A stretch of 64,000 nt of DNA, taken from the NCBI RefSeq assembly GCF_900184965.1, contig NZ_FXYA01000199.1, positions 1 through 64,000 on the forward strand. Direction: 5' to 3'. The stretch is from Akkermansia muciniphila. Its GTDB lineage: Bacteria; Verrucomicrobiota; Verrucomicrobiia; Verrucomicrobiales; Akkermansiaceae. This document shows, one piece after another, positions 1 through 64,000 of this stretch. The notes beneath the pieces are model-generated. The model was not told the origin of the DNA. It searched no databases and was given only the letters and a program-made list of their open reading frames with translations. Each line of letters begins with the position of its first letter. Position 1 is the stretch's first letter. Position numbers and translations under genes: made by a program.

Positions 1-2119
1 TGACAGATCCACCGGAAATTCCCGGTATATCCGTCACAACGGCGGAAAATCCCGTGCCCGTTTCAAAAGTAGTCACTCCGCGAACCGTGGCAATCTTCCA
101 GAGATTCTGGCTGGTCCCTCCCCCGGTCAGTAAATACAATGAGCCGTAAGCCTCACCATAATCTCCTGCATTGTAGGACCGCGGCGCAAATTGCTGATAA
201 ATGACCCTGTTGACAAGATAAGGTATTGGCTCATTTTGCGAGGCAGGAATAAAGCTGGTTGTGGTCTTTACTTTCCAGTTCCGGCTGGTTTCGGCGGCGT
301 AGATTTCACGCACGCGGATGACGTATCCGTTCCGGGTTGTGTCCCTGACATTGGAAAATGTAATATCCAACATTTCCCCGGTATTGTAAGCAAGATTTTT
401 GCCGGGGATGATGCTGTAAGAATCCAGCGTTAAATCTTTCCGCGTCGTCTTGCTTCCTCTTCCCAGGTCCACGGTCAATTTTCCCGCGGACGTTAATTGC
501 CAGGGGACGGCAAAACCCGCGAAACTGGAATAATTCCACTGGCCTTTAGGACCCGCAAAGTAATGAACAATCGTGCTGTGCGTCCGTGCCGGAACGTTCG
601 TCTGCGCATACTGGCCGGGAATGAGAACGGTAGTTGCCGCCGTCCCCGTCGCCGTTATCGCTTCTGTGTCCAGATAAGCAGGCAGCGTAAAAAGGCCCGT
701 CACGCCGGCCATGCCTGCGGCATACATGCGATTAACTGCCGCCGTATCCGTCGCCGCCCCCACGGCAAGCGGAATATTGATGCCTCCGTTGGCGTTGACG
801 GCCCCCGCCGCCGTCAGACCTCCGGCCAGCGTCATGTTGCCGGAGGCGTCCACCTGCGGCATGGCCTCAAGGGCCTGCTGGGCCGCCGTCGCGGCGTTGG
901 CCGCAGCGGTGGCAGATGTTGCGGCATCGGAGGCAGACGTGGACGCGGTAGCGGCGGACTGGCCAGCCGTCCGCGCCGCAGCCTCGGCGATCGCGGAGGA
1001 TTGCCGCACATCCCGTCCCAAGCTATCCAGTTGCCTAGCGGTGGCCAGCTCCATCCCTCCCAGGGTGATGCCGTCGTCATAGTCCACCACCACGGTCATC
1101 AGCGGGGCCATCGTGCCATTCACCGTGGGCGGGTTGGCCACCTCCGTCACCAGACCGCGCCCAGGGACGGAAGGGGTCAGGACAGCGTGCATGCCCAGAG
1201 CGTAGGGCGTCATCTCCGTCCCCTCGCACACCTGGATGATGATTTTGTCTCCGCGCTGCAATATAACGCCCGGCGTAAATACCCACGTGGCCGTCTGACC
1301 GCTGGACAGGTTGGACACATAGGCGGAGGTGCCAATCAGGCTGTAAGCTCCGTCCGTCAGCCGCCAAATCCGCAGGCAATACTGATTCAGGGCGGGGTCG
1401 GTGAAAAAATACACGGTTGAAATACTCGTCAGGCGGCAGCTGTCGGGCAGATGCCCGGCCAGTATCTCGTCTCCCCACGTCATCGCGTAGCCTCCGACGA
1501 TGGTCCAGATGTCGGCGGCATCTCCGCTGGACAAGGTGGATTTCCCGGTCGCGGCTTCCAATTCCACTCCCGCATCCTTGAGCGCGGCCGGCAATTTATT
1601 TGCTACAGCCTCATTGACCAATTCCCCGCTTTTCACCTGGCCTTCCAGCGTTTCCACAAACCGCTTTGCTTCATCCCGGGCCGCTTCGGCCTGTCGTACA
1701 AGTTCCTCGACCACAATGGACGGATTTTCCACAATGGTCACGGAGCCGTCTTCCGTTTCGGGGATGGAGACATCAAGTGCACCAGCTACGGCTGCGGCCT
1801 CTTCCGTTCCATCCGGAGGCGTAACGCGAGACACGACATGCACGGCTCCCTTCAACAAGGGGTATTCTTTGCCCGATGCGTCGGTCAGAAAAATATCATA
1901 AGCGCCGCATCCGGAGGCCAGCCTCGGCCATGTCACCAATGCCGTACTCGCCCCCGTAACGGCACAGTCCAGCATGATCACCCCATCCTGTACTACCGCG
2001 CCGCGTAGCGTCATGCCGCTGATGTCCATATCCTCACCGGATGGAGAAATAAAATGCAGCGCAAGAGACTGCGGCAGGGATTCCGTGGCGTGTATGTTGT
2101 AGTTGGCGGCTTGCCTCAT
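1..2119 (-). CDS. Phage tail fibre / receptor-binding protein, partial at left edge
   Basis: Reads open on the minus strand from an ATG at 2119 to the window edge, so at least 706 residues and missing its C terminus. The N-terminal ~110 residues resemble a small beta domain that attaches a fibre to a tail. Residues ~150-190 are charged and helical. At ~350-400 lies an Ala/Ser/Thr-rich segment with many AATSA-type triplets, typical of a trimeric fibre shaft. It is followed by the module AMPQVDASGNMTLAG and an NGGINIP segment. A closely related module occurs in the fibre of prophage 2 (57709-59784), whose N-terminal domain differs. It lies directly downstream of the large terminase. Function as a fibre is inferred from composition and from the prophage 2 counterpart; the host-binding tip is not visible. 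Confidence 0.8.
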   Translation of the reverse strand, partial: MRQAANYNIHATESLPQSLALHFISPSGEDMDISGMTLRGAVVQDGVIMLDCAVTGASTALVTWPRLASGCGAYDIFLTDASGKEYPLLKGAVHVVSRVTPPDGTEEAAAVAGALDVSIPETEDGSVTIVENPSIVVEELVRQAEAARDEAKRFVETLEGQVKSGELVNEAVANKLPAALKDAGVELEAATGKSTLSSGDAADIWTIVGGYAMTWGDEILAGHLPDSCRLTSISTVYFFTDPALNQYCLRIWRLTDGAYSLIGTSAYVSNLSSGQTATWVFTPGVILQRGDKIIIQVCEGTEMTPYALGMHAVLTPSVPGRGLVTEVANPPTVNGTMAPLMTVVVDYDDGITLGGMELATARQLDSLGRDVRQSSAIAEAAARTAGQSAATASTSASDAATSATAAANAATAAQQALEAMPQVDASGNMTLAGGLTAAGAVNANGGINIPLAVGAATDTAAVNRMYAAGMAGVTGLFTLPAYLDTEAITATGTAATTVLIPGQYAQTNVPARTHSTIVHYFAGPKGQWNYSSFAGFAVPWQLTSAGKLTVDLGRGSKTTRKDLTLDSYSIIPGKNLAYNTGEMLDITFSNVRDTTRNGYVIRVREIYAAETSRNWKVKTTTSFIPASQNEPIPYLVNRVIYQQFAPRSYNAGDYGEAYGSLYLLTGGGTSQNLWKIATVRGVTTFETGTGFSAVVTDIPGISGGSV

Positions 2120-2175
2120 GAAAATATGATGCGGCAATCCTCAAATCCGTAAATAACCGGGACTGGATATAAGTT

Positions 2176-3591
2176 TCAAATTTCGCAAGAGACAGGACCT
2201 TCCGCCCAAGAGTCATAATACCACCCTTCCGTGTCCGGAGGCGTGTACACATCCGTTTCCTCCGTCCAAATGCCACGGGAGGAACGGCCGGCCCAAATAG
2301 CCATGAAAATCACATCGGCCCGGTCCGGGGAATGCAAGCCCTTTCCCCGCATGTCCTCTTTGGACATGACGCGGAGGCGGCCCTTCTGATCCCATTCCAT
2401 CTGGCGTGTAGTCATCTGGCGGAATGTGACCGGGTCGAGTTTATCAATGCGGATCTTTCCGTTGACGATGTCGCGAGCTCCCAGTATCCACGCTTCGGAA
2501 ATGGTGTTCAGATAATGTTCCGGGTCTTCCCCGGGCAATCCTCCTCGGAACTCTTTGATACGGTAGCCGTCCCCGCCGCTTTCAACCGGTTCGGCCATTT
2601 GCTGGACGATAGGCAGTCCCAGGCCGTCCGAATCTCCCCACGCATTATGTGCCTTAATGCCGAGTTCCTTGAGGCGGTTTGCCATCCGGCGCCGGGCCTG
2701 TACCGTGCTGGATTGTCTAAACGCCTGGTCCAGGCTGACAAGATTTCCTTCTCGTACAGCAATGGAATTTTCATCTCGACCGGCGGCAAAATCTAAAGCG
2801 GCCCATTGTCCGCCCGGTCTGAACGCCGGAGGATGGTCTATCGCATGCCGCAGTTGTTCCGGAGTAATGACAAGCATGTCTTCCCCTTCCGTCCATTCCG
2901 CAAGATGCATGGAACGGTAGAGGGGATGGGATTCTCCGTAGGTTTCCAGGTCTTCCGCACGTTTTTCCGGACGGATGTGGGGACACATGTATGACGTAAC
3001 CCTGGTTCGCCTCCAGTTTTTGGCCTCGTCGTGAAAGCAGCGGTAATGCTTCCCCATAGCGGAACCGGGGGAAGAAAGATACAGATACCGGGTGACGGTG
3101 CATCGGTCCGCCGCCTCAAAAATACCGTCCTGAACGCCTTTCGCTTCATCCACGATATAAAGGACAGGCGTTGCCGCCGTCGCGTGATACCCTTCCGCCT
3201 TCTGTTCATCATTGGTAGAAAATATAGAGGTAAAGCCTCCTTCCGGAGTCAAAATTTCCATCTGGTTCCATTTCCAACCCCGGAATGCCGGATGAGACTG
3301 GTAAGCACGGATTGCGGGCCAGAGCTGGGTTTTTAACTGCCGCCAGGAACCGGACGTAAGAACAACACGTCCGCGGGGAAAGCAATACAGCCACCACAGT
3401 ACAACAGGACCTACCAGGGAAACAGTTTTGCCTGAACCGTTAGCCGCTACAACGGCCGTGCGCCGGTAATCGTTAATGTCCTCATAGGTGTTGATCTGCC
3501 AGTCGTAGGGGTCCAGCCCCAGCACGGCAACGGCGAATTCAGCCAGCCGTAAACGGCACCGGGATACTATGTCATCACACCGTTCCGCCAT
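2176..3591 (-). CDS. terL: Terminase large subunit
   Basis: 471-residue phage packaging ATPase-nuclease. Walker A AANGSGKT is near residue 50, Walker B-like VLYIVDEAKG near 140, and an SSPGS coupling motif follows. The C-terminal nuclease half opens with LDFAAGRDENSI, with further acidic residues in AWGDSDGLGLP and DRADVIF. It cuts concatemeric DNA and drives it into the prohead. The ATG at 3591 is chosen because it is preceded by GGAAGAAGAG and overlaps the small-subunit gene by only 17 bases; an upstream in-frame TTG at 3627 would lengthen the overlap. Unusually, the next gene downstream is the tail fibre rather than a portal gene. Confidence 0.93.
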   Translation of the reverse strand: MAERCDDIVSRCRLRLAEFAVAVLGLDPYDWQINTYEDINDYRRTAVVAANGSGKTVSLVGPVVLWWLYCFPRGRVVLTSGSWRQLKTQLWPAIRAYQSHPAFRGWKWNQMEILTPEGGFTSIFSTNDEQKAEGYHATAATPVLYIVDEAKGVQDGIFEAADRCTVTRYLYLSSPGSAMGKHYRCFHDEAKNWRRTRVTSYMCPHIRPEKRAEDLETYGESHPLYRSMHLAEWTEGEDMLVITPEQLRHAIDHPPAFRPGGQWAALDFAAGRDENSIAVREGNLVSLDQAFRQSSTVQARRRMANRLKELGIKAHNAWGDSDGLGLPIVQQMAEPVESGGDGYRIKEFRGGLPGEDPEHYLNTISEAWILGARDIVNGKIRIDKLDPVTFRQMTTRQMEWDQKGRLRVMSKEDMRGKGLHSPDRADVIFMAIWAGRSSRGIWTEETDVYTPPDTEGWYYDSWAEGPVSCEI

Positions 3592-4066
3592 TCTCTTCTT
3601 CCGCCCTCTTTCTGCGGATGGATTCAATTCTGTCCATGACGGAAGCTATTCTGTCTTCGTCGTATTCCGTGATCATCTCCACAGGCCCCCCATTGGCCCC
3701 GGTGAGTTCCACTGCCTGCCGTTCCCCGTAACGGGCATTTCTCTTCCCGGCCAGCCATTTACGGTATTCGGCTCTATTTTTGTCCATCTGCGCACAATCG
3801 GGGCTGCTTCCGTCAAGTATTTCCAGTCCCTTTTCCACCAAGGCATCCGCCGACATCTCGCACGCGCGCGCGTAGTTGCGTAAAAAGTCGTCATGCTCAT
3901 TCATCCAGTTATAAACTGTCTTACGTTCCGGCATGTGCTCGTCCCGTACAATCTGCATCAACATTTCCCCTTCGGCAATGCGTCTGCATATTTCATCCGC
4001 CAAGGCGTCCGTATATTTGGTCGGGCGTCCTGTTCTCTTCGGCGGAATGGTGGATTTTTTCTTCAT
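3575..4066 (-). CDS. terS: Terminase small subunit-like protein
   Basis: 163 residues. Begins with a basic tail, then RPTKYTDALADEICRRIAEG and a helix-turn-helix (about residues 30-65) containing PERKTVYNWM. This arrangement is characteristic of the small terminase family that recognises the packaging site and loads TerL. The C-terminal half is charged and helical with an RRKRAEEENG tail. It sits immediately before terL, with a 17-base overlap, and its ATG overlaps the stop of the preceding small gene (ATGA), which suggests translational coupling. Confidence 0.85.
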   Translation of the reverse strand: MKKKSTIPPKRTGRPTKYTDALADEICRRIAEGEMLMQIVRDEHMPERKTVYNWMNEHDDFLRNYARACEMSADALVEKGLEILDGSSPDCAQMDKNRAEYRKWLAGKRNARYGERQAVELTGANGGPVEMITEYDEDRIASVMDRIESIRRKRAEEENGGTV

Positions 4067-4302
4067 TCCAAGTGGTGGGGTTCTTCCCCGTCTTCCGGGG
4101 CATGGGTGCAGTAATACACGTCCTCAAGGCTGGGGTCATTCATGAGGCCCGGGAGAAAGTGAAAATGGCGATAGACGTCGTCCCACGTCAATTCCCCCCG
4201 GTCAATGAGGGTGAAGAGCTCTGCGGTTACTTCATCCAGCCTTTTTTCATGAATAAGTTTCTGAAAGCGTTCCGTATGGGTCTGAATTCCTTGATCGTCC
4301 AT
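4063..4302 (-). CDS. Small acidic phage protein of unknown function
   Basis: 79 residues, rich in Asp and Glu, with a His cluster at the C terminus (GEEPHHLE). No recognised domain. Its start overlaps the end of the MuF-metalloprotease gene by 76 bases in another frame, and its stop overlaps the terS start (ATGA). The tight packing supports expression as part of the packaging operon. It could be a small accessory or immunity-like partner of the metalloprotease next to it, but nothing in the sequence proves this. Confidence 0.6.
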   Translation of the reverse strand: MDDQGIQTHTERFQKLIHEKRLDEVTAELFTLIDRGELTWDDVYRHFHFLPGLMNDPSLEDVYYCTHAPEDGEEPHHLE

Positions 4303-5822
4303 TGATTGAGGTTCCTTTCTTGGCGTTGGCGGTTAAGTTGCTTGATAAGGGTTTTGTCGCGGGATTCCACGGCAATGAATTGAGCATAGGCGCGGGCGAA
4401 GCACTCACGGCGACTCTCAAGGTAGCGGTAGTACCTGCCGGGAATACTGCGGATGATGGAGAGCGTGGGGGACTCCATGATCACATTCATGAGTTCGTCC
4501 ATTTCCGGAGAATGCTCGGAGCCATACTTTGAACGCTTCTCTTTTTCCATCTCGCTGGGAATCATCCCAAGCCGGTACTGGCACTGTCCCTTGCCGAGCC
4601 CCCACAGATCGACATAATGGCCTATCTCGTGGCAGGTGGTCAAATCCGGATATTCCCCGGCGTTGGAAATGGCAATAGGGGCGTTCGGTTCCCAAGGGTT
4701 GAAGCTCCCCAGGACTTTCATTCCGGGAGTCTGGCTAATGTGGGCTTGTGGGAGCGGGCCGTCCGTGTGTACGGCATCGATGGAACTGACCGCACGGTTG
4801 ACGGCGGTACGGACTTTACGGCTGATGCCGGACTTGGGGAGATTGATCTTGTCCCCTACTTTGGACACCATGTCCATGTTGAGCATCATCTGCACGGGGG
4901 GAGCGTCAGGAATATATCCGTTCCCGTCCTGGTTCTCTATGCGCCGGGCGAGGTCATGGGCCGGGATGGCAAGCCGTCCGTCCCTGTCCAAGGCATCCAA
5001 TCCGAAGCGCTTTTTAAGGCTCTCCCGAAGCCGGGCGGCAAGAGCCGGGTCTTTCACTTTCTGGACGGAGGCCGACCGGTTCATAAGACGCTCCGGCAGC
5101 GTTGCTCCGAAACAGGACATATCCACCGGGCCGGGAACCCAGTCGGGAGCAATCAGGCCAGATCTGATACACTCGGCTCGAGATACGCTTTCAATATCCA
5201 TCCATGAGTTGAAGCCGTACAAAGGCCAGGGCAGCAGGAAGCCGCCTATCGCCGGAGAATTCATCTCGACGGCCCAAAATTGGAAGTCCGTCTTAAGCCG
5301 GACGGCTCCTTCATTGAGTACATGTAAAGGCCGGGGCATCCTGGCACCCGGATGCCGGACGAAACGCCACGCCGGGTAGGCGTAGAGCATTTCCGGGGTC
5401 ATGCCGCTTTCCCAGCGGGCCTGCCCGTAACAGCAGCGGGTCATCGTATCAAAAATTAGAGACAAGCGGGAACGGGCGCCGATGTTGGTAATGCGGTTAT
5501 CTCCCGCATCCGCTGCCATTCCTTCTGCGGCCATAAAAGCGCGGGCCTTGGCTATGAAGTCGGCCTTCCCCTGCATCACGCCCACCGTTGTTGACGTACC
5601 GTCCGGAAGTATGATCTCCTGCTTTTTGCCGGATAAAAAGTCGTCAAGCATGTTGGCGAGACGTTGCAGGAACTGCGCTTTTTCAACGTCCGCCGTAAAA
5701 ATGGAATTCACCCGTTCCGCGGCGGGCAGCATGGCCCGTTCGCGTGTGGACATGGGGCGAGCATCTATTTTTTTGCGCCGGAATATGTCAACGGGAGTTA
5801 CCATTTTCGCTTTGAATTTCAT
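4227..5822 (-). CDS. MuF-like phage protein fused to a HExxH zinc metalloprotease domain
   Basis: About 531 residues from the ATG chosen at 5822; other in-frame starts lie at 5804 and further upstream, and the most distant one is a TTG. Residues ~115-240 carry the layout of the Mu gpF / minor head family: RLSLIFDT, a segment with RPLHVLNEG, FQFWA, then PWPLYGFNSW and ECIRSGLI, although the usual final C-R-C is not complete. The C-terminal third has CHEIGHYVD, a zincin HExxH at residues ~398-402, followed about 60-70 residues later by RRECFARAYAQFI, which would supply the third zinc ligand. MuF domains fused to C-terminal enzymatic or toxin domains are known in phages. The protease could mature virion proteins or be delivered into the host; the sequence does not decide. 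It lies between the replication and packaging genes. Confidence 0.7.
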   Translation of the reverse strand: MKFKAKMVTPVDIFRRKKIDARPMSTRERAMLPAAERVNSIFTADVEKAQFLQRLANMLDDFLSGKKQEIILPDGTSTTVGVMQGKADFIAKARAFMAAEGMAADAGDNRITNIGARSRLSLIFDTMTRCCYGQARWESGMTPEMLYAYPAWRFVRHPGARMPRPLHVLNEGAVRLKTDFQFWAVEMNSPAIGGFLLPWPLYGFNSWMDIESVSRAECIRSGLIAPDWVPGPVDMSCFGATLPERLMNRSASVQKVKDPALAARLRESLKKRFGLDALDRDGRLAIPAHDLARRIENQDGNGYIPDAPPVQMMLNMDMVSKVGDKINLPKSGISRKVRTAVNRAVSSIDAVHTDGPLPQAHISQTPGMKVLGSFNPWEPNAPIAISNAGEYPDLTTCHEIGHYVDLWGLGKGQCQYRLGMIPSEMEKEKRSKYGSEHSPEMDELMNVIMESPTLSIIRSIPGRYYRYLESRRECFARAYAQFIAVESRDKTLIKQLNRQRQERNLNQWTIKEFRPIRNAFRNLFMKKGWMK

Positions 5823-6078
5823 TGTCGTCCCGAGACAAGGGTAAGTCATCCGTTTTTTCAGGATATGTAATTTCCGATTCTTCCGGGATTTCCCGGTCAT
5901 AAATTCCAAGGCGTTTATTATAGCGGAGAAGAAGCAATGCTCGGCGCTGGGCTTCCATGTAATCGTGTGTTTCCAATCCGATACAAATTCTCATTCTTTT
6001 GCGCTTGGGTCCCAAATAAAGGGATATTCTCAAGGCATGAGATCCGCAGGGTTGAGTAATAATGTCCAGTTTTTTCAT
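5788..6078 (-). CDS. Conserved-looking phage protein, unknown function
   Basis: 96 residues, basic N-terminal half (LYLGPKRKRMRICIG) and acidic C-terminal tail. The N-terminal pattern of two basic strands and a helix (HDYMEAQRRALLLL) vaguely recalls the arm-binding segments of integrases, but there is no catalytic domain. It starts 4 bases inside the end of the dnaB gene (ATGA-type overlap) and overlaps the start of the MuF-like gene, so it is probably translated with them. Confidence 0.55.
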   Translation of the reverse strand: MKKLDIITQPCGSHALRISLYLGPKRKRMRICIGLETHDYMEAQRRALLLLRYNKRLGIYDREIPEESEITYPEKTDDLPLSRDDNEIQSENGNSR

Positions 6079-7424
6079 GATTTATTGACGGGGTAATTGG
6101 GCTCTTCTTCGTATTTTGTGAGTTCTGCCGTCCAGCGGAATTGAATACGCCCCAGCCGTCCGAATCTGTTTTTGCCGATGATCCACTGCGCTTCCGAGGG
6201 GTCGTGCTTGTCGGGCTTGTACATGTAGGGGCGGTGGATCATGATGATCTGGTCCGCGTCCTGCTCAATGGATCCGGAGTCGCGAAGGTCGGAAACGACC
6301 GGTTTGCCCTGGGCGTTCCCGGCTCTTTTTTCGACGTCGCGGTTGAGCTGGGCCAGCACCAGGACGGGGATATTGAGTTCCTTGGCCAGGGATTTGAGGC
6401 CGGCGGAGATTTCCGAGACTTCCCGTTCCCGGCTTCCCCGGGCCTGCTGGGTCGTGGAGCGCACCAGCTGCAGGTAGTCCACGCCGATGCATTTGACGCC
6501 GTGTTCCCGGACCATCCGGCGGCCGCGGGCTCTGATGCTGTCAATGGTGAGGGAGCTTTCGTCGTCGATGTGCAACGGAGCGGCCGTGATTTTCCTGACG
6601 GCGGCCGTGAAATGCTGCTGCTGTCCGACCGTCATCGGCTTTCCGCGGCGGATGTCGTCGGAGTTGATGCCGGCCATGCCGTAGAGGACACGTTCCAGGA
6701 GCTGGGATTTCGGCATTTCCAGGCTGAACATGCCCACGGGGGTTCCCTCAAGGCAGATGTTGGTGAGGATGTTGACCAGGGCGGCGGTTTTCCCGACTCC
6801 GGGCCGGGCGGCGAGCACGATCATGGCTCCGGGCTGCAGGCCGTCCAGGGTCAGGTCCAGGCGGCGGTATCCGGAGGAAATCCCTTTGATGGCTCCAGGG
6901 TTGTTCATGCGCCATTGCAGGTTTTCAATGATGGCTCCCACGGCCCCGCAGATGGTTTCGGTCTGGCGGACTCCGCACCGGTCCCGCAGGGCGGACATGC
7001 CGCGCTCGGCTTCATCAAGGGCTTCTTCCGCGCTTTTGAGCTGATCGCCGGCAGCTTCCGCCATCCGGGTGGCAAACGCGAGCAGCGCATGTTTTTTGGC
7101 GGCTTCCGTGACCATTTCCAGGGCGGCGGCGGTTTTGTACCGGGCAAGGGCTCCGTAGGTGGCCGTTTCCACAACTCCGGCGTGTCCTCCCACGGCGTCA
7201 AGCTGGCCCTGGGCTTCAAGGCGGGCGATGACGGTGAGGGCGTCCACGGTTCCTCCCGTGCCGGCGACGGTTTCCAGGGCCGTCCAGATTTGCTGGTGCG
7301 CCGGGAGGCCGAATGTCTGGCGGCTGATGCCCTTGTCCCGGAGGTCCGCCAATGCCTGGGCGCCGTCCATTGCCTGGGAGAGCACCAGTTTTTCGGCGTC
7401 AATGAGTGTCTGCGAGTCGATCAT
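6075..7424 (-). CDS. dnaB: Replicative DNA helicase, DnaB family
   Basis: 449 residues, the full length of the family. Residues 1-100 form the helical N-terminal domain. The RecA-like ATPase domain has Walker A ARPGVGKTAA (~residue 210), MFSLEMPKSQL, Walker B IGVDYLQL, LAQLNRDVEKR, and LRDSGSIEQDADQI with IMIHRP, all hallmarks of hexameric 5'-3' helicases. It would unwind phage DNA at the replication fork. It is encoded 20 bases after the presumed replication-initiation protein, the usual pairing of initiator and helicase in temperate phages. Confidence 0.95.
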   Translation of the reverse strand: MIDSQTLIDAEKLVLSQAMDGAQALADLRDKGISRQTFGLPAHQQIWTALETVAGTGGTVDALTVIARLEAQGQLDAVGGHAGVVETATYGALARYKTAAALEMVTEAAKKHALLAFATRMAEAAGDQLKSAEEALDEAERGMSALRDRCGVRQTETICGAVGAIIENLQWRMNNPGAIKGISSGYRRLDLTLDGLQPGAMIVLAARPGVGKTAALVNILTNICLEGTPVGMFSLEMPKSQLLERVLYGMAGINSDDIRRGKPMTVGQQQHFTAAVRKITAAPLHIDDESSLTIDSIRARGRRMVREHGVKCIGVDYLQLVRSTTQQARGSREREVSEISAGLKSLAKELNIPVLVLAQLNRDVEKRAGNAQGKPVVSDLRDSGSIEQDADQIIMIHRPYMYKPDKHDPSEAQWIIGKNRFGRLGRIQFRWTAELTKYEEEPNYPVNKS

Positions 7425-7444
7425 GTTGTTGAAGTTGTTGGGGG

Positions 7445-8206
7445 TTAGAGGTCCTGAAGGTTCGAATAGGGGTCTCCGTTTTCAGGAGGCGGCGGATGGT
7501 TGAGGACGTAGCTGGTGGCGAAGCTGATGGCGTCGGATTGCCATTTGGTCACGGGGATGCCGTTGCGGGTCCAGTTGACGGCGTCCCTGCTTCCCCAGTA
7601 GGCCGTGGCGCAGTCCGGTATCTGGTCGGGAGCCAAACGCACACGCCCCGCAAAAGCCGCGGCCTGCAAATGAGCTTCGACTTCCTCCACGGTGCATGGA
7701 GAGGGGGTAAGGGGGTGAATTCCTTCCTTCCCTTCCTTCCTTACGGTTTCTTCATGGGTTATGTCTGGGTTATTAAAAAAAACCGACTGGGTTTCTTCTG
7801 GGTTTTCGGAAATAACTGACGTTGGTTTTTCGTGGGTTTCCTTTTCGGTTTCTACACTGGTTCCAATGTCGGTTTTCCTGGGTCTCCCCCCAAGTTTTCC
7901 ATTTTCACGGGCGGCCTTCCGGCGCGTTTGCACGCTTGCCTGAATTTCATGCGGATAGCCGAATACGACGAGATTGTCGCCGTCAAAGTGGTAGAGTTCG
8001 TTTTCCACGCTGATTTCCTGATCCGTCACGCCGCAGGTCTGCATCCAGCGGCGCATGCCCCAGGAGCGGCAACCCTCAATAATGCCGCCGTTTTCCTGTT
8101 CGCAGCACCAGGCCAGCAGAGAGATCCAGGTGGCGCGCTGTATGGGTTCCGCCCCGATATATTCGGGGCTGGAAAACAAGGCTGTTGGGATATTGATGAA
8201 TTCCAT
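7445..8206 (-). CDS. Probable phage replication initiation / replisome organiser protein
   Basis: 253 residues from the ATG at 8206; an in-frame TTG at 8254 would add 16 residues and overlap rusA, and neither start has a good ribosome binding site. The N-terminal ~100 residues look like a winged-helix unit, with an RATWISLLAWCC helix and a CRSWGMRRWMQ helix. Then come a basic KLGGRPRK stretch, a long polar Thr/Glu-rich linker, and a C-terminal domain with WTRNGIPVTKW. This plan of winged helix, linker and C-terminal helicase-contact domain matches phage initiators that load DnaB. Position immediately before dnaB supports it. The exact family is not recognised. Confidence 0.6.
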   Translation of the reverse strand: MEFINIPTALFSSPEYIGAEPIQRATWISLLAWCCEQENGGIIEGCRSWGMRRWMQTCGVTDQEISVENELYHFDGDNLVVFGYPHEIQASVQTRRKAARENGKLGGRPRKTDIGTSVETEKETHEKPTSVISENPEETQSVFFNNPDITHEETVRKEGKEGIHPLTPSPCTVEEVEAHLQAAAFAGRVRLAPDQIPDCATAYWGSRDAVNWTRNGIPVTKWQSDAISFATSYVLNHPPPPENGDPYSNLQDL

Positions 8207-8250
8207 AATAAAAAAAGCGTCAGTTGGGGGTTGTAGTTCATCCACAGGAT

Positions 8251-8667
8251 TCAATCTTCTTGCACGGTGATTGTTATTTGCGGCTCTTCACCCCACCATT
8301 TATCCACGCTTGCGGAATAGACCTGGGCGTCATCTTCCCAAAATCTCAACCGGGTCATGACATCCTGCAGGGTTTTGGCCAGGTTGTCCCAGTCCGGTTT
8401 GGTCGTTTTCGGAATGAGCCCGATCCGTTTTTTTTTCGGCTCGCTTTTGCGGTAGGGCCAGACGAAAGCCAGTTTCAGGGAGACCGGCCCCGTCAGGGGC
8501 CGGGCCGGTTGATAAGGTTTCAGCAGAGTCAGGTAATCGCTGATGACCAGTTTCAATTCTTTCGTGTCCGCCAGTTTGGCGTGTTCCCCGATATGGACGA
8601 TTTTTTTGTTCTGGTGCGTTTTCGTCGGGGGAACGATCGGCAGCATGATGGTCATCGGCTTGTTCAT
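8251..8667 (-). CDS. rusA: RusA-family Holliday junction resolvase
   Basis: 138 residues. The C-terminal half contains KPDWDNLAKTLQDVM and RLRFWEDDAQV, the spaced Asp residues and basic residues that form the metal site of RusA endonucleases. The N-terminal half gives the beta-rich part of the fold (VSLKLAFVWPYRK). It would resolve branched replication or recombination intermediates before packaging. Its ATG overlaps the stop of the preceding small gene (4 bases), and the replication gene follows. Confidence 0.88.
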   Translation of the reverse strand: MNKPMTIMLPIVPPTKTHQNKKIVHIGEHAKLADTKELKLVISDYLTLLKPYQPARPLTGPVSLKLAFVWPYRKSEPKKKRIGLIPKTTKPDWDNLAKTLQDVMTRLRFWEDDAQVYSASVDKWWGEEPQITITVQED

Positions 8668-8966
8668 GACGCTTTCGAATTCCTTTCTATTTCCCGGGCC
8701 TGGGATTCGGCGTCGAAGTCCAGCTTCAGCTGGCCGTCGTCCTCAAACCAGGCATTCGCCACAGCTGTTTTCTTGATGGAGCCTGACACTTTCACACAGA
8801 CTTTCTGTTCCCCGTCAGGGATTTTGACACTGATGGAGAGGCTGAAATCGGATTCGTCTTCCGCCGCCTGGCGCCTGATGTCTTCGTAGTCGTCGAATTC
8901 ATCAAAGGCCATGCGGACGGATTCCAGGATGGTTTCTTTTTCGTGTTCCGTTCGCGCGCTCATCAT
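8664..8966 (-). CDS. Small acidic phage protein, unknown function
   Basis: 100 residues, strongly acidic (DEFDDYED, EDESDFS), with a central beta-strand region (FSLSISVKIPDGEQKVCVKV). Two ATG codons stand in tandem at 8966 and 8963. It lies between the SSB-like protein and RusA and is translationally coupled to the latter. No known family recognised; the position suggests a role in DNA recombination or replication. Confidence 0.65.
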   Translation of the reverse strand: MMSARTEHEKETILESVRMAFDEFDDYEDIRRQAAEDESDFSLSISVKIPDGEQKVCVKVSGSIKKTAVANAWFEDDGQLKLDFDAESQAREIERNSKAS

Positions 8967-8972
8967 TGTTGA

Positions 8973-9524
8973 TTAGAAGGGGATTTCGTCTTCTTCCGTC
9001 GGCGGTCCCGCCGTGGCGCTCATGTGGTTGTTGGCCGGCAGATCCGCCGGGCGCGGAGGCAGGGACGCGCTGCCGCGCCCCGCCGCTACCCTGTCCTGCG
9101 CCGCCATGATGGCCCGGGCTTCGTCCGGCCCCAGCACGTCTTCGCAGTTGCTGAATTCGGGATAACTCCCGTCCGCCCTGGGCTTGTCTCCCCGTTTGAC
9201 GCTGAGCCGGACGTAGCAGGGCTTGCCGAGGTATTCCGCCGGGTTGATGATGACCTGCTGGCCTGCCTCAAATACCTTCCCGGTTACGTTTTTAACGAAC
9301 AGGTCGATTTTCCAGGCCAGGTCTTTCGAGGCGGTCAGGTAGTGACGCACCGTCGCCGCCCCTTCAGGACCAAAGGCCCTGATGTGGACAGCCAGCTGTG
9401 GGCATCCCCGCGTTTTGGCTCCCTGGGAAATTCCTTCTTCCATCTTGACTATTTTTCCTTCATAGACGCCCGCGGGGAGGAATCCGTATTCGCCGGGCTC
9501 GCCTTCTGAAATATAGCTAAACAT
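8973..9524 (-). CDS. Putative single-stranded-DNA-binding protein (DUF669-like)
   Basis: 183 residues from the ATG at 9524; longer in-frame readings upstream run through the PD-(D/E)XK gene and are Arg/Gly/Pro-rich shadow sequence. The body is a beta-rich domain (FLPAGVYEGKIVKMEEG, AFGPEGAATVRHYL, KPCYVRLSVKRGDK), and the protein ends in a flexible tail finishing EEDEIPF. An acidic tail ending in DEIPF or DDIPF is the protein-interaction tip of bacterial SSBs. Phage DUF669-type proteins sit in recombination modules in this position. The SSB role is inferred from the tail and from the neighbours Sak4-like, Cas4-like and RusA. Confidence 0.7.
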   Translation of the reverse strand: MFSYISEGEPGEYGFLPAGVYEGKIVKMEEGISQGAKTRGCPQLAVHIRAFGPEGAATVRHYLTASKDLAWKIDLFVKNVTGKVFEAGQQVIINPAEYLGKPCYVRLSVKRGDKPRADGSYPEFSNCEDVLGPDEARAIMAAQDRVAAGRGSASLPPRPADLPANNHMSATAGPPTEEDEIPF

Positions 9525-9529
9525 AATGG

Positions 9530-10693
9530 TTATTTGTTGGTTGTGGTTTTGGAGACGGAGATTTTTTTGACGTAGGAGGATCCGGCCCCCGTCCTGACCA
9601 GTTCTTCCGGGAATTGTTGTTCCGGCAGGGCTTCCGCGAACAGGGCGCGGAAGACGTCCGCCTTGAGCGGTCCATAGGATTTCAGGAGTTTCGGCACGCC
9701 AATCCAGGTGGCGTATTTGGCCACGTCTTCCGGAGCGACGGTGTCCGTGCCTTTCCGGGAGACGCGCCTGAATCCGGGGACTTCCGTTCCGTTGTTGAGG
9801 TAGTCGAGGATTTTTTCTTTTCCTTTTTTGGCATAGGATTCCAGGATTCCGGCCTTGGTGACGAATTCCGCCAGCCTGGAAGGGTTTTCCGCGATTTCGG
9901 CAAAGCTCGCTTCCAGCGTTCCGGTTTCCGCCAGGGACAGCATTTCCTGCGCCGCCCGGTTCCGCAGCGGACAGGTGTCCTGCGAGGCGCACCAGCCGCA
10001 GTAGTCGCAGAGGCGCGGCCCACCGCCGCGGTCCACGGAGTCCACCACGTCGTTGACGATGGAGATTGCTTCCCGGTAGGTGAATTTCCGGGTGACGATT
10101 TGCTGCTGGTCGCAGAAGAGGAGGTGGCAGGTGATTTCATCCAAGAATTCCCGTTCCATGAAGGATTTCGCATAAGAGGCCTGCTGTTCCCAGTAGTTGC
10201 GGATTTGGCCGCTTTTGAGGTCGAAGAGTTTGCCCAGCGCGGGGCAGAGGCAGTCCGCTTCCCCGCCTGTCACTCGGGGGTGCCATTGCGGGAAGGCGCA
10301 ACGGTTTTTGTCGGCAATGACCTCTTCTCCGGAGCAGAGCGTCCGGACCGTTTTCACTGCCCAAAGGATGGATTTCTTTTCATCGGCTTGCAGGTGTTCA
10401 CACGCCCTGAATTCGTCCACGCCCATGAGCAGATCCCGGAAGGCGGCGTCCATCCGGGTTCCCCTCTGGGCCGCTTCCCCCGCGTCGGGGGAGGAGATGA
10501 AGCAGGGACATTGCGCCAGCTTGGGGAGCAGGGACGGCCTCAATAATTCCGTGGACGGTGCCGGACGGGGGGCGGCAATGTCAGAGAGGATTTTTTGCAG
10601 GTCGTCCAGGTTGACGGCGTATTCCACTCCGTCCAGGGAGAGGACGGCATGCCCGGTTTCGCGGGCGACGTTGATGCAGGTGACGGGTTTCAT
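9530..10693 (-). CDS. PD-(D/E)XK nuclease with 4-Cys cluster (RecB/Cas4-like, DUF2800-type)
   Basis: 387 residues. The nuclease core shows GEADCLCP, then LFDLKSGQ (the DxK pair), and a following helix with YAKSFM. Downstream is CDYCGWCASQDTC, a cysteine set like the iron-sulphur clamp of AddB and Cas4 exonucleases. The N-terminal ~55 residues are unrelated and the C-terminal region is helical and Lys-rich. It probably acts as the exonuclease that makes 3' single strands for the Sak4-like annealase next to it. The ATG at 10693 overlaps the Sak4 stop (ATGA); a GTG two codons upstream is less likely. Confidence 0.78.
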   Translation of the reverse strand: MKPVTCINVARETGHAVLSLDGVEYAVNLDDLQKILSDIAAPRPAPSTELLRPSLLPKLAQCPCFISSPDAGEAAQRGTRMDAAFRDLLMGVDEFRACEHLQADEKKSILWAVKTVRTLCSGEEVIADKNRCAFPQWHPRVTGGEADCLCPALGKLFDLKSGQIRNYWEQQASYAKSFMEREFLDEITCHLLFCDQQQIVTRKFTYREAISIVNDVVDSVDRGGGPRLCDYCGWCASQDTCPLRNRAAQEMLSLAETGTLEASFAEIAENPSRLAEFVTKAGILESYAKKGKEKILDYLNNGTEVPGFRRVSRKGTDTVAPEDVAKYATWIGVPKLLKSYGPLKADVFRALFAEALPEQQFPEELVRTGAGSSYVKKISVSKTTTNK

Positions 10694-11682
10694 CGGCACG
10701 CCCCTCCTTCCATGAATTCTTTTACGGAGTTATTGAACCGGGCGGGAGTTTTCAAAATCCGGGCGGCATATTCCGCCGGGACTTCTTCCAGCCCTTGTCC
10801 GGCAGTAATGATTCCGCGGCTGATCATGAAGGCGAGGGCGTCTTTTGCGTGGTCAATCACCGCGGCCAGGGCATCCGCCTGACGATCTCCCGCGGATGCG
10901 GCCGGAGGCGGCGCCTGCTTTTCGCCGTCCGGAGCGTTCCCGGAAGATCCGCAGCCCTCTCCAAACAGCAGGCGGGAGATTTCCCCGGCGTCCATCGCCA
11001 TCACGGCGGGCATCCCGTGCCGGTTTTTGGCTTCCCACGGGGCGGAAGGAGAAGTGTAAACCATGCGTTGGTTGCCTCCATGCCCCTTGCCGTCCTGGAC
11101 TGTTACAACAAAGTTGCAGAAGAGCATGGCGTCAGCCCATTCCTTGACCAGCGGGGCAACGAATTTGGAAAGGTTCAGTTCATGCTTGTCGTAGGCTCCG
11201 GCGGTTTCCGGCATTTCAAATTTGACGCGGCGGGAGTGTCCCACCAGCACCACATTCATTCCTGCGCTCATCAACGCGTTGAGGCGTGACAAGAGATCCA
11301 TGGCCACAGGCTCTATCATCTTGTACCCCTTGCCGTATCCAAAATCTTCAATGGATTTCAGGGAGGCGTTGGCCCGCTTATTGTGTTCCCTGATGAAGGC
11401 GTTCACAAACAAACGCTCGCACCAGTCTATGGAATCAATGATGACCGTCCGGAATTCGTGCCCGCCCTGCGTCAATTCTTCTATCGCATTGATTACGTCT
11501 CCGTAGCTCCGGCAATCCAGCCGGGCTACGTCGATGTGGGAAGATCCCTGTTCCGTGTCCAGCAGAACAGGGGCGGGCAGCCCCGCCGCCAGCGTGGATT
11601 TTCCCACGCCTTCCGGCCCGTAGATGATGACACGCTGCGGCCGCTGCTGCACTCCGCGCTTGATGTTTTGTAATAGGTTCAT
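10690..11682 (-). CDS. AAA/RecA-like phage nucleotide-binding protein (Sak4-like)
   Basis: 330 residues from the ATG at 11682, which is preceded by AAGGA. Walker A YGPEGVGKSTLA is at residues ~21-32, followed by LLDTEQGS, Walker B TVIIDSIDWCE and VVLVGHSRR. The C-terminal part has a low-complexity Pro/Ala linker (KQAPPPAASAG) and a helical tail. This P-loop family is found beside SSB-like and RecB-like genes in phages, where Sak4 proteins are single-strand annealing recombinases. Neighbours fit that. An alternative is a generic phage ATPase without recombinase activity. Confidence 0.75.
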   Translation of the reverse strand: MNLLQNIKRGVQQRPQRVIIYGPEGVGKSTLAAGLPAPVLLDTEQGSSHIDVARLDCRSYGDVINAIEELTQGGHEFRTVIIDSIDWCERLFVNAFIREHNKRANASLKSIEDFGYGKGYKMIEPVAMDLLSRLNALMSAGMNVVLVGHSRRVKFEMPETAGAYDKHELNLSKFVAPLVKEWADAMLFCNFVVTVQDGKGHGGNQRMVYTSPSAPWEAKNRHGMPAVMAMDAGEISRLLFGEGCGSSGNAPDGEKQAPPPAASAGDRQADALAAVIDHAKDALAFMISRGIITAGQGLEEVPAEYAARILKTPARFNNSVKEFMEGGACR

Positions 11683-11755
11683 ATTATTTCCTTGTTTGAC
11701 TGTATTCAGGTCGGGTGTCAGTTCCTGCTGGCCCCGGCCATCTTTTTTCAGGTAG

Positions 11756-12145
11756 TTAGAGATTTGCATTGAACGAGCCGGTTTTGCGGTAGCGCTTTCC
11801 GGTCGTTGTATCAGAGAGTTGTTCAATAATGGCGGTTGTAACCCGATTCAGGTCCACGTAAAGCACTCCGCCACATTTGACAATCGGAAGCAGTTTTTTA
11901 CCGTCGGCGCTTTCCAACATAGCCCGGCTCGGTTCAGAACCTTTGGCAAATAGTCCGCATTGTGCAAACTTGGAGAGCCTTACCAGCCGGGACGGCAACG
12001 GGGGAGCAGTGATATTGATGTTGATTTGAGGTGCACCGGCAAATGTGGCATCGGCGTTTTTAGGCCATGATTGAGACAGGACATCAGCTAATCCTTTTGA
12101 AATGTCTCTGACCACTTGTTCAGGCAACCTATGGTCTTGGTTCAT
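11756..12145 (-). CDS. Hypothetical phage protein
   Basis: 129 residues. The C-terminal two thirds (LVRLSKFAQCGLFAKG, LYVDLNRVTTAIIEQLS) form a small helix/strand unit with a RYRKTGSF basic tail. Similar short regions occur in HTH-type or pathogenicity-type early phage proteins that name columns or rows of a replisome, but I cannot assign it. It is the gene before the recombination module and is separated from it by 73 bases containing the Sak4 ribosome binding site. Confidence 0.6.
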   Translation of the reverse strand: MNQDHRLPEQVVRDISKGLADVLSQSWPKNADATFAGAPQININITAPPLPSRLVRLSKFAQCGLFAKGSEPSRAMLESADGKKLLPIVKCGGVLYVDLNRVTTAIIEQLSDTTTGKRYRKTGSFNANL

Positions 12146-12147
12146 AA

Positions 12148-12345
12148 TTACTTAATGTTAATGTAAATAAAATAAACAATCGTGAAGGCACCAACCAGCA
12201 GAGCGGAAAAGACAAGGTTCTGTACGATACCGGGCCGGGGCTTGAGAGCGTTTTCCGGAAAGTTCAACGGGCAACCGTAAAGAACCTCCATTTTCGAGGC
12301 ACGGTCGCGGAGCATCCAGTATTGTTCGTTCGTCATTTTTTTCAT
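12148..12345 (-). CDS. Small membrane protein
   Basis: 65 residues. A charged N-terminal half (NEQYWMLRDRASKMEVLYG) is followed by one hydrophobic segment (NLVFSALLVGAFTIVYFIYI, ~43-62) ending in NIK. It would sit in the inner membrane with most of the protein on one side. It stops 2 bases before the next gene begins. Possibly a superinfection or host-takeover protein; no family recognised. Confidence 0.6.
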   Translation of the reverse strand: MKKMTNEQYWMLRDRASKMEVLYGCPLNFPENALKPRPGIVQNLVFSALLVGAFTIVYFIYINIK

Positions 12346-12473
12346 TGTTGATTTCTTGTTTATCTCGTTTTAGTTTGTTAAAGTTATGCGTTCGAAAATA
12401 GAATTTTATTCTTATCGCTGGGTTGAGCCTAAAGAAGTTTTCGGAATTCACGGATATTGGCGGCCGGATGAAG

Positions 12474-12881
12474 TTATCTGTGCTTTCCTCGACCAAATAC
12501 GAATAGAACCGCCAAGAGGGCAGGAAACAACCGTGGCAACCATTTCAACAGGCCCCCCCGATGGACAAGAGCAATACATTGTTCCTGCTTTTGAGTATGA
12601 AAGGATAAAGCATGCCCAATACGGACACGGGCATGCCCTCCCCTTCTATTCAATACAGTGGGATCCCTCTGCACCAGTTTAAGCGTCCAGGCTGGCGCAT
12701 CTGTGCAGTAAGTCCCTTGAGGAATCAACAGGACTCTATCAAGCCTGGCCTGATAGACCTCATACAACATGGAATCATCTTCGTAGGTGAACTGTACAAT
12801 ATCGCCCGGAAGAAAAGGGTTTTCGGGGGACGGCTTGTTTTCAAAACCATCGTAGACTGTTTCTAATAATTTCTTTTGCAT
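12474..12881 (-). CDS. Hypothetical phage protein
   Basis: 135 residues. The first ~75 residues look like a compact small-barrel domain (FLPGDIVQFTYEDDSMLYEV, RVLLIPQGTY), and the end is hydrophobic (PRLFPALLAVLFVFG), so a terminal membrane anchor is possible. It is the first clearly delimited gene downstream of the early region around 13 kb. Function unknown. Confidence 0.5.
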   Translation of the reverse strand: MQKKLLETVYDGFENKPSPENPFLPGDIVQFTYEDDSMLYEVYQARLDRVLLIPQGTYCTDAPAWTLKLVQRDPTVLNRRGGHARVRIGHALSFHTQKQEQCIALVHRGGLLKWLPRLFPALLAVLFVFGRGKHR

Positions 12882-12918
12882 GGTATTTATCGTTTGTTAA
12901 ACCGGGTTAAAGCTCATA

Positions 12919-13053
12919 CTAGCCGAGCAGCTTCAATTCTTCGATCAGGGCTTCTTCCATTAGGCCGTAGATTTCTTTGATGATGCCCCTGCCTTTCGGC
13001 TTTGAACGGTTAATGGCTAAATTCTTCGTACCGGGGCGTTTGATATTGATAAC
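12919..13053 (-). other. Open minus-strand frame with protein-like content but no usual start codon
   Basis: A 44-codon frame ends at a TAG at 12919-12921 and contains KRPGTKNLAINRSKPKGRG and a helical LMEEALIEELKLLG tail, which reads like a small basic early phage protein. The first in-frame ATG is only 13 codons from the end; the frame opens after TAA with GTT. It may be a remnant, use an uncommon start such as ATC or ATT, or be non-coding. It overlaps an operator-like repeat at 13038-13048. Confidence 0.25.
13038..13048. promoter_or_regulatory. Fourth putative repressor operator
   Basis: Contains TTGATATTG, the same 9-mer found beside the repressor at 13773-13781. It stands 33 bases upstream of the DUF4177-like gene and about 0.7 kb from the main operator cluster, so the repressor may also control this region. 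Inferred from repetition only. Confidence 0.4.
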
Positions 13054-13080
13054 TTAATGTAAAATTGCTATTGCTTGGTT

Positions 13081-13287
13081 ATGGCTAAATTCGAATATAA
13101 ATACTTGGCAGTAAACCACAATAAGGACGTATGGGAAAAGCATATAGAAGTTCTTAATAATCAAGGAAAAGATGAATGGGAACTTGTGTCGGCTATTTAT
13201 CCTATTTCTGAAAAATTGCACGGAGATCCATCCTTGGTGTTCTTATTCAAAAGAGAGATTCCTGAGCCTTCTCTAGAAGAGAGGTAA
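13081..13287 (+). CDS. DUF4177-like small protein
   Basis: 68 residues from the ATG at 13081 (an earlier in-frame ATG is at 13075). Pattern: KFEYKYLAV strand, then HIEVLNNQGKDEWELV, then LVFLFKRE, which matches the DUF4177 plan of a first strand, a helix ending in GWELV and a final strand with KR. Function of the family is unknown. It is on the plus strand, opposite to the surrounding early genes, is AT-rich, and its 3' end overlaps the convergent gene at 13247-13510 by 41 bases. It looks like an independently expressed accessory gene of the prophage. Confidence 0.7.
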   Translation: MAKFEYKYLAVNHNKDVWEKHIEVLNNQGKDEWELVSAIYPISEKLHGDPSLVFLFKREIPEPSLEER

Positions 13288-13510
13288 ACTTATCTTTTTC
13301 TTCCTCTTTTAGTAATCCCCCCGGCTTACAGGCGAGGCTCAATCCTAAAAGCCTCCGGGCTCCGTAAATTCTCCCTGCGTATTTCGCCCGGAGAATTTTA
13401 TCTTCAGGTTCATTGAAGCTGAAACATGGATTGGCGTCCTGTATGGTTTCGACTTTGAGCATTTTATCCAGCTCAATGAGCAGGTTGACTATCGTTTGGT
13501 TTTTGTTCAT
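13247..13510 (-). CDS. Hypothetical early phage protein
   Basis: 87 residues, helical: NLLIELDKMLKVETIQD, AKYAGRIYGARRLLG, KEEEKDKFTSLLEKA. The ATG at 13510 overlaps the stop of the gene before it (13507-13509), so the pair is coupled. Function unknown; it belongs to the leftward early operon controlled from the 13702-13830 region. Confidence 0.6.
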   Translation of the reverse strand: MNKNQTIVNLLIELDKMLKVETIQDANPCFSFNEPEDKILRAKYAGRIYGARRLLGLSLACKPGGLLKEEEKDKFTSLLEKAQESLF

Positions 13511-13701
13511 GCTACCGGCTTCTTGGGGTTCTTCGAGCGGGGGAGATCGCGGGCCGTGGTTAGTACAAACCCAAGCCTTTGAGCTTCTCGGATAAGAAGG
13601 GACTTCATTACTTCTTTGGGACGTATTCCTTGTTCGGCATAGGCCAGCAGACAGTTCTTGATGCCGTCCTCCATTTCGCTGAATTTGATGATTGAGTACA
13701 T
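13507..13701 (-). CDS. Small early phage protein, first gene of the leftward operon
   Basis: 64 residues, with a helical region (IKNCLLAYAEQGIRPKEVMK) and a basic end (RSKNPKKPVA). It is the first gene downstream of the operator region and divergent from the repressor, the position in which lambdoid phages encode Cro or an early regulator. There is no clear helix-turn-helix, so a Cro-like role is only positional inference. Confidence 0.55.
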   Translation of the reverse strand: MYSIIKFSEMEDGIKNCLLAYAEQGIRPKEVMKSLLIREAQRLGFVLTTARDLPRSKNPKKPVA

Positions 13702-13830
13702 GGCGTGTTACGTTTGATGAACACAAATTACTGCGAACGTCTACGTTTCGCAAGAAAATTATTCTGCATTTGTTGATATTGATTCATTTTTTAATGTTGC
13801 AATATCAACAAAATGTAGTAATATCAACGT
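13702..13830. promoter_or_regulatory. Divergent early/lysogeny control region with three operator-like repeats
   Basis: AT-rich region between the divergent repressor and leftward early operon. It has GTTGATATTG at 13772-13781, its inverted copy CAATATCAAC at 13800-13809, and a one-mismatch copy TAATATCAAC at 13819-13828, which ends 2 bases before the repressor ATG. This arrangement would let the repressor silence the early operon and regulate itself. Repeats are seen directly; binding is inferred. Confidence 0.65.
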
Positions 13831-14631
13831 ATGACACCGACTAAGGAAGACATAAAAAAATGGCTCAAGGACTCCGGAAAATCCCGCGAATGGCTCGCGG
13901 AACAATGTGGAGTCGATAAAAGGACTGTTGATCTCTGGTTGAGTGTCTCTCGTAAAGTTCCCTCAAAAGCCCTCCTCATCATTCAGCGTCTCATGACGGA
14001 TAAAATTTCCCCCATTCCTCCCCAAGTGGAGATTGATTTCACGGACGAGGAATGGGAGGTAATAAGCGCAGCCATGACCGCCACCCAGCAAACGTTCATG
14101 GAATTTATCAACAGCGCCTTCCGTAACGCGCTCAAAGAGTTTGCAGACATAGCCCTTCAAAACGCCGCCAAAGAAAAAGAAGCTGCTCGTAAGAAATTTA
14201 CCCCGGTAAAAACATTCACAGCCCCCCCCTTGGAAGCCCAGGGACAAATCATCGGCAACATTGCCGCCGGCAACCTGGCGGATGGAGACACCATCCCGCA
14301 GGACATCCGGCTATACCGTGAACTGGAAAAAGGGGAATACCTGCTGCGCGTGAACGGTCACTCTATGGAACCTTCCATTCCGGACGGCTCCGTAGTCATC
14401 ATGAAAAAATACACCATCCCCCCTATCCCCAAACCCGGAACCATTGTTCAATACCATGATGAACGCGGCGTGACGCTCAAAAAACTGGTCCGCAGGAAAA
14501 ACCCGGAAACCGGCAAAATGGAATACACCCTCCATCCCATCAACCTTGCCTTCGGAGACATCGAACCAATGGACGGCGGCAAAATCTCCGGCGTGTACGT
14601 GGAGACGCTGGAACGCTGGGAGAAAGTTTAA
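13831..14631 (+). CDS. CI-like phage repressor (HTH plus S24 peptidase)
   Basis: 266 residues. N-terminal helix-turn-helix at ~1-45 (SREWLAEQCGVDKRTVDLWL), a middle helical region with a ribbon-like FTDEEWEVISAAM segment, and a C-terminal LexA/CI-type S24 domain. The latter contains VNGHSMEPSIPDGSVV with the nucleophile Ser and RGVTLKKLVRR with the catalytic Lys. An Ala-Gly type autocleavage site is not certain (NIAAGNLADGD is a candidate). It should maintain lysogeny and be inactivated by RecA-dependent self-cleavage. The operator repeats immediately upstream, one ending next to its start codon, suggest autoregulation. Confidence 0.9.
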   Translation: MTPTKEDIKKWLKDSGKSREWLAEQCGVDKRTVDLWLSVSRKVPSKALLIIQRLMTDKISPIPPQVEIDFTDEEWEVISAAMTATQQTFMEFINSAFRNALKEFADIALQNAAKEKEAARKKFTPVKTFTAPPLEAQGQIIGNIAAGNLADGDTIPQDIRLYRELEKGEYLLRVNGHSMEPSIPDGSVVIMKKYTIPPIPKPGTIVQYHDERGVTLKKLVRRKNPETGKMEYTLHPINLAFGDIEPMDGGKISGVYVETLERWEKV

Positions 14632-14696
14632 GTAGTTTCAAGAAGTTCACACAAGAGTTCTTCTTTGAAAATGGAGGTTGAGCGAAGGGAATTATT

Positions 14697-15056
14697 ATGG
14701 GAGTGGAAAAAATAGATGTAGAAGTGTTTTCTTTTTTCTCGGGATTAGGTCTTTTAGATTTAGGATTTGAGAATGCAGGGTTCAATATCGTCTTCGTAAA
14801 CGAATATAACAAACGGTTTCTACAGGCATATCAGTATGCACGGAAAAATAGTGGACATCTGCCTGTTTATGGATATAGTGATAGAGATATTAGGGAATAC
14901 CTATCGGATGATGTGTGGCATCATTCATTCCCGACTTATGACGAACGAGAAAAAAAGCTAATCGGTTTCATTGGTGGACCACCATGTCCAGATTTTTCTG
15001 TAGCAGGAAAAAACATAGGAAAAGATGGTGCAAATGGCTCAAGAATTACAACATAG
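14697..15056 (+). pseudogene. Truncated C5 cytosine DNA methyltransferase
   Basis: 119 residues after a good ribosome binding site (GAAGGGA). It begins with motif I FFSGLGLLDLGFENAGF, then VNEYNKRFLQAY, and the catalytic motif IV GFIGGPPCPDFSVAGKN with its PC nucleophile, then stops at GANGSRITT. Complete enzymes are over 300 residues and need the target recognition domain and motifs VIII-X, which are absent before the integrase at 15122. It is AT-rich relative to neighbours. It is probably a decayed orphan anti-restriction or restriction-associated gene in the lysogeny region; activity is not expected. Confidence 0.8.
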
Positions 15057-15121
15057 AAAAGAATTAAGAAGTCAATCGGATACCCCAACTCCTCAAGACT
15101 GGGAAACATGATCCTTTTCTA

Positions 15122-16411
15122 TTAAATTTGATTACCTAAACTTGGTTTCAACTTCCAAAACTGTTTCGCCATCTCTCCGGTAAGTCCAACCATATTGGTG
15201 TATCTATTACGTAGAAGTTCGGCGGAACGGTGTCCCATTTCCATTTGGAGCTTTCCAAAGTCTGCATAGGTTTTCGCGTGGTAGCTGGCAAAAGTGTGAC
15301 GCAATACATCTTTAGGCCAAGGCTTTTTCTTCCCCCACCCTGCCCGCTTTCTGACTGCTTCCCACCGGGAGCGCCAATATTCCGGAATAATAGCCCCCTT
15401 GCGTTCCTTCCCCGGAACCAGGGACAACCATGCCCGCAAAGCCTCGCAGACCGTCACATGCCTTGCTCCCCCTGTTTTGGAAGCTGCAGCCCTGACAGTA
15501 ATAACGCCATCCTCGAAAGATACGTCTTCCCACGTTAACCGCATCAATTCTTCTGGGCGAATACCGGCAAAAACAAGTATCGCCACGGCAGGTTGAACGG
15601 ATGTCAAATCCAACTGGGAAGAATCATCCGGCAAAGGCGGTCGGCAAGCGAGCAGCAATCGTTCTACTTCTTCAGGCGTCAATGCCCTGATTTCCCGCTC
15701 CTGCGTCTTTAACGCATCAAGCATGCGGGTCGGATTGGAAAGAGCCCATCCACGCTTCATAGCGAGCGTCCAGACGCCGGAAAAGACTACTCTCGCTTTA
15801 TCCTGCTGAATCGGTGAATCAAAAGCCCTGCCAAACGCCGCACGACATTCCTCTCCTGTGATGCCTCCAATGGGGCGCACACAAAAATCGGGACATCGTT
15901 TCTCCATGCGACGAATCATATACCGAATTTGTTGCAAGGTACGCTCACGCCGCCTTGTGATTTTTTCCTTCACACGAACCATTTCCCAAGCGGCTTCACT
16001 CCAGGAAGGAGACTTCTTTTCATGCCGTATCTGTGCGGCTCCCAATTTGAAAGCATGCTCTATTTCGGCTATATCTCCTATCCCGGCTTCCTGCATTCTT
16101 TTCACGAGTCGGCAAGCATCCACCAACCCTATTCCAGAGCCCTCCAAAATATCCAGCGCAGATAAAGCTTCTACCGCCTGAGCTTGGGTTAATTCAACAA
16201 TCCCGGCATCCACAGCCACTTTTCCAAGCTTGATTTCCCCGGCCGCCGCCAATGCTTTTTTATAGGAGGGATAAAACCGCTGTTCCCTCTTTCCGGATTC
16301 CGAAAAGGAGGCGGGAATTGAGAGGCGCCAGCAGGCTTTCCCCATCTTTTCACGGGAAACATCTTTTACAGGCGTCAAAGGAGCCGCTTTCTTTTTCCGT
16401 TTCTCTTCCAT
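15122..16411 (-). CDS. int: Tyrosine recombinase integrase of prophage 1
   Basis: 429 residues. N-terminal arm-binding region, core-binding domain (~140-240), and catalytic domain. The first catalytic Arg is in FAGIRPEELMRLTW, the box II region is KDVLRHTFASYH, then MGHRSAELLRNRYTN with the His and the nucleophilic Tyr. In box II the residue aligned to the usual first His of HxxR is Asp (DVLR), a variation to note. It faces away from the tRNA-Leu(UAA) gene, 135 bases distant, and would insert the phage in the 3' end of that tRNA. Confidence 0.93.
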   Translation of the reverse strand: MEEKRKKKAAPLTPVKDVSREKMGKACWRLSIPASFSESGKREQRFYPSYKKALAAAGEIKLGKVAVDAGIVELTQAQAVEALSALDILEGSGIGLVDACRLVKRMQEAGIGDIAEIEHAFKLGAAQIRHEKKSPSWSEAAWEMVRVKEKITRRRERTLQQIRYMIRRMEKRCPDFCVRPIGGITGEECRAAFGRAFDSPIQQDKARVVFSGVWTLAMKRGWALSNPTRMLDALKTQEREIRALTPEEVERLLLACRPPLPDDSSQLDLTSVQPAVAILVFAGIRPEELMRLTWEDVSFEDGVITVRAAASKTGGARHVTVCEALRAWLSLVPGKERKGAIIPEYWRSRWEAVRKRAGWGKKKPWPKDVLRHTFASYHAKTYADFGKLQMEMGHRSAELLRNRYTNMVGLTGEMAKQFWKLKPSLGNQI

Positions 16412-16482
16412 CCCGGGTAACTACTGGGTAACTATTTTTGACCGGAGATACAAGCAAAAAGGGGTAAATTCAGCATATTTGA

Positions 16483-16514
16483 AAACAAAAAAGGCCCGCC
16501 AAAAGCGAGCCTTT
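16483..16514 (-). terminator. Rho-independent terminator downstream of tRNA-Leu(UAA)
   Basis: Inverted repeat AAAGGCCCGC / GCGAGCCTTT (16490-16499 and 16505-16514). Read on the minus strand it ends in a T run, 32 bases after the tRNA 3' end, and lies on the prophage side. Confidence 0.7.
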
Positions 16515-16545
16515 AATTTACATAATTCATTGTTATTTAAAGAAG

Positions 16546-16628
16546 TACCCCCGACCGGACTCGAACCGGTACGTCCTTGCGGACAACAGATTTTAAGTCT
16601 GCAGCGTCTACCATTCCGCCACGAGGGC
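16546..16628 (-). tRNA. tRNA-Leu(UAA), prophage attachment site
   Basis: 83 bases fold as a class II tRNA: acceptor GCCCTCG pairs with CGGGGGT (G-U closing), the anticodon stem GCAGA/TCTGT holds loop CTTAAAA (anticodon TAA), there is an extended variable arm, and the T arm contains GGTTCGAGTCC. CCA is not encoded. The 3' end points to the integrase of prophage 1, so it is the likely att site. Confidence 0.95.
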
Positions 16629-16697
16629 ATTGACCGGACGGCACTCTACAGGAATGCCGCCGGGATTCAAGCACGAATCCCTTCCGATTTTTAAATA

Positions 16698-17168
16698 TTA
16701 ATCACGGACCTCCACCACCATGCTGATTTCCACCGCTACATTGAGCGGCAGGGCGGATACGCCTACCGCCGTGCGGCTGTGGCGGCCAATTTCTCCAAAG
16801 GCTTCCACCAGCAGGTCGGACGCGCCATTCAGCACCTTGGGATGGTCATAAAAATCCGGTCCGGCATTCACAAATCCGTTCACGGCCACGATTCTGGATA
16901 CTTTTTCCAGAGAACCTACCGCCTGCACGATGACGGCCAGACGGTTTAACATAGCGGCGCGCGCAGCGGCCTGCCCTTCTTCCACCGTCAGATCCTGCCC
17001 TACTTTGCCAAAGTATTTGTCTTCCCCGTTCACGGAAATGCCGCCGGAGAGGTGAAGCAGGTTGCCCGTGCGTACACATTGCACATAGGAGCCTACGGGA
17101 GCGGGAGCATCGTAAATGGCGTACCCAAGGTCGGAAAGTCGTTGACGTATTTTATCCATATAGAGCAT
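16698..17168 (-). CDS. RidA/YjgF family protein
   Basis: 156 residues, with the family strands LLHLSGGISVNGED, GKVGQDLTVEEGQAAARAA, the RIVAVNGFVNAGPDF segment and the C-terminal NVAVEISMVVEVR. Canonical RidA hydrolyses reactive enamine/imine intermediates from PLP enzymes. In the RidA-type site a conserved Arg near residue 105 is needed; here the matching segment reads NAGPDFYDHPKVLNG, so the protein may be one of the Rid subfamilies without imine deaminase activity. A second in-frame ATG is at 17159. Stands alone between the tRNA and a divergent gene. Confidence 0.85.
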   Translation of the reverse strand: MLYMDKIRQRLSDLGYAIYDAPAPVGSYVQCVRTGNLLHLSGGISVNGEDKYFGKVGQDLTVEEGQAAARAAMLNRLAVIVQAVGSLEKVSRIVAVNGFVNAGPDFYDHPKVLNGASDLLVEAFGEIGRHSRTAVGVSALPLNVAVEISMVVEVRD

Positions 17169-17312
17169 TTGACAGAAGTTGAATTGAAAGGATACACCGG
17201 AAATATTTGCATTTCCAGATGCCTTTCATGACATTTTGAACAATTTTCGGTCTGTTTGCACGTAAAATGATTGCCATCCCCCTCATTTAGTTGCTATTGA
17301 AACAACCCGTAC

Positions 17313-18956
17313 ATGATGACCGACGAAACTCCCTCCACAGACCCCAAGCAGCAGATTCCGGATCTTTCCGGCTTGGCCGACTTTCAATTTGGTCCGGCCT
17401 GGGCGAGACCTGGAGCCCGTCAGGAACGGCCTGCATCCTACACGGAACGCAGATTCGGCGACAGGCAGGGAGGCGACCGCCGCCCGCGGCGCGACAACCG
17501 CGAAGGACGCCAGCCCCGGGGGGAACGTCGCGTTGACGGCCAAAGCGGCGAAAGAAGGTTTAACCGGGAAGACCGCACGCGCGGCTCCTTCCGCAACCGC
17601 CGCGATCAGACGCTCCGCTCCGCCGTGGCGGAACCGACGGAAGGTCTGCGCGTGGAGCTGCGCCCCGTAGATTCCGGGCTGGCCGCCTTGCACCAGGAAG
17701 TACAGAAACACCGCCGCACCATTTCCCTGCTGGATCTTGCCAAGGTTGTCATGGGCTCCTACGACCGTTATGACCTGGTATTCATGAAGCAGGAAAACGG
17801 CCCGGATTTGTATCATTGCAAGCATGGAGACGGCGCCTGCTTTATTTCCCGGCAGGAGGCCGTCAAACACCTCTGGCAGTCCTCCTGGATGCCCAAGTAT
17901 TACGAATCCGTAGAACAGGAAGTGGAAGCTCCAAAAGGAGATTTCAAAGCCATTGCCAAATGTTCCCTGAACAACGAGCTGGTAGGCCCCGTCAACTGGC
18001 ACGGCTACCAGTCCGCCCTGATGAATCTGCATCGCACCAAATTTGCCAATATGCCTTTTGAGGCTTTCCGTTCCAAGATTGTGACGGACAAGAGCGAAGA
18101 AGCTGTCCAGGCATGGCAGGCAGCCGTTTCCAAACGCACCGCCTGGAAGCCCCTTCGTGAAGGAGCCTCCGAGGCGCTTCTGGAATCCCCTGCCGCGGTA
18201 GAACAGGATTTCGAATCCAACCATTTTGACGAGTGCTATGACGTTACGGATAAGGTGTTCGTCAACGGCGCCGTGAAGAAAAACCACCTCTCCCCCGGTC
18301 TGTGGGCGCACCTGATCCAATTATCCGGCACCACCCGCCGCCATCCCAGCATGCTGATTCCAAACCTTTGCCACGGGTTAGCCCGGCATCATATGCCTAT
18401 TTTCAAGTGGAAAGGCAACCATTACACCGGCCCGGCGCGCCCCAAGGCCATGGAAGAAGGCACCGTCTTATCAGATTCCCTGATGTCCATTGCCACCTGG
18501 GCGGCCAATAATCCCGGCAAAGGCGTCGACGTCATGCTTAAAGAGCTGGCCCCCGTCCCGGAACAGGAAAAGGCCACGGAAGAGGAAATAGCCCAGGCCA
18601 TGGAAAAACAGCAGAATTTGGTTCGCGACCTGCTCTGGCTGTCTGAACAGGGCTATATCTTGGTTTTCTCCAATAACACCGTCAGCCGCCCAAAAACCGT
18701 TTCCACCCAAGCGACTTCTCCCAAGAAGACCCCCAAGGAAAAACGGAAACCGGAAGAGAAGGGACAGGACGCGCCGGCAACGGGCTCCGCTGCACCAGAA
18801 AAACAGACGGCTGCCTCTCCTTCCGGGGCAATGCCCGCCCAGGAGGAAGCATCTGAAGAAAACAGCGTGATTACGGAACCTGAGGGGCTGCCCTCTGTTC
18901 CGGCGGAAGAACTTCCTGAAGATAATATTCCGGAGGAAGTTTCCGCAAAAGCCTGA
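17313..18956 (+). CDS. Unknown protein with Arg-rich N-terminal and acidic C-terminal disorder
   Basis: 547 residues. Residues ~35-105 are an Arg/Gly/Asp-rich, low-complexity stretch (GDRRPRRDNREGRQ, GERRFNREDR), like RGG-type RNA-binding tails. Residues ~110-455 form a folded region with no recognised family. It contains CKHGDGACFISRQEAVKHLW, an NHFDECYDVTDKVFVNG segment and a helical repeat toward the end. The last ~85 residues are Pro/Glu/Lys-rich and disordered. There is no signal peptide, so cytoplasmic; nucleic-acid binding is an inference from the N-terminal tail. It has its own terminator downstream. ATG at 17316 is an equal alternative. Confidence 0.75.
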   Translation: MMTDETPSTDPKQQIPDLSGLADFQFGPAWARPGARQERPASYTERRFGDRQGGDRRPRRDNREGRQPRGERRVDGQSGERRFNREDRTRGSFRNRRDQTLRSAVAEPTEGLRVELRPVDSGLAALHQEVQKHRRTISLLDLAKVVMGSYDRYDLVFMKQENGPDLYHCKHGDGACFISRQEAVKHLWQSSWMPKYYESVEQEVEAPKGDFKAIAKCSLNNELVGPVNWHGYQSALMNLHRTKFANMPFEAFRSKIVTDKSEEAVQAWQAAVSKRTAWKPLREGASEALLESPAAVEQDFESNHFDECYDVTDKVFVNGAVKKNHLSPGLWAHLIQLSGTTRRHPSMLIPNLCHGLARHHMPIFKWKGNHYTGPARPKAMEEGTVLSDSLMSIATWAANNPGKGVDVMLKELAPVPEQEKATEEEIAQAMEKQQNLVRDLLWLSEQGYILVFSNNTVSRPKTVSTQATSPKKTPKEKRKPEEKGQDAPATGSAAPEKQTAASPSGAMPAQEEASEENSVITEPEGLPSVPAEELPEDNIPEEVSAKA

Positions 18957-18988
18957 CGCCTTCCCTTATATCTCCCTTCCCGTCATAC

Positions 18989-19027
18989 AGTCCGCAGGAT
19001 TATCTTGATTCTGCGGACTTTGTTTTG
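18989..19027 (+). terminator. Rho-independent terminator
   Basis: Stem AGTCCGCAG (18989-18997) / CTGCGGACT (19011-19019) with loop, followed by TTGTTTTGT. Ends the transcript of the Arg-rich protein and isolates the ferritin gene. Confidence 0.8.
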
Positions 19028-19060
19028 TAGAAGTGGGAAAAATCAACAGGATTTTACAAT

Positions 19061-19570
19061 ATGATCAGTACAACAATGGCAGCTGCTCTTAATGAGCAAA
19101 TCAAATGGGAAATGTATTCAGCCAACCTTTACCTGGCCATGTCCGCCTATCTTCAGGATGCCGGTTTGACGGGTTTTTCCCACTGGATGCGCATTCAATA
19201 TCAGGAAGAAACCGCTCATGCGCTGAAATTTTATGATTTCCTTCTTTCCCGCGGAGGTCAGGTTACAATGCTTTCCATAGACGCGCCGGATGCGAACTGG
19301 TCCAATATTCTTGAAATTTTTGAAGAAACGCTGTCCCACGAACAGGAGGTCACGCGCCGCATCAACGACTTGGTGCACCTTGCCAAGGAAGAGCGGGATT
19401 TCGCCACGGATATTTTCCTGCAATGGTTTGTCACCGAACAGGTGGAAGAGGAAGAAACCGTCAAGGACATCATCAGCAAATTGCGCATGATCAAGGGAGA
19501 AGGACAGGGAATGCTGCTTCTGGACAAAGACCTGTCAGCCCGCACCTTTACGCCGCCTCCCGCCAACTAA
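19061..19570 (+). CDS. ftnA: Bacterial non-haem ferritin
   Basis: 169 residues, the normal length of FtnA. Ferroxidase residues are visible: Glu in KWEMYSANLYLA (helix A), EETAHALKFYDF (helix B Glu and His), and QWFVTEQVEEE (helix D Glu/Gln). It stores iron in a 24-mer shell in the cytoplasm and limits Fenton chemistry, relevant for an organism exposed to oxygen near mucus. Monocistronic between an upstream terminator and a long gap. The ATG at 19061 is followed by another at 19076 in frame; the first gives the usual N-terminal length. Confidence 0.95.
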   Translation: MISTTMAAALNEQIKWEMYSANLYLAMSAYLQDAGLTGFSHWMRIQYQEETAHALKFYDFLLSRGGQVTMLSIDAPDANWSNILEIFEETLSHEQEVTRRINDLVHLAKEERDFATDIFLQWFVTEQVEEEETVKDIISKLRMIKGEGQGMLLLDKDLSARTFTPPPAN

Positions 19571-19780
19571 TCATTACTATTGTTCTCCGCCTCCGCCCAT
19601 TCTCTAAAAAAGAGTTCCAGAGAGAACTTGCCGGAGAATGGCGGAGGAATAAAATACCTTGCGGATACAGGCATAAGATTGGCGGCATGCAATGATGTTG
19701 CCGGTAATAATGCTTTATTCCATGATTTTCTGCCTGCAATGATTCAAGCAGCTGGCGTTGTTGTATTGCCGGGCTGAAAA

Positions 19781-19808
19781 ACGGCAAGCAATGCCGTCTT
19801 TCTTTTTT
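19781..19808 (+). terminator. Rho-independent terminator-like hairpin
   Basis: ACGGCA-AGCAA-TGCCGT followed by CTTTCTTTTTT. It lies about 210 bases after the ferritin stop and could end that transcript or an unrecognised small RNA. Confidence 0.65.
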
Positions 19809-20746
19809 CAGGAAATAGACCAGCGGATCACACAATTTTCCGTTGTGCGGAATCGTGAGGAATGTCCAGAATATGAGCATGGACGGCGTAACTGGCCTTT
19901 TACGCACCGTTCCGGTAGAAAATGCTGCGTCCTTGTAATAGCGCATTAACGAGTGCGGGTGATGTGCCCGGACCTTTCATTTCTACTGCTCCGTTTTCAA
20001 AAATAGGCCGTTCCAGATAATAGGAGCCTTTCAGGTAATCTCTTAGAAACCCGGCAATCTTTTTTCGTCTCCCTGAACACTTCTCCTATTACTTCCGCCT
20101 GCCTTTGACTTTTGGGGAAGAAGCAATTTTTTCTCTCTCAAGAGCGGAGCATAACTCTCAAGCCGGCCCCGTGACAGCGCTTGCTCCATCAGCGCGGCAG
20201 GGTAATTTCCATTTGACTTTTTCTCCCCCTTTAAGACCGTTTAAAAAGGTTTTATCCTGCCTTTACGCGCCAATGCGCGTCATAGGTCAATATCACCGCA
20301 AAGCCCCCCCTGCGGCAGGAAGGAGCCCTGAAAGAAAGGTTTCGACGGCAAACTTCCTTTCCTAATCTTCCGGCAGACACGCAGAGGTTCCAAGTCTGCC
20401 TCAAGGACAGGAAAATATTGCTTCCTGCTGTATAAAATTTTCGTCCGGCAAGTCTTTATTTCCCATGAAAATCCTCTGCACAAGAGCTCTCTCCAATCCA
20501 GGCTTGTCATGCTGCAACGCCTCTTTATGCCAGATTTGCTTCGGATTCCCGGAAGTTTTGTAAAAAACTAACGTTTTTCAATAGTTTACATCTATTTTCA
20601 ACATGTTATTCACATTCTATATTCAAAATATATCCATTCTATTAACAGTCAACATATTGTATTCCAAATACCATCAAAATGCTTATTATCCGCAAATGTA
20701 AAATTTTAATAAAAATTTATATTTTTGACTTGCCCGCAGAAGGACG

Positions 20747-20771
20747 CGGCGGTAGGTTGGCCGAACCGCCG
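20747..20771 (+). promoter_or_regulatory. GC-rich leader hairpin before MarR-family gene
   Basis: CGGCGGT (20747-20753) pairs with ACCGCCG (20765-20771), 54 bases upstream of the regulator's ATG and just after an AT-rich stretch. Might be a regulator binding palindrome or a leader structure; function not known. Confidence 0.35.
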
Positions 20772-20824
20772 GCGAGTCTCCGGGCGGGTATCGCTATCAA
20801 TACTCCCATACATTCACAACAATC

Positions 20825-21259
20825 ATGAGCTCCATTTCTGAAGAAGCAAACAAGCTGGCGGATTTCATCCTGTTCACGCAACGTTCCTGCATTCTGAATC
20901 TTTCTTCAGAATTGAATGAGGGCAAGGTTTCCTACCCCCAGTTTTTCCTGCTGACTTATCTGGCCAGCGAAGATTTTCTGAGCATGTCCAGCATTGCCCT
21001 GAAAATGGGGCATTCTACCGCGGCCGCTACCGGGATGGTGGATAAATTACAGGAAATGGGCTACCTGAAACGCATGAGCGCGGCCAAAGACCGCCGCAAA
21101 ATCATGGTCGCCATCACTCAGGAAGGGCGCGACCTGGTGGGACGCATGCGCCAGAATATCGTTCGGGATCTGGCAGCCCTGATGGCTGGAGCGGATCCGG
21201 ACGCACGCCAGACGCTTGCCGATACCGGAAAATCCATCAGAAAGCGCCGTTTGGCCTGA
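20825..21259 (+). CDS. MarR-family transcriptional regulator
   Basis: 144 residues with the MarR plan: N-terminal dimerisation helix, winged helix-turn-helix (LSMSSIALKMGHSTAAATGMVDKLQEMG, about 55-83), wing with AAKDRRKIMVAIT, and a C-terminal helix. These are dimeric repressors that bind a palindrome near their own promoter and release on ligand or oxidant binding. The last 10 residues are basic (GKSIRKRRLA). Target genes unknown; trpB follows 160 bases later and could be co-regulated. Confidence 0.88.
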   Translation: MSSISEEANKLADFILFTQRSCILNLSSELNEGKVSYPQFFLLTYLASEDFLSMSSIALKMGHSTAAATGMVDKLQEMGYLKRMSAAKDRRKIMVAITQEGRDLVGRMRQNIVRDLAALMAGADPDARQTLADTGKSIRKRRLA

Positions 21260-21421
21260 TTTCCGATTGTTTCCTCTCCCTGCCCTTACGGAAAAACCGT
21301 TCCTCTGTTCCGGGAAAAGACTTTTTCTTTTCCTTTCTTTTTTAAAAGGCTTCCGGGGAGATTGTTTTTGCCTGAACTGTGGCATCGTGTTAAATACTGG
21401 CCGTCACGAATGCAACAGACC

Positions 21422-22645
21422 ATGGATCTCCATACCTATTTACGCAATTTTCCAGACGCCCAGGGCCGCTTTGGCGAATACGGCGGCGTTTACCTGCCGG
21501 ACGAGCTGGTTCCCGCCTTTGAAGAAATTACGGAAGCCTACCAGACGATAGCCCACTCCGCCCAGTTCATTAATGAACTGCGGCGCATCCGCAAACAGTT
21601 TCAGGGGCGCCCCACCCCGGTTTACCACTGCGAGCGCCTTTCCCGCCATCTGGGCACCGCTCAAATTTACCTGAAGAGAGAAGACCTGAACCATACAGGC
21701 GCCCACAAGCTCAACCATTGCATGGGGGAAGGCCTCCTGGCCAAATACATGGGCAAGAAGCGCATTATCGCGGAGACGGGCGCCGGCCAGCATGGCGTGG
21801 CGCTGGCTACGGCTGCCGCCTTCTTCGGCTTGGAATGTGAAATCCACATGGGTGCGATAGATATCGCCAAACAGGCTCCGAACGTCACCCGCATGAAAAT
21901 TCTGGGCGCCAAGGTGGTGCCTGTCACGCACGGCCTCCAAAGCCTGAAGGAAGCCGTGGATTCCGCTTTTGAATCTTACCTGAACAGTTACCAGGATTCC
22001 ATTTACTGCATCGGTTCCGTGGTTGGCCCCCATCCCTTCCCTCAAATGGTGCGTGATTTTCAAATGTGCATCGGCGTGGAAGCCCGGGAACAATTCCTGG
22101 AAATGACGGGGCTTCTGCCGGACGCTGTCTGCGCCTGCGTGGGCGGCGGCAGCAATTCCATGGGCATGTTTACCGCCTTCCTGGGAGATCCGTTGGATAT
22201 TTATGGCGTAGAACCCCTCGGCAAAGGCCCCAGGCTTGGGGATCATTCCGCCTCCATCTCCTATGGAAGCAAGGGAGTACTGCACGGGTTTGAGAGCATC
22301 ATGCTTCAGGACGAAGACGGCAATCCGGGACCGGTCCATTCCGTAGCCAGCGGTCTGGATTATCCTTCCGTAGGGCCGGAGCATGCCTATCTGCACGACA
22401 TCGGCCGCGTTAACTATGTCACCGCCACAGACGAGGAAGCCGTGGACGCCTTCTTCAAACTCTCCCGTTACGAAGGGATTATTCCCGCTCTGGAAAGCTC
22501 CCATGCTATCGCGTATGCCATGAAGTGGGCCCGGGAAAACAGAGGCGGCGCCATTCTGGTAAACTGCTCCGGCCGCGGAGACAAGGATGTGGATTACGTC
22601 GTAGAGCATTACGGCTATGGGGAAGACCGCCAGTTCCCCGCCTGA
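21422..22645 (+). CDS. trpB: Tryptophan synthase beta subunit
   Basis: 407 residues from the ATG at 21422 (an in-frame ATG lies at 21410). TrpB of class 1: [53 protein letters not shown] with the PLP Lys, [14 protein letters not shown], the [10 protein letters not shown] phosphate loop, and a C-terminal [12 protein letters not shown]. It condenses indole and serine to tryptophan. No trpA or other trp gene is adjacent, so the partner is elsewhere or free indole is used. A strong hairpin follows directly. Confidence 0.95.
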
Positions 22646-22667
22646 TTGCCTGCCTTTCCCCATGTTC

Positions 22668-22708
22668 GGCGGATGAAGGACGCTGTCATCCTTCATCCGC
22701 CATTCTTT
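22668..22708 (+). terminator. Terminator after trpB
   Basis: A perfect 13-base stem GGCGGATGAAGGA (22668-22680) / TCCTTCATCCGCC (22689-22701) with an 8-base loop, then ATTCTTT. Separates trpB from the next operon. Confidence 0.75.
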
Positions 22709-22743
22709 CCGCAAGGCTCTTACCGCCTCCACGCCTCCTTTTC

Positions 22744-23682
22744 ATGAAAGAATTGTCCCGTCTGGTTCACCGGAGTTTTCACATTATTCCGCGTCAGGAA
22801 GATTTCCGCCCCCTGGTTTTGGGAGCCTCCGGCCGTACGATCGTCCGCATCCATGTTGACGGCCGCACATGCATCGGCATCCAGTGGGGAAATGACCGTT
22901 CGGACAATGATTCCTTCATTCCCGCAGCCCGGCATCTGCACGCCCACGGTGTCAACGTTCCGGAAATTTACGATTACGAACCTCTTGGCCCCGGCTGCGG
23001 AGCCGCCCTGGTGGAAGACCTGGGAGACGCCAACCTGCTGGCTTTCCGGAAAGAACCCTGGTCTTCCCTGCGCCTGCGTTACATCCGGGCTATGGAACAA
23101 CTCCATCTGCTTCACTCCTGCCCGTTTCCGGAGGAATTCTCCCTCCAGCCCGCTTTTGACGAGGCTCTGTACCTCTGGGAACAGTCCTATTTCGCCGAAC
23201 ATTTCCTGGGCGCCCATCTGGGGCTGGAAACGGCTTCTTTCCTGAACCATCCCGCCCTGAAAGAGCAGGCGCAGTTTCTGGCAGCCCTTCCGGAATGCCC
23301 CATCCACCGGGACAGCCAGTCCCAGAACGTGCATATCCACGCGGGAAAAACCTGGCTGATTGATTTTCAAGGCATGCGCGGCGGACGTCCGGAATATGAT
23401 CTGGCTTCCCTGGTCTATGACGGCTACGCCCGTCTGGAACCGGAACAAACGGATGAATTGCTCAGGGAGTGGGAAAATATCTCCGCTCACTCCATAGATC
23501 ACCGCATTTTCCGCGCCTGCGCCCTCCAGCGGATTATGCAGATGCTGGGCGCTTACGCCAATATCGGCCGCAACCAGGGGAAAACCTGGTATCTGGATCA
23601 GATTCCCGCCGGGCTGGAACACCTGCGGAGGCTTCTGCCAGGCTCCACGCTTGCAGAACCGCTGGCTGCTATGCTAGCATGA
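22744..23682 (+). CDS. APH-family sugar kinase, AmgK-like
   Basis: 312 residues. An N-terminal lobe with GASGRTIVRIHV, the hinge ALVEDLGDANLL, the catalytic loop CPIHRDSQSQN, and the metal loop LIDFQGMRGGRPEYDLASLVYD. The two loops match AmgK, the kinase that phosphorylates N-acetylmuramate/N-acetylglucosamine at the anomeric position in peptidoglycan recycling, better than true aminoglycoside kinases. Substrate is inferred, supported by the L,D-transpeptidase in the same cluster. Its stop overlaps the next ATG (ATGA). Confidence 0.8.
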   Translation: MKELSRLVHRSFHIIPRQEDFRPLVLGASGRTIVRIHVDGRTCIGIQWGNDRSDNDSFIPAARHLHAHGVNVPEIYDYEPLGPGCGAALVEDLGDANLLAFRKEPWSSLRLRYIRAMEQLHLLHSCPFPEEFSLQPAFDEALYLWEQSYFAEHFLGAHLGLETASFLNHPALKEQAQFLAALPECPIHRDSQSQNVHIHAGKTWLIDFQGMRGGRPEYDLASLVYDGYARLEPEQTDELLREWENISAHSIDHRIFRACALQRIMQMLGAYANIGRNQGKTWYLDQIPAGLEHLRRLLPGSTLAEPLAAMLA

Positions 23683-25169
23683 TTTTCCCAGTCCTGCTGA
23701 TGAAGCTTCCCCCCAAATTCCTGCTTGTCCTGTCCCTGTTCCAGATTTCCCTGGGGCTGGGCTGGATTCTGGGGTATGCGCTTCTTTCTCCTACCATTTT
23801 CTGTTATGAACAGGCGGCGGAACGTTTTCTGGCAGGGAAATACCAAACCATTCGCCCCGAAGGATTGAATACGGAAAGCAGCATCGTCCTCCAGCCCTAC
23901 GATTATTTCAACAAAGGGCAGACATCCCAGCTCCCTGTGGTTTCCCTGCACCGGGAATCATCACTGAACAGTTTTGCCGCCTATCCTCCCAATCCCATGG
24001 ATTACACGGTGCTGTTCCGGCACCTGTATGAACAGGGAGCCAGGAATGTTTACGTAATGTCACCCATGACCTGGGAAGAAAAGCCGGACAACATCGTCAA
24101 AGCCGCCGTGGGATATGAACTGGACCGCTTCCGCCACAAGGCTCTGGGACGGCAGATGAGCGAGTCCTCCCGCCATGCCCCCCTCCCGCCGGATTGGAAA
24201 GACCTGGTTATTCCCGCCCCCAATATCGCAGGAAAGACGGACCAGTTCCCGCGCGCGGACAGGTTCGTAGGGGAACCTCCGCAAATAACCACGTCAGCCC
24301 CCTCCCTGGGAACCGTTGTGGAAAATAACGATCTGTTTTCCCCTTCTCCGGAAAACAGGGTCTCCCCGCCGCTTTTTATCCGCTGGGGCGGGGATATCAT
24401 TCCCACTCTTCCCCTGGTCGCCGCTCTGAATGCCCTGGACCTGAAACCCGGCGATGTCAGAATCATTCCGGGAGACACCCTTTTTCTGGGCGGCAAACGC
24501 TCCATTCCATTAGATAAATACGGCCGCATCCCCCTGGCGGCAAACAGCAGCCCCACCATTCTGGACACCAAGGAAGTGATCGTCCCCGTCATGTCCGGCC
24601 TGCGTCCGCCGGATACCACTGCCGTCAGAAAACTGCTTTCCTCTGCGGACGCGGTACTCGTTTCCGAACCCTCCGCCCTTTCCGACACGCCGGACGCGCA
24701 ATCCCTTCTGGCGGCGCAGACTGTCCGCAGCATCATGGGAGCGCTTGCCCCTGCCCCTGCCATTCTGATACCCGTAGCCCCTGCCTGGGTACAGTGGATC
24801 ATCGTTCTGGATGTCCTGCTTCTGTCAGTATGGGCTTTGCGTTTTCAACGCAGAGGGCGCTTCATCACCTGGGGTCTCTGTATCCTGTTCGTTCCCTTCA
24901 TCGCATGGTATCTCTTTTCCGCTCATGATCTATGGTTCCCGGTCATGACTCCCGTAACGGCGATATTGTGCGTAGCCTTGGCGTGCAGCCTGTTCCCCCA
25001 GCTCTCCCCCCCCTCCCGCGATGCTGAGGATGAAGACGAGGAAGACGACGACGCTCCATCGTCGGCAGGCAGCGGCGCCGGCCATGTACTGCCCCAGGAC
25101 AACCTGTACCAGGAACCCAACGAAGTACCTATCCCCCATCACTCCAAAAGAGAACGCACCGACTCATGA
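23679..25169 (+). CDS. CHASE2-like membrane protein
   Basis: 496 residues. TM helix ~15-36, then a long extracytoplasmic region with the CHASE2 pattern (GARNVYVMSPM, later IPTLPLVAALNAL, GKRSIPLDKYGRIPL). Three hydrophobic segments follow at ~369-388, 397-415 and 418-440. It ends in an acidic tail (EDEDEEDDD). CHASE2 is a sensor domain usually joined to a kinase, cyclase or phosphodiesterase; no output domain exists here. Stop overlaps the following phosphatase gene (ATGA), so the sensor might act with it. CHASE2 assignment is moderate. Confidence 0.65.
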   Translation: MIFPVLLMKLPPKFLLVLSLFQISLGLGWILGYALLSPTIFCYEQAAERFLAGKYQTIRPEGLNTESSIVLQPYDYFNKGQTSQLPVVSLHRESSLNSFAAYPPNPMDYTVLFRHLYEQGARNVYVMSPMTWEEKPDNIVKAAVGYELDRFRHKALGRQMSESSRHAPLPPDWKDLVIPAPNIAGKTDQFPRADRFVGEPPQITTSAPSLGTVVENNDLFSPSPENRVSPPLFIRWGGDIIPTLPLVAALNALDLKPGDVRIIPGDTLFLGGKRSIPLDKYGRIPLAANSSPTILDTKEVIVPVMSGLRPPDTTAVRKLLSSADAVLVSEPSALSDTPDAQSLLAAQTVRSIMGALAPAPAILIPVAPAWVQWIIVLDVLLLSVWALRFQRRGRFITWGLCILFVPFIAWYLFSAHDLWFPVMTPVTAILCVALACSLFPQLSPPSRDAEDEDEEDDDAPSSAGSGAGHVLPQDNLYQEPNEVPIPHHSKRERTDS

Positions 25170-25621
25170 CACAGCGTAAGCATATCCTCTTCATCTGCAC
25201 CGGCAACACCTGCCGCAGCCCCATGGCGGAAGGCCTGTTCCGGAAACTTTCCTCGCGCCATCCGGAATGGCAGGCCGGTTCCGCAGGAACTGCCGCATGG
25301 CCCGGGCAGGAGGCCAGCCCGGAAACGCTTCACGTCCTCCGGGAACATGGCGTCAACCTCTCCAGCCATGAAAGCCGTCCTGTTACGGATGAACTGATGA
25401 AAAACGCCACAGATGTCTATGCCATGACGGAGAGCCACCTGGCCGCCCTGCTTGCCAATTTCCCCGAATATGCGGATAAAGTCAGGCTGGTCACCTGCTA
25501 CACGGGCAACCGCGGCATCGCCGATCCCATCGGCTGCGGACAGGCAGCCTACAACAAAGTAGCGCAGCAACTGACCACCGCCATTCAGGCCATCATCGCC
25601 CGGATGGAACAACAGGAGTAA
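25166..25621 (+). CDS. Low-molecular-weight protein phosphatase
   Basis: 151 residues. P-loop FICTGNTCRSPMAEG near residues 8-22 gives CX5R with Cys and Arg, and the DPIG motif carrying the general-acid Asp lies near 120. The Thr after CTGN fits the Thr/Ile position that in YwlE-type enzymes selects phospho-arginine rather than tyrosine; this is inference. Translation is coupled to the CHASE2-like gene (ATGA). Possible role: regulating a modified cell-envelope protein. Confidence 0.88.
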   Translation: MTQRKHILFICTGNTCRSPMAEGLFRKLSSRHPEWQAGSAGTAAWPGQEASPETLHVLREHGVNLSSHESRPVTDELMKNATDVYAMTESHLAALLANFPEYADKVRLVTCYTGNRGIADPIGCGQAAYNKVAQQLTTAIQAIIARMEQQE

Positions 25622-25648
25622 CTCCTCTTTGACTCCTTCCTCCCTGTC

Positions 25649-26119
25649 ATGGCTCCCTCTTCCATACGCATTAATCTGTCCTGCCAGGAACTGGTGCTGG
25701 AAAAATCCGGAAAAATCCTGCTCCGCTGCCCCGTCTCCAGCGGGAAAGCGGGTGCAGGCTATAAAGAAGGTTCCGGGAAAACCCCCACAGGACATCTCCG
25801 CATCTGCAAAAAAATCGGGGACGGAGAACCGGAGGATACTATTTTCATCTCACGCCTTCCGGCAGGCCGCTATCCCGCCGCCATCCCGAAAAGTATGGAT
25901 GAACATTCCGACTTCATCCTGACCCGCATTCTGTGGCTGGACGGGCTGGAACCGCATAACGCCAATACCCGGAGCCGTTATATTTACATCCACGGCACCA
26001 ACGATACGGAACTGCTGGGCACCCCGGCTTCCCATGGCTGCATACGCCTTTCCCCCAGGGATATGCTGGCGCTTTTTGCTCTGGCGGAAGAAGGAATGGA
26101 CGTGTTCATTCAATGTTAA
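25649..26119 (+). CDS. L,D-transpeptidase (YkuD domain), no signal peptide
   Basis: 156 residues. The YkuD catalytic pair is visible: IYIHGTND with the His and ASHGCIRLS with the nucleophilic Cys. Single-domain with substrate loops KEGSGKTPTGHL. The family makes 3-3 or lipoprotein cross-links in peptidoglycan. The first residues are polar/hydrophilic, so no export signal is seen; the start could be wrong or the enzyme could be exported otherwise. Last gene of a cluster with AmgK-like kinase, CHASE2-like and phosphatase genes; an A/T-rich palindrome follows. Confidence 0.85.
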   Translation: MAPSSIRINLSCQELVLEKSGKILLRCPVSSGKAGAGYKEGSGKTPTGHLRICKKIGDGEPEDTIFISRLPAGRYPAAIPKSMDEHSDFILTRILWLDGLEPHNANTRSRYIYIHGTNDTELLGTPASHGCIRLSPRDMLALFALAEEGMDVFIQC

Positions 26120-26125
26120 TCCGTT

Positions 26126-26150
26126 CTTTTTTAGACACAATCTAAAAAAG
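26126..26150 (+). terminator. A/T-rich palindrome between ldt and cydA
   Basis: CTTTTTTAGA (26126-26135) and TCTAAAAAAG (26141-26150) are perfect inverted repeats with loop CACAA, just after the transpeptidase stop. Could be a weak terminator or an operator for cydAB. Confidence 0.45.
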
Positions 26151-26271
26151 TTATTCGCGGAAAAGGAAAATAATTGAACAAAGGCTCTCTTGGGATGTAT
26201 AAAGTATGAAGGTATCGGTATTTGGCTGCCGTCTTCCTGTTCCATAAACATCCACTCATCCCCAATCAATC

Positions 26272-27651
26272 ATGGACGATCCGGTCTTATTATCCCGTCT
26301 CCAATTCGCCATTACGATCATGTTCCACTACATCTTCCCGCCGATGACCATCGGCCTGGGGGTGGTTCTGGTCGCCCTGGAAGGCCTCTGGCTGAAAACG
26401 AAAAATGACCTCTACCACAAGCAGGCCAAATTCTGGACCAGAATCTTCGGCATTATCTTTGCCCTTGGCGTAGCCTCCGGCATCGTGATGGAATTCCAGT
26501 TCGGCACCAACTGGGCGGATTATTCCCGCTGCGTAGGCGACATCTTCGGCAGTCCTCTGGCGGCAGAAGGCATTTTCGCCTTCTTCCTGGAATCAGGCTT
26601 TCTGGCCATCCTGCTTTTCGGCTGGGACAAGGTGGGTCCCAAAATGCACTTTCTTTCCTCCTGCATGGTCGCTCTCGGCGCCCATTTCAGCGCCATCTGG
26701 ATCATTGTGGCCAACTCCTGGATGCAGACGCCCGCCGGATACAAGCTGGTGGAAGTAAACGGAAAAATCCAGGCCCATATCACCAGCTTCTATGACGTTG
26801 TTTTCAATCCATCCACCGTGGACCGCCTGACGCACGCGCTCTCCGGCTGCTGGCTGGCGGGAGCCACGCTCGTCCTCAGCGTCTCCGCCTGGTATATTTT
26901 GAAAAAACGCTTCACCGGAGGGTCAGAAAAAAGTTTTAAGGTGGCATTGGTCATCGGCCTCATCGGCGTGGCCGGCATGGGCATCACGGGAGATTCCAGC
27001 GCACGAGAAGTCTCCATCCATCAGCCCGCCAAATTCGCAGCCATGGAAGGCGTCATGGAATCCGGCGCTCCCCAGGCTCTCCATCTCATCGGCTGGATGA
27101 ACCCGTCCACCCATGAAGTGACGGGCGTCTCCATCCCATACTTGCTCACCCTCCTGACCCATCATGACCTAGACACGGCCATCACCGGCATGAACGGCAT
27201 CCCGCAGGACGAACGCCCCCCCATCCTGCCCGTCTTTTACTCCTTCCATCTCATGATCCTGATCGGCTGCGCCCTGGCGGCCCTGTTTCTGGTGGGCCTG
27301 TGGGGCTGGAAAAAGGGCTGGCTCTTCCAGAAGCGCTGGCTGCTCTGGTGCTTCGTTTTCTCCGTACTGGGCCCGCAAATAGCCAACCAGGCGGGCTGGG
27401 CCGTAGCGGAACTGGGGCGCCAGCCATGGATTGTGTACGGCATCCTGAGAACGGAACACGCCGTATCCCCCACCCTCACCGCGGCGGAAGCCCTTTCCTC
27501 CCTGGGTATGTTCTTTATCATTTATGCCCTGCTGCTGGCCCTCTTCCTCTATCAAATCACCCATAAAATCCACAAAGGTCCGGATCAGGAAACTGACGAA
27601 GACGACGGCGCCGGGGAAGGCAAACTCCAGGTTCCTTTTGTCAAAGACTAA
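26272..27651 (+). CDS. cydA: Cytochrome bd ubiquinol oxidase subunit I
   Basis: 459 residues, about 9 TM helices. [10 protein letters not shown] carries haem ligand His, and the conserved GRQPWIVYG motif of CydA is present near the C terminus. The Q-loop region is of the short type (no CydA long insertion), typical of Bacteroides/Gram-positive-like bd enzymes. It forms the haem core of the high-affinity quinol oxidase in the inner membrane, letting the organism use traces of oxygen. The C-terminal tail is acidic. cydB follows after 22 bases. Confidence 0.95.
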
Positions 27652-27673
27652 TCTTCACCCCTCTTTTAAAACC

Positions 27674-28711
27674 ATGTTGGACAATCTCACTCTCGCAGAC
27701 CTGCAAATCATCTGGTTCATCCTCGTCGGCGTGCTTTTCTCCGGATACGCCATTCTGGACGGTTTTGACCTGGGAACCGGCGCCCTTCAGCTTTTCATCA
27801 AGGGCGATGAAAACAGAAGACTCACACTAAATGCCGTGGGCCCCGTATGGGACGGAAACGAAGTCTGGCTCATCACGGGCGGAGGCGCCCTTTTCGCCGC
27901 CTTTCCGTACGTGTACGCCTCCGTCTTCTCCGGGTTTTACCTGGCCTTCATGCTCTTGCTCCTCACCCTTATCTTCCGCGCCGTGTCCATTGAATTCAGA
28001 AGCAAGCAGCCCATGAAATGGTGGCGCAGGGGATGGGATACCACCTTCTCCATCAGCAGTCTTCTGGCGGCCCTGCTCATCGGCGTAGCCATGGGGAACG
28101 TTACCAAAGGCATTCCTCTGGATGAGCAGGGAAACTTCACCGGAACATTCCTCAGCCTACTGAATCCTTATTCCGTTCTTCTGGGGCTGACGACGGTCGC
28201 CCTGTTCTCCATGCACGGGGGAATCTACCTGCTGATGAAAACCCAGGGCAGCCTTCAGGAACAAATCAGGAAACTGCTCAGACCCTGCGTCATCATCTTC
28301 ACTGTCCTGATCATCCTGCACGGGGCTGCCACCCTGCTGTATGTTCCGCACGTAGCGGCGGCCCTGGAACGTTCCCCCTGGATTTACGGCATCGCCGCCC
28401 TGGCGGTCATTTCCATCGCGTCCATCTGGCTCTTCATCCACAGGAACCGTCCGGGCTGGGCCTTCGTCGCCTCCTGCTCCACCATGGGCTGCATGATGGC
28501 TCTCTTCGGGACAGCGATGTTCCCCAACCTGCTTTACTCCATGCCCAACCCGGAACACTCCCTGACGCTCGTCAACGGCTCATCCACGCGGGAAAGCCTG
28601 GTCGTGATGACATACATAGCCATCATGGGCGTGCCGCTCGTTCTGGCTTATTCCGCCGCCATTTACTGGGTCTTCCGTGGAAAAGTTCAGCTCAACGAAC
28701 ACAGTTATTGA
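27674..28711 (+). CDS. cydB: Cytochrome bd ubiquinol oxidase subunit II
   Basis: 345 residues from the ATG at 27674. Starts with the CydB signature LQIIWFILVGVLFSGYAILDGFDLG; conserved VGPVWDGNEVWLI follows near residue 60. Eight or nine TM helices with a short loop region. It pairs with CydA. No cydC/D or small CydX is seen, although small proteins could be missed. sucA starts 63 bases later on the same strand, so cydAB and sucAB may be one transcript. Confidence 0.95.
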   Translation: MLDNLTLADLQIIWFILVGVLFSGYAILDGFDLGTGALQLFIKGDENRRLTLNAVGPVWDGNEVWLITGGGALFAAFPYVYASVFSGFYLAFMLLLLTLIFRAVSIEFRSKQPMKWWRRGWDTTFSISSLLAALLIGVAMGNVTKGIPLDEQGNFTGTFLSLLNPYSVLLGLTTVALFSMHGGIYLLMKTQGSLQEQIRKLLRPCVIIFTVLIILHGAATLLYVPHVAAALERSPWIYGIAALAVISIASIWLFIHRNRPGWAFVASCSTMGCMMALFGTAMFPNLLYSMPNPEHSLTLVNGSSTRESLVVMTYIAIMGVPLVLAYSAAIYWVFRGKVQLNEHSY

Positions 28712-28774
28712 CGCCCTGCGGGCAAAAATAGCGATCAGAGAACTGAAAACGCCCCGTACCATCCGCTCTGCCGC

Positions 28775-31540
28775 ATGCATGCCTCCATCTTCTCCAAACT
28801 CCCTCCGGAGGAAATTACGGCGCTCCATCAATCATGGAAAAACGATCCCCTGTCCGTAGATCCTCTCTGGGCGGCCTGGTTCGAGGGCTACGAACTGGGG
28901 AGCGGAGAAGCCCCCGGGAAAAAAGAAAACACAGGGACCGATGCGGACACGTCCCTTTACACCGTTCCTCCGGAAAGCGCGGAAGGCCGCGGGCGCGTCA
29001 ACCAGCTCATCCGGGCCTACCGGGTCATGGGACACCAATGCGCCCGCTTCAATCCGCTGGAGCCGCCGGAGCGGCCCCGATTCCCCGTCACCCCGGAGGA
29101 TATGGGATTCCGAGAAGAGGATCTGGACCAGCCCGTCAACATCGGCACCTTCATGGACGGAGGAACACTCACGCTCCGTGAAATCATCAATCGGCTGCAA
29201 AAAATCTATTGTGGAGCCATCGGCTTTGAATACCACCACATAGACAATCTGGAAATCCGCTCCTGGATTGAAGAAAAAATCCAGCTCCGGGCAAACGGCG
29301 TGGATTATGGCCCGGAAGTCCGGAGAGAAGCCTTCTTCCATCTCTGCAGGGCGGAACTGTTTGAGGAATTCCTGGGCAAGCGCTTCATGGGGGAAAAACG
29401 CTTCTCCCTGGAAGGAGGGGAAGGAGCCATCGTCCTGCTGGACGCCATGATCAAGCGCTGTCCCGCCGCCGGAGTCTCCCACATTGAAATGGGCATGGCC
29501 CACCGCGGAAGGCTGAATGTGCTCGCCAACATCCTCCACAAACCGCTGAAAACCATCTTCCACGAATTCACGCCGGACTACCTTCCGGAATCCCCCATCG
29601 GCAGGAGCGACGTCAAATACCACCTCGGCTACGCCGCCACGCGCCACGTGGACGGGCATGACCTCCACATCCGCCTCTCCTCCAACCCCAGCCATCTGGA
29701 AGCCGTGTATCCCGTGGTGGAAGGCAGAGCCAGGGCCATGCAGCACAACCTGCAAGACGCGGAACGCAAGCATGTGCTGCCGCTCGTCCTGCACGGAGAC
29801 GCCGCTTTCTCTGGGCAGGGAATCGTGGCGGAAGTGCTCAATCTTTCCCTGCTGAAAGGCTACCGCACGGGCGGCACCGTGCACCTTGTCATCAACAACC
29901 AGATCGGCTTCACCACCGGCCCGGACGAAGCCCGCTCCTCCCGCTACGCCACGGACGTGGCCCAGATGCTCCAGTCCCCCATCCTGCATATCAACGGAGA
30001 AAGCCCGGAAGACCTGGTATGGGCGGCGGACTTCGCGCTCCAGTTCCGCCAGAAATTCGGAAGGGACATCATTCTGGACATGTACTGTTACCGCCGTCTG
30101 GGCCACAATGAAACGGATCAGGCCGCCTTTACCGCGCCCTTGCAGACCAAGCGGATTGGGGCGCGTCCCACCGCCGCAGCCCTGTACGGAACGGCGCTCA
30201 GGGAACGCGGGGAATTGACGGAACAGCAGGAGCGGGACATCCGGAAAGACCTTTGGGAAGGCATGGAACAGGCCTACCTGCAAATGAAGGAAAATCCCGA
30301 GGACTACCTCCTGCCCGCCACCGCGCAGGATGCGGATGAAACGCCCATCCCGCGTACCAGCATACGGACGGGAATCAGCCCGGAGTTGTTCCAGCGCATC
30401 GGAAATATCCTTACGGAACTGCCGGACGGCTTCACGCTCCACCCCACGCTGGAAAAACGCTTCCTGGCTCGCCGCAGGGAGGCCTTCCGGGAAGGCGGAC
30501 CGCTGAACTGGGCCATGGCGGAATCCCTGGCCTGGGGCAGCCTGCTCGCGGAAAACCACACCGTGCGCCTGTCCGGCCAGGACTGCCAGCGCGGCACCTT
30601 CTCCCAGCGGCACGCCGTCCTGCATGACTTCAATGACGGCTCCCTGTACATTCCTCTGGAAAAGCTGAACCACGGCACTACCGCGTTCCGCATTTACAAC
30701 TCCTCTCTGTCGGAAGCCTCCGTGCTGGGCTTTGAATACGGCTACGCACTGGACAACCCGGACGCTCTGGTCATGTGGGAGGCCCAGTTCGGGGACTTCG
30801 CCAACGGAGCACAGGTTATTGTGGACCAGTTCATTGCGGCCGCGGAGGCCAAATGGCGCCAGAAAAACCGCATGGTGCTGCTGCTGCCCCACGGCTATGA
30901 AGGGGCGGGCTCGGAACACTCCAGCGCCCGCATGGAACGCTATCTCCAGCTTTGCGCGGACGACAACATGCAGGTCATCAACCCCACCACCCCGGCCCAA
31001 TACTTCCACGCCCTGCGCCGCCAGGTGCACCGAAATCTGCACAAGCCCCTGATCGTCTTCACGCCCAAAAGCCTGCTCTCCCGTCCGGAGGCCGTCTCCC
31101 CGCACCGGGAATTTCTGGCTCCCTCCCGTTTCCGCGAAGTGCTCCCGGACCCGGACGCTCCCGCGCCGGATCAGGTGACGCGCGCCGTCTTCTGCACCGG
31201 GAAAGTTTATTATGACCTGGCCGCCTGCCGGAAGGAACGGAATATTGCAGACACGGTAATCATCCGTCTGGAACAAATCTATCCTCTGGCCCGGGAACAG
31301 CTCACCTGCCTGCTGGCACCCTACCAGAAAGTGCGCGACTTCGTCTGGTGCCAGGAGGAACCCTCCAACATGGGGGCCTGGGGCCACCTGCGGAACAGGC
31401 TGGGGCGCCTCTTCGCCACCTCCTTCCGCTATGCGGGACGGCCGCCCATGGCCTGCCCTGCGGAAGGAGCCAAGGCCCTGCACGCCGCCGCGCAAAAAAG
31501 ACTTCTCGCCGCTGCCTTCGGGCCGCGGGCGCAATCCTGA
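28775..31540 (+). CDS. sucA: 2-oxoglutarate dehydrogenase E1 component
   Basis: 921 residues, the full length of SucA. TPP-dependent decarboxylase features are visible: the MGMAHRGRLNVLANI region, LHGDAAFSGQGIV, HLVINNQIGFTT, and SVLGFEYGYALDNPDAL. It oxidises 2-oxoglutarate and transfers the succinyl group to SucB. It sits between cydAB and sucB. The long antisense frame opposite it is a codon-composition shadow. Presence of SucA indicates that the oxidative branch of the TCA cycle can be run. Confidence 0.95.
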   Translation: MHASIFSKLPPEEITALHQSWKNDPLSVDPLWAAWFEGYELGSGEAPGKKENTGTDADTSLYTVPPESAEGRGRVNQLIRAYRVMGHQCARFNPLEPPERPRFPVTPEDMGFREEDLDQPVNIGTFMDGGTLTLREIINRLQKIYCGAIGFEYHHIDNLEIRSWIEEKIQLRANGVDYGPEVRREAFFHLCRAELFEEFLGKRFMGEKRFSLEGGEGAIVLLDAMIKRCPAAGVSHIEMGMAHRGRLNVLANILHKPLKTIFHEFTPDYLPESPIGRSDVKYHLGYAATRHVDGHDLHIRLSSNPSHLEAVYPVVEGRARAMQHNLQDAERKHVLPLVLHGDAAFSGQGIVAEVLNLSLLKGYRTGGTVHLVINNQIGFTTGPDEARSSRYATDVAQMLQSPILHINGESPEDLVWAADFALQFRQKFGRDIILDMYCYRRLGHNETDQAAFTAPLQTKRIGARPTAAALYGTALRERGELTEQQERDIRKDLWEGMEQAYLQMKENPEDYLLPATAQDADETPIPRTSIRTGISPELFQRIGNILTELPDGFTLHPTLEKRFLARRREAFREGGPLNWAMAESLAWGSLLAENHTVRLSGQDCQRGTFSQRHAVLHDFNDGSLYIPLEKLNHGTTAFRIYNSSLSEASVLGFEYGYALDNPDALVMWEAQFGDFANGAQVIVDQFIAAAEAKWRQKNRMVLLLPHGYEGAGSEHSSARMERYLQLCADDNMQVINPTTPAQYFHALRRQVHRNLHKPLIVFTPKSLLSRPEAVSPHREFLAPSRFREVLPDPDAPAPDQVTRAVFCTGKVYYDLAACRKERNIADTVIIRLEQIYPLAREQLTCLLAPYQKVRDFVWCQEEPSNMGAWGHLRNRLGRLFATSFRYAGRPPMACPAEGAKALHAAAQKRLLAAAFGPRAQS

Positions 31541-31555
31541 ACCCATCTTCCTCCC

Positions 31556-32683
31556 ATGAGCGACATCCTGACTCCCAACTTTGGAGAATCCGTCACCTCC
31601 GCCACCGTAGCCGCGTGGCACAAGAACGCCGGCGATCCGGTAGCCAAAGGCGATACGCTGGTGACGCTGGAAACGGACAAGGTTTCCACGGATCTGGAGG
31701 CGGAAGAAAGCGGCGTACTGGAAATCCTCGTTCCGGAAGGGGAAGAAGCCCTTATCGGCGCAGTTCTTGGCCGCATTTCTTCCGCTGACGGAACCGCAGC
31801 CGCACCGGAAAGGGAAGCTCCGCTCATACCGCTTGAGCCGAAAAAAACGACCTCGCCGGAAACACGGGAGGCCCCCGTTTCCGCGCCTTCCGCCCCAGCT
31901 GCGGAATTTCCGGGACAAAAGCCACACGGGAAAGTCCCCCTTCCGGAACAGGTTCCTGCCGGAGAGGACAGGGAGGCAGAAAAGGAAATTGCTCCACGCT
32001 TCATCAGAAAACCCATGAGTCCGCTGCGCCGCACCATCGCGGCCCGGCTGGTGGAGGCCCAGCGCCAGGCGGCCATCCTCACCACGTTCAACGAATGCGA
32101 TATGTCCTCCGTGATGGAACTCCGCAAACAATTCCATGCAGAATTCCGGGAACGGCACGGAACCAAGCTTGGTTTCATGAGCTTCTTTATCAAGGCAGTA
32201 GTCAAGGCCTTGCAGGAAGTGCCCCAGGTCAACGCCAGAATTGACGGCGCGGACATCGTGGAAAACCTGTACTATGACATCTCTGTAGCCATTGGCACGG
32301 ACAAGGGCCTCGTCGTCCCCGTGCTGCGGGACTGTGACCGGAAAACGTTTCCGGAACTGGAACAGGAACTCGCCGTCCTGACGGAAAAAGCACGTAGCGG
32401 AAACCTGTCCATGCAGGACCTGCAAGGCGGATGCTTTACCATTTCCAACGGCGGCACGTATGGATCGCTTCTTTCCACCCCGATTCTGAACCCTCCCCAA
32501 AGCGGCATTCTGGGCATGCACGCCATTCAGGAACGCCCCGTGGTCCGGGACGGCCAAATCGTCGTCCGGCCCATGATGTACCTGGCCCTTTCCTACGACC
32601 ACCGCCTGGTGGACGGCAAGCAGGCCGTGCAATTTCTCGTTGCCGTCAAAAACGCCGTGGAAAATCCAGTATTCGAGTTATGA
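31556..32683 (+). CDS. sucB: Dihydrolipoamide succinyltransferase E2, no visible E3-binding domain
   Basis: 375 residues, shorter than the usual ~400. Residues 1-76 form the lipoyl domain with the lipoylated Lys42 (ETDKVST). The catalytic domain is ~155-375 with SYDHRLVDG, its His about residue 349, and [14 protein letters not shown]. Between them, residues ~78-150 are a Pro/Glu/Ala linker. The usual peripheral subunit-binding domain (about 35 residues with VRRLA..., GTGKDGRI-type motif) is absent. How lipoamide dehydrogenase docks is then unclear. Assembly with SucA is supported by the 15-base spacing. Confidence 0.93.
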
Positions 32684-33112
32684 GGAGCCGCAGGGAAAAA
32701 GTCTAAATAACAAGAAGAAAAAAACAAATATCTTTTTTAATTTTCCAAGTATTCAGGAAATGAATCCCCCAGGTCTTTTGTCAAGAGGCGCTTTTCAAGG
32801 GAAGGGGAAAATTTTTAGGGAGGGGGATTCTTCAAACTCTTTATAAAAAATACTACCCTCCTCTTGACGAACTGGATAGTTAAAGCATATATAAAACACG
32901 GATTATTTGTAACAGAGAAATGTGCCATATTTGAATCGATTGAACTAATCAGCAAATCACAATTAAAAAATCAATCACTCTAAAACCGCTGTATTTTCAA
33001 AAAATTTCGTCTGTTGCGCCCAGTCTTTTATTTACTTCCGCTTTTCCCTTTATGATTCTAAAAATTCATAAATGGCATAATAAGAAAAAAATAATTTCAA
33101 TGAGTGTTAAGC
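32684..33112. other. AT-rich intergenic region before GyrI-like gene
   Basis: About 430 bases, notably A/T-rich with long A and T runs, and no gene seen. It marks the left edge of an AT-rich patch that includes the GyrI-like gene and continues to about 33830. Confidence 0.45.
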
Positions 33113-33766
33113 ATGGTTTTTGATTATAAGAAAGAATACAAGGAATTTTACATGCCGAAGAACAAACCGGCAATCGTTACTATTCCTAAAATGAATTACA
33201 TAGCAGTTCGTGGCAAGGGAAATCCCAATGATGAGGGTGGAGAATACCAACGCTCCATTGAACTACTTTACGGAATTGCCTATACTATCAAAATGAGCTA
33301 TAAGAGTTCTCGCAAGATTAAAGGCTTTTTTGAGTATATTGTCCCGCCTCTTGAAGGCTTTTGGTGGCAAAATGGCAGCGATGGAATGGACTATGGCCAT
33401 AAAGAAAATTTTAAATTTATTTCTATTATCCGTTTACCAGACTTTGTGACTAAGGAAGATCTTGAGTGGGCAATCGAGGAAGCAACCAAAAAGAAAAAGA
33501 AGGACTTTTCAACGGTGGATTTTCTTACCTATGAAGAAGGCGATTGCGTTCAATGCATGCACCTCGGCTCTTATGATAACGAACCCGAAACCATCCGCCA
33601 GATGGAAGAATACGCAAATGCCAATGGATATGAGATCGATATTACCGATACTCGTTATCATCACGAAATTTATCTTTCCGATCCACGCAAATGTGATGTG
33701 GGCAAACTGAAAACTGTCATCAGACACCCGGTAAAGAGAAAACAGAAAATATTGGAGAAGAAATAA
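33113..33766 (+). CDS. GyrI-like small-molecule-binding protein
   Basis: 217 residues from the ATG at 33113 (an in-frame GTG is at 33104). Matches the GyrI-like family: VTIPKMNYIAVRGKGNPN, then AYTIKMSY, PPLEGFWWQNG, and the second half with HLGSYDNEPETIRQMEEYANANGYEI and YHHEIYLSDPRK. Members are stand-alone ligand-binding folds related to SbmC/GyrI and to MerR effector domains. Function here unknown; drug or toxin binding is possible. Its A/T-rich codons (AAA, GAA, ATT, TAT) contrast with the GC-rich neighbours, pointing to recent transfer, perhaps from Firmicutes. Confidence 0.85.
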   Translation: MVFDYKKEYKEFYMPKNKPAIVTIPKMNYIAVRGKGNPNDEGGEYQRSIELLYGIAYTIKMSYKSSRKIKGFFEYIVPPLEGFWWQNGSDGMDYGHKENFKFISIIRLPDFVTKEDLEWAIEEATKKKKKDFSTVDFLTYEEGDCVQCMHLGSYDNEPETIRQMEEYANANGYEIDITDTRYHHEIYLSDPRKCDVGKLKTVIRHPVKRKQKILEKK

Positions 33767-34271
33767 ATGCGAGGAATTATCTATACGTTATAAATATATT
33801 TTCCCCATAAATTAGTATCAAACAACTTCCCATTCATCACGCAAACAAAAAACGAAAACAGAGGCTGAAGCGGAACTGTTTCGGAACTGTTTCCAAAATC
33901 TTTTTGCCCTTTCTTTTCCGTACTTCAATGCGGCATGAGCCGTTTTGGATTACTCCCGCTCCGTTTTCGCGGTTGTCTGCCCACTCGTGCCGCAAATGGC
34001 CCTGTTGCCTGTGGTTTCCAGGTTATCCCCGTTCTTTGATGATATAAACAAGCAAACCGCGGCTTTCCAAAACTTACAATCAATCTACTACATTGACTAT
34101 CAATCCTGCTTAAAGCCTGTCTGATAAACTTACGGGAATTGTTGACGCTGCAGCCCTCATCAACAAGTTTATCCTTGAACGTCTTTTTTCAACGCAGATT
34201 GTCATTCACCCGTTTGCATGACAAAGGAATGAATGGAAGAACCCCGGATGGGGCCCTTCCATTGAAAACCG
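33767..34271. other. Intergenic region between GyrI-like gene and lpd
   Basis: About 500 bases without a supported gene. A direct repeat CGGAACTGTTT occurs twice at about 33870-33891. No RNA gene or clear terminator was seen. Confidence 0.4.
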
Positions 34272-35666
34272 TTACATGTGGATGGCAATTCCCTCGGAAG
34301 CCAGCATGGATTCATGGATGGCCTCAGACAGCGTGGGATGGGCAAAGATGGTGGCGTGGATGTCCTCGTCCGTCAGTTCCGCCTGAATGCCGATGCCCAG
34401 CGCGGCAATCAGCTCCGTGGCTTCCGGCCCCACGATGTGGGCGCCCAGGAGTTCTCCGTTTTTGGCGCCGTACAGGGTTTTTACGAAACCGTCCGGTTCT
34501 CCGGCGGCTACAGCCTTGCCAATGGCCTGGAAGGGGAATTTCCCCACCTTGTATTCCACGCCCGCCTCTTTGAGGGCGCGTTCCGTTTTACCTACGGAAG
34601 CCACCTGCGGGTAGCAATATGTGCAGCTCGGAAAAAAGCCCACCTGCCTGGGCTGATAGTCCGGATTAAACATGCCCTCTACTGCCTGCACAGCTTCAAA
34701 AGAAGCCGTATGCGCCAGCAGCACGCCGCCGATCACATCGCCTGCCGCATACACGCCGGGTATGGAAGTCGCGTAGCGGTCATTCACCTTGATGAATCCC
34801 TTTTCCGTCAGCTCCAGGTCCAGGCCGGGCGCGGCGGGAACAACCGGCTTCACGCCGATGGCCACCAGGCAGACATCCGCCGTGATTTCCTCTTCCTGTC
34901 CCCTGCTGTTTTTTACGCTGGCCCTGACCTGTCCGTCACAGGTTTCCGCAACAGATTCCACGGAGGCTCCCGTCATCACCTTGATGCCCTGCTTCTTGAA
35001 TGCGCGTTCCAGCGTCATGCAGGAGTCGTCGTCTTCATTGGGAAGTATGCGGGGAAGCGCTTCAATAAGCGTCACTCTGGTGCCGAATGAATTGTAAATG
35101 TAGGCAAATTCCGTGCCGATGGCCCCGGAACCGATGATGATCATGCTTTCAGGCCGCTTTTCCAGCACCATGGCTTCCCTGGAGCCGATGACGGTAGTGC
35201 CGTTCAGGGGGAGGCTGGGCACCGTGCGGGTGACGCAGCCGGTACAGACCAGGATATTCTTTCCCTCCAGAACATTCACCGTCCCGTCGGCGGCCTTTAC
35301 TTCCACCCTGCCGGGAGAAATGATGGAGGCTTCCCCCGTAACGGAATCCACCTTGTTTTTCTTGAACAGGAACCCCACGCCGCCGGCCAGGCGGTCGCTG
35401 ACCTTGCGGGAACGGTCGATCACTTCGCTCCAATCCACGCTGACGCCCTCCACCGTCATGCCGAATTCCCTGGCACGGGCCGTTACAGTCAGGTAGGCCT
35501 CAGCGTTTTTCAGAAGCGCCTTGGTGGGGATGCAACCCCAGTTCAGACAGGTGCCCCCTACCCGCTCGCGTTCCACGCACACCACGGATTTCCCCAGCTG
35601 GGCGGCGCGGATGGCGCCCACATAGCCGGCAGGGCCTCCACCAATGACGATGAGATCATATTGCAT
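34272..35666 (-). CDS. lpdA: Dihydrolipoamide dehydrogenase E3
   Basis: 464 residues. N-terminal FAD GxGxxG (GGGPAGYVGAIRAAQLG), redox pair GGTCLNWGCIPTKALL, NAD-binding IIGSGAIGTEFAYIYN near 180, AAGDVIGG, and the C-terminal HPTLSEAIHES with the catalytic His-Glu pair. It reoxidises the dihydrolipoyl group of SucB (and of any pyruvate dehydrogenase or glycine-cleavage H protein). Encoded on the opposite strand 1.6 kb from sucB, separated by the GyrI-like gene, hence separately transcribed. Confidence 0.97.
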   Translation of the reverse strand: MQYDLIVIGGGPAGYVGAIRAAQLGKSVVCVERERVGGTCLNWGCIPTKALLKNAEAYLTVTARAREFGMTVEGVSVDWSEVIDRSRKVSDRLAGGVGFLFKKNKVDSVTGEASIISPGRVEVKAADGTVNVLEGKNILVCTGCVTRTVPSLPLNGTTVIGSREAMVLEKRPESMIIIGSGAIGTEFAYIYNSFGTRVTLIEALPRILPNEDDDSCMTLERAFKKQGIKVMTGASVESVAETCDGQVRASVKNSRGQEEEITADVCLVAIGVKPVVPAAPGLDLELTEKGFIKVNDRYATSIPGVYAAGDVIGGVLLAHTASFEAVQAVEGMFNPDYQPRQVGFFPSCTYCYPQVASVGKTERALKEAGVEYKVGKFPFQAIGKAVAAGEPDGFVKTLYGAKNGELLGAHIVGPEATELIAALGIGIQAELTDEDIHATIFAHPTLSEAIHESMLASEGIAIHM

Positions 35667-35798
35667 GAAATTACTATAAAGGCATCCCCCCTTGCGGGTA
35701 AAGAAGGAATATGAGCATGCGCCGACTCAGGGGGGCCGTTCCCGGAGAACAGTTAACAGGCAACAGCACGACAACTATTAGCCAATCACTATTAACTC

Positions 35799-37127
35799 TT
35801 AACTATCATTGCCCCCCTTCACCCACTCCACCAGGTCCCGCATTTCCGCGGCGGTATCCGCATACAGGCCATCCGTGTAAATTCCATGGTCATACAAAAT
35901 TCTCCCTTCCACCATGGTGAACACGCAATCCTTGCCGGAAGATGCATAAACGGCATGGGATGTCTCGTTGAAAATCGGGCACAGATTCGGTTCATCCAGG
36001 TTCAGGGCGATCATATCCGCGGGAGCTCCCGGAACCAGTGTTCCCAACCCCGGCGTCCGGAAAATGCGGGCGCCCTCCGCCGTAGCCATCTTCAACGCCT
36101 GCATGGCGGGAAGCGCAGTAGCGTCCCCGCTGTACCCCTTGGCAAGAATAGCGGCCAGCTTCATTGTTTCAAACATATCCAGACTGTTGTTGCTGCACGC
36201 TCCGTCCGTTCCCAGAGAGACGGGAACGCCGGCCCGCACCATATCCCGCACGCGGGCGAAGCCGGACGCCAGTTTCAGGTTGCTGACCGGGTTATGGACA
36301 ACCGCCGCCCCGGAAGCGGCCACCAGCTCCAGTTCCTCATCCGTCACGTCCACCATATGAGCCAGCACGGCGCGTTCATTCAGCAGCCCCATATCGCGGG
36401 CATAGTCCACGGGGCGCCTTCCCCCGTGCAGGGAACGGCACTGCTCCACTTCCCCGGCGGATTCGGACAAATGGATATGCAGCATCAGATCCAGTTCCTC
36501 CGCCAGCTTCATGGAACTCCGGAGCACTTCGTCACTGGTAGTGTACACGCTGTGCGGCATCAGGGCCACCTGCACTCTGCCGCGGCCGGAAAAGCGTTCC
36601 GCCTGCTCCCGGTACAGGGCTTCCGCACCATCCCACCCCCCGTATGCCGGAGAGGAAAAAGCAAAAACGACTTCCCCGCCAACACAGCGCATTCCCATGC
36701 GTTCCGCTTCCTGGAGGACATTGGCCTCCAACAGGTAGGAATCTACAAACGCCGTGGTGCCCGTCCGCATCATTTCATACATGCCCAGCCGGGCCCCCAG
36801 GGAGACGATTTTATCCGTCAGCCGGGCTTCCACCGGGAAAATATGCCCGGTCAGCCATTCCATCAGCGGCAAGTCATCCGCAAAACCGCGCAAAAAAGTC
36901 ATGGGGACATGCGTATGGGCATTAATCAGCCCCGGCATCAGCAGCACATTTCCCAGATCCCTGCGGACGGCGGGCGTCCACCTGGCTTCCAGCTCTGCAA
37001 CGCCCCCCGTTTCCAGAATTTTCCCGTCCCGGACGGCGATGGCCGCATCTCCGGGAGCGCCGGACTGTTCCGCCCCGCCCAGAATGCGGGAAGCGGTCAC
37101 CAGCACATCACACGCTTGTTGTTCCAT
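35799..37127 (-). CDS. mtaD: Amidohydrolase, SAH/MTA deaminase family
   Basis: 442 residues from the ATG at 37127; longer in-frame readings upstream overlap the next gene's leader. Metal ligands NAHTHVPMTFLRGFAD (HxH), HIHLSESAGEVEQC, HMVDVTDEELEL, and SLGTDGACSNNSLDMFETMKLAA. C-terminal LVPGAPADMIALNLD completes the two-lobed metallo-dependent fold. It is likely 5'-methylthioadenosine/S-adenosylhomocysteine deaminase, but cytosine, guanine or chlorohydrolase-like substrates cannot be excluded from the sequence. The symbol mtaD is by similarity. Confidence 0.85.
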   Translation of the reverse strand: MEQQACDVLVTASRILGGAEQSGAPGDAAIAVRDGKILETGGVAELEARWTPAVRRDLGNVLLMPGLINAHTHVPMTFLRGFADDLPLMEWLTGHIFPVEARLTDKIVSLGARLGMYEMMRTGTTAFVDSYLLEANVLQEAERMGMRCVGGEVVFAFSSPAYGGWDGAEALYREQAERFSGRGRVQVALMPHSVYTTSDEVLRSSMKLAEELDLMLHIHLSESAGEVEQCRSLHGGRRPVDYARDMGLLNERAVLAHMVDVTDEELELVAASGAAVVHNPVSNLKLASGFARVRDMVRAGVPVSLGTDGACSNNSLDMFETMKLAAILAKGYSGDATALPAMQALKMATAEGARIFRTPGLGTLVPGAPADMIALNLDEPNLCPIFNETSHAVYASSGKDCVFTMVEGRILYDHGIYTDGLYADTAAEMRDLVEWVKGGNDS

Positions 37128-37274
37128 GAAGCAGAATGTACCCCACCGGGAGCGTTCTGGCAACTTCATCTCCCCGGGTTTGGGGATTTCGCGTCCATTT
37201 GATATTTCATGTTTGACTTCAAAAGAGAAAACTGCCAAGAATGTATGACAGTTAAATTCACCATTTATCTCCAT

Positions 37275-37877
37275 ATGAACAAAACTATACTGTTAGGTTT
37301 GGCCATTGCGGCCTCCGTGTCTTCCGCCAGCGCCTATCATGCCGACAAATACGACGGCCAGTTCGGCATGTCCCTGGAAGGGGCTTATGGAATCGCCACC
37401 AAAGACGCCATGCCCAACGTGGCCGGCGGCAATCTGAGCATTTTCAACTATATTGAAACCGGCAGCATTGTTCATCAAATTTCCCTGAACGGCGGTATTC
37501 TGGCCGGTTCCCACCATCCCAGCGTGCAGGACCTGGGCATCAGTGGTTCTTATACCGCCAGCCTCCGTTCCACCTATATTCCGATGATGGCCGGTTACAC
37601 GCTGAACCTTCCCATCGGCGACTACACCATGTTCTATCTGGGCGGCAAAATCGGCGCCACTTACGGCGACGTGAAGACCACCATTCATGGCCTGGAAGAC
37701 GGCAGCCGTTCCCGCACCATTTCCTCCACCAAGTTTTCCTGGGCTGCTCAGGCCGGCTTCAAGTTCAGCATCTCCAACAGCGCGGACTTCGTGCTCGGCT
37801 ACGAATACTACCAGATTCAGGGTTACAATGATCCCGGCTACCACACCATCAAGCTGGGCTTTTCCTGGAACTTCTAA
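37275..37877 (+). CDS. Small outer-membrane beta-barrel protein
   Basis: 200 residues from the ATG at 37275. A classical signal peptide (MNKTILLGLAIAASVSSASA, cut around 20-21), alternating amphipathic strands with aromatic residues, and a terminal Phe (GFSWNF), the BAM recognition end. It resembles OmpX/OmpW-like or opacity-type 8-strand barrels. No ligand known. Divergent from the amidohydrolase and followed by a strong terminator. Confidence 0.8.
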   Translation: MNKTILLGLAIAASVSSASAYHADKYDGQFGMSLEGAYGIATKDAMPNVAGGNLSIFNYIETGSIVHQISLNGGILAGSHHPSVQDLGISGSYTASLRSTYIPMMAGYTLNLPIGDYTMFYLGGKIGATYGDVKTTIHGLEDGSRSRTISSTKFSWAAQAGFKFSISNSADFVLGYEYYQIQGYNDPGYHTIKLGFSWNF

Positions 37878-37906
37878 CAACCAGCTATCAGTTTTTACTG
37901 CCTTTC

Positions 37907-37941
37907 GGCGGCTCCGTTACACTGCGGAGCCGTCTTTTTTT
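37907..37941 (+). terminator. Rho-independent terminator
   Basis: Stem CGGCTCCG (37908-37915) / CGGAGCCG (37925-37932) followed by TCTTTTTTT. Confidence 0.9.
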
Positions 37942-38071
37942 GCGCATGAAATGCCAACCCGCACAACAGCGGAAAACAAGGGAACGAAAAGCTGATACGC
38001 CTCTTTAAACCGGGACGGCTCTTATCCGGAAAAAGGAGGACTGTTTCTTCCGGGATGTCCGGACGCAACAA

Positions 38072-38100
38072 GGCCGCCCCTCATTCAAGAGGGAGCGGCC
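38072..38100 (-). terminator. Terminator-like hairpin after GH35
   Basis: Inverted repeat GGCCGCCCCTC / GAGGGAGCGGCC with one bulged position, beginning 29 bases past the beta-galactosidase stop; the trailing T run is poor (TTGTTGC). Confidence 0.55.
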
Positions 38101-38128
38101 CTGGAAAGTTCAGCAATTCAGTGGGATC

Positions 38129-40471
38129 TTACCTGGCAGGCTTGAACGGTTTGGGAGACGCATAGACTTCATAGTCCTTGATGCGGCCGTTTTCCCGGTT
38201 CTGGCGCGGCAGGTAGCGGAATCCTGAAAGTTTCTGCACCTTGCCCAGATCCAGCACGATCATGTGCGGGTGCTGGGGGTTGTCCCCCTGCCACTTGGTA
38301 TGCCAGTAGGTGGTGGGCTGGTTGTCCATCACCAGGCCCGCCTGGGCGGCTTCCCCCGTCGTTTCATGAGAATCCGCATAAACCACAGACCACTGTTCGC
38401 GGGGAAGCAGGTTGCCGGAGGCATCCAGGAAGTTCAGCTCCGCAATGGCGGCATGGGGGCCGTTGTCATGGGCGTTTTTACTGACAATGGCGATGTAACG
38501 GGCCTGGACAGGAGCGCGGAATTTGATTTCCTGCTGATCCGCCCCCCTGGCGAAGGTCCCCTTATGCACCAGCTGGCCGGCAGCGGGAGCCACAGGTTTG
38601 CCCACGCGGAAGACATCCGCCATGGCGGGGTCTCTGTTGACTTCATAAATGGCTTCCTTCACCCCCTTCACCGTGCCGGAACCTCCGTCCACGTCCAACA
38701 CCACGATTTCATTTTTCCCAGGCTTCAGGTATTCTCCGGGGCAATAAAGAGCCTGCTGGGAGCCGATAAACCAGAAGCGGCCCAGATTGCGGCCGTTCAC
38801 CCACACGACGCCTTTCTTCCAGCCGTCCCGCATATCCAGGTAGGTATCCTTGGGATTGGAAACGTTGAAATATCCGCGGTGGAACACGGGCTGGTCGCCC
38901 GCCGGCTTCTTGCCGGAGAAGGGAAGAAGCTCCACTCCCTTGCACGGGAAGTTGTAGATAAGGAAGTTTTCCAGCTTTTTGCCGTCCAGCGTGATGGGCC
39001 CCCGGATGCCCTTGCGCTCGCCCTGGATCTGACCGCCGAAGTTGATGCGGCCCATGTTTTCCACAAAGATGTCCACCGTGTGAAGTCCGGAAGGAATCAC
39101 CACGTCACAGGAATCCTGCTTGTAACGGCGATCCGCCGCCCCCTGCCTCTTGCCGTCCACGTAAACGATGGCGCGGTCCTGCATGTTGTTCATCTTCAGT
39201 TCTCCTTTCACCGGGCCTTGCACCTTTGTCCGGTACAGGATGAAGCCCAGGCTTTGCCCCAGGGCTTCCATGTGGACGGGATCCTTGCGGATGGCGGGCT
39301 GAGGAAGGCGGGAGAACATGCCGGCCGTTTCCGTAAACGTGATGGGGGGCAGCTCCATCATTTCCGGCTGGGCGGGAGGTTCGGGAAGCTTGTACGTATC
39401 ACCGTAATAATCCTGAATGGTCTGGCGGAACGTGCGGTAGCGGTCCGTCAGGGTTCCGTTTTCGGAAATGGGGGAGCCGTAGTCGTAATTGGTGACGTCC
39501 GGCGTGTAGGCGCCTTCCCAGTTCGCCCCGTTCATGAAACCGAAGGAGGTCCCTCCATGCGCCATGAAAAGGTTGGGGGAAACATTATTTTCCAGCATCC
39601 ACTTCAGATCGCGGTTGAAACCCTCCGTACTGCCGCCATTCTTGGGCTTGCCCCAGTGGTCAAACCATCCCACCCAAAATTCGCCGTTGATGCGGGGCGT
39701 TTTGCCTTTGTGCTTTTCCAGATTCGCAAAGGCGCCCTTGGCTCCGCCGCCGAAATTCATGGCGGGAACCACGCCCGGAAGCGTGCCGTTCTTGATCATC
39801 CAGTCATTCGGGCCGTCCGACGTGAAGGGGACCACGCCCGGAAGTTCTTTCCGAATCACGTCCAGGTGCTTCTTGACGTAATCCTTGTCGGAACCATAGG
39901 AGCCGTATTCATTTTCCACCTGGGCCATGATGATGGGGCCTCCCTTGGTGATCTGCAGCGGTTCCAGCATGGAACAGACTTTTTTAAGATAAGCCATGGC
40001 CGGTTCCAGAAAGCGGGGGTCCTGGGAACGGACTTTCAAATCTTCATCTTTCAGCAGCCAGCCGGGAAATCCGCCGAATTCCCATTCCCCGCACACATAG
40101 GGCCCCGGACGCACGATGACCCACAGGCCTGCTTGTTGGGCTTCCTTGATGAATTCCACAAAATCCAGATTGCCGGAGAAGTCCCATTTGCCCGGTTCCG
40201 GTTCATGAGCGTTCCAGAACAGATAAGTGCAGACGGTATTCATGCCCATGGCTTTCATGCGCTGGAACCTGTCTTTCCAGTGCTGGCGCGGCACGCGGGG
40301 GTAATGCATTTCCCCGGAAATGATTTTGACGGGCTTTCCGTCCATCAAAAAATTTTCCTGATTAGTGGAAAAGACATGTTTGGCTCCGTCATTGGATTCC
40401 GGCAGAGGCATGGGAGCGGCCACGCCAAGATGCCCTGCCAGAAGAAGAACGGGGAAAAAGGATAATTTCAT
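38129..40471 (-). CDS. Secreted GH35 beta-galactosidase
   Basis: 780 residues. Signal peptide at 1-19. The catalytic TIM barrel (~30-340) has QVENEYGSYG with the acid/base Glu188, and NGEFWVGWFDHWG with the nucleophile Glu264. Jelly-roll beta domains follow, and the C-terminal ~130 residues form an F5/8-type (discoidin) carbohydrate-binding module (PHMIVLDLGKVQKLSGFRYLPR). It removes terminal beta-galactose, most likely from mucin O-glycans, in the periplasm or outside. It is larger than many bacterial GH35 because of the extra binding domain. Preceded on the same strand by a separate solute-binding protein gene. Confidence 0.93.
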   Translation of the reverse strand: MKLSFFPVLLLAGHLGVAAPMPLPESNDGAKHVFSTNQENFLMDGKPVKIISGEMHYPRVPRQHWKDRFQRMKAMGMNTVCTYLFWNAHEPEPGKWDFSGNLDFVEFIKEAQQAGLWVIVRPGPYVCGEWEFGGFPGWLLKDEDLKVRSQDPRFLEPAMAYLKKVCSMLEPLQITKGGPIIMAQVENEYGSYGSDKDYVKKHLDVIRKELPGVVPFTSDGPNDWMIKNGTLPGVVPAMNFGGGAKGAFANLEKHKGKTPRINGEFWVGWFDHWGKPKNGGSTEGFNRDLKWMLENNVSPNLFMAHGGTSFGFMNGANWEGAYTPDVTNYDYGSPISENGTLTDRYRTFRQTIQDYYGDTYKLPEPPAQPEMMELPPITFTETAGMFSRLPQPAIRKDPVHMEALGQSLGFILYRTKVQGPVKGELKMNNMQDRAIVYVDGKRQGAADRRYKQDSCDVVIPSGLHTVDIFVENMGRINFGGQIQGERKGIRGPITLDGKKLENFLIYNFPCKGVELLPFSGKKPAGDQPVFHRGYFNVSNPKDTYLDMRDGWKKGVVWVNGRNLGRFWFIGSQQALYCPGEYLKPGKNEIVVLDVDGGSGTVKGVKEAIYEVNRDPAMADVFRVGKPVAPAAGQLVHKGTFARGADQQEIKFRAPVQARYIAIVSKNAHDNGPHAAIAELNFLDASGNLLPREQWSVVYADSHETTGEAAQAGLVMDNQPTTYWHTKWQGDNPQHPHMIVLDLGKVQKLSGFRYLPRQNRENGRIKDYEVYASPKPFKPAR

Positions 40472-40568
40472 GGTGATGGAATTAATAATTAATTGCAGTA
40501 AATGAGATGGGGATTATGATGAAAAACCTCCTCCTTTCAATTTAAAAAGAAACGGCGGCCTGGTTTTA

Positions 40569-42686
40569 TTACGGAGCGGAACCATCCTTTCTTTCAAGAT
40601 GCATTATTTGATGCTTTTCCTCAAACGGAACGCCCCGGCTCCGAGCCTCCAGCGTCTCCCTCTTTATTTCCTCATCCACCCAGTACAGGTGCGACTCCAG
40701 AGGATCGTAAATTCTGGGGGAACAGAACCGCGTGGGTGATTCCGGCCAGCGTATCCAGCGCCAGCAGGCGATATGCGTGTAGGGCTCCCTCCAGCCGGGA
40801 ATCCAGACACAAAGTTCATGAAGACGCTGCTGGGCACGGTGAAGGGCCTGCTTCAGGGAATCGGTATCCGGGGCATTGCGTTCCGCATCCAGAGCGGCAT
40901 CCAGTTCAGCGTCCGACACGGCAACAATATTATTCGTATTGCTTACGGGATTTCCGCGGGCGTCATACGCCAACTCGGAAGAGAATGTTTCATACAGCCG
41001 GGGGAACGGCGTCTGCAACGGCCACGCCCACAGAGCCGCCTGATACCGTTTTTCAAAAACCTTACGGGAACAGACACTGTAGGTAAGGGAATCCAGACGC
41101 AGGTCCACCCCGCACTTCAGCGCTTCCTGCCGGAGAATGGAACAGACATTGGTCATCAGGGTGGATGAATCCGCAAATGTCAACTCCACCACCAGCCGTT
41201 CTCCACGTTGATTTTTCAGCACGCCGTCAGTCCCCATTTCCCGGTAACCGGCGCGGGCAAAATATTCCATGGCTTTTTTCTTGCTGTATTCCGGCGCTTT
41301 CAACGGAAGAGTCAGGTCTCCGTACCCCTCCATGTAGGAACCGAGCCTTCTCATATTCCCGCGGAACAGGGTATCAATCACCATGCCCATGTTCACGGAA
41401 TGCGCCAGCCCGCGGCGGATATCCGGATTTTTCAACAGTTTGTCCGAGCAATTCAGATACAGGCCGTACGGAGGGCAGGCATAATTGGCTTCCTGACTGT
41501 ATTTATCTATATAGCCCCGGTGCACTTCCGGCTGCTCCAGCCCCGTTTCCCACACCTCCGGCTTGCGGACGTTCATGATGTCCAGATCCCCGCGGCGGAA
41601 CATTTCTACCGCCCTGTTTTCCATGTTCACAAACACATGCTCCACCTGGTCCGCATTGCAGGAATGGCGGTAATACTTCCTGTCCTTTGCCCACCATTTT
41701 TTCACGCGGGCCAGGGTAATGCTTTCACCTATCCGGATTTTAGCGGGAACAGCCATGTAGCCTCCCGTATTTGGAGGGACTTTCCACTGGTAGCGTTCCA
41801 GAAACAGAGCGTTGAAATCATGATAAAAACCGGGATGGGCCGGATGAAAATCCACACAGGCCATGTAAGGCAGCAACGGCCCGCGGGACGGCAGCGTAAG
41901 GGCAATGACGGAATCCCCATATACCGTAATCTGGTCATACATGGAACGGAACAGGGTAGTCCAGAACGGGTCCCGGGCAAAACCGGACGTGCGGAGGCAA
42001 ATATTCAACAGAAAATCCTGTGCTTTCACGGTGCGTCCGTCCGAATAGGCCGCTTCCGGATCCAGATGATAAAAAACGGTTTTTCCGTCTGCGGACAGGG
42101 CCCAGCGGTCCGCCAACCCCGGAATGGGGCGGAAGGTTTCCGGATGCAGCCCCACGAGGGGAAGCCACACGTTGTCAATGGCGGAGTAATTGAAAAAATT
42201 TTCACTTCCCGGTCCGAAAGCACGCAACGTTCCGGGAAACGGAGTATTGACCCACAACCGGACCTTCCCCCCCTTGACGGCGCGCGGATCGCCCACCTCC
42301 GTCTCTTCCATTCCGGTTTGCCATTCCAATCCGTCTGGCACGTCTTCCAGGGGAAGAAGGCGGATATGGTCTTTCAATAACAGCCTTTTCCTGATGCGTT
42401 CCACGGAACGGGACTGTTCCGCCAAACGCCGGCCGTCCCCTTCCCCTCGGGAAACGACCAGAAGTTTTTTCTTCCTTTCCCCTTCAGCCAACTCACGGCG
42501 CAGCTCCCGCTCCACGGCTCTGTTCCAGCGTTCCACAAAACCGTCAAATACGGCAGGCATTCCCCTGCCGTCCATCCGCCCGGAAATCTCATGCCAAACA
42601 TCCCCCTCCCGCTGGGAAAAGTAGAAGACACCTCCCAGAAAGACGGAAAGGGCCAATGCCCCCAGTATGGATATCCAGCGCAACAC
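40569..42686 (-). CDS. ABC-type peptide/solute-binding protein (family 5), orphan
   Basis: 705 residues from a GTG at 42686 (stop two codons upstream; TTG next is an alternative). The N terminus is a membrane segment (ILGALALSVFLGGVFYF), so a signal anchor. The SBP family-5 body has the WSLSADGKTVFYHL-like pattern, AYSDGRTVKAQDF, GLAHSVNMGMVIDTL and a C-terminal LHELCVWIPGW stretch. No permease or ATPase gene is nearby; the family-5 fold can also serve as a sensor or lipoprotein. Insert regions make it larger than the typical ~540. Function: oligopeptide or other solute capture, inferred. Confidence 0.8.
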   Translation of the reverse strand: MLRWISILGALALSVFLGGVFYFSQREGDVWHEISGRMDGRGMPAVFDGFVERWNRAVERELRRELAEGERKKKLLVVSRGEGDGRRLAEQSRSVERIRKRLLLKDHIRLLPLEDVPDGLEWQTGMEETEVGDPRAVKGGKVRLWVNTPFPGTLRAFGPGSENFFNYSAIDNVWLPLVGLHPETFRPIPGLADRWALSADGKTVFYHLDPEAAYSDGRTVKAQDFLLNICLRTSGFARDPFWTTLFRSMYDQITVYGDSVIALTLPSRGPLLPYMACVDFHPAHPGFYHDFNALFLERYQWKVPPNTGGYMAVPAKIRIGESITLARVKKWWAKDRKYYRHSCNADQVEHVFVNMENRAVEMFRRGDLDIMNVRKPEVWETGLEQPEVHRGYIDKYSQEANYACPPYGLYLNCSDKLLKNPDIRRGLAHSVNMGMVIDTLFRGNMRRLGSYMEGYGDLTLPLKAPEYSKKKAMEYFARAGYREMGTDGVLKNQRGERLVVELTFADSSTLMTNVCSILRQEALKCGVDLRLDSLTYSVCSRKVFEKRYQAALWAWPLQTPFPRLYETFSSELAYDARGNPVSNTNNIVAVSDAELDAALDAERNAPDTDSLKQALHRAQQRLHELCVWIPGWREPYTHIACWRWIRWPESPTRFCSPRIYDPLESHLYWVDEEIKRETLEARSRGVPFEEKHQIMHLERKDGSAP

Positions 42687-42734
42687 AGCTCAGATGACTG
42701 CCGCATGTTAACCGATTCCGGGAACTACGGAAAA

Positions 42735-42801
42735 CAGAAAGCCCATCTTCCGCGCGGAACTGTTCACTTCGCCTGAAACAGCCCGCAAAACGGAAGATGG
42801 G
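42735..42801 (-). terminator. Long hairpin terminator after btuB-like gene
   Basis: CCCATCTTCCG (42742-42752) pairs with CGGAAGATGGG (42791-42801), the intervening bases also fold (GCGG...CTGTT / AACAG...CCGC), and on the minus strand a T-rich tail follows. It lies just beyond the TonB receptor stop and could end that transcript. Confidence 0.65.
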
Positions 42802-42831
42802 GGAGCAATCAACAATTAGTAGTGAAAGGAA

Positions 42832-44838
42832 TTAGAATTCGACCGTCACACCGCCGAAGATTCCGAAGCCGCGGGCTTCACGCGGGCCGGAGTTATAATC
42901 ATTCGTCATGATGAATTTCTGGTCAAACAGGTTTTCCAGACGCACATGGAGGGACACATTGTCCGTTACCTGGTAACGGGCGAACAGGCGCGCCGTAAAG
43001 AAATTGTCCAGACGGGCATAGTTGTAGTCCGTGCGTCCCATGGCAGCCGTCACGCCGAAGCCGACCGTCAGCTTTTCAACCGGGGAGGTATAAACCTCTG
43101 CGTTGATGGTGTGGCGGGCGGTATTGGCCATCTGAATGGTTTCGTATTTGCCGATGGAATCGCGCTTGGGCATCGTGAAGGTATAATTGGCATAATAGCC
43201 GCTGTTCCACGCGTCCTTGAACTGTCCCTTGAACGCTGCTTCCACGCCGTAGGAAGTACAGTGGGAATAGTTGGCGTAAGTGGTATAGGAATCAGGCCAG
43301 GCGCCTACGCTCATGGTGCCGATTTCATCGTCAATACGGGTCCAGAAGCCCGTCACGGAAGCATAATGGCCGTCCGCCAGACGCTGTTCCACTCCCAGGT
43401 CGCCGCCCAGGGACTTGGACACATCCAGATCAGGATTGCCAACATAACCGTAATTGGCCGCATACTGCTCAAAATAGGTGGGTGCGCGGAAACCGGAACC
43501 CACGGAACCGAAAATACGGGTGGGAGAATCCTTGCCCGTCACTTTCCAGGAATTGGAATAACGCCACGTAAAATGATTGTTCCAGACGGAATCATGTTCC
43601 AGGCGCAGGGCCACGCTGGCGTCAAAGCTGTCCGTGGGGGACCACATTTGCTCCGCAAAAAAGGCAAGCGTGCTTTGCCATTCATCCTTGGCAACGTAAT
43701 TGTTTTCGCTCATGTAATCGGAACGGTCCCAGGCCATGCCGGCGATGGTTTTCCATTCCTTGTTCCACGTCAGTGCGTTGCGCCACTCCATCTGAAAGCG
43801 GCGGTTGCGCATCACGTTGGGCTGGAAGTCAAATCCGGGAGTATGGCAGGAATAGTCCATGTTGTAATGCCCCACCATGAAGCTGGTGGACCACAGCTTG
43901 GAAATCTCCGCATCCACACGCCCTGTCACCAGGTTGCTGCGGTTCTTGTCTTCCGTATTGTACAGATGGGAATCCGGAACGGAAGGCCACTGGCTGTAAT
44001 CCACATACGGCGTGGGATATTCAAAGTAGGAATCCAGGCGGCGATAGGTAAAGTTCACCTTCACCTTGTCATTGACGTCATAGCCCAGGCGCACGGCTTC
44101 CTGCCACTGGCGGAAATCGTTCATGCCTGTCCTGTTGTCATAAATAGCCGGATAGATTGACGGATCGTTTTCCGTAGTTTCAAACCCAACGCCCACAAAA
44201 TAGGAAAGCTTCTTGATCTTGCCGGATGAAGTGACATAGCTGTTGAAAGAGCCGAAGGAACCGGCCTCCGCAAAAATCCTGGTTACGGGCTCGCCTTCCC
44301 CCTCCGGAGTATCCATCGCGACGACACCGCCAATGGCTCCGGAACCGAAAACGGCGCCCTGCGCGCCTTTCACCACTTCCGCATTGCCCACCGTAAAGAG
44401 ATTGGTGATGCCAAGCAGCTTGTTGCCGGACATATTGGCATCACTGATGCGCATGCCGTCAACCATGGTCAGGGTGTAGGTCTCCTTGTTCATCCCGCGG
44501 ATGACGGTATTACTCACGGAACCGCGCTGCCAGGTGCCGCCTCCGTCCAACGTGAAAACGCCGGGCGTCTGGGAAAGAGCGCCCGTCAGGGTTTCAATGC
44601 CCGCCTTCTGGAATTCTTCCGGTTTGATGATGGAAACGGACACTCCGGAGCGATTGTACGGCACGCCCACAAAGTGAGACGCCATGGTCAGTTCCGGCAT
44701 CACCTGCATGGTTTCCGTTTTGACGGAGGGCTTGGAGTCTTCCTTTTTAGCGGACTCGGCAAGGGAGGACTGGCCTGCGAATGCGGCAAGGCCAACAGCA
44801 ATAGCGCCCATTTGAAGGGCTTTCTTCGTATAAAGCAT
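42832..44838 (-). CDS. btuB: TonB-dependent outer-membrane receptor, BtuB-like
   Basis: 668 residues. A signal peptide (cleaved near residue 28), a plug domain (VSVSIIKPEEF, LTGALSQTPGVFTLDGG, NTVIRGMNKETYTLTMVDGMR, then AVFGSGAIGGVVAMDTP), and a 22-strand-type barrel ending in a terminal Phe (GIFGGVTVEF). Ligand: corrinoids, inferred from the cobalamin riboswitch immediately upstream and the divergent cobamide operon. Located in the outer membrane and powered by TonB/ExbBD, which are not in this window. A TonB box is not obvious. Confidence 0.9.
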   Translation of the reverse strand: MLYTKKALQMGAIAVGLAAFAGQSSLAESAKKEDSKPSVKTETMQVMPELTMASHFVGVPYNRSGVSVSIIKPEEFQKAGIETLTGALSQTPGVFTLDGGGTWQRGSVSNTVIRGMNKETYTLTMVDGMRISDANMSGNKLLGITNLFTVGNAEVVKGAQGAVFGSGAIGGVVAMDTPEGEGEPVTRIFAEAGSFGSFNSYVTSSGKIKKLSYFVGVGFETTENDPSIYPAIYDNRTGMNDFRQWQEAVRLGYDVNDKVKVNFTYRRLDSYFEYPTPYVDYSQWPSVPDSHLYNTEDKNRSNLVTGRVDAEISKLWSTSFMVGHYNMDYSCHTPGFDFQPNVMRNRRFQMEWRNALTWNKEWKTIAGMAWDRSDYMSENNYVAKDEWQSTLAFFAEQMWSPTDSFDASVALRLEHDSVWNNHFTWRYSNSWKVTGKDSPTRIFGSVGSGFRAPTYFEQYAANYGYVGNPDLDVSKSLGGDLGVEQRLADGHYASVTGFWTRIDDEIGTMSVGAWPDSYTTYANYSHCTSYGVEAAFKGQFKDAWNSGYYANYTFTMPKRDSIGKYETIQMANTARHTINAEVYTSPVEKLTVGFGVTAAMGRTDYNYARLDNFFTARLFARYQVTDNVSLHVRLENLFDQKFIMTNDYNSGPREARGFGIFGGVTVEF

Positions 44839-44854
44839 GGTTGTAGTGCCTTAC

Positions 44855-44873
44855 GTTCGGTAACTCGCCGAAC
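44855..44873 (-). promoter_or_regulatory. Expression-platform hairpin before btuB
   Basis: On the minus strand GTTCGG / CCGAAC fold as a hairpin directly before the AAGG-type ribosome binding site (about 44846-44853) of the receptor. It probably switches translation according to aptamer state; inference. Confidence 0.5.
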
Positions 44874-44882
44874 AGTTGGACA

Positions 44883-45000
44883 ACCTCACAGGCTGGTTTC
44901 CTGGCTTGCGAGTCAGGCTCGCTTACAGTGGCGGTACCGCTCCGGATTCACACCGGGATTCCCCATCTATTTCCTGCCCGGCTACGGGCGTCCCTGAGGT
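44883..45000 (-). promoter_or_regulatory. Cobalamin riboswitch aptamer
   Basis: Minus strand carries the family hallmarks in order: GGGAAT, CCGGTGTGAATCCGGAGCGG, ACCGCCACTGTAA, and the B12 box AGCCAGGAAACCAGCC. Ends pair as P1 (ACCTCA / TGAGGT). It is 44 bases upstream of the btuB-like start, so adenosylcobalamin binding would shut down receptor synthesis. Nothing comparable is seen on the plus strand before the cobamide operon. Confidence 0.93.
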
Positions 45001-45356
45001 CTGTAACCCTTCCCATAAGGGTTCATGGGACGGATGAAATACCAAAGAGACCGGTATGACAAGACAAAAAATTTTTTCTTTGAACATTCCGCCGTCTTGA
45101 GAACGTTTCCTCGTTTCGGCGCCTTTCTTTTCATCCCTCTTTTCCATACAGGGCGTTCCATTTTTGTCTTGTCACTCCCGGCGCATACAGGACATGATGC
45201 GCTCATGACGCGCCTTGTTCCCACTGTTCCGGGACTGGGAAGATTTCCCGTTTCCGGCGAAGCCTCCGGTTCTGAGGAATTCCGAATTTGCAAGGCGTTT
45301 CCTTTCTTTCTCCGGTACGGGCAGACCTTTGGCGCGCCGGTTCCAATCACTGTAGC

Positions 45357-47933
45357 ATGAACGTTTTTTCACATGGCGGAGACTTAAAATCCCTGGCGGC
45401 GGAAGCCTGCCGCCCGGAACGGGATATTCTGGACTTCAGCGTCAACCTGAGGCCGGAAGGAATGCCGGAGTTCATCGCCTCAGCGCTGTGGAAGGCCATG
45501 GAAAACGCGGTACCCTACCCTTCTCCGGACATGGCGGATTTGCGTGATCTGGCGGCGGTTCATTATGGGATTCCAGCCGGCTGCTTTGCATTTGGGAACG
45601 GGGCCAATGAACTCATTCACGCCCTTCCGCGCGCATTAAACCTGAAACAGGCCGTCATTCCGGAACCCGCTTTTTCCGAATACAGGCTGGCCTGCCTGCG
45701 CCACGGCACGGATGTTCTTTCCATCCGGACGGAGGAACGGAATTCCTTCCTCCCGTCTCTTCGCCGTCTGGCGGAACAGGCAGCAAACGGAAGCGCCATT
45801 TTTCTGGCGAATCCCGCCAATCCGTCCGGTGGCCTGCTGGACGCAGAGGCCCTGCGCAGGGCCGTTCAGGGCCGCCCTGAAGTCATCTGGATCATTGATG
45901 AATCTTTCATGGATTACGCAGAAGGGACGAAATCGCTGCTCCGGGAAGCATCCCTCCTGCCCAACCTAGTGGTGCTGCGCTCCCTGACCAAGTTTTACGG
46001 CATGGCCGGCGTCCGGTGCGGTTTTTCCATCTGCGCCGCTCCACTCGCGGAGCGGCTGCGGCAATCCCTGCCCGCCTGGAACGTGAACGCCTTCGCGGCG
46101 GCGGCGGTGAGGGCCGCTCTGGAACACCCCTCTTCCTGGGCGGACAGGGAACGCGCCCGGAACCGGGAACGCCGGGATGACCTGTTCCGCAGGCTTTCCT
46201 CCCTGCCGGGTGCCGCCGTACTCCCGTCTGAGGCCAACTTCCTGCTCTTCCGCCTGGCGGGGGCGCCTCATGGCCTGGCAGCCAGGCTCCTGAAAAAATA
46301 CGGCATCGCGCTGCGCGACTGTTCCAATTATCCGGGACTGGAAACGGGCGGCTGGTTTCGCTCCGGCGTCCGCACGCCGGAGGAACACGCCCTGCTGGCA
46401 GAAGCTCTGCGCGCCGAACTGGCGGGAGACGGCCCTTCCATTATCCGTAAATCGCCCAGACCGGCCCTGATGATTCAGGGCACCTGCTCCGATGCAGGAA
46501 AAAGCGTGCTCACGGCAGCCCTGTGCCGCATTTTCCTTCAGGACGGCTACCGGGTGGCCCCGTTCAAGGCGCAGAACATGGCCCTCAACTCCGGCGTAAC
46601 TGCGCTGGGAGAGGAAATGGGCCGCGCCCAGATAGTGCAGGCCCAGGCCTGCCGCGTTGATCCGGATGCCAGAATGAACCCCATTCTTCTCAAGCCCCAT
46701 TCCAATACCGGCTCCCAGGTGATCGTGATGGGGCGGCCCGTAGGCAGCATGGACGCGCGGGAATACTTCACGGCCAAAAGGCACTTCTGGCCGGACGTAT
46801 GCAAGGCATACGATTCCCTGGCGGATGAATATGAACTCCTCTGTCTGGAAGGGGCCGGAAGCCCCGGAGAAATCAACCTGAAATCAGCAGACGTGGTCAA
46901 CATGAACATGGCCCGCTACGCGCGTGCCAGGGTTCTGCTCGCCGGGGATATTGACCGGGGCGGCGTATACGCCTCCTTTCTGGGAACGTGGATGACATTC
47001 GCCCCATGGGAAAAAGAACTGCTGGCGGGGTTCGTGGTCAACAAATTCCGAGGAGACCCGGATCTGCTGGTCCCTGCGCACAGCTACATGCGGAACCATA
47101 CGGGCAAGCCCGTGCTGGGCGTCATCCCGATGATGCGGGACATCAACATTCCGGAAGAAGACCGCGCCACGCTGCCCCCTGGCCACGGGGAGCACGGGAA
47201 ACATGCGGATTGCCTGGATGTGGCCGTGGTCATGCCCGCCCACGTCTCCAATTTCACGGACTTCGCCCCGCTGGCGGCGGAACCGGACGTCCGGCTCCGC
47301 CAGGTGCGGACACGGGAAGAATGGGGAAATCCGGACCTGGTCATCCTGCCCGGCACTAAAAGCGTGGCGGCGGATCTGGCCTCCCTCCGTTCCGCCGGGC
47401 TGGAAGACCTCATCCGCCGTCATGCCGGAAAAGGAAAATGGATTCTGGGCGTCTGCGGGGGGCTGCAAATGCTGGGAACGGACATTCTGGACCCGCTGCA
47501 CATGGAATCCCCGGAGGAGCGCACGCCGGGGCTGGGGCTGCTGGAACTTTCCACCACCTTCGCCGCCGCCAAAACCCTGCTCAACGTGCGCCGGGCAAGC
47601 ACGCCGCTGGCCCCTCCCGCCGCAGGCTATGAAATCCACCACGGCGTCACCAGCCACAAAGAATCCAGCCCTCCCGTCATGTTCCGGGAAGACGGTTCCC
47701 CCTGCGGCTACGGCAAAGGCCGCATCTGGGCCACGTACCTGCACGGCATGCTGGACGGAGACCAATTCCGCCGCGCGTTCATCAACATGGTCAGGAAAGA
47801 TTCGGGGCTGAAGGCCAACCCAGCCCTGCACACCGCTTATGACCTGGACGGAGCGCTGGACCGTCTGGCGGAGGTAGTCCGGAAACATCTGGATCTGAAA
47901 ACCATTTACCGAGCTCTCCAACTGAAACGCTGA
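45357..47933 (+). CDS. cobD-cobQ: Fused threonine-phosphate decarboxylase and cobyric acid synthase
   Basis: 858 residues from the ATG at 45357. Residues 1-355 are a PLP aminotransferase-fold L-threonine-O-3-phosphate decarboxylase (CobD of Salmonella; CobC-type name in others): FSHGGDLKS start, FGNGANELIHALPRAL, LANPANPSGGLLD, IDESFMDYAEG and SLTKFYGMAGVRCGF with the PLP Lys212. Residues 370-858 are cobyric acid synthase: QGTCSDAGKSVLTAALCR (375 on), the GSPGEINLKSADVVNM region, and a glutamine amidotransferase domain with GVCGGLQMLG (Cys700), YEIHHG and TYLHGMLD. It makes (R)-1-aminopropan-2-ol phosphate and adds the amide groups. A fusion of these two is unusual. First gene of the operon. 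Confidence 0.92.
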   Translation: MNVFSHGGDLKSLAAEACRPERDILDFSVNLRPEGMPEFIASALWKAMENAVPYPSPDMADLRDLAAVHYGIPAGCFAFGNGANELIHALPRALNLKQAVIPEPAFSEYRLACLRHGTDVLSIRTEERNSFLPSLRRLAEQAANGSAIFLANPANPSGGLLDAEALRRAVQGRPEVIWIIDESFMDYAEGTKSLLREASLLPNLVVLRSLTKFYGMAGVRCGFSICAAPLAERLRQSLPAWNVNAFAAAAVRAALEHPSSWADRERARNRERRDDLFRRLSSLPGAAVLPSEANFLLFRLAGAPHGLAARLLKKYGIALRDCSNYPGLETGGWFRSGVRTPEEHALLAEALRAELAGDGPSIIRKSPRPALMIQGTCSDAGKSVLTAALCRIFLQDGYRVAPFKAQNMALNSGVTALGEEMGRAQIVQAQACRVDPDARMNPILLKPHSNTGSQVIVMGRPVGSMDAREYFTAKRHFWPDVCKAYDSLADEYELLCLEGAGSPGEINLKSADVVNMNMARYARARVLLAGDIDRGGVYASFLGTWMTFAPWEKELLAGFVVNKFRGDPDLLVPAHSYMRNHTGKPVLGVIPMMRDINIPEEDRATLPPGHGEHGKHADCLDVAVVMPAHVSNFTDFAPLAAEPDVRLRQVRTREEWGNPDLVILPGTKSVAADLASLRSAGLEDLIRRHAGKGKWILGVCGGLQMLGTDILDPLHMESPEERTPGLGLLELSTTFAAAKTLLNVRRASTPLAPPAAGYEIHHGVTSHKESSPPVMFREDGSPCGYGKGRIWATYLHGMLDGDQFRRAFINMVRKDSGLKANPALHTAYDLDGALDRLAEVVRKHLDLKTIYRALQLKR

Positions 47934-47936
47934 CCC

Positions 47937-48920
47937 ATGTTCCCGTGCCCGTTCATCCTGCCTGCGGCCTTCCTGCTGGATATTCTGGCGGGAGAACCGC
48001 CCAACAGGCGCCATCCCGTCTGTCTGATCGGCCGGTGCGCGCGCCGCATGGAAACACTGGCGAGGCAGAGGTGGGGAGGAACTTTTCATGCGGGAATGGC
48101 GGCGGCGCTGGCAACCTGTATCCCTGCATGGTTCGGATGCGCGGCGCTCTTCCTCCCCTTTTCCTTATTATCCTCCCTCCGTGCATCCTGGATTCCGTCC
48201 GTTCTGGTCATTTACATCTGCATGGCCCCGCGCAGCCTGGCCGAGCATGCCCGGAACGTGGAAAACGCCCTGCGCAACGGGAATGATGGAGAAGCCCGGC
48301 GCTCCGTCTCCATGATCGTGGGGCGGGATACGGAACGGCTGGACCGTCACGGCATGGCCAGAGCTGCCATTGAAAGCGTGGCGGAAAATCTGACGGACGG
48401 CGTCTTTTCCACCTTGTTCTGGGCCGCCGCAGGCAGCCTAGCTGGGGGCTTCTTCGGCGCGGCCTTTGCCGCGCTGACGCACCGCGTTTTCAATATTCTG
48501 GACGCCATGTGGGGAAAAAAGAACGACCGGTACAGACACTTCGGCACCTTTGCCGCACGCACGGACGATGCTCTCAATTTCCTACCCGCCCGCCTCATCC
48601 TGCCGTGCATTTCCCTGGCGGCCCTCTTCGTGAAGAAAACTTCCGCCCGGAGGGCGCTCACCACGGGCTGGGCCTTCCGCCGCGCCCATGCCAGCCCCAA
48701 TTCCGCCTGGAGCGAGGCGGCTTTCGCGGGCGCGCTGGGCCTCCGCATCGGCGGCCCGGTCTCCTACAAGGGAATTCCTGCGGACTACCCGTGGATAGGA
48801 ACCGGGCGCACGGAAGCTACCGTCAGCGACCTGGCCCTGGCCATACGCCTCATGTGGATGACCGCCGCCGCGGGCACGGTGCTCTTCACCCTCATCCTCT
48901 TCTTTATTCCCTACTTCTGA
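47937..48920 (+). CDS. cbiB: Adenosylcobinamide-phosphate synthase
   Basis: 327 residues, four or five TM helices. Family features: LDILAGEPPNRRHPVCLIGR at the start, SLAEHARNVENALR, the AIESVAENLTDGVFSTLFW motif, AMWGKKNDRYRHFG and LNFLPARL. It joins cobyric acid to aminopropanol phosphate in the inner membrane, giving (adenosyl)cobinamide phosphate. It starts 3 bases after the fused gene, so co-translation is likely. Confidence 0.93.
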   Translation: MFPCPFILPAAFLLDILAGEPPNRRHPVCLIGRCARRMETLARQRWGGTFHAGMAAALATCIPAWFGCAALFLPFSLLSSLRASWIPSVLVIYICMAPRSLAEHARNVENALRNGNDGEARRSVSMIVGRDTERLDRHGMARAAIESVAENLTDGVFSTLFWAAAGSLAGGFFGAAFAALTHRVFNILDAMWGKKNDRYRHFGTFAARTDDALNFLPARLILPCISLAALFVKKTSARRALTTGWAFRRAHASPNSAWSEAAFAGALGLRIGGPVSYKGIPADYPWIGTGRTEATVSDLALAIRLMWMTAAAGTVLFTLILFFIPYF

Positions 48921-48925
48921 CCATT

Positions 48926-49966
48926 ATGAACAAACTGCATATTCCCCCGCTGGACGAACAGGCTGCAAAAGCCGCCCTGGATCATCAGAAAATACTGGCC
49001 AAGCCCCCCCTCGCCCTGGGGAAGCTGGAACCCGTAGCCATCCGGATTGCCGCCATGACCGGCAACCCCGCGCCGCGCCTGAAAGACAAGGCTGTGGTCC
49101 TCTTCGCCGCGGACCACCACATAGCCGACCACGGCCTCAGCCTGACGTCCACGGACGTCACTTACATCCAGACCCGCAACTTCCTTCAGGGCGGGGGCAC
49201 CATCAACGCCTTCACGCGCAACGCGGGAGCCCGGCTCTCCGTGGTGGACGTGGGCGTGAATTACGACTTCGGCGATCTGCCGGGGCTGGTGAAAAGAAAA
49301 GTCATGCACGGCGCCAACGACTTCAGCAGGGGACCGGCCATGGCAAGGGAACAGGCGATGGAATGCCTGCAAGTGGGCATTGACATGGCCCGTGAAGAAA
49401 AAAGCAAAGGGCTGGACATCGTGGCCGCCGGAGAAATGGGCATCGGCAATACGACGCCCTCCTCCGCCATCGTGGCCGTGCTCACGGGAACCCCGGTGGA
49501 AACCGTGACGGGACGCGGTTCCGGCGTCAAGGGGGAAGTCATCCGCAAAAAAATAGAGCTCATTGAACAGGGTATCGCCTTGAACAAACCTGACCCCTCC
49601 GACGCCATCGATGTGCTGGCGAAAGTGGGAGGACCGGAAATAGGAGCCATGGCCGGACTGATGCTGGGCGCGGCCTCCCTGCGCGTCCCCATCGTCATTG
49701 ACGGCTTCATCGCCGGGGCGGCGGCGGCCATCGCCCAGGGCATCCGCCCGGAAGCGGCGCAATACTTCATCGGCTCCCACAACTCCGCGGAACCTGGGCA
49801 TCAGCTCATTATGGACCACATCGGCGTCACCATGTACATGGACCTGGGCCTCTGCCTGGGGGAAGGCACGGGGGCTGCCCTGTTCTTTCCTCTGCTGGAC
49901 GCCGCCACGCGCGTGCTGTCTGAAATGAAAACCCTGCCGGAGCTGGACATTACCGTTCCGCGCTGA
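48926..49966 (+). CDS. cobT: Nicotinate-nucleotide:dimethylbenzimidazole phosphoribosyltransferase
   Basis: 346 residues from the ATG at 48926 (5 bases after cbiB stop). CobT hallmarks: AADHHIADHGLS, GGTINAFTRNAGA, AGEMGIGNTTPSSAI, the GRGSGV loop, and GSHNSAEPGHQLIMDHIGV toward the C terminus, which contains the catalytic Glu region. It activates the lower-ligand base to alpha-ribazole phosphate. The choice of base will determine which cobamide the organism builds. Confidence 0.95.
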   Translation: MNKLHIPPLDEQAAKAALDHQKILAKPPLALGKLEPVAIRIAAMTGNPAPRLKDKAVVLFAADHHIADHGLSLTSTDVTYIQTRNFLQGGGTINAFTRNAGARLSVVDVGVNYDFGDLPGLVKRKVMHGANDFSRGPAMAREQAMECLQVGIDMAREEKSKGLDIVAAGEMGIGNTTPSSAIVAVLTGTPVETVTGRGSGVKGEVIRKKIELIEQGIALNKPDPSDAIDVLAKVGGPEIGAMAGLMLGAASLRVPIVIDGFIAGAAAAIAQGIRPEAAQYFIGSHNSAEPGHQLIMDHIGVTMYMDLGLCLGEGTGAALFFPLLDAATRVLSEMKTLPELDITVPR

Positions 49967-49985
49967 CCCCAGCTTCCCCGTATTT

Positions 49986-50726
49986 ATGACTGTCATCACC
50001 ACCATCCGCTCCGCCTTCGGCTTTCTGACCCGGCTTCCGGTAGGACCGTGGCCGCTGCAAAACGACCTGAACGGCATCTCCGCATGGCTCCCGCTGGTCG
50101 GACTCGTCGTGGGAGGGCTGGCGGGCGTCCTGACCTGGGCGGCCACCCTGCTCTTTCCCCCCCTGGTCTGCGGCGTCATCGGCTGCGCCTGCTGGGTAGC
50201 CGTCACGGGCGGACTGCATCTGGACGGAGTGGCGGACTGCGGGGACGGACTGCCCGTGGAAGTGCCGAGGGAACGCCGGCTGGAAATCATGAAAGACTCC
50301 CGCCTGGGAACCTTCGGCGGCACGGCTCTGTTCTTCAACCTGGCATTCAAGGGAGCCGCTCTGGCGGCTCTGGCGGCCTGCGATTCCCGGGAACTTCTGC
50401 TCACGGCGTGCGCTCTTGCAGGATTGCTGGCCCGCAGCCAGATCTTCATCGCCATGCGCTTTCCGGGCGCGCGCCCCGGCGGCATGGGGGAAGCTTTCAA
50501 GCAGGGGACACGCCCCGTTCACGCCCTGATAGCCGCCGCCGTCACCCTGGCTGCCTGTGCGCTGGCAGGATGGCACGGACTGTACGCCCTGCTCGCCGCC
50601 CTGGCCGGTTCCACGGCGTTGCTCCTGTATGCCCGCCGCCGCCTGGGCGGCGTCACCGGGGATGTGTTCGGCTGTACCGTGGAATGCACGGAATGGATCG
50701 TCCTGCTCACCTTCTGCACCTTATGA
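49986..50726 (+). CDS. cobS: Adenosylcobinamide-GDP ribazoletransferase
   Basis: 246 residues, integral membrane. Starts IRSAFGFLTRLPVGPWP; the metal/phosphate motif GLHLDGVADCGDG, then RRLEIMKDSRLGTFG, near residues 78-105. It couples alpha-ribazole (phosphate) with adenosylcobinamide-GDP to complete the cobamide. Its stop overlaps the ATG of the next gene (ATGA). Confidence 0.95.
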   Translation: MTVITTIRSAFGFLTRLPVGPWPLQNDLNGISAWLPLVGLVVGGLAGVLTWAATLLFPPLVCGVIGCACWVAVTGGLHLDGVADCGDGLPVEVPRERRLEIMKDSRLGTFGGTALFFNLAFKGAALAALAACDSRELLLTACALAGLLARSQIFIAMRFPGARPGGMGEAFKQGTRPVHALIAAAVTLAACALAGWHGLYALLAALAGSTALLLYARRRLGGVTGDVFGCTVECTEWIVLLTFCTL

Positions 50727-51538
50727 AAACTCCGCACAAATGCCGCGTTCCTGGCCTCAACATCGGCTGCACCTCCTTCATCATCCCGGACTACTACGTG
50801 CCCGCCATCAGGGAATGCGTCCATTACGCGGATGATGTCGCCCTGCTCCTGCTGGAAGCCGGAGACTGCGGCAAAGAACTCATTACTCCTGCGGAAATAC
50901 GGGAACTGGCCGGCATCGCCGCTGATGCCGGGGTCAAATGGAACGTCCACCTGCCCACGGACGGCGGTTTCGCCACGGAAGAATCAAGCCGCCGCTATAC
51001 GGAAAACATCATCCGCGCCATTGACCTGACACGGGAACTGGAACCCCACACGTGGGTCATGCACGTGGTTACGGACCATATTCCCGGCCCGGACATGCGC
51101 CCCCACCTTACGGAGCGTGAAACGGAACGCATCCTCCGCAGCCTGGAGCAAATAACGCCCCATTTGCCCGCTCCGGAATGCCTGGCCCTGGAAAATCTGG
51201 AACGCCACCCGACCGACTACCTGGACAAACTGGTCTCCGCCACTCCCCATTCCCGCTGCTTTGACATAGGCCATGTCTGGAAGGAAGGTCTGCGGCCGGA
51301 AAAACTGCTGCCGCTCTGGCTGCCGGACATACGCATGTGCCACCTGCACGGGCTGGAAAAAAGGGACCACAAATCCCTGCACCACATGCCCCCCGCCACG
51401 CTGGACGCCATCCTGCACCCCATGTGGGATATCCGATTCTCCCCCCCCATTACCCTGGAAGTCTTCAGCCTGGACGACTTTCTGAACTCCCACCAGGCCA
51501 TGCTGGAATCCCATGAACGCTACATCACCAAACACTGA
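50723..51538 (+). CDS. cbiR: CbiR-type cobamide remodelling hydrolase
   Basis: 271 residues from the ATG at 50723. A TIM barrel of the AP endonuclease 2/EndoIV-like superfamily: WNVHLPTDGGF, WVMHVVTDH, CLALENLE, SRCFDIGHVWKEG, MCHLHGLEKRDHKSLH, and a last ITLEVFSLDDFL strand with Glu. These His, Glu and Asp positions would bind a metal. In A. muciniphila CbiR removes the lower ligand of imported cobamides to cobinamide phosphate for reassembly. The enzyme is assigned by fold plus context between cobS and cobU; sugar isomerase-like activities are the alternative. Overlap of 4 bases with cobS. Confidence 0.88.
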   Translation: MKTPHKCRVPGLNIGCTSFIIPDYYVPAIRECVHYADDVALLLLEAGDCGKELITPAEIRELAGIAADAGVKWNVHLPTDGGFATEESSRRYTENIIRAIDLTRELEPHTWVMHVVTDHIPGPDMRPHLTERETERILRSLEQITPHLPAPECLALENLERHPTDYLDKLVSATPHSRCFDIGHVWKEGLRPEKLLPLWLPDIRMCHLHGLEKRDHKSLHHMPPATLDAILHPMWDIRFSPPITLEVFSLDDFLNSHQAMLESHERYITKH

Positions 51539-51554
51539 CGCCAATACCGCACGC

Positions 51555-52103
51555 ATGACGCTCGTCCTGGGCGGCATCAGAAGCGGCAAAAGCCAATACG
51601 CTGAACAAATAGCCGCCGGATTCGGGGGAAAAATCCTGTACGTCGCCACGGCGGAAGTGTGGCCCGGGACCGGCTCCATGGAATACCGCGTGCGCAAGCA
51701 CCGGGAACGCCGTCCTGAAAGCTGGCTCACGCTGGAATGTCCCCGTCATGTAGCTTCCGCCGTCAGGGAATCCGGCTTGCTGGACCAGGTGGACGGCGTC
51801 ATTCTGGAATGCGTCACCCTGCTTGCCTCCAATACCCTGTACGCACAGAAGGACCCCACGGACTACGAACCGTTCCAGGAAGCGCTGATTGAGGAAATAG
51901 AAGCTCTGAAAAAACTCATCCGCCAATCCCCCGTGCCATGGGTGCTTGTTTCTTCTGAAACCGGCATGGGCATCAGCCAGTCAGATGCGGAAACGCGCCA
52001 TTACTGCGACGGGCTCGGCATTGCCAACCAACTCCTTGCCAGAAGCGCGGATGAAGTTTACTTCATGGTCGCGGGGCTGCCCCTGACCGTGAAAAAAGGC
52101 TGA
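51555..52103 (+). CDS. cobU: Adenosylcobinamide kinase/guanylyltransferase
   Basis: 182 residues from the ATG at 51555, which gives the standard TLVLGGIRSGKSQYAE N terminus (P-loop GGIRSGKS); an upstream in-frame ATG at 51513 overlaps cbiR by 26 bases and adds 14 polar residues. Other CobU signs: VATAEVWPG, the RHRERR-like RVRKHRERRPESW segment with the guanylylated His, ILECVTLLASN and SSETGMGISQSD. It phosphorylates adenosylcobinamide and attaches GMP, feeding CobS. Last gene of the operon. Confidence 0.92.
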   Translation: MTLVLGGIRSGKSQYAEQIAAGFGGKILYVATAEVWPGTGSMEYRVRKHRERRPESWLTLECPRHVASAVRESGLLDQVDGVILECVTLLASNTLYAQKDPTDYEPFQEALIEEIEALKKLIRQSPVPWVLVSSETGMGISQSDAETRHYCDGLGIANQLLARSADEVYFMVAGLPLTVKKG

Positions 52104-52545
52104 ACCACCCGGAGAACGATGCTCCCATTGGTCAGGAAAAGAAAATGCCGGACATGAAGCGTATCATCACCCTGTGCCATGTTGGCATCGCTTTCATCAT
52201 CCATGAAAAACGCTTCCGGGAAACTCGTGGCACAGGCAGGAACTACATGAGGAATCCGGCATCCATCCGGGACGCCATACCTTAAACGTCAACGCCGGTC
52301 TGAACCGGGCCATCTCCAAAGCCTGGAACACCGGAGCCTTTTACCGACAGGAACAGCGGAAACACGTGATCAACCAGAACGTTAACGCTGCCGTGCGCTG
52401 CTTATCTCAAACACTTATTTCCAACCGGAAACATGACGGAGAGAATCCGCGGGAAATTCCCTCCGTTTTTTCCGCGGCTCACTATATTCCACAGGAAATT
52501 CTTGACTCTCCGGCCCTCTTGCCTCTTAATTCTTTTGCCTCATGT
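52104..52545. other. Gap between cobU and tRNA-Leu, possible gene remnant
   Basis: About 440 bases. A plus-strand stretch from about 52215 to 52566 stays open and reads HTLNVNAGLNRAISKAWNTG and similar, which is protein-like but has no good start and runs into the tRNA. No family can be named; it could be an eroded gene. Confidence 0.3.
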
Positions 52546-52628
52546 GCCGTCGTGGCGGAATGGTAGACGCGCTCGACTCAAAATCGAGTTCCAAAAGAGT
52601 GTGGGTTCGAGTCCCACCGGCGGTACCA
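52546..52628 (+). tRNA. tRNA-Leu(CAA), attachment site of prophage 2
   Basis: 83 bases with encoded CCA. Acceptor GCCGTCG pairs with CGGCGGT (one G-U at the end and one inside), the anticodon stem CTCGA/TCGAG holds loop CTCAAAA (anticodon CAA), there is a long variable arm, and the T loop has GGTTCGAGTCC. The integrase of prophage 2 begins 163 bases beyond the 3' end. Confidence 0.95.
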
Positions 52629-52636
52629 ACTTCAAC

Positions 52637-52670
52637 AAAAAGACTACCTCGTTAGAGGCAGTCTTTTTTT
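52637..52670 (+). terminator. Terminator of tRNA-Leu(CAA)
   Basis: AGACTACCTC / GAGGCAGTCT (one mismatch) with loop GTTA, then TTTTTTT; 8 bases past the CCA end and on the prophage side. Confidence 0.8.
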
Positions 52671-52791
52671 ATTCTACCTATTGAATATCAAAAGAGTTAC
52701 ATCGTTTCCCCCTGTCCACAAATTCCGTCCATTTACTAGGGGAACGCTAAAATGCGTTGACGTTTTGTGTAAAAAATTGTGTAAGTAATCC

Positions 52792-54003
52792 GTGGCTATC
52801 ATCAGACATCTTCCAACGTCCCGGTTCTGGATTGCTCAATTTGCCCGCAAACTCCCTGACGGCGCGTGGAAAACTGTTTCCCGCTCCACAAAGATTCCAG
52901 TTGAACCGCCTCCCGGTTCCGAACAAACGGCCAAGGAACTACGGGAAACTGCTCAGGAGATCGCCAATACCTACGAACGCACCGCCAATCAAAAACTCAA
53001 AGCTACCCATATCCGGCGCGTACTCGCTGACCTGAGCAATGATACGCTCAGGCTTCCATCCGTGCGGGAATGGATTGAAGAGAGGCTCGCCCTCATGTCC
53101 AAATCAAAAAAAGAAGCCACCTACCGGAACTACAGAGACGCAACGCGCCTCTTTTTTGAATGGATAGAAGAAAAAGATGCTCTTCCGCTGGATTCCGTCA
53201 CATCTCTTATGATGGACGAATTTCAAAACTGGCTGAACAGCCGTTTCCGTCCGTCCACCCGAAAAAAACATTTTAGTGCCATCCGCCATTTTTTCAGCAT
53301 CGCAAAAAAATTGAACCTGCTGGACACTGACCCTTGCGAAGCGGTGACGCATCTTTCATCCCTTTCCCGCGCCGTTTCCTCAGAAGTTTCCCGCCGCCCG
53401 TTTAGCTTAGAAGAGCTTCAACTTATCCTGAACAACAGCAACGAGGAATGGCGCAGTATGATACTCACCTCCCTATATACAGGCGGCCAACGGCTGGGAG
53501 ATATTGCCTGCCTCCAATGGGATGCCGTAGATTTTGAAAAAGGCACTCTCCACTTTCGCACCCAAAAACGCGGCAAATCCCTTGTCGTCCCTTTGTGGAA
53601 CCGTTTACGCGCTTTGCTGGAAGAAAAATACCCCCACCGCATCAACGAGTACATACACCCCTCTGCGGCTCAAAAATACCAGCGCACGGGAAGATCATCC
53701 GCCCTGTCCAACGAATTCGGAAAAATCCTCTTCACCTGCGGTCTTATTGAACGCGATCCGTCTCTTGCCGGAAAACGATATAAGAAACAATATGGAACTT
53801 CTCAGGACAAAACCCGGCAAAAAAACGCCCTTTCCTTTCATAGTCTACGTTACACGGCTACCACTCTGCTTCATGAAGCGGGAGTGCCGCCCATGATTGT
53901 ACAGAAAATAGTAGGTCACGATTCAGCGAAGATCCATGAAGGATACGCCGCTTTCTCCCTGCGGGAATCGGAAGAAGCCTTCAACAAATTGCCCTCATTC
54001 TAG
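52792..54003 (+). CDS. int: Tyrosine recombinase integrase of prophage 2
   Basis: 403 residues, starting at a GTG (52792). Core-binding domain ~90-190 (YRNYRDATRLFFEW). Catalytic Arg is in YTGGQRLGDIACLQW, box II is FHSLRYTATT with HxxR intact, and the C-terminal box is VGHDSAKIHEGYAAFS with the nucleophilic Tyr. It is unrelated in detail to the integrase of prophage 1, yet both sit next to tRNA-Leu genes. The stop overlaps by 4 bases the convergent end of the nozzle-like gene. Confidence 0.93.
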   Translation: MAIIRHLPTSRFWIAQFARKLPDGAWKTVSRSTKIPVEPPPGSEQTAKELRETAQEIANTYERTANQKLKATHIRRVLADLSNDTLRLPSVREWIEERLALMSKSKKEATYRNYRDATRLFFEWIEEKDALPLDSVTSLMMDEFQNWLNSRFRPSTRKKHFSAIRHFFSIAKKLNLLDTDPCEAVTHLSSLSRAVSSEVSRRPFSLEELQLILNNSNEEWRSMILTSLYTGGQRLGDIACLQWDAVDFEKGTLHFRTQKRGKSLVVPLWNRLRALLEEKYPHRINEYIHPSAAQKYQRTGRSSALSNEFGKILFTCGLIERDPSLAGKRYKKQYGTSQDKTRQKNALSFHSLRYTATTLLHEAGVPPMIVQKIVGHDSAKIHEGYAAFSLRESEEAFNKLPSF

Positions 54004-56726
54004 TCGTTGCTGATGGCACCGGCCAGAATCAGGCCATGCCCCCGTGCAATGCTCAGTTCCAAGGCACGTTTATATTGCCCATCCGTGGGAGCCACTACAT
54101 TCACCCAGCCGTTCCCCTCACTCACAGGGAACAGTTGCATACTCCCGGAACCACAGCCACACTTGGCACCAGTCAAATCCACCTCATCCATCAGCACGCT
54201 CACTTTCGGAGTAACAGTTTTCATTCCGCTAAACTCCGGCAAATCCATTTGGGTCGTCCTCAATACGGCAGTAAACGGCACACTCTTTTTTCCCACGCAA
54301 TCATAATCGCGGGCTTCCCAATCCATCTTTTCGAGCATAACTTCCCCATCCCTTTGCACCGCAAGGAATAATTCATCCACCGCCCTACCTGTCGCCGTAC
54401 AGGCCAAGCCAACAACATCCCCCCCAAAATCCCAGCAAAACCAAGAAGCAAGTTCCTGATCCGGATTATACAGCATCCCCATCAATTTACCTGCATACTC
54501 CCCGGATTCCGGAACAACCCACGCCACCGGTTCCGGCGCACGTTGCCATACCATTCCGTTAATTCCTCCGCTCAACACGCCGTAGGAAAATACGGTCATA
54601 TCGCGTGCGAAATAAAATTCATTATCCATCGAATAACTAATGCGCCTCAACCTCTTTCCGGAACGATCAACAAACATGATCGAATCCGTAGTCATTAACA
54701 CGTCACTTGTTGAAAAGCTTCCGCAATTACTGTGCTGTTCTGCTACGGCAGAAGAACTGCTCAGTACGTCGGCTTTAATAGACCTGACGGCCACTTCCCC
54801 GCAGGTTGTCCCACACAGCAAAGCCGTTCCAGAACTCGCCGCCCACACAAGTTCGCTTTGTTGACTGCTCACAAGCGTTAATAACATGGCATCCGCCGTA
54901 TTATCGCCGGTACGGAAATTGAAATAATCGTCCACGGCACTAAACCACAGCGTCAGAGGCTGTCCGGACGTGCCGCCGAACACCAGCCGCCCGGCATGTA
55001 ACACGCATGTTACAGGGAAACCGTTTTGCTTCCGGAATGCAAAAAAATCCCACTCCCAGCAATGGCGCACGTCAAACATGTCAGGATCATTTAACAGGGT
55101 CACTTGTCCTGTCCCATCATCCTTTAAGGAAACAATCTCCGCATAATTGATTAAATCAAACCTCTTACGCTTAAAATACTTCTTGCCCATATTACTAACG
55201 GCAAGATTAACGTCATGCTCTAAAATAACGCACCTCATCAACAAAGGAACGCCATCATTATTGCCCGTTAAAATGACCTCCGTATTAGGCGTATAGGAAT
55301 CAACATTGGTAATCATGTTCTCCCACCTCAGACCATCAGAAGAAGTCTGAACTGCCCACAAATTATAATCGGATTTATTGACAGACCCAAACTCAAATTC
55401 CCCGCTCACCACCGAACGGAAAAACTCTATCCCAGGCTCAAAATAAGACGGCCACGCATCCAAATCGGCACCGCTTGCTACCGTTGAATCAGCAGTCCAT
55501 TCCTTCACGCAAGTCCAATACTTACGAATGCCGGAAATATCGGAATACAACTTTTTACCTATAGCATAACTCGTTGTCTTGAGGTTTGCCGCCGACAATC
55601 CATTCATGTGTTGGCTCACATCGAAATACCTCTTCCGTTCGCTGATTTTATGCCGTATTGCCAGTACGTCGCCTACACAAAACATCTTACCGTCATACTC
55701 CGCGCAAATCACATCCCCATCTTCGGAAGGTGTTACAGTCATCCTGCGGAAAACCTCTATCACAGGCTGTTCCGTCCAGTTGGAATTACTGGAATATTCA
55801 TAAAATTTAAACCGCAACAATGTATCCCGTTCTACAGTTTCTTCTAATTCCGTCAGTTTCCCGTCAAATCGGATACGTTCTTTCCAAGAAGATCCGTTAT
55901 CGGTAGAAACCTCTATAATGACTGTACCTGCCCATTTACCCGGAAAATTCAAACGATAGGTCATGCCGCCCGCCACCGTCACGGAAGGGAAATAATTATA
56001 ATAAGCTTCCGACTTGCCCGTAGTCAAACTGGCCTTTTCCCAATAATAAACCCCCTTCCCTGAATGATACTGTACAATGATAATATACTCATTATTCAGC
56101 TTATATCCATGTTGCTTCACATATTGCTGAAAGCCAAAGCTATAAGTCTTCCTGTCCACTTCTACCACTTCCTCCCCCGATTCCAATGTATTCTCTCCGG
56201 TCTCCCCTCGTTCGCAAAAATCCCAGGCATCCGCTACCCTGAAATTCACTCCGGAAAACGACAAAGGGAAAGACTGATTAAAACTCCCTTCTAATGGATA
56301 ATGATCCCACGTAATTTCTGCCACATCATACACGCCGCCCCGGTTCGTCAACTTCACGGGCAATCTGTTGGAATTGGTAATGATAACCAGATCATTAATT
56401 TGCCGCATCCGGACAATGCCGCCATTAGAATCATAAGCGCACCGGAACAATTTGACACCATCCTCAGAAAAAATAATCAACTCCGCGTCCAGCACCACGA
56501 CCACGGACAACATCCCGTCCGACCAGCGGAACGCTCGCATGGCAACAGGCCGTCCGGATAAATCCGCCAACCACCGGCTACCGAAACGCCTGCGGACGGC
56601 ACCGGATTGCAACAACTCAAAATTCTTCATTTCCACGCATGCGCGTGAAACACCGTCCACATCAATCCTGCCAGCCAAATCACGGGACATCAGCCCGGAA
56701 CCAAAACCAAACCTGCTAAACTTCAT
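54000..56726 (-). CDS. Phage tail nozzle-like protein (gp12-like)
   Basis: 908 residues. The start MKFSRFGFGSGLMSRDLAGRID and later CVEMKNFELLQSGAVRRRFGSRWL resemble the phage family of large beta-rich tail/portal-proximal proteins with a GR-D motif and an RR-G motif. Further on there are RLVFGGTSGQPLTLWFS and DYFNFRTGDNTAD. Such proteins form the nozzle of T7-type tails. It follows the adaptor-like gene by 3 bases. Assignment is by pattern and position; a generic tail or head-closure protein is the alternative. Confidence 0.7.
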   Translation of the reverse strand: MKFSRFGFGSGLMSRDLAGRIDVDGVSRACVEMKNFELLQSGAVRRRFGSRWLADLSGRPVAMRAFRWSDGMLSVVVVLDAELIIFSEDGVKLFRCAYDSNGGIVRMRQINDLVIITNSNRLPVKLTNRGGVYDVAEITWDHYPLEGSFNQSFPLSFSGVNFRVADAWDFCERGETGENTLESGEEVVEVDRKTYSFGFQQYVKQHGYKLNNEYIIIVQYHSGKGVYYWEKASLTTGKSEAYYNYFPSVTVAGGMTYRLNFPGKWAGTVIIEVSTDNGSSWKERIRFDGKLTELEETVERDTLLRFKFYEYSSNSNWTEQPVIEVFRRMTVTPSEDGDVICAEYDGKMFCVGDVLAIRHKISERKRYFDVSQHMNGLSAANLKTTSYAIGKKLYSDISGIRKYWTCVKEWTADSTVASGADLDAWPSYFEPGIEFFRSVVSGEFEFGSVNKSDYNLWAVQTSSDGLRWENMITNVDSYTPNTEVILTGNNDGVPLLMRCVILEHDVNLAVSNMGKKYFKRKRFDLINYAEIVSLKDDGTGQVTLLNDPDMFDVRHCWEWDFFAFRKQNGFPVTCVLHAGRLVFGGTSGQPLTLWFSAVDDYFNFRTGDNTADAMLLTLVSSQQSELVWAASSGTALLCGTTCGEVAVRSIKADVLSSSSAVAEQHSNCGSFSTSDVLMTTDSIMFVDRSGKRLRRISYSMDNEFYFARDMTVFSYGVLSGGINGMVWQRAPEPVAWVVPESGEYAGKLMGMLYNPDQELASWFCWDFGGDVVGLACTATGRAVDELFLAVQRDGEVMLEKMDWEARDYDCVGKKSVPFTAVLRTTQMDLPEFSGMKTVTPKVSVLMDEVDLTGAKCGCGSGSMQLFPVSEGNGWVNVVAPTDGQYKRALELSIARGHGLILAGAISND

Positions 56727-56729
56727 AAA

Positions 56730-57308
56730 TCAATAAGTAGGGGGGAAAAAATCACCATCCACGCCAATCATGGCATCCAGCGGAGCCACAACCCGCCCAT
56801 TACTCGCATACTGCCTGACATCAACCAATTTTGCCTCATCTAAAACAACATCGTATAACTTATGCAAAGACAGCTTCTTATCCATACTGCCTGACACAAT
56901 CACGGCCAAACGTTCTGACGTTTTACACACAACGCATTCTATGAAATACGCCGGCAGATCTGCCACACCGTTATTCTCCAAAGCGTCCACGCAACTCCGG
57001 GAGATATACAACACCTCTAAACAATTTCCTGCAAAACACCTTAATTCACGGCCAAGCAGTTCATAGCTCTTTGCTGAACACCATAACATCAAAAGAAAAT
57101 CATCAGGAAGAGCAAACACTCCATCATTCCCGGATAATGTCACCCGCTTTCGTGCAAAATACCACGAATGACCTTCCAGACATCTCAACAATACCCCCTT
57201 GATGATCTTTAATGACTGTTCATAATGAGGATGCTCGCAACCCGGCAATTCTGTCACCCCTAAGGCTTCATATGCTTCTTCGCGTATATCTAAAATACTG
57301 ATATTCAT
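56730..57308 (-). CDS. Phage tail adaptor-like protein (tail tubular protein A-like)
   Basis: 192 residues. Begins with an EEAYEALGVTELPG helix, has SLKIIKGVLLRCLEGHSWYFAR and a FALPDDFLLMLWCSAKSYELLGRELR region that recalls the portal-adaptor family of podoviruses (gp11-like), then a terminal extension with KLVDVRQYASNGRV. It would join portal and nozzle. Adjacent to the nozzle-like gene by 3 bases. Confidence 0.65.
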   Translation of the reverse strand: MNISILDIREEAYEALGVTELPGCEHPHYEQSLKIIKGVLLRCLEGHSWYFARKRVTLSGNDGVFALPDDFLLMLWCSAKSYELLGRELRCFAGNCLEVLYISRSCVDALENNGVADLPAYFIECVVCKTSERLAVIVSGSMDKKLSLHKLYDVVLDEAKLVDVRQYASNGRVVAPLDAMIGVDGDFFPPTY

Positions 57309-57314
57309 TATTTA

Positions 57315-57716
57315 TTATTTGGAGGTGAAAAACTTGAAAAATGCCACGGCGGCAGGGTTGGTAATGACGAACTCCGGGTAATCACAGGAAGTGAACACCC
57401 TGCGCCCGCCCTGCGGATTGACGGCCTCAACGGTCAAATCTACGGCAAGAACATATTTATAACGCTCATCCGCAACATCATACGTACACACCATACCTAA
57501 CCGCGCCCATACTTGGGAAGCCTGCCAGTCCTCACCCATGCCCACCAGCGCGGCAACTACGGCCTCCATGGCCGGGGCATGGTCCGCGGGTATCTCGTCG
57601 GGAGCATATCGGGCTGTCCGGGTGTATCCGTCCGCGTCCTGATAGACGGCTGTCAGGGTGAATTCCTGCCAGTTGCCAGGCTGGGGGAATTGAATTTGTA
57701 TCTCGGAATTATTCAT
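57315..57716 (-). CDS. Hypothetical phage structural protein
   Basis: 133 residues. Beta-strand-rich: FTLTAVYQDADGYTRTARYAP, VCTYDVADERYKYVLAVDLTVEA, and YPEFVITNPAAVAFFKFF at the end. No family recognised; it sits between the fibre and the adaptor-like gene and its start overlaps the end of the fibre gene by 8 bases. Confidence 0.6.
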   Translation of the reverse strand: MNNSEIQIQFPQPGNWQEFTLTAVYQDADGYTRTARYAPDEIPADHAPAMEAVVAALVGMGEDWQASQVWARLGMVCTYDVADERYKYVLAVDLTVEAVNPQGGRRVFTSCDYPEFVITNPAAVAFFKFFTSK

Positions 57717-59784
57717 AAGGCGTAAACTCGTAAGTAGAAGTTGACTGTATCAACCGGGTTTCCAATGCTCGGAACGCCGCATAAGAGCCATTAGGCTGGT
57801 TATACCCCGGAACTGTCAGTTGACGCATCGCCCCAATGAAGCTAAACGCATTGATGCCGGAGCTATCCCAATAAACCCGATCTACTCCGGTAAAATCAAA
57901 ACTGTCTTGAAGAGCGTGCAGATCGGCAATGCACAACAGCCGGCGGGTATCGTAAGCATTAGACCCTATCCACAACCCCGCCTCCGCTCCACTGGTGGCA
58001 ACCCTGTTTTGAACACAAGCTAAAAACATGGTAGCCGATGGATTTGTATTGAACGACGGAATTACGGACTGCGTTTCATGCACCACCCACTTCCGCGCCG
58101 CCGTGTCATACATCAACTCCCTGACCCGGACGGGATATCCAGCAGGAGAAGACGACGCGTCAGACTGCAAATAAAACGTCACATCAACAAACCGCGGGAA
58201 ACTCGCGGTACTACCGGGAGCCGGAGACAGCGTGAACATATCCAGAGATTCGGCAGTCTTCTCAACCACAGAACCACGTTTGCCAATGGAAAAAGAAATT
58301 TTACGCGCGACAGTACTGCCCGTGTTGCCCGCCGCCAGAGGCAACACAAACCCGCACCATCCAGAATAATTGCTTACGCCCAGGAATGGATTAAGAAAAT
58401 GAACCTTAATCGTGCAGGAGCCTTCCGCGGTCTGCTTCAACCGAAAGCACCATCCGGGAACGGTCTGCTCAACCGTTGCGGCCGCGCCGTATGAATTAAA
58501 ACTGGAAAGGAAACTCTGGGAAGCAAACGCCTCCGTCACGGCGGCCAGCCCGGAAGCGTAAAGGCGATTGACGCCGGATTCATTGGTCGGCGCCCCCACG
58601 GCCTGCGGGATGTTCACCCCTCCGTTGGCGTTGACAGTCCCGTCAAACGTGCCTCCCGCGGCGGTGATATTGCCGGCCAGCGTCATGTTGCCGGAGGCAT
58701 CCACCTGCGGCATGGCCGCCAGAGCCTGTTGGGCCGCCGTCGCGGAATTGGCCGCATTGGTGGCGGAGGTCGCGGCATTAGTCCCCACTTCATTAATACG
58801 ATTTTCCGCCTGAACTATGGCCTCTTTAGCGGTTTCGGCACGCTGAACAAGCAGCGTAATCGTCCCCACCGCGTCCCTCCGGGTAGATTCCACCGATGCC
58901 ACAGCGGACTTCCCGGCCTCCGTAATAACCGTGGTAGCCGTCTCTTTAGCTTCCTCCACCGACTGAACCGCTTCTTCCCGGCCTGATTCCACCGATGACA
59001 CAGCGGACTTCCCGGCCTCCGTAATGGTCGTGGTAGCCGTCTCTTTAGCTTCCTCCACCGACTGAACCGCTTCTTCCCGGGTAGATTCCACCGATGCCAC
59101 GGCAGACTTCCCAGCCTCCGTAATGGTCGTGGTAGCCGTCTCTTTAGCTTCCTCCACCGCCTGAACCGCTTCTTCCCGGGTAGATTCCACCGATGCCACG
59201 GCAGACTTCCCAGCTTCCGTAATAGCCGTAGTAGCCGTAACTACAACATCCTCAAAACCATCTAATTTCTGTACAATAAATTCTTTCAGTTCCCGAATGG
59301 AAGAAACATGACCTCTTGCCTCTTCGGCAAATGCCCCGGCTTTTCGGCTCAATAAATCTACCAGCCCAACTTCTGACAATTCAACAAGGATAATGCCATC
59401 CGCAGTATCCGGCAAAACCAACGTAGCCGCATGATTAACAGAATAACTTTCCTGATCTAACGGAGGCATTACACGTCCGGAAACCACAAATGCCCCCCGA
59501 ACCAACGCTTTTTCCACCTGTCCCGTCACTAAGAACAAATCGAAACTATGCCGCCCGGCTGGAAGGCCAGACCATCCAAACAATACCTTCCCCCCTTCTG
59601 CGGAGCACATCAATTCCCGCAGGGGAGCCGTATTCACGGCCCCCCTGAAAGTCACGCCTTCCAAATCTACCACACTCCCCGCAGAATCTGTAAGCGTCAG
59701 CTCAAACACCTGAGCCAGACCGCTCACCGTCTTAATATCCATCACGGCGGGTTCCAGCCCAGCCCACGTATTCAGCTCAACCAT
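57709..59784 (-). CDS. Tail fibre / receptor-binding protein with tandem coiled-coil repeats
   Basis: 691 residues. Residues ~1-180 form a beta domain (tail attachment). Residues ~180-310 hold four units of a 33-residue repeat with cores EAGKSAVASVESTREEA and KETATTTIT, long Ala/Glu-rich helices likely to form a trimeric coiled-coil shaft. Then an SATNAANSATAAQQAL segment and the module AMPQVDASGNMTLAG with NGGVNIPQAVGAP, shared with the prophage 1 fibre. The C-terminal ~290 residues are beta-rich and unique. Function as host-binding fibre is inferred; it is located before the endolysin gene, 3 bases from it. Confidence 0.85.
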   Translation of the reverse strand: MVELNTWAGLEPAVMDIKTVSGLAQVFELTLTDSAGSVVDLEGVTFRGAVNTAPLRELMCSAEGGKVLFGWSGLPAGRHSFDLFLVTGQVEKALVRGAFVVSGRVMPPLDQESYSVNHAATLVLPDTADGIILVELSEVGLVDLLSRKAGAFAEEARGHVSSIRELKEFIVQKLDGFEDVVVTATTAITEAGKSAVASVESTREEAVQAVEEAKETATTTITEAGKSAVASVESTREEAVQSVEEAKETATTTITEAGKSAVSSVESGREEAVQSVEEAKETATTVITEAGKSAVASVESTRRDAVGTITLLVQRAETAKEAIVQAENRINEVGTNAATSATNAANSATAAQQALAAMPQVDASGNMTLAGNITAAGGTFDGTVNANGGVNIPQAVGAPTNESGVNRLYASGLAAVTEAFASQSFLSSFNSYGAAATVEQTVPGWCFRLKQTAEGSCTIKVHFLNPFLGVSNYSGWCGFVLPLAAGNTGSTVARKISFSIGKRGSVVEKTAESLDMFTLSPAPGSTASFPRFVDVTFYLQSDASSSPAGYPVRVRELMYDTAARKWVVHETQSVIPSFNTNPSATMFLACVQNRVATSGAEAGLWIGSNAYDTRRLLCIADLHALQDSFDFTGVDRVYWDSSGINAFSFIGAMRQLTVPGYNQPNGSYAAFRALETRLIQSTSTYEFTPYE
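58878..59240 (-). repeat. Tandem repeat with a 99-bp period inside the fibre gene
   Basis: The heptamer-anchored string TTCCACCGATG recurs at 58888, 58987, 59086 and 59185, that is every 99 bases. Copies are nearly identical and keep the frame, giving 33-residue units. Confidence 0.95.
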
Positions 59785-59787
59785 ATC

Positions 59788-60345
59788 TTACACCTGTTGG
59801 AAATACCCATCTATGGCGCGGGCAATCGCTACGCAAAGCGCGTCAACCCGCTCTTCTAATCTGTCGCAATCCGTAACATGGGAGGATGCAAACGCAGGTT
59901 CCAGCATCAACGCCGGCATCCGAGTATCCTTAAAATAATAATACCCTCTGTCACTCTTAAACTTAACCGGCTTCAAACCGCGATCCGGCAACTTCAGTAC
60001 ATCACACATTGCCGCCTGTATCAGTTCAGCCGCTTTCTTCCCGTTTTTGGAGGCGTACCAATACAACGTTTCCGTCCCTCCAATTCCCGTATCTGCGCCG
60101 TTAAAATGAAACTCTACGGCCAAATCCGCGCCAACGGCATTACACCTCCGAGCCGCGTAAATCGGTGTCGTTCCCCCAGCCTCAGACCGGTTGCACACCA
60201 CAGCCTCATAACCCAGCCGCTCCAACTCATCCTTCACCTTGCCAATATGCGCCGTCCAGAAAGAAAACTCTGAATGCTTCCGAGAAGTCATTACAGACCC
60301 GCCATCCTGCGGGCTATGCCCGATGCTCAAAGCAACAACCTTCAT
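59788..60345 (-). CDS. N-acetylmuramoyl-L-alanine amidase (endolysin)
   Basis: 185 residues from the ATG at 60345, which has AAAGGA at good spacing; an ATG at 60354 adds three residues. Amidase_3 zinc residues: LSIGHSPQDGG (His), the RCNAVGADLAVEFHFNG segment (His), and MLEPAFASSHVTD with the catalytic Glu. It cleaves peptidoglycan between MurNAc and L-Ala for host lysis. There is no signal peptide, so a holin is needed for access; a holin-like gene follows upstream on the same strand. Confidence 0.93.
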   Translation of the reverse strand: MKVVALSIGHSPQDGGSVMTSRKHSEFSFWTAHIGKVKDELERLGYEAVVCNRSEAGGTTPIYAARRCNAVGADLAVEFHFNGADTGIGGTETLYWYASKNGKKAAELIQAAMCDVLKLPDRGLKPVKFKSDRGYYYFKDTRMPALMLEPAFASSHVTDCDRLEERVDALCVAIARAIDGYFQQV

Positions 60346-60410
60346 TTCCCGCATCCTTTCCCTTTATTTTTCTTATTTCTTGCCATAACTATCTCTCTTT
60401 AAGACATTAT

Positions 60411-60662
60411 TTATTTCTCAAACTTCCTCTCGATATCTTCTACCCTTAAAGCCAACAACTGAATGGCTTTAGCCGTTTCTACCTGAGCCTGCGTCTGCAT
60501 GGTCATTAAATCACAAAGCCGGTCATTGTGGTGGCTGACCACCTCCCCGATGTACCAGCACGCCCCGCCGCAAATAGCCAAAGACATCATGACACAGGCA
60601 ATCACCGGAGACGCCTTAGCGATTTCCAAAAAACGTGCCGGCACTTCGGAAAGTTTGCACAT
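60411..60662 (-). CDS. Holin-like small membrane protein
   Basis: 83 residues. A short polar N terminus, one hydrophobic segment (VIACVMMSLAICGGACWYIG, ~20-39), then a charged helix with MQTQAQVETAKAIQLL and a basic end. Size, one membrane span and position next to the amidase fit a class III holin or phage haemolysin XhlA-like protein; experimental class uncertain. Confidence 0.65.
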   Translation of the reverse strand: MCKLSEVPARFLEIAKASPVIACVMMSLAICGGACWYIGEVVSHHNDRLCDLMTMQTQAQVETAKAIQLLALRVEDIERKFEK

Positions 60663-60668
60663 AGCCTT

Positions 60669-60980
60669 TTACTTCTTTAGCGATTGAACAACAGGAGCTA
60701 TTTCATCCTGAGACTTCACTACGGACACCACCACAGCCCCCGTCTTCCCGTCACGGGACACCACCAGCATCCCCTGTTCGGAAGACAGGCTCATACCGGC
60801 AGAAGTAGAGCAACCGCCCAACAGCGCAGATGCCGCATAAACCAGACAGGCAAGAACCAGCCACAACAGCCGTTCCCACCATTTCAATCCTTTGCCTTCC
60901 GTCTTCTGATAGGCATCTTTCACGCCCTGCTTTCCGGCCTCAATAGCCGCCTTTTTCTCTTCATCAGTAAGCTTTTTCAT
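60669..60980 (-). CDS. Small membrane/lipobox-like protein, possible spanin
   Basis: 103 residues from the ATG at 60980, preceded by AAAGAAG; an in-frame start 12 codons earlier is also possible. N-terminal charged helix, then WLVLACLVYAASALLGGCS with a lipobox-like LLGGC (Cys about 56), and a beta-rich C-terminal domain (MLVVSRDGKTGAVVVSVVKS). The lipobox is unusually far in, so a plain TM protein is an alternative. Between capsid and holin-like gene, a spanin role is positional inference. Confidence 0.55.
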   Translation of the reverse strand: MKKLTDEEKKAAIEAGKQGVKDAYQKTEGKGLKWWERLLWLVLACLVYAASALLGGCSTSAGMSLSSEQGMLVVSRDGKTGAVVVSVVKSQDEIAPVVQSLKK

Positions 60981-61035
60981 GATTTTCAACTTCTTTTTTC
61001 TGATTCTTTTATTCACTATTAGCTATTTATATTAA

Positions 61036-61060
61036 ATGTCCTGAGAAAAATCCTCAGGAC
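61036..61060 (-). terminator. Hairpin after capsid gene
   Basis: GTCCTGAG (61038-61045) / CTCAGGAC (61053-61060) with loop AAAAATC; on the minus strand an ATTTAATATAAAT tail follows. Just 8 bases after the capsid stop, so it may reduce downstream transcription. Confidence 0.65.
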
Positions 61061-61067
61061 GGTTTCA

Positions 61068-62003
61068 TTACGCTACATCCGCTTCTTCGTAGCATTTAAT
61101 AGCTACTACACCTTTATCTTCGGCTCGTACCCCACCAAGAGCTATTGAAGTGAAAATCTGCGGGCAATTCTTTTTATCAGCACGTTTACTGATTTCACTT
61201 CGGGACTCTTCCCAGAAGCCAAATTCTAAAGCATCCTTCACGTAAGCTACGCAAGTTCGCACCTTTGATTCCTCGTCATAAGGCAAAGCTTCGGTGACAA
61301 TCCATTCAAACCCCATAAATGTCTTCAAATCACCGTCTATCAATGCCTTCACAGCCACATACTGTTCACTGGAAGCTTTTTCATCTCCCAGCATTCTCAT
61401 TAATTGATCAACGGAAACCAACAAAAACGCACTATCACCGCGTTTCATGGCTTCAGCCTTCATCAACCTTCTCTTGGCAAGACGTATTTTATCAAACGTC
61501 AGGCCAGTAACGATTCCCGTTTCTTCTTTTCCAAGAGGTTCATACTGTGCATCTACAGCAACTATCTGAGAAGGGGGTAATGCCAGTTTATCCGTTCCGT
61601 GTGCTCCAACCAAGGCATCCCCCAAAAGAGCATTAACCATTCGATCATCAATAGTGCGCTCACAAGCGGCCAGCATGGCATCCTGCGTTTCGCTGAAAAC
61701 CTGATCCGCTAATTGAGATGTCAAATCAAACTGCTTGTCATGGACATATCCATCTTCGTAAAACTCCGGATACATCCAGCGTTTTTGAAATGTATTTGCA
61801 TTGTCAGGCGTTTGTCCTTTGCCGTCTGTCGATTTGGTCAGAGTACGCTTTCCAATAGTTGAAATCTCAACAAGTTTGTCTCTCAACCCGGTACGCACTC
61901 TGCATCGTCCCCGCAATCTAGAAGCCGTCTGTTGCAGAGATGCCCGTAACCTACGACTATACTGGATTGTCTTTATGTCTTCTGATGTCAATTCATTTGC
62001 CAT
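61068..62003 (-). CDS. Phage major capsid protein-like
   Basis: 311 residues. N-terminal arm rich in Arg and Gln (QYSRRLRASLQQTASRLRGR), then RTLTKSTDGKGQTPD, KRWMYPEFYEDGYVHDKQFDLTSQLADQVF, and a C-terminal half with VKALIDGDLKTFMGFEWIVTEALPYDEESKVRTCVAYVKDALEFGFWEE. This last segment, with an insertion strand and a E-loop-like stretch, is typical of HK97-fold capsid proteins of podoviruses (phage_capsid_2 type). Assigned by this pattern and position. Confidence 0.75.
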   Translation of the reverse strand: MANELTSEDIKTIQYSRRLRASLQQTASRLRGRCRVRTGLRDKLVEISTIGKRTLTKSTDGKGQTPDNANTFQKRWMYPEFYEDGYVHDKQFDLTSQLADQVFSETQDAMLAACERTIDDRMVNALLGDALVGAHGTDKLALPPSQIVAVDAQYEPLGKEETGIVTGLTFDKIRLAKRRLMKAEAMKRGDSAFLLVSVDQLMRMLGDEKASSEQYVAVKALIDGDLKTFMGFEWIVTEALPYDEESKVRTCVAYVKDALEFGFWEESRSEISKRADKKNCPQIFTSIALGGVRAEDKGVVAIKCYEEADVA

Positions 62004-62092
62004 GCCTGAAACATGACGGAAGGCAAAATAAAAAACTATCCTGCTAATGATACACCTACCGCAAAATGTCCCAACCTATCCATTACTGATTT

Positions 62093-64000
62093 TTACTCGC
62101 CAAACCACTTCTCCGCCATCCCGGCAAGATGTTTCAGATAATTAGCCAATGTCGCCATTCCCAGACTGACGGAAGTAATCGCCCCGCCACGCGGATTCCG
62201 CCATGCCCCCAGCATGGCCGTAATACTGCCTAAAGTAGCAACTCCCCGGGATTTCATCCTTACTGACTGCCAGTTATCCACCTGTTCCAAATCCTGAAAT
62301 AATCCCGTCAAATCTTTAATCATAAACTCCAGCTCAGAACCGGCAATGCCCGTCCTAGTCTGAACCTTTAAATCAAAAATATCTGCCGCTTGTTCAATCA
62401 GCCAATCCGCGCCACGCCCTAAAAACGGCACTCCATTCAACGGCCCCAGTACAATCCCCGGCAGATAATTCAACGGATTCTTCTTCTCGTCATCATCGCC
62501 CCCCGGTCTCATGACATTATTAATCAAATACCCAAGAACCTGCATAGCCACCCCCTGAACCAGCCAGCTCCGCATCGCCAGTTTCTTTTTGCCTCTTTTC
62601 CATAAACTGAACACAGTCGCCCCCCGTTGAAGCGTTTCCGACATCAAAAACCATTCTTCAGAAAAAATCCCCTTCGTCTTTTCAAGCATTTTTGGCATTT
62701 GCGTCCAATTCGTCGGCTGAGCCGTAGAAAGCCCTTCTTCTATCACATCCCGAGCATACTCCATCGCCTCCGGCTTGCTCATGCCCTGTTCCACGCCCTG
62801 ACGGAAATAATGGTCAAATGCCGCGGCAAAACTCACCGCATTGCATCCGGCATCCAGCCAGCCTAACGCATTCATACTTTTCTCGCTCAACTGTTCCAAC
62901 AGTCCCAGCCTGCCCCCAAGCTGCTTTTTATATCCCAAAAGGACGGAATACATAAATCCATCCTTCCTTGCCTGAAACAAATCGGAAGAAAACAACTCCC
63001 GAACGCTCAACACAGACTTCCCGCTAATCACCCGGGACATTCCGTGAATCCACTCCGCCGTGCTCAAATCGCATCCATGCAGGGCATTAAATACTGCCGT
63101 CGTTTGTCTCAACAAAGACGTCACCTGACCAGCCAAAACGCTCACCGCACGGGCATTCATAATGCGATTTTTCACAACTTCCGCCGCATCCAGTTCGGCT
63201 ACAGCATCCCTACCCCCATGTTCCAGCCGGTTAATTAACGTTTGAAAACCCCGGTAATCCAATGCCCCTATATTCACCTTCAATTTCTGAGCTACAGATG
63301 GATCACTCAAAATCCCCTGATACCGTTCTACCATCTCCTGAGTGCATACCCAATTAACAGCATTCGCATGATGCTTCCAAAACAGAGCAAGCGCGCCCTG
63401 CGTCGTGTTCAGATATCGTTGGTGACTCTCATCCCGGACAGAAAGAAAACCGTCAGACCTGCCTACGGCTATCGTGCCGTCGTCGCCAAGAATGGAAGCC
63501 AGTTCACTATCATCCCTCGTCTCATCCACCATCCAGCGGAGCGGGGAATAATTCCGGCGTTTGCTGAAAGGCACTCCGTAGCGGTCTTCGTAAAGCGGCC
63601 TGATCATATCTCCCACCTGAGCATATTCTTCAAACAAAATACTCTTCAAAGCCATCCCCTCCGGGCCTATAAACTCTTCCAGCTTCATTTTATGCTCATC
63701 CGTCCACCCCCTGCGCCTCATCGGCGTCATCCTGTCTGGAATCCGGGAATCAAACACGTTCGGCTGATCCATGCACATCAGTACAAAAAGGGCCTGATCC
63801 CGGCTCAGCTTCGGCATGGGCTGCGGATCCATATCGTACCATTCTTCCACCTCAAACCACTTCCGCGCCCGATTCTCGCCGCGTCCCCATGCCTCATACT
63901 CTTCCCTCAGCAAATCAATCGCCTTCTGAGAATACATATCCACACCCCACCAAGGATTCTTTTCTCGCCTTTCCAAAAGCTTCGCCGCCTGGTCAATCGT
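62093..64000 (-). CDS. Very large internal/polyvalent phage protein, partial at right edge
   Basis: Open from the stop at 62093 to the window end, so at least 635 residues; the apparent start at 63976 is a TTG inside an open frame and is probably not real. Mostly helical, with NGEXX-like motifs absent. C-terminal ~250 residues have hydrophobic helices (GVAMQVLGYLINNVM) and the GPLNGVPFLGRGADWLIEQ stretch, resembling the large-polyvalent-protein-associated domains of phage and plasmid giant proteins. Likely an internal virion protein ejected with the DNA or a polyvalent anti-defence protein. Confidence 0.55.
   Translation of the reverse strand, partial: TIDQAAKLLERREKNPWWGVDMYSQKAIDLLREEYEAWGRGENRARKWFEVEEWYDMDPQPMPKLSRDQALFVLMCMDQPNVFDSRIPDRMTPMRRRGWTDEHKMKLEEFIGPEGMALKSILFEEYAQVGDMIRPLYEDRYGVPFSKRRNYSPLRWMVDETRDDSELASILGDDGTIAVGRSDGFLSVRDESHQRYLNTTQGALALFWKHHANAVNWVCTQEMVERYQGILSDPSVAQKLKVNIGALDYRGFQTLINRLEHGGRDAVAELDAAEVVKNRIMNARAVSVLAGQVTSLLRQTTAVFNALHGCDLSTAEWIHGMSRVISGKSVLSVRELFSSDLFQARKDGFMYSVLLGYKKQLGGRLGLLEQLSEKSMNALGWLDAGCNAVSFAAAFDHYFRQGVEQGMSKPEAMEYARDVIEEGLSTAQPTNWTQMPKMLEKTKGIFSEEWFLMSETLQRGATVFSLWKRGKKKLAMRSWLVQGVAMQVLGYLINNVMRPGGDDDEKKNPLNYLPGIVLGPLNGVPFLGRGADWLIEQAADIFDLKVQTRTGIAGSELEFMIKDLTGLFQDLEQVDNWQSVRMKSRGVATLGSITAMLGAWRNPRGGAITSVSLGMATLANYLKHLAGMAEKWFGE

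Follow-up and report, generated by a model that had tools for sequence, protein, structure and literature searches.

In the textbook picture, E3 is attached to 2-oxoacid dehydrogenase complexes through the peripheral subunit-binding domain (PSBD). The usual bacterial SucB, the dihydrolipoyllysine-residue succinyltransferase or E2o, carries it, without the domain being defining for E2o as a whole; the SucB of Chlamydia is also short. As far as the excerpts of the papers drawn on in this text go, prokaryotic E2o has been said to preserve the PSBD throughout and eukaryotic E2o to lack it (PMC9974300, 2023), with MRPS36 explained as the eukaryotic substitute for the domain (PMC9974300). The nearest bacterial precedent for a 2-oxoglutarate dehydrogenase whose succinyltransferase has no PSBD of its own, differently built, is the actinobacterial PDH-ODH hybrid of OdhA and AceF, in which the succinyltransferase is without a lipoyl/PSBD arm and relies on an E2p that binds Lpd via its PSBD (PMC10581250). 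In the eukaryotic pyruvate dehydrogenase (PDH) complex E3 is brought by E3BP (protein X), which has been called a eukaryotic gene and for which an E2-like topology, an E3-specific PSBD and an inactive core and/or M3-like motif have been named as criteria (PMC10156792).

The stretch of DNA analysed here, 64,000 nucleotides of Akkermansia muciniphila and in the following called the window, encodes a 375-aa SucB (31556..32683, plus strand; Pfam and NCBIfam) which lies above both curated cut-offs of the NCBIfam E2o equivalogs (NF004309, 481.2 versus 449 bits; TIGR01347, 456.8 versus 378.65 bits). Directly upstream on the same strand is sucA (28775..31540) for the 921-aa E1o, which passes NCBIfam NF006914 with 1123.4 bits against a cut-off of 764. 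A 1266-aa open frame, probably a by-product of codon bias, runs antisense to sucA-sucB (28832-32632, minus strand). Pfam, read down to E<=10, places a Biotin_lipoyl domain at SucB residues 3-74 (31562..31777; PF00364, 57.4 bits, with a weak additional Biotin_lipoyl_2 match) and the 2-oxoacid_dh acyltransferase or catalytic domain at residues 150-371 (32003..32668; PF00198, 276.8 bits), whose active-site motif HRLVDG corresponds to HxxxDG. Within the lipoyl domain stands ETDKV, which we take to be the lipoyl-lysine motif and whose modifiable lysine is the predicted lipoylation site. As in the usual bacterial SucB, lipoyl and succinyltransferase domains are thus present, sucA adjoins and the equivalog cut-offs are passed, but the PSBD is absent and the linker is shorter. 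Unlike in the actinobacterial hybrid, SucA is not fused to SucB, and the lipoyl domain of SucB is retained.

The two domains are joined by 74 residues (76-149; 31781..32002) with 51% Pro, Ala and Glu, in agreement with the first-pass annotation, which had described a Pro/Ala/Glu linker of about 75 residues without an E3-binding motif. The absence of a PSBD from this SucB is confirmed by three approaches: Pfam at E<=10 gives no match to E3_binding, a local PSBD profile derived from relatives finds, in an unfiltered run, nothing above 3 bits in the SucB frame, and the AlphaFold2 model, predicted from an alignment of 48 rows of which 40 match E3_binding at E<=0.1, has pLDDT <50 at residues 80-139 and no helix in residues 76-155. 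A cryptic or very divergent PSBD within the linker, the outcome that the first-pass annotation had named as able to overturn its claim, is rejected on these results and is most improbable; the gap between the lipoyl and catalytic profile matches is moreover 77 aa, shorter than in every PSBD-bearing SucB scanned (at least 88 aa), and all that speaks for decayed versions is a resemblance seen by eye elsewhere in the phylum, where four of five SucB linkers of family f7 hold an RITKEEA- or RMTREES-like stretch (one reads RITKEMA) similar to the second half of a PSBD. In L288-L291 of that family the stretch is perhaps a PSBD relic. By its conserved domains, the SucB of the window appears to be a genuine E2o that has lost the E3/E1-docking PSBD. 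It resembles mitochondrial E2o (DLST), described in the excerpts as PSBD-less with an unstructured Pro/Ala linker (PMC9974300, PMC9681731).

PSBD-less SucB is unusual among bacteria at large, but not among the relatives of the window. Among 80 named SucB loci, a set made up of those closest to the query and hence weighted towards its kin, 79 keep the lipoyl part, 72 carry a PSBD by the local profile and seven do not, namely six from Verrucomicrobiota and, outside that phylum, the one of Gluconobacter morbifer (L172:5983-7128). With Pfam, 40 of 48 aligned SucBs match E3_binding and eight do not, that of the window included; the local profile likewise leaves eight of these 48 without a PSBD, an agreement in number, and single Pfam scans of ten proteins agree with it (three with, seven without). 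In the earlier surveys a local-profile score above 8 bits counted as a PSBD, in the phylum set one above 5 bits; L193 and L226, which are without the lipoyl part, were excluded from the counts, and L232 is an E2p. Within the order, SucB is PSBD-less in 19 of 19 rows of family f1, to which the window belongs (13 of these rows come from its genus), in 21 of 21 of f4 and in both of f3, and family f2 has six SucBs with and three without the domain; the choice of rows fell mostly on those with no coincident PSBD row among the matches listed, and the numbers are not frequencies.

The survey of Verrucomicrobiota E2 linkers that the first-pass annotation had proposed was made on a phylum sample fetched irrespective of PSBD, in which 74 of 194 genomes have a SucB at E<=1e-75, a threshold that may miss divergent ones. 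Scanning 70 of the 74 (15 earlier and 55 new; the four left out, G167, G174, G235 and G321, all belong to f23) gave PSBD-less SucBs in six of 22 Verrucomicrobiota families (f1, f4, f7, f10, f14 and f51) and PSBD-bearing ones in the 16 others; all 12 SucBs of f1 and all three of f4 in this sample are without the domain. Linkers measure 35-94 aa without and 88-137 aa with a PSBD in the first survey, and 56-109 aa without and 90-184 aa with it in the phylum set. The claim of a PSBD kept throughout prokaryotic E2o is therefore contradicted for several bacterial families, and a separate bacterial E2o lacking the PSBD was not found described in the open-access literature. In some family relatives (L114, L115, L220 and L222) SucB has two lipoyl domains and lacks the PSBD. 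In the genus of the window, a true SucB (E below 1e-100) is found in only 11 of 59 genomes and the rest, some of them incomplete, appear to be without.

As 14 of 15 outgroup rows on the SucB tree have a PSBD, loss is the likely direction of change. On trees for which near-copies had been thinned, gain and loss of the PSBD need seven changes on the best tree and four on a smaller one, and the starred branches force only one; Gluconobacter stands as a separate case on a long branch, and the clade of the window includes a named Akkermansiaceae bacterium. Several independent losses are not established by the seven-change tree, since the data are compatible with a single origin of PSBD-less SucB in Verrucomicrobiota (AU p 0.085). 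The loss dates far back in this phylum, and a shorter linker goes with it. Unlike mitochondrial E2o with MRPS36/KGD4, the PSBD-less form described here arose among bacteria most of whose outgroup rows carry the PSBD, and has no KGD4 over the cut-off at its side.

How is E3 brought to such a complex? The gene for the 464-aa E3, lpd (34272..35666; NCBIfam), lies about 1.6 kb downstream of sucB on the minus strand, apart and opposite as the first-pass annotation had it, but this location carries little weight for an unusual recruitment, because lpd is the only frame above the lipoamide-dehydrogenase cut-off in the whole genome. It is from the missing PSBD of SucB that a different recruitment of E3 follows; that E3 cannot come via a PSBD of SucB is well supported by Pfam, local profile and AlphaFold2, and any alternative route is putative. 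A candidate contact is the N-terminal motif of SucA (residues 16-40; 28820..28894, plus strand), which reaches 25.3 bits with PF16078, under the 27-bit cut-off, and which would be similar to a region of human E1o that touches E2o and E3: residues 18-40 of the human protein have been proposed as candidates binding both (PMC8146983), and mammalian E3 is said to bind the N-terminal region of E1o (PMC9681731), in each case according to the excerpted text. By this analogy SucA may be a reasonable, if unproven, holder of E3. The further suggestion of the first-pass annotation, that E3 contact may occur via SucA, is thus possible with a similar motif kept; however, the N-terminus of SucA is of the usual short form in Verrucomicrobiota both with and without a PSBD in SucB, the motif is found in both groups and no added domain was seen by eye in the N-terminal alignment, so that the comparison does not discriminate.

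We hold with moderate confidence that SucA and SucB assemble as usual and that E3 is loosely held via the N-terminus of SucA or comes from the free pool. The N-terminus of SucA would bind the SucB core, in the manner reported for E1o enzymes elsewhere; the lipoyl arm would carry the succinyl group from SucA to the SucB core and would then be reoxidised by the single shared Lpd, which, untethered by E2, would most likely bind weakly via the N-terminal region of SucA or visit from the free pool. The absence of the PSBD by all three approaches, its distribution in the phylum, the presence of one Lpd and the unextended N-terminus of SucA speak for a loose or free E3. Against it stand the non-specificity of the SucA motif for PSBD-less species, the loss of the proximity that a PSBD gives if E3 is free, and two other PSBDs in the genome that could act in trans.

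It is, on the other hand, quite unlikely that Lpd is bound by a small adaptor so far unrecognised or by a surface site of the SucB core. Mitochondria have been proposed, in the excerpt at hand, to solve the same problem through MRPS36 (PMC9974300), but the corresponding KGD4/MRPS36 family is over its cut-off in none of 113 genomes of the order, which also speaks for a loose or free E3; a KGD4-like adaptor is represented by seven weak matches at E<=0.1, none of them in the genome of the window. Nor did an operon-encoded adaptor stand out around sucAB in 15 loci (14 PSBD-less and one PSBD-bearing; for six, the start of sucA-sucB was a rounded position chosen by hand): no separate small gene common to at least three loci was seen at E<=1e-6, a search that a divergent or distant one could escape. 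What at least three loci did share were an approximately 315-aa gene upstream of sucA, frames that overlap this gene or sucB, and, in three loci, larger frames.

The search of the whole genome for PSBDs gave two matches at or over the cut-off, with 44.7 and 23.6 bits. The weaker one is a divergent PSBD in the E2, with active-site motif, of a PDH-like E1alpha-E1beta-E2 set (L009:3565-6861, contig C108 of genome G000), in which E2 is preceded by E1beta and, from position and BLAST, by E1alpha. This PSBD scores 23.6 bits, or 23.9 with neighbours, at a cut-off of 23.7, and has a three-residue insertion in our own alignment; it is alike in 11 rows of the genus from ten genomes. The stronger one belongs to a 346-aa protein, here termed DE2, with a lipoyl domain, a PSBD and a degenerate acyltransferase core (L008:8871-9911, minus strand, contig C125 of G000). 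A neighbouring gene, in our own reading, resembles nagA and adjoins DE2 in three other loci too.

Searched for in the genus of the window, DE2 was found in 50 of 59 genomes. Its profile aligns nearly end to end with that of E2p (hhalign, probability 100, E 6.1e-39), the E2p motif DHRVVDG falling on NASILPE, and in profile comparisons its core is closer to E2p than to E2o. None of 30 DE2 loci (L079-L108) shows the active-site pattern H[RK]xx[DN]G; among the 24 aligned DE2s only two match 2-oxoacid_dh at E<=0.01, and the proteins share a conserved hydrophobic C-terminus of the NPVxLLL type. The E2p genes read from outside the genus are intact, with E1alpha- and E1beta-like frames preceding them in L110, L111, L119 and L121. 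Given the alignment with E2p, the replaced motif and the intact E2p outside the genus, DE2 looks like an E2p that has lost catalysis. It is unlikely to be a decaying pseudogene and appears to be kept under purifying selection, as judged by median dN/dS values in eight species with SucB of 0.10 for the whole protein, 0.078 for the lipoyl domain, 0.22 for the PSBD and 0.088 for the pseudo-core; in 11 rows without SucB the values are 0.15 for the PSBD and 0.245 for the pseudo-core, at high dS. DE2 shares with E3BP the E2-like domain order, a lost active-site motif with a predicted inactive core, and a retained PSBD, present in all 24 aligned DE2s by E3_binding, where the E3BP criterion asks for an E3-specific one; at the position where human E3BP has Ile for the Arg of E2, DE2 has Lys or Arg (alignment by eye). 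Unlike E3BP it is bacterial, E2p-like by profile and in many copies without a lipoyl domain. No report of a bacterial E3BP was found in the open-access literature.

A lipoyl domain accompanies DE2 only in species with SucB, namely in all ten of these that have DE2, as a separate frame in G088; in all 40 DE2s from genomes without SucB the match begins only at residue 60-95, and a lipoyl domain is found in none of 20 loci read. The constant part of DE2 would accordingly be PSBD plus pseudo-core, as a tether would need. The DE2 of G088 is divided between two frames (L087 and G088:C110:49444-49725), its lipoyl part lying apart from PSBD and core, and in G076, which has SucB, the lipoyl lysine of DE2 is replaced by Tyr.

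Could DE2 supply the PSBD in trans, co-assembling with SucB and bringing Lpd to it as E3BP does in the eukaryotic PDH complex? It is the strongest PSBD of the genome, the retained PSBD, the missing active site and a pseudo-core conserved at a dN/dS of about 0.09 where SucB is present would suit such a role, and the restriction of its lipoyl domain to species with SucB is suggestive; yet this restriction rests on one change on the DE2 tree, and the core resembles E2p more than E2o. DE2 is kept in 40 of 48 genomes without SucB (and in ten of 11 with it), so that its main partner must be another complex, and PSBD-less SucB stands beside an intact E2p in f4 and in other genera of f1. G041 (99% complete) and G146 (82%) furthermore have SucB without DE2 in a profile search at E<=0.01, which recovered DE2 from both genomes where it was expected and gave none in G058, and this weakens the view of DE2 as an obligatory tether of SucB. 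G041 has a single PSBD, in a 426-aa frame like the contig C108 E2, and its PSBD-less SucB without DE2 speaks for loosely held or free E3; G146 has no PSBD anywhere at E<=0.1, perhaps because it has no PSBD-bearing E2 or because of an assembly gap. Delivery of Lpd to SucB by DE2 is in sum unlikely. Because most relatives without SucB keep DE2 and the nearly complete G041 has SucB without it, DE2 probably does not serve mainly SucB, but probably serves the PDH-like complex of contig C108; an acyltransferase match taken as the PDH-like E2 is present, among the matches listed and with its position mostly not given, in 24 of 24 genus genomes. That the genus has re-invented the mitochondrial arrangement, with a PSBD-less E2o and a dead E2 paralogue as a bacterial E3BP handing E3 to the PDH-like core and, where SucB is present, to 2-oxoglutarate dehydrogenase, is conceivable and rather doubtful.

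With a loosely held or free E3 as the preferred reading, a domain known from textbooks has been lost from a central enzyme of these bacteria, and the loss is conserved; relatives within their order carry the PSBD. DE2 could be a bacterial counterpart of E3BP, which the excerpted text describes as a eukaryotic gene (PMC10156792). Such bacteria allow two questions to be put directly to the test, namely if the complex requires any tether and if SucA is able to hold E3.
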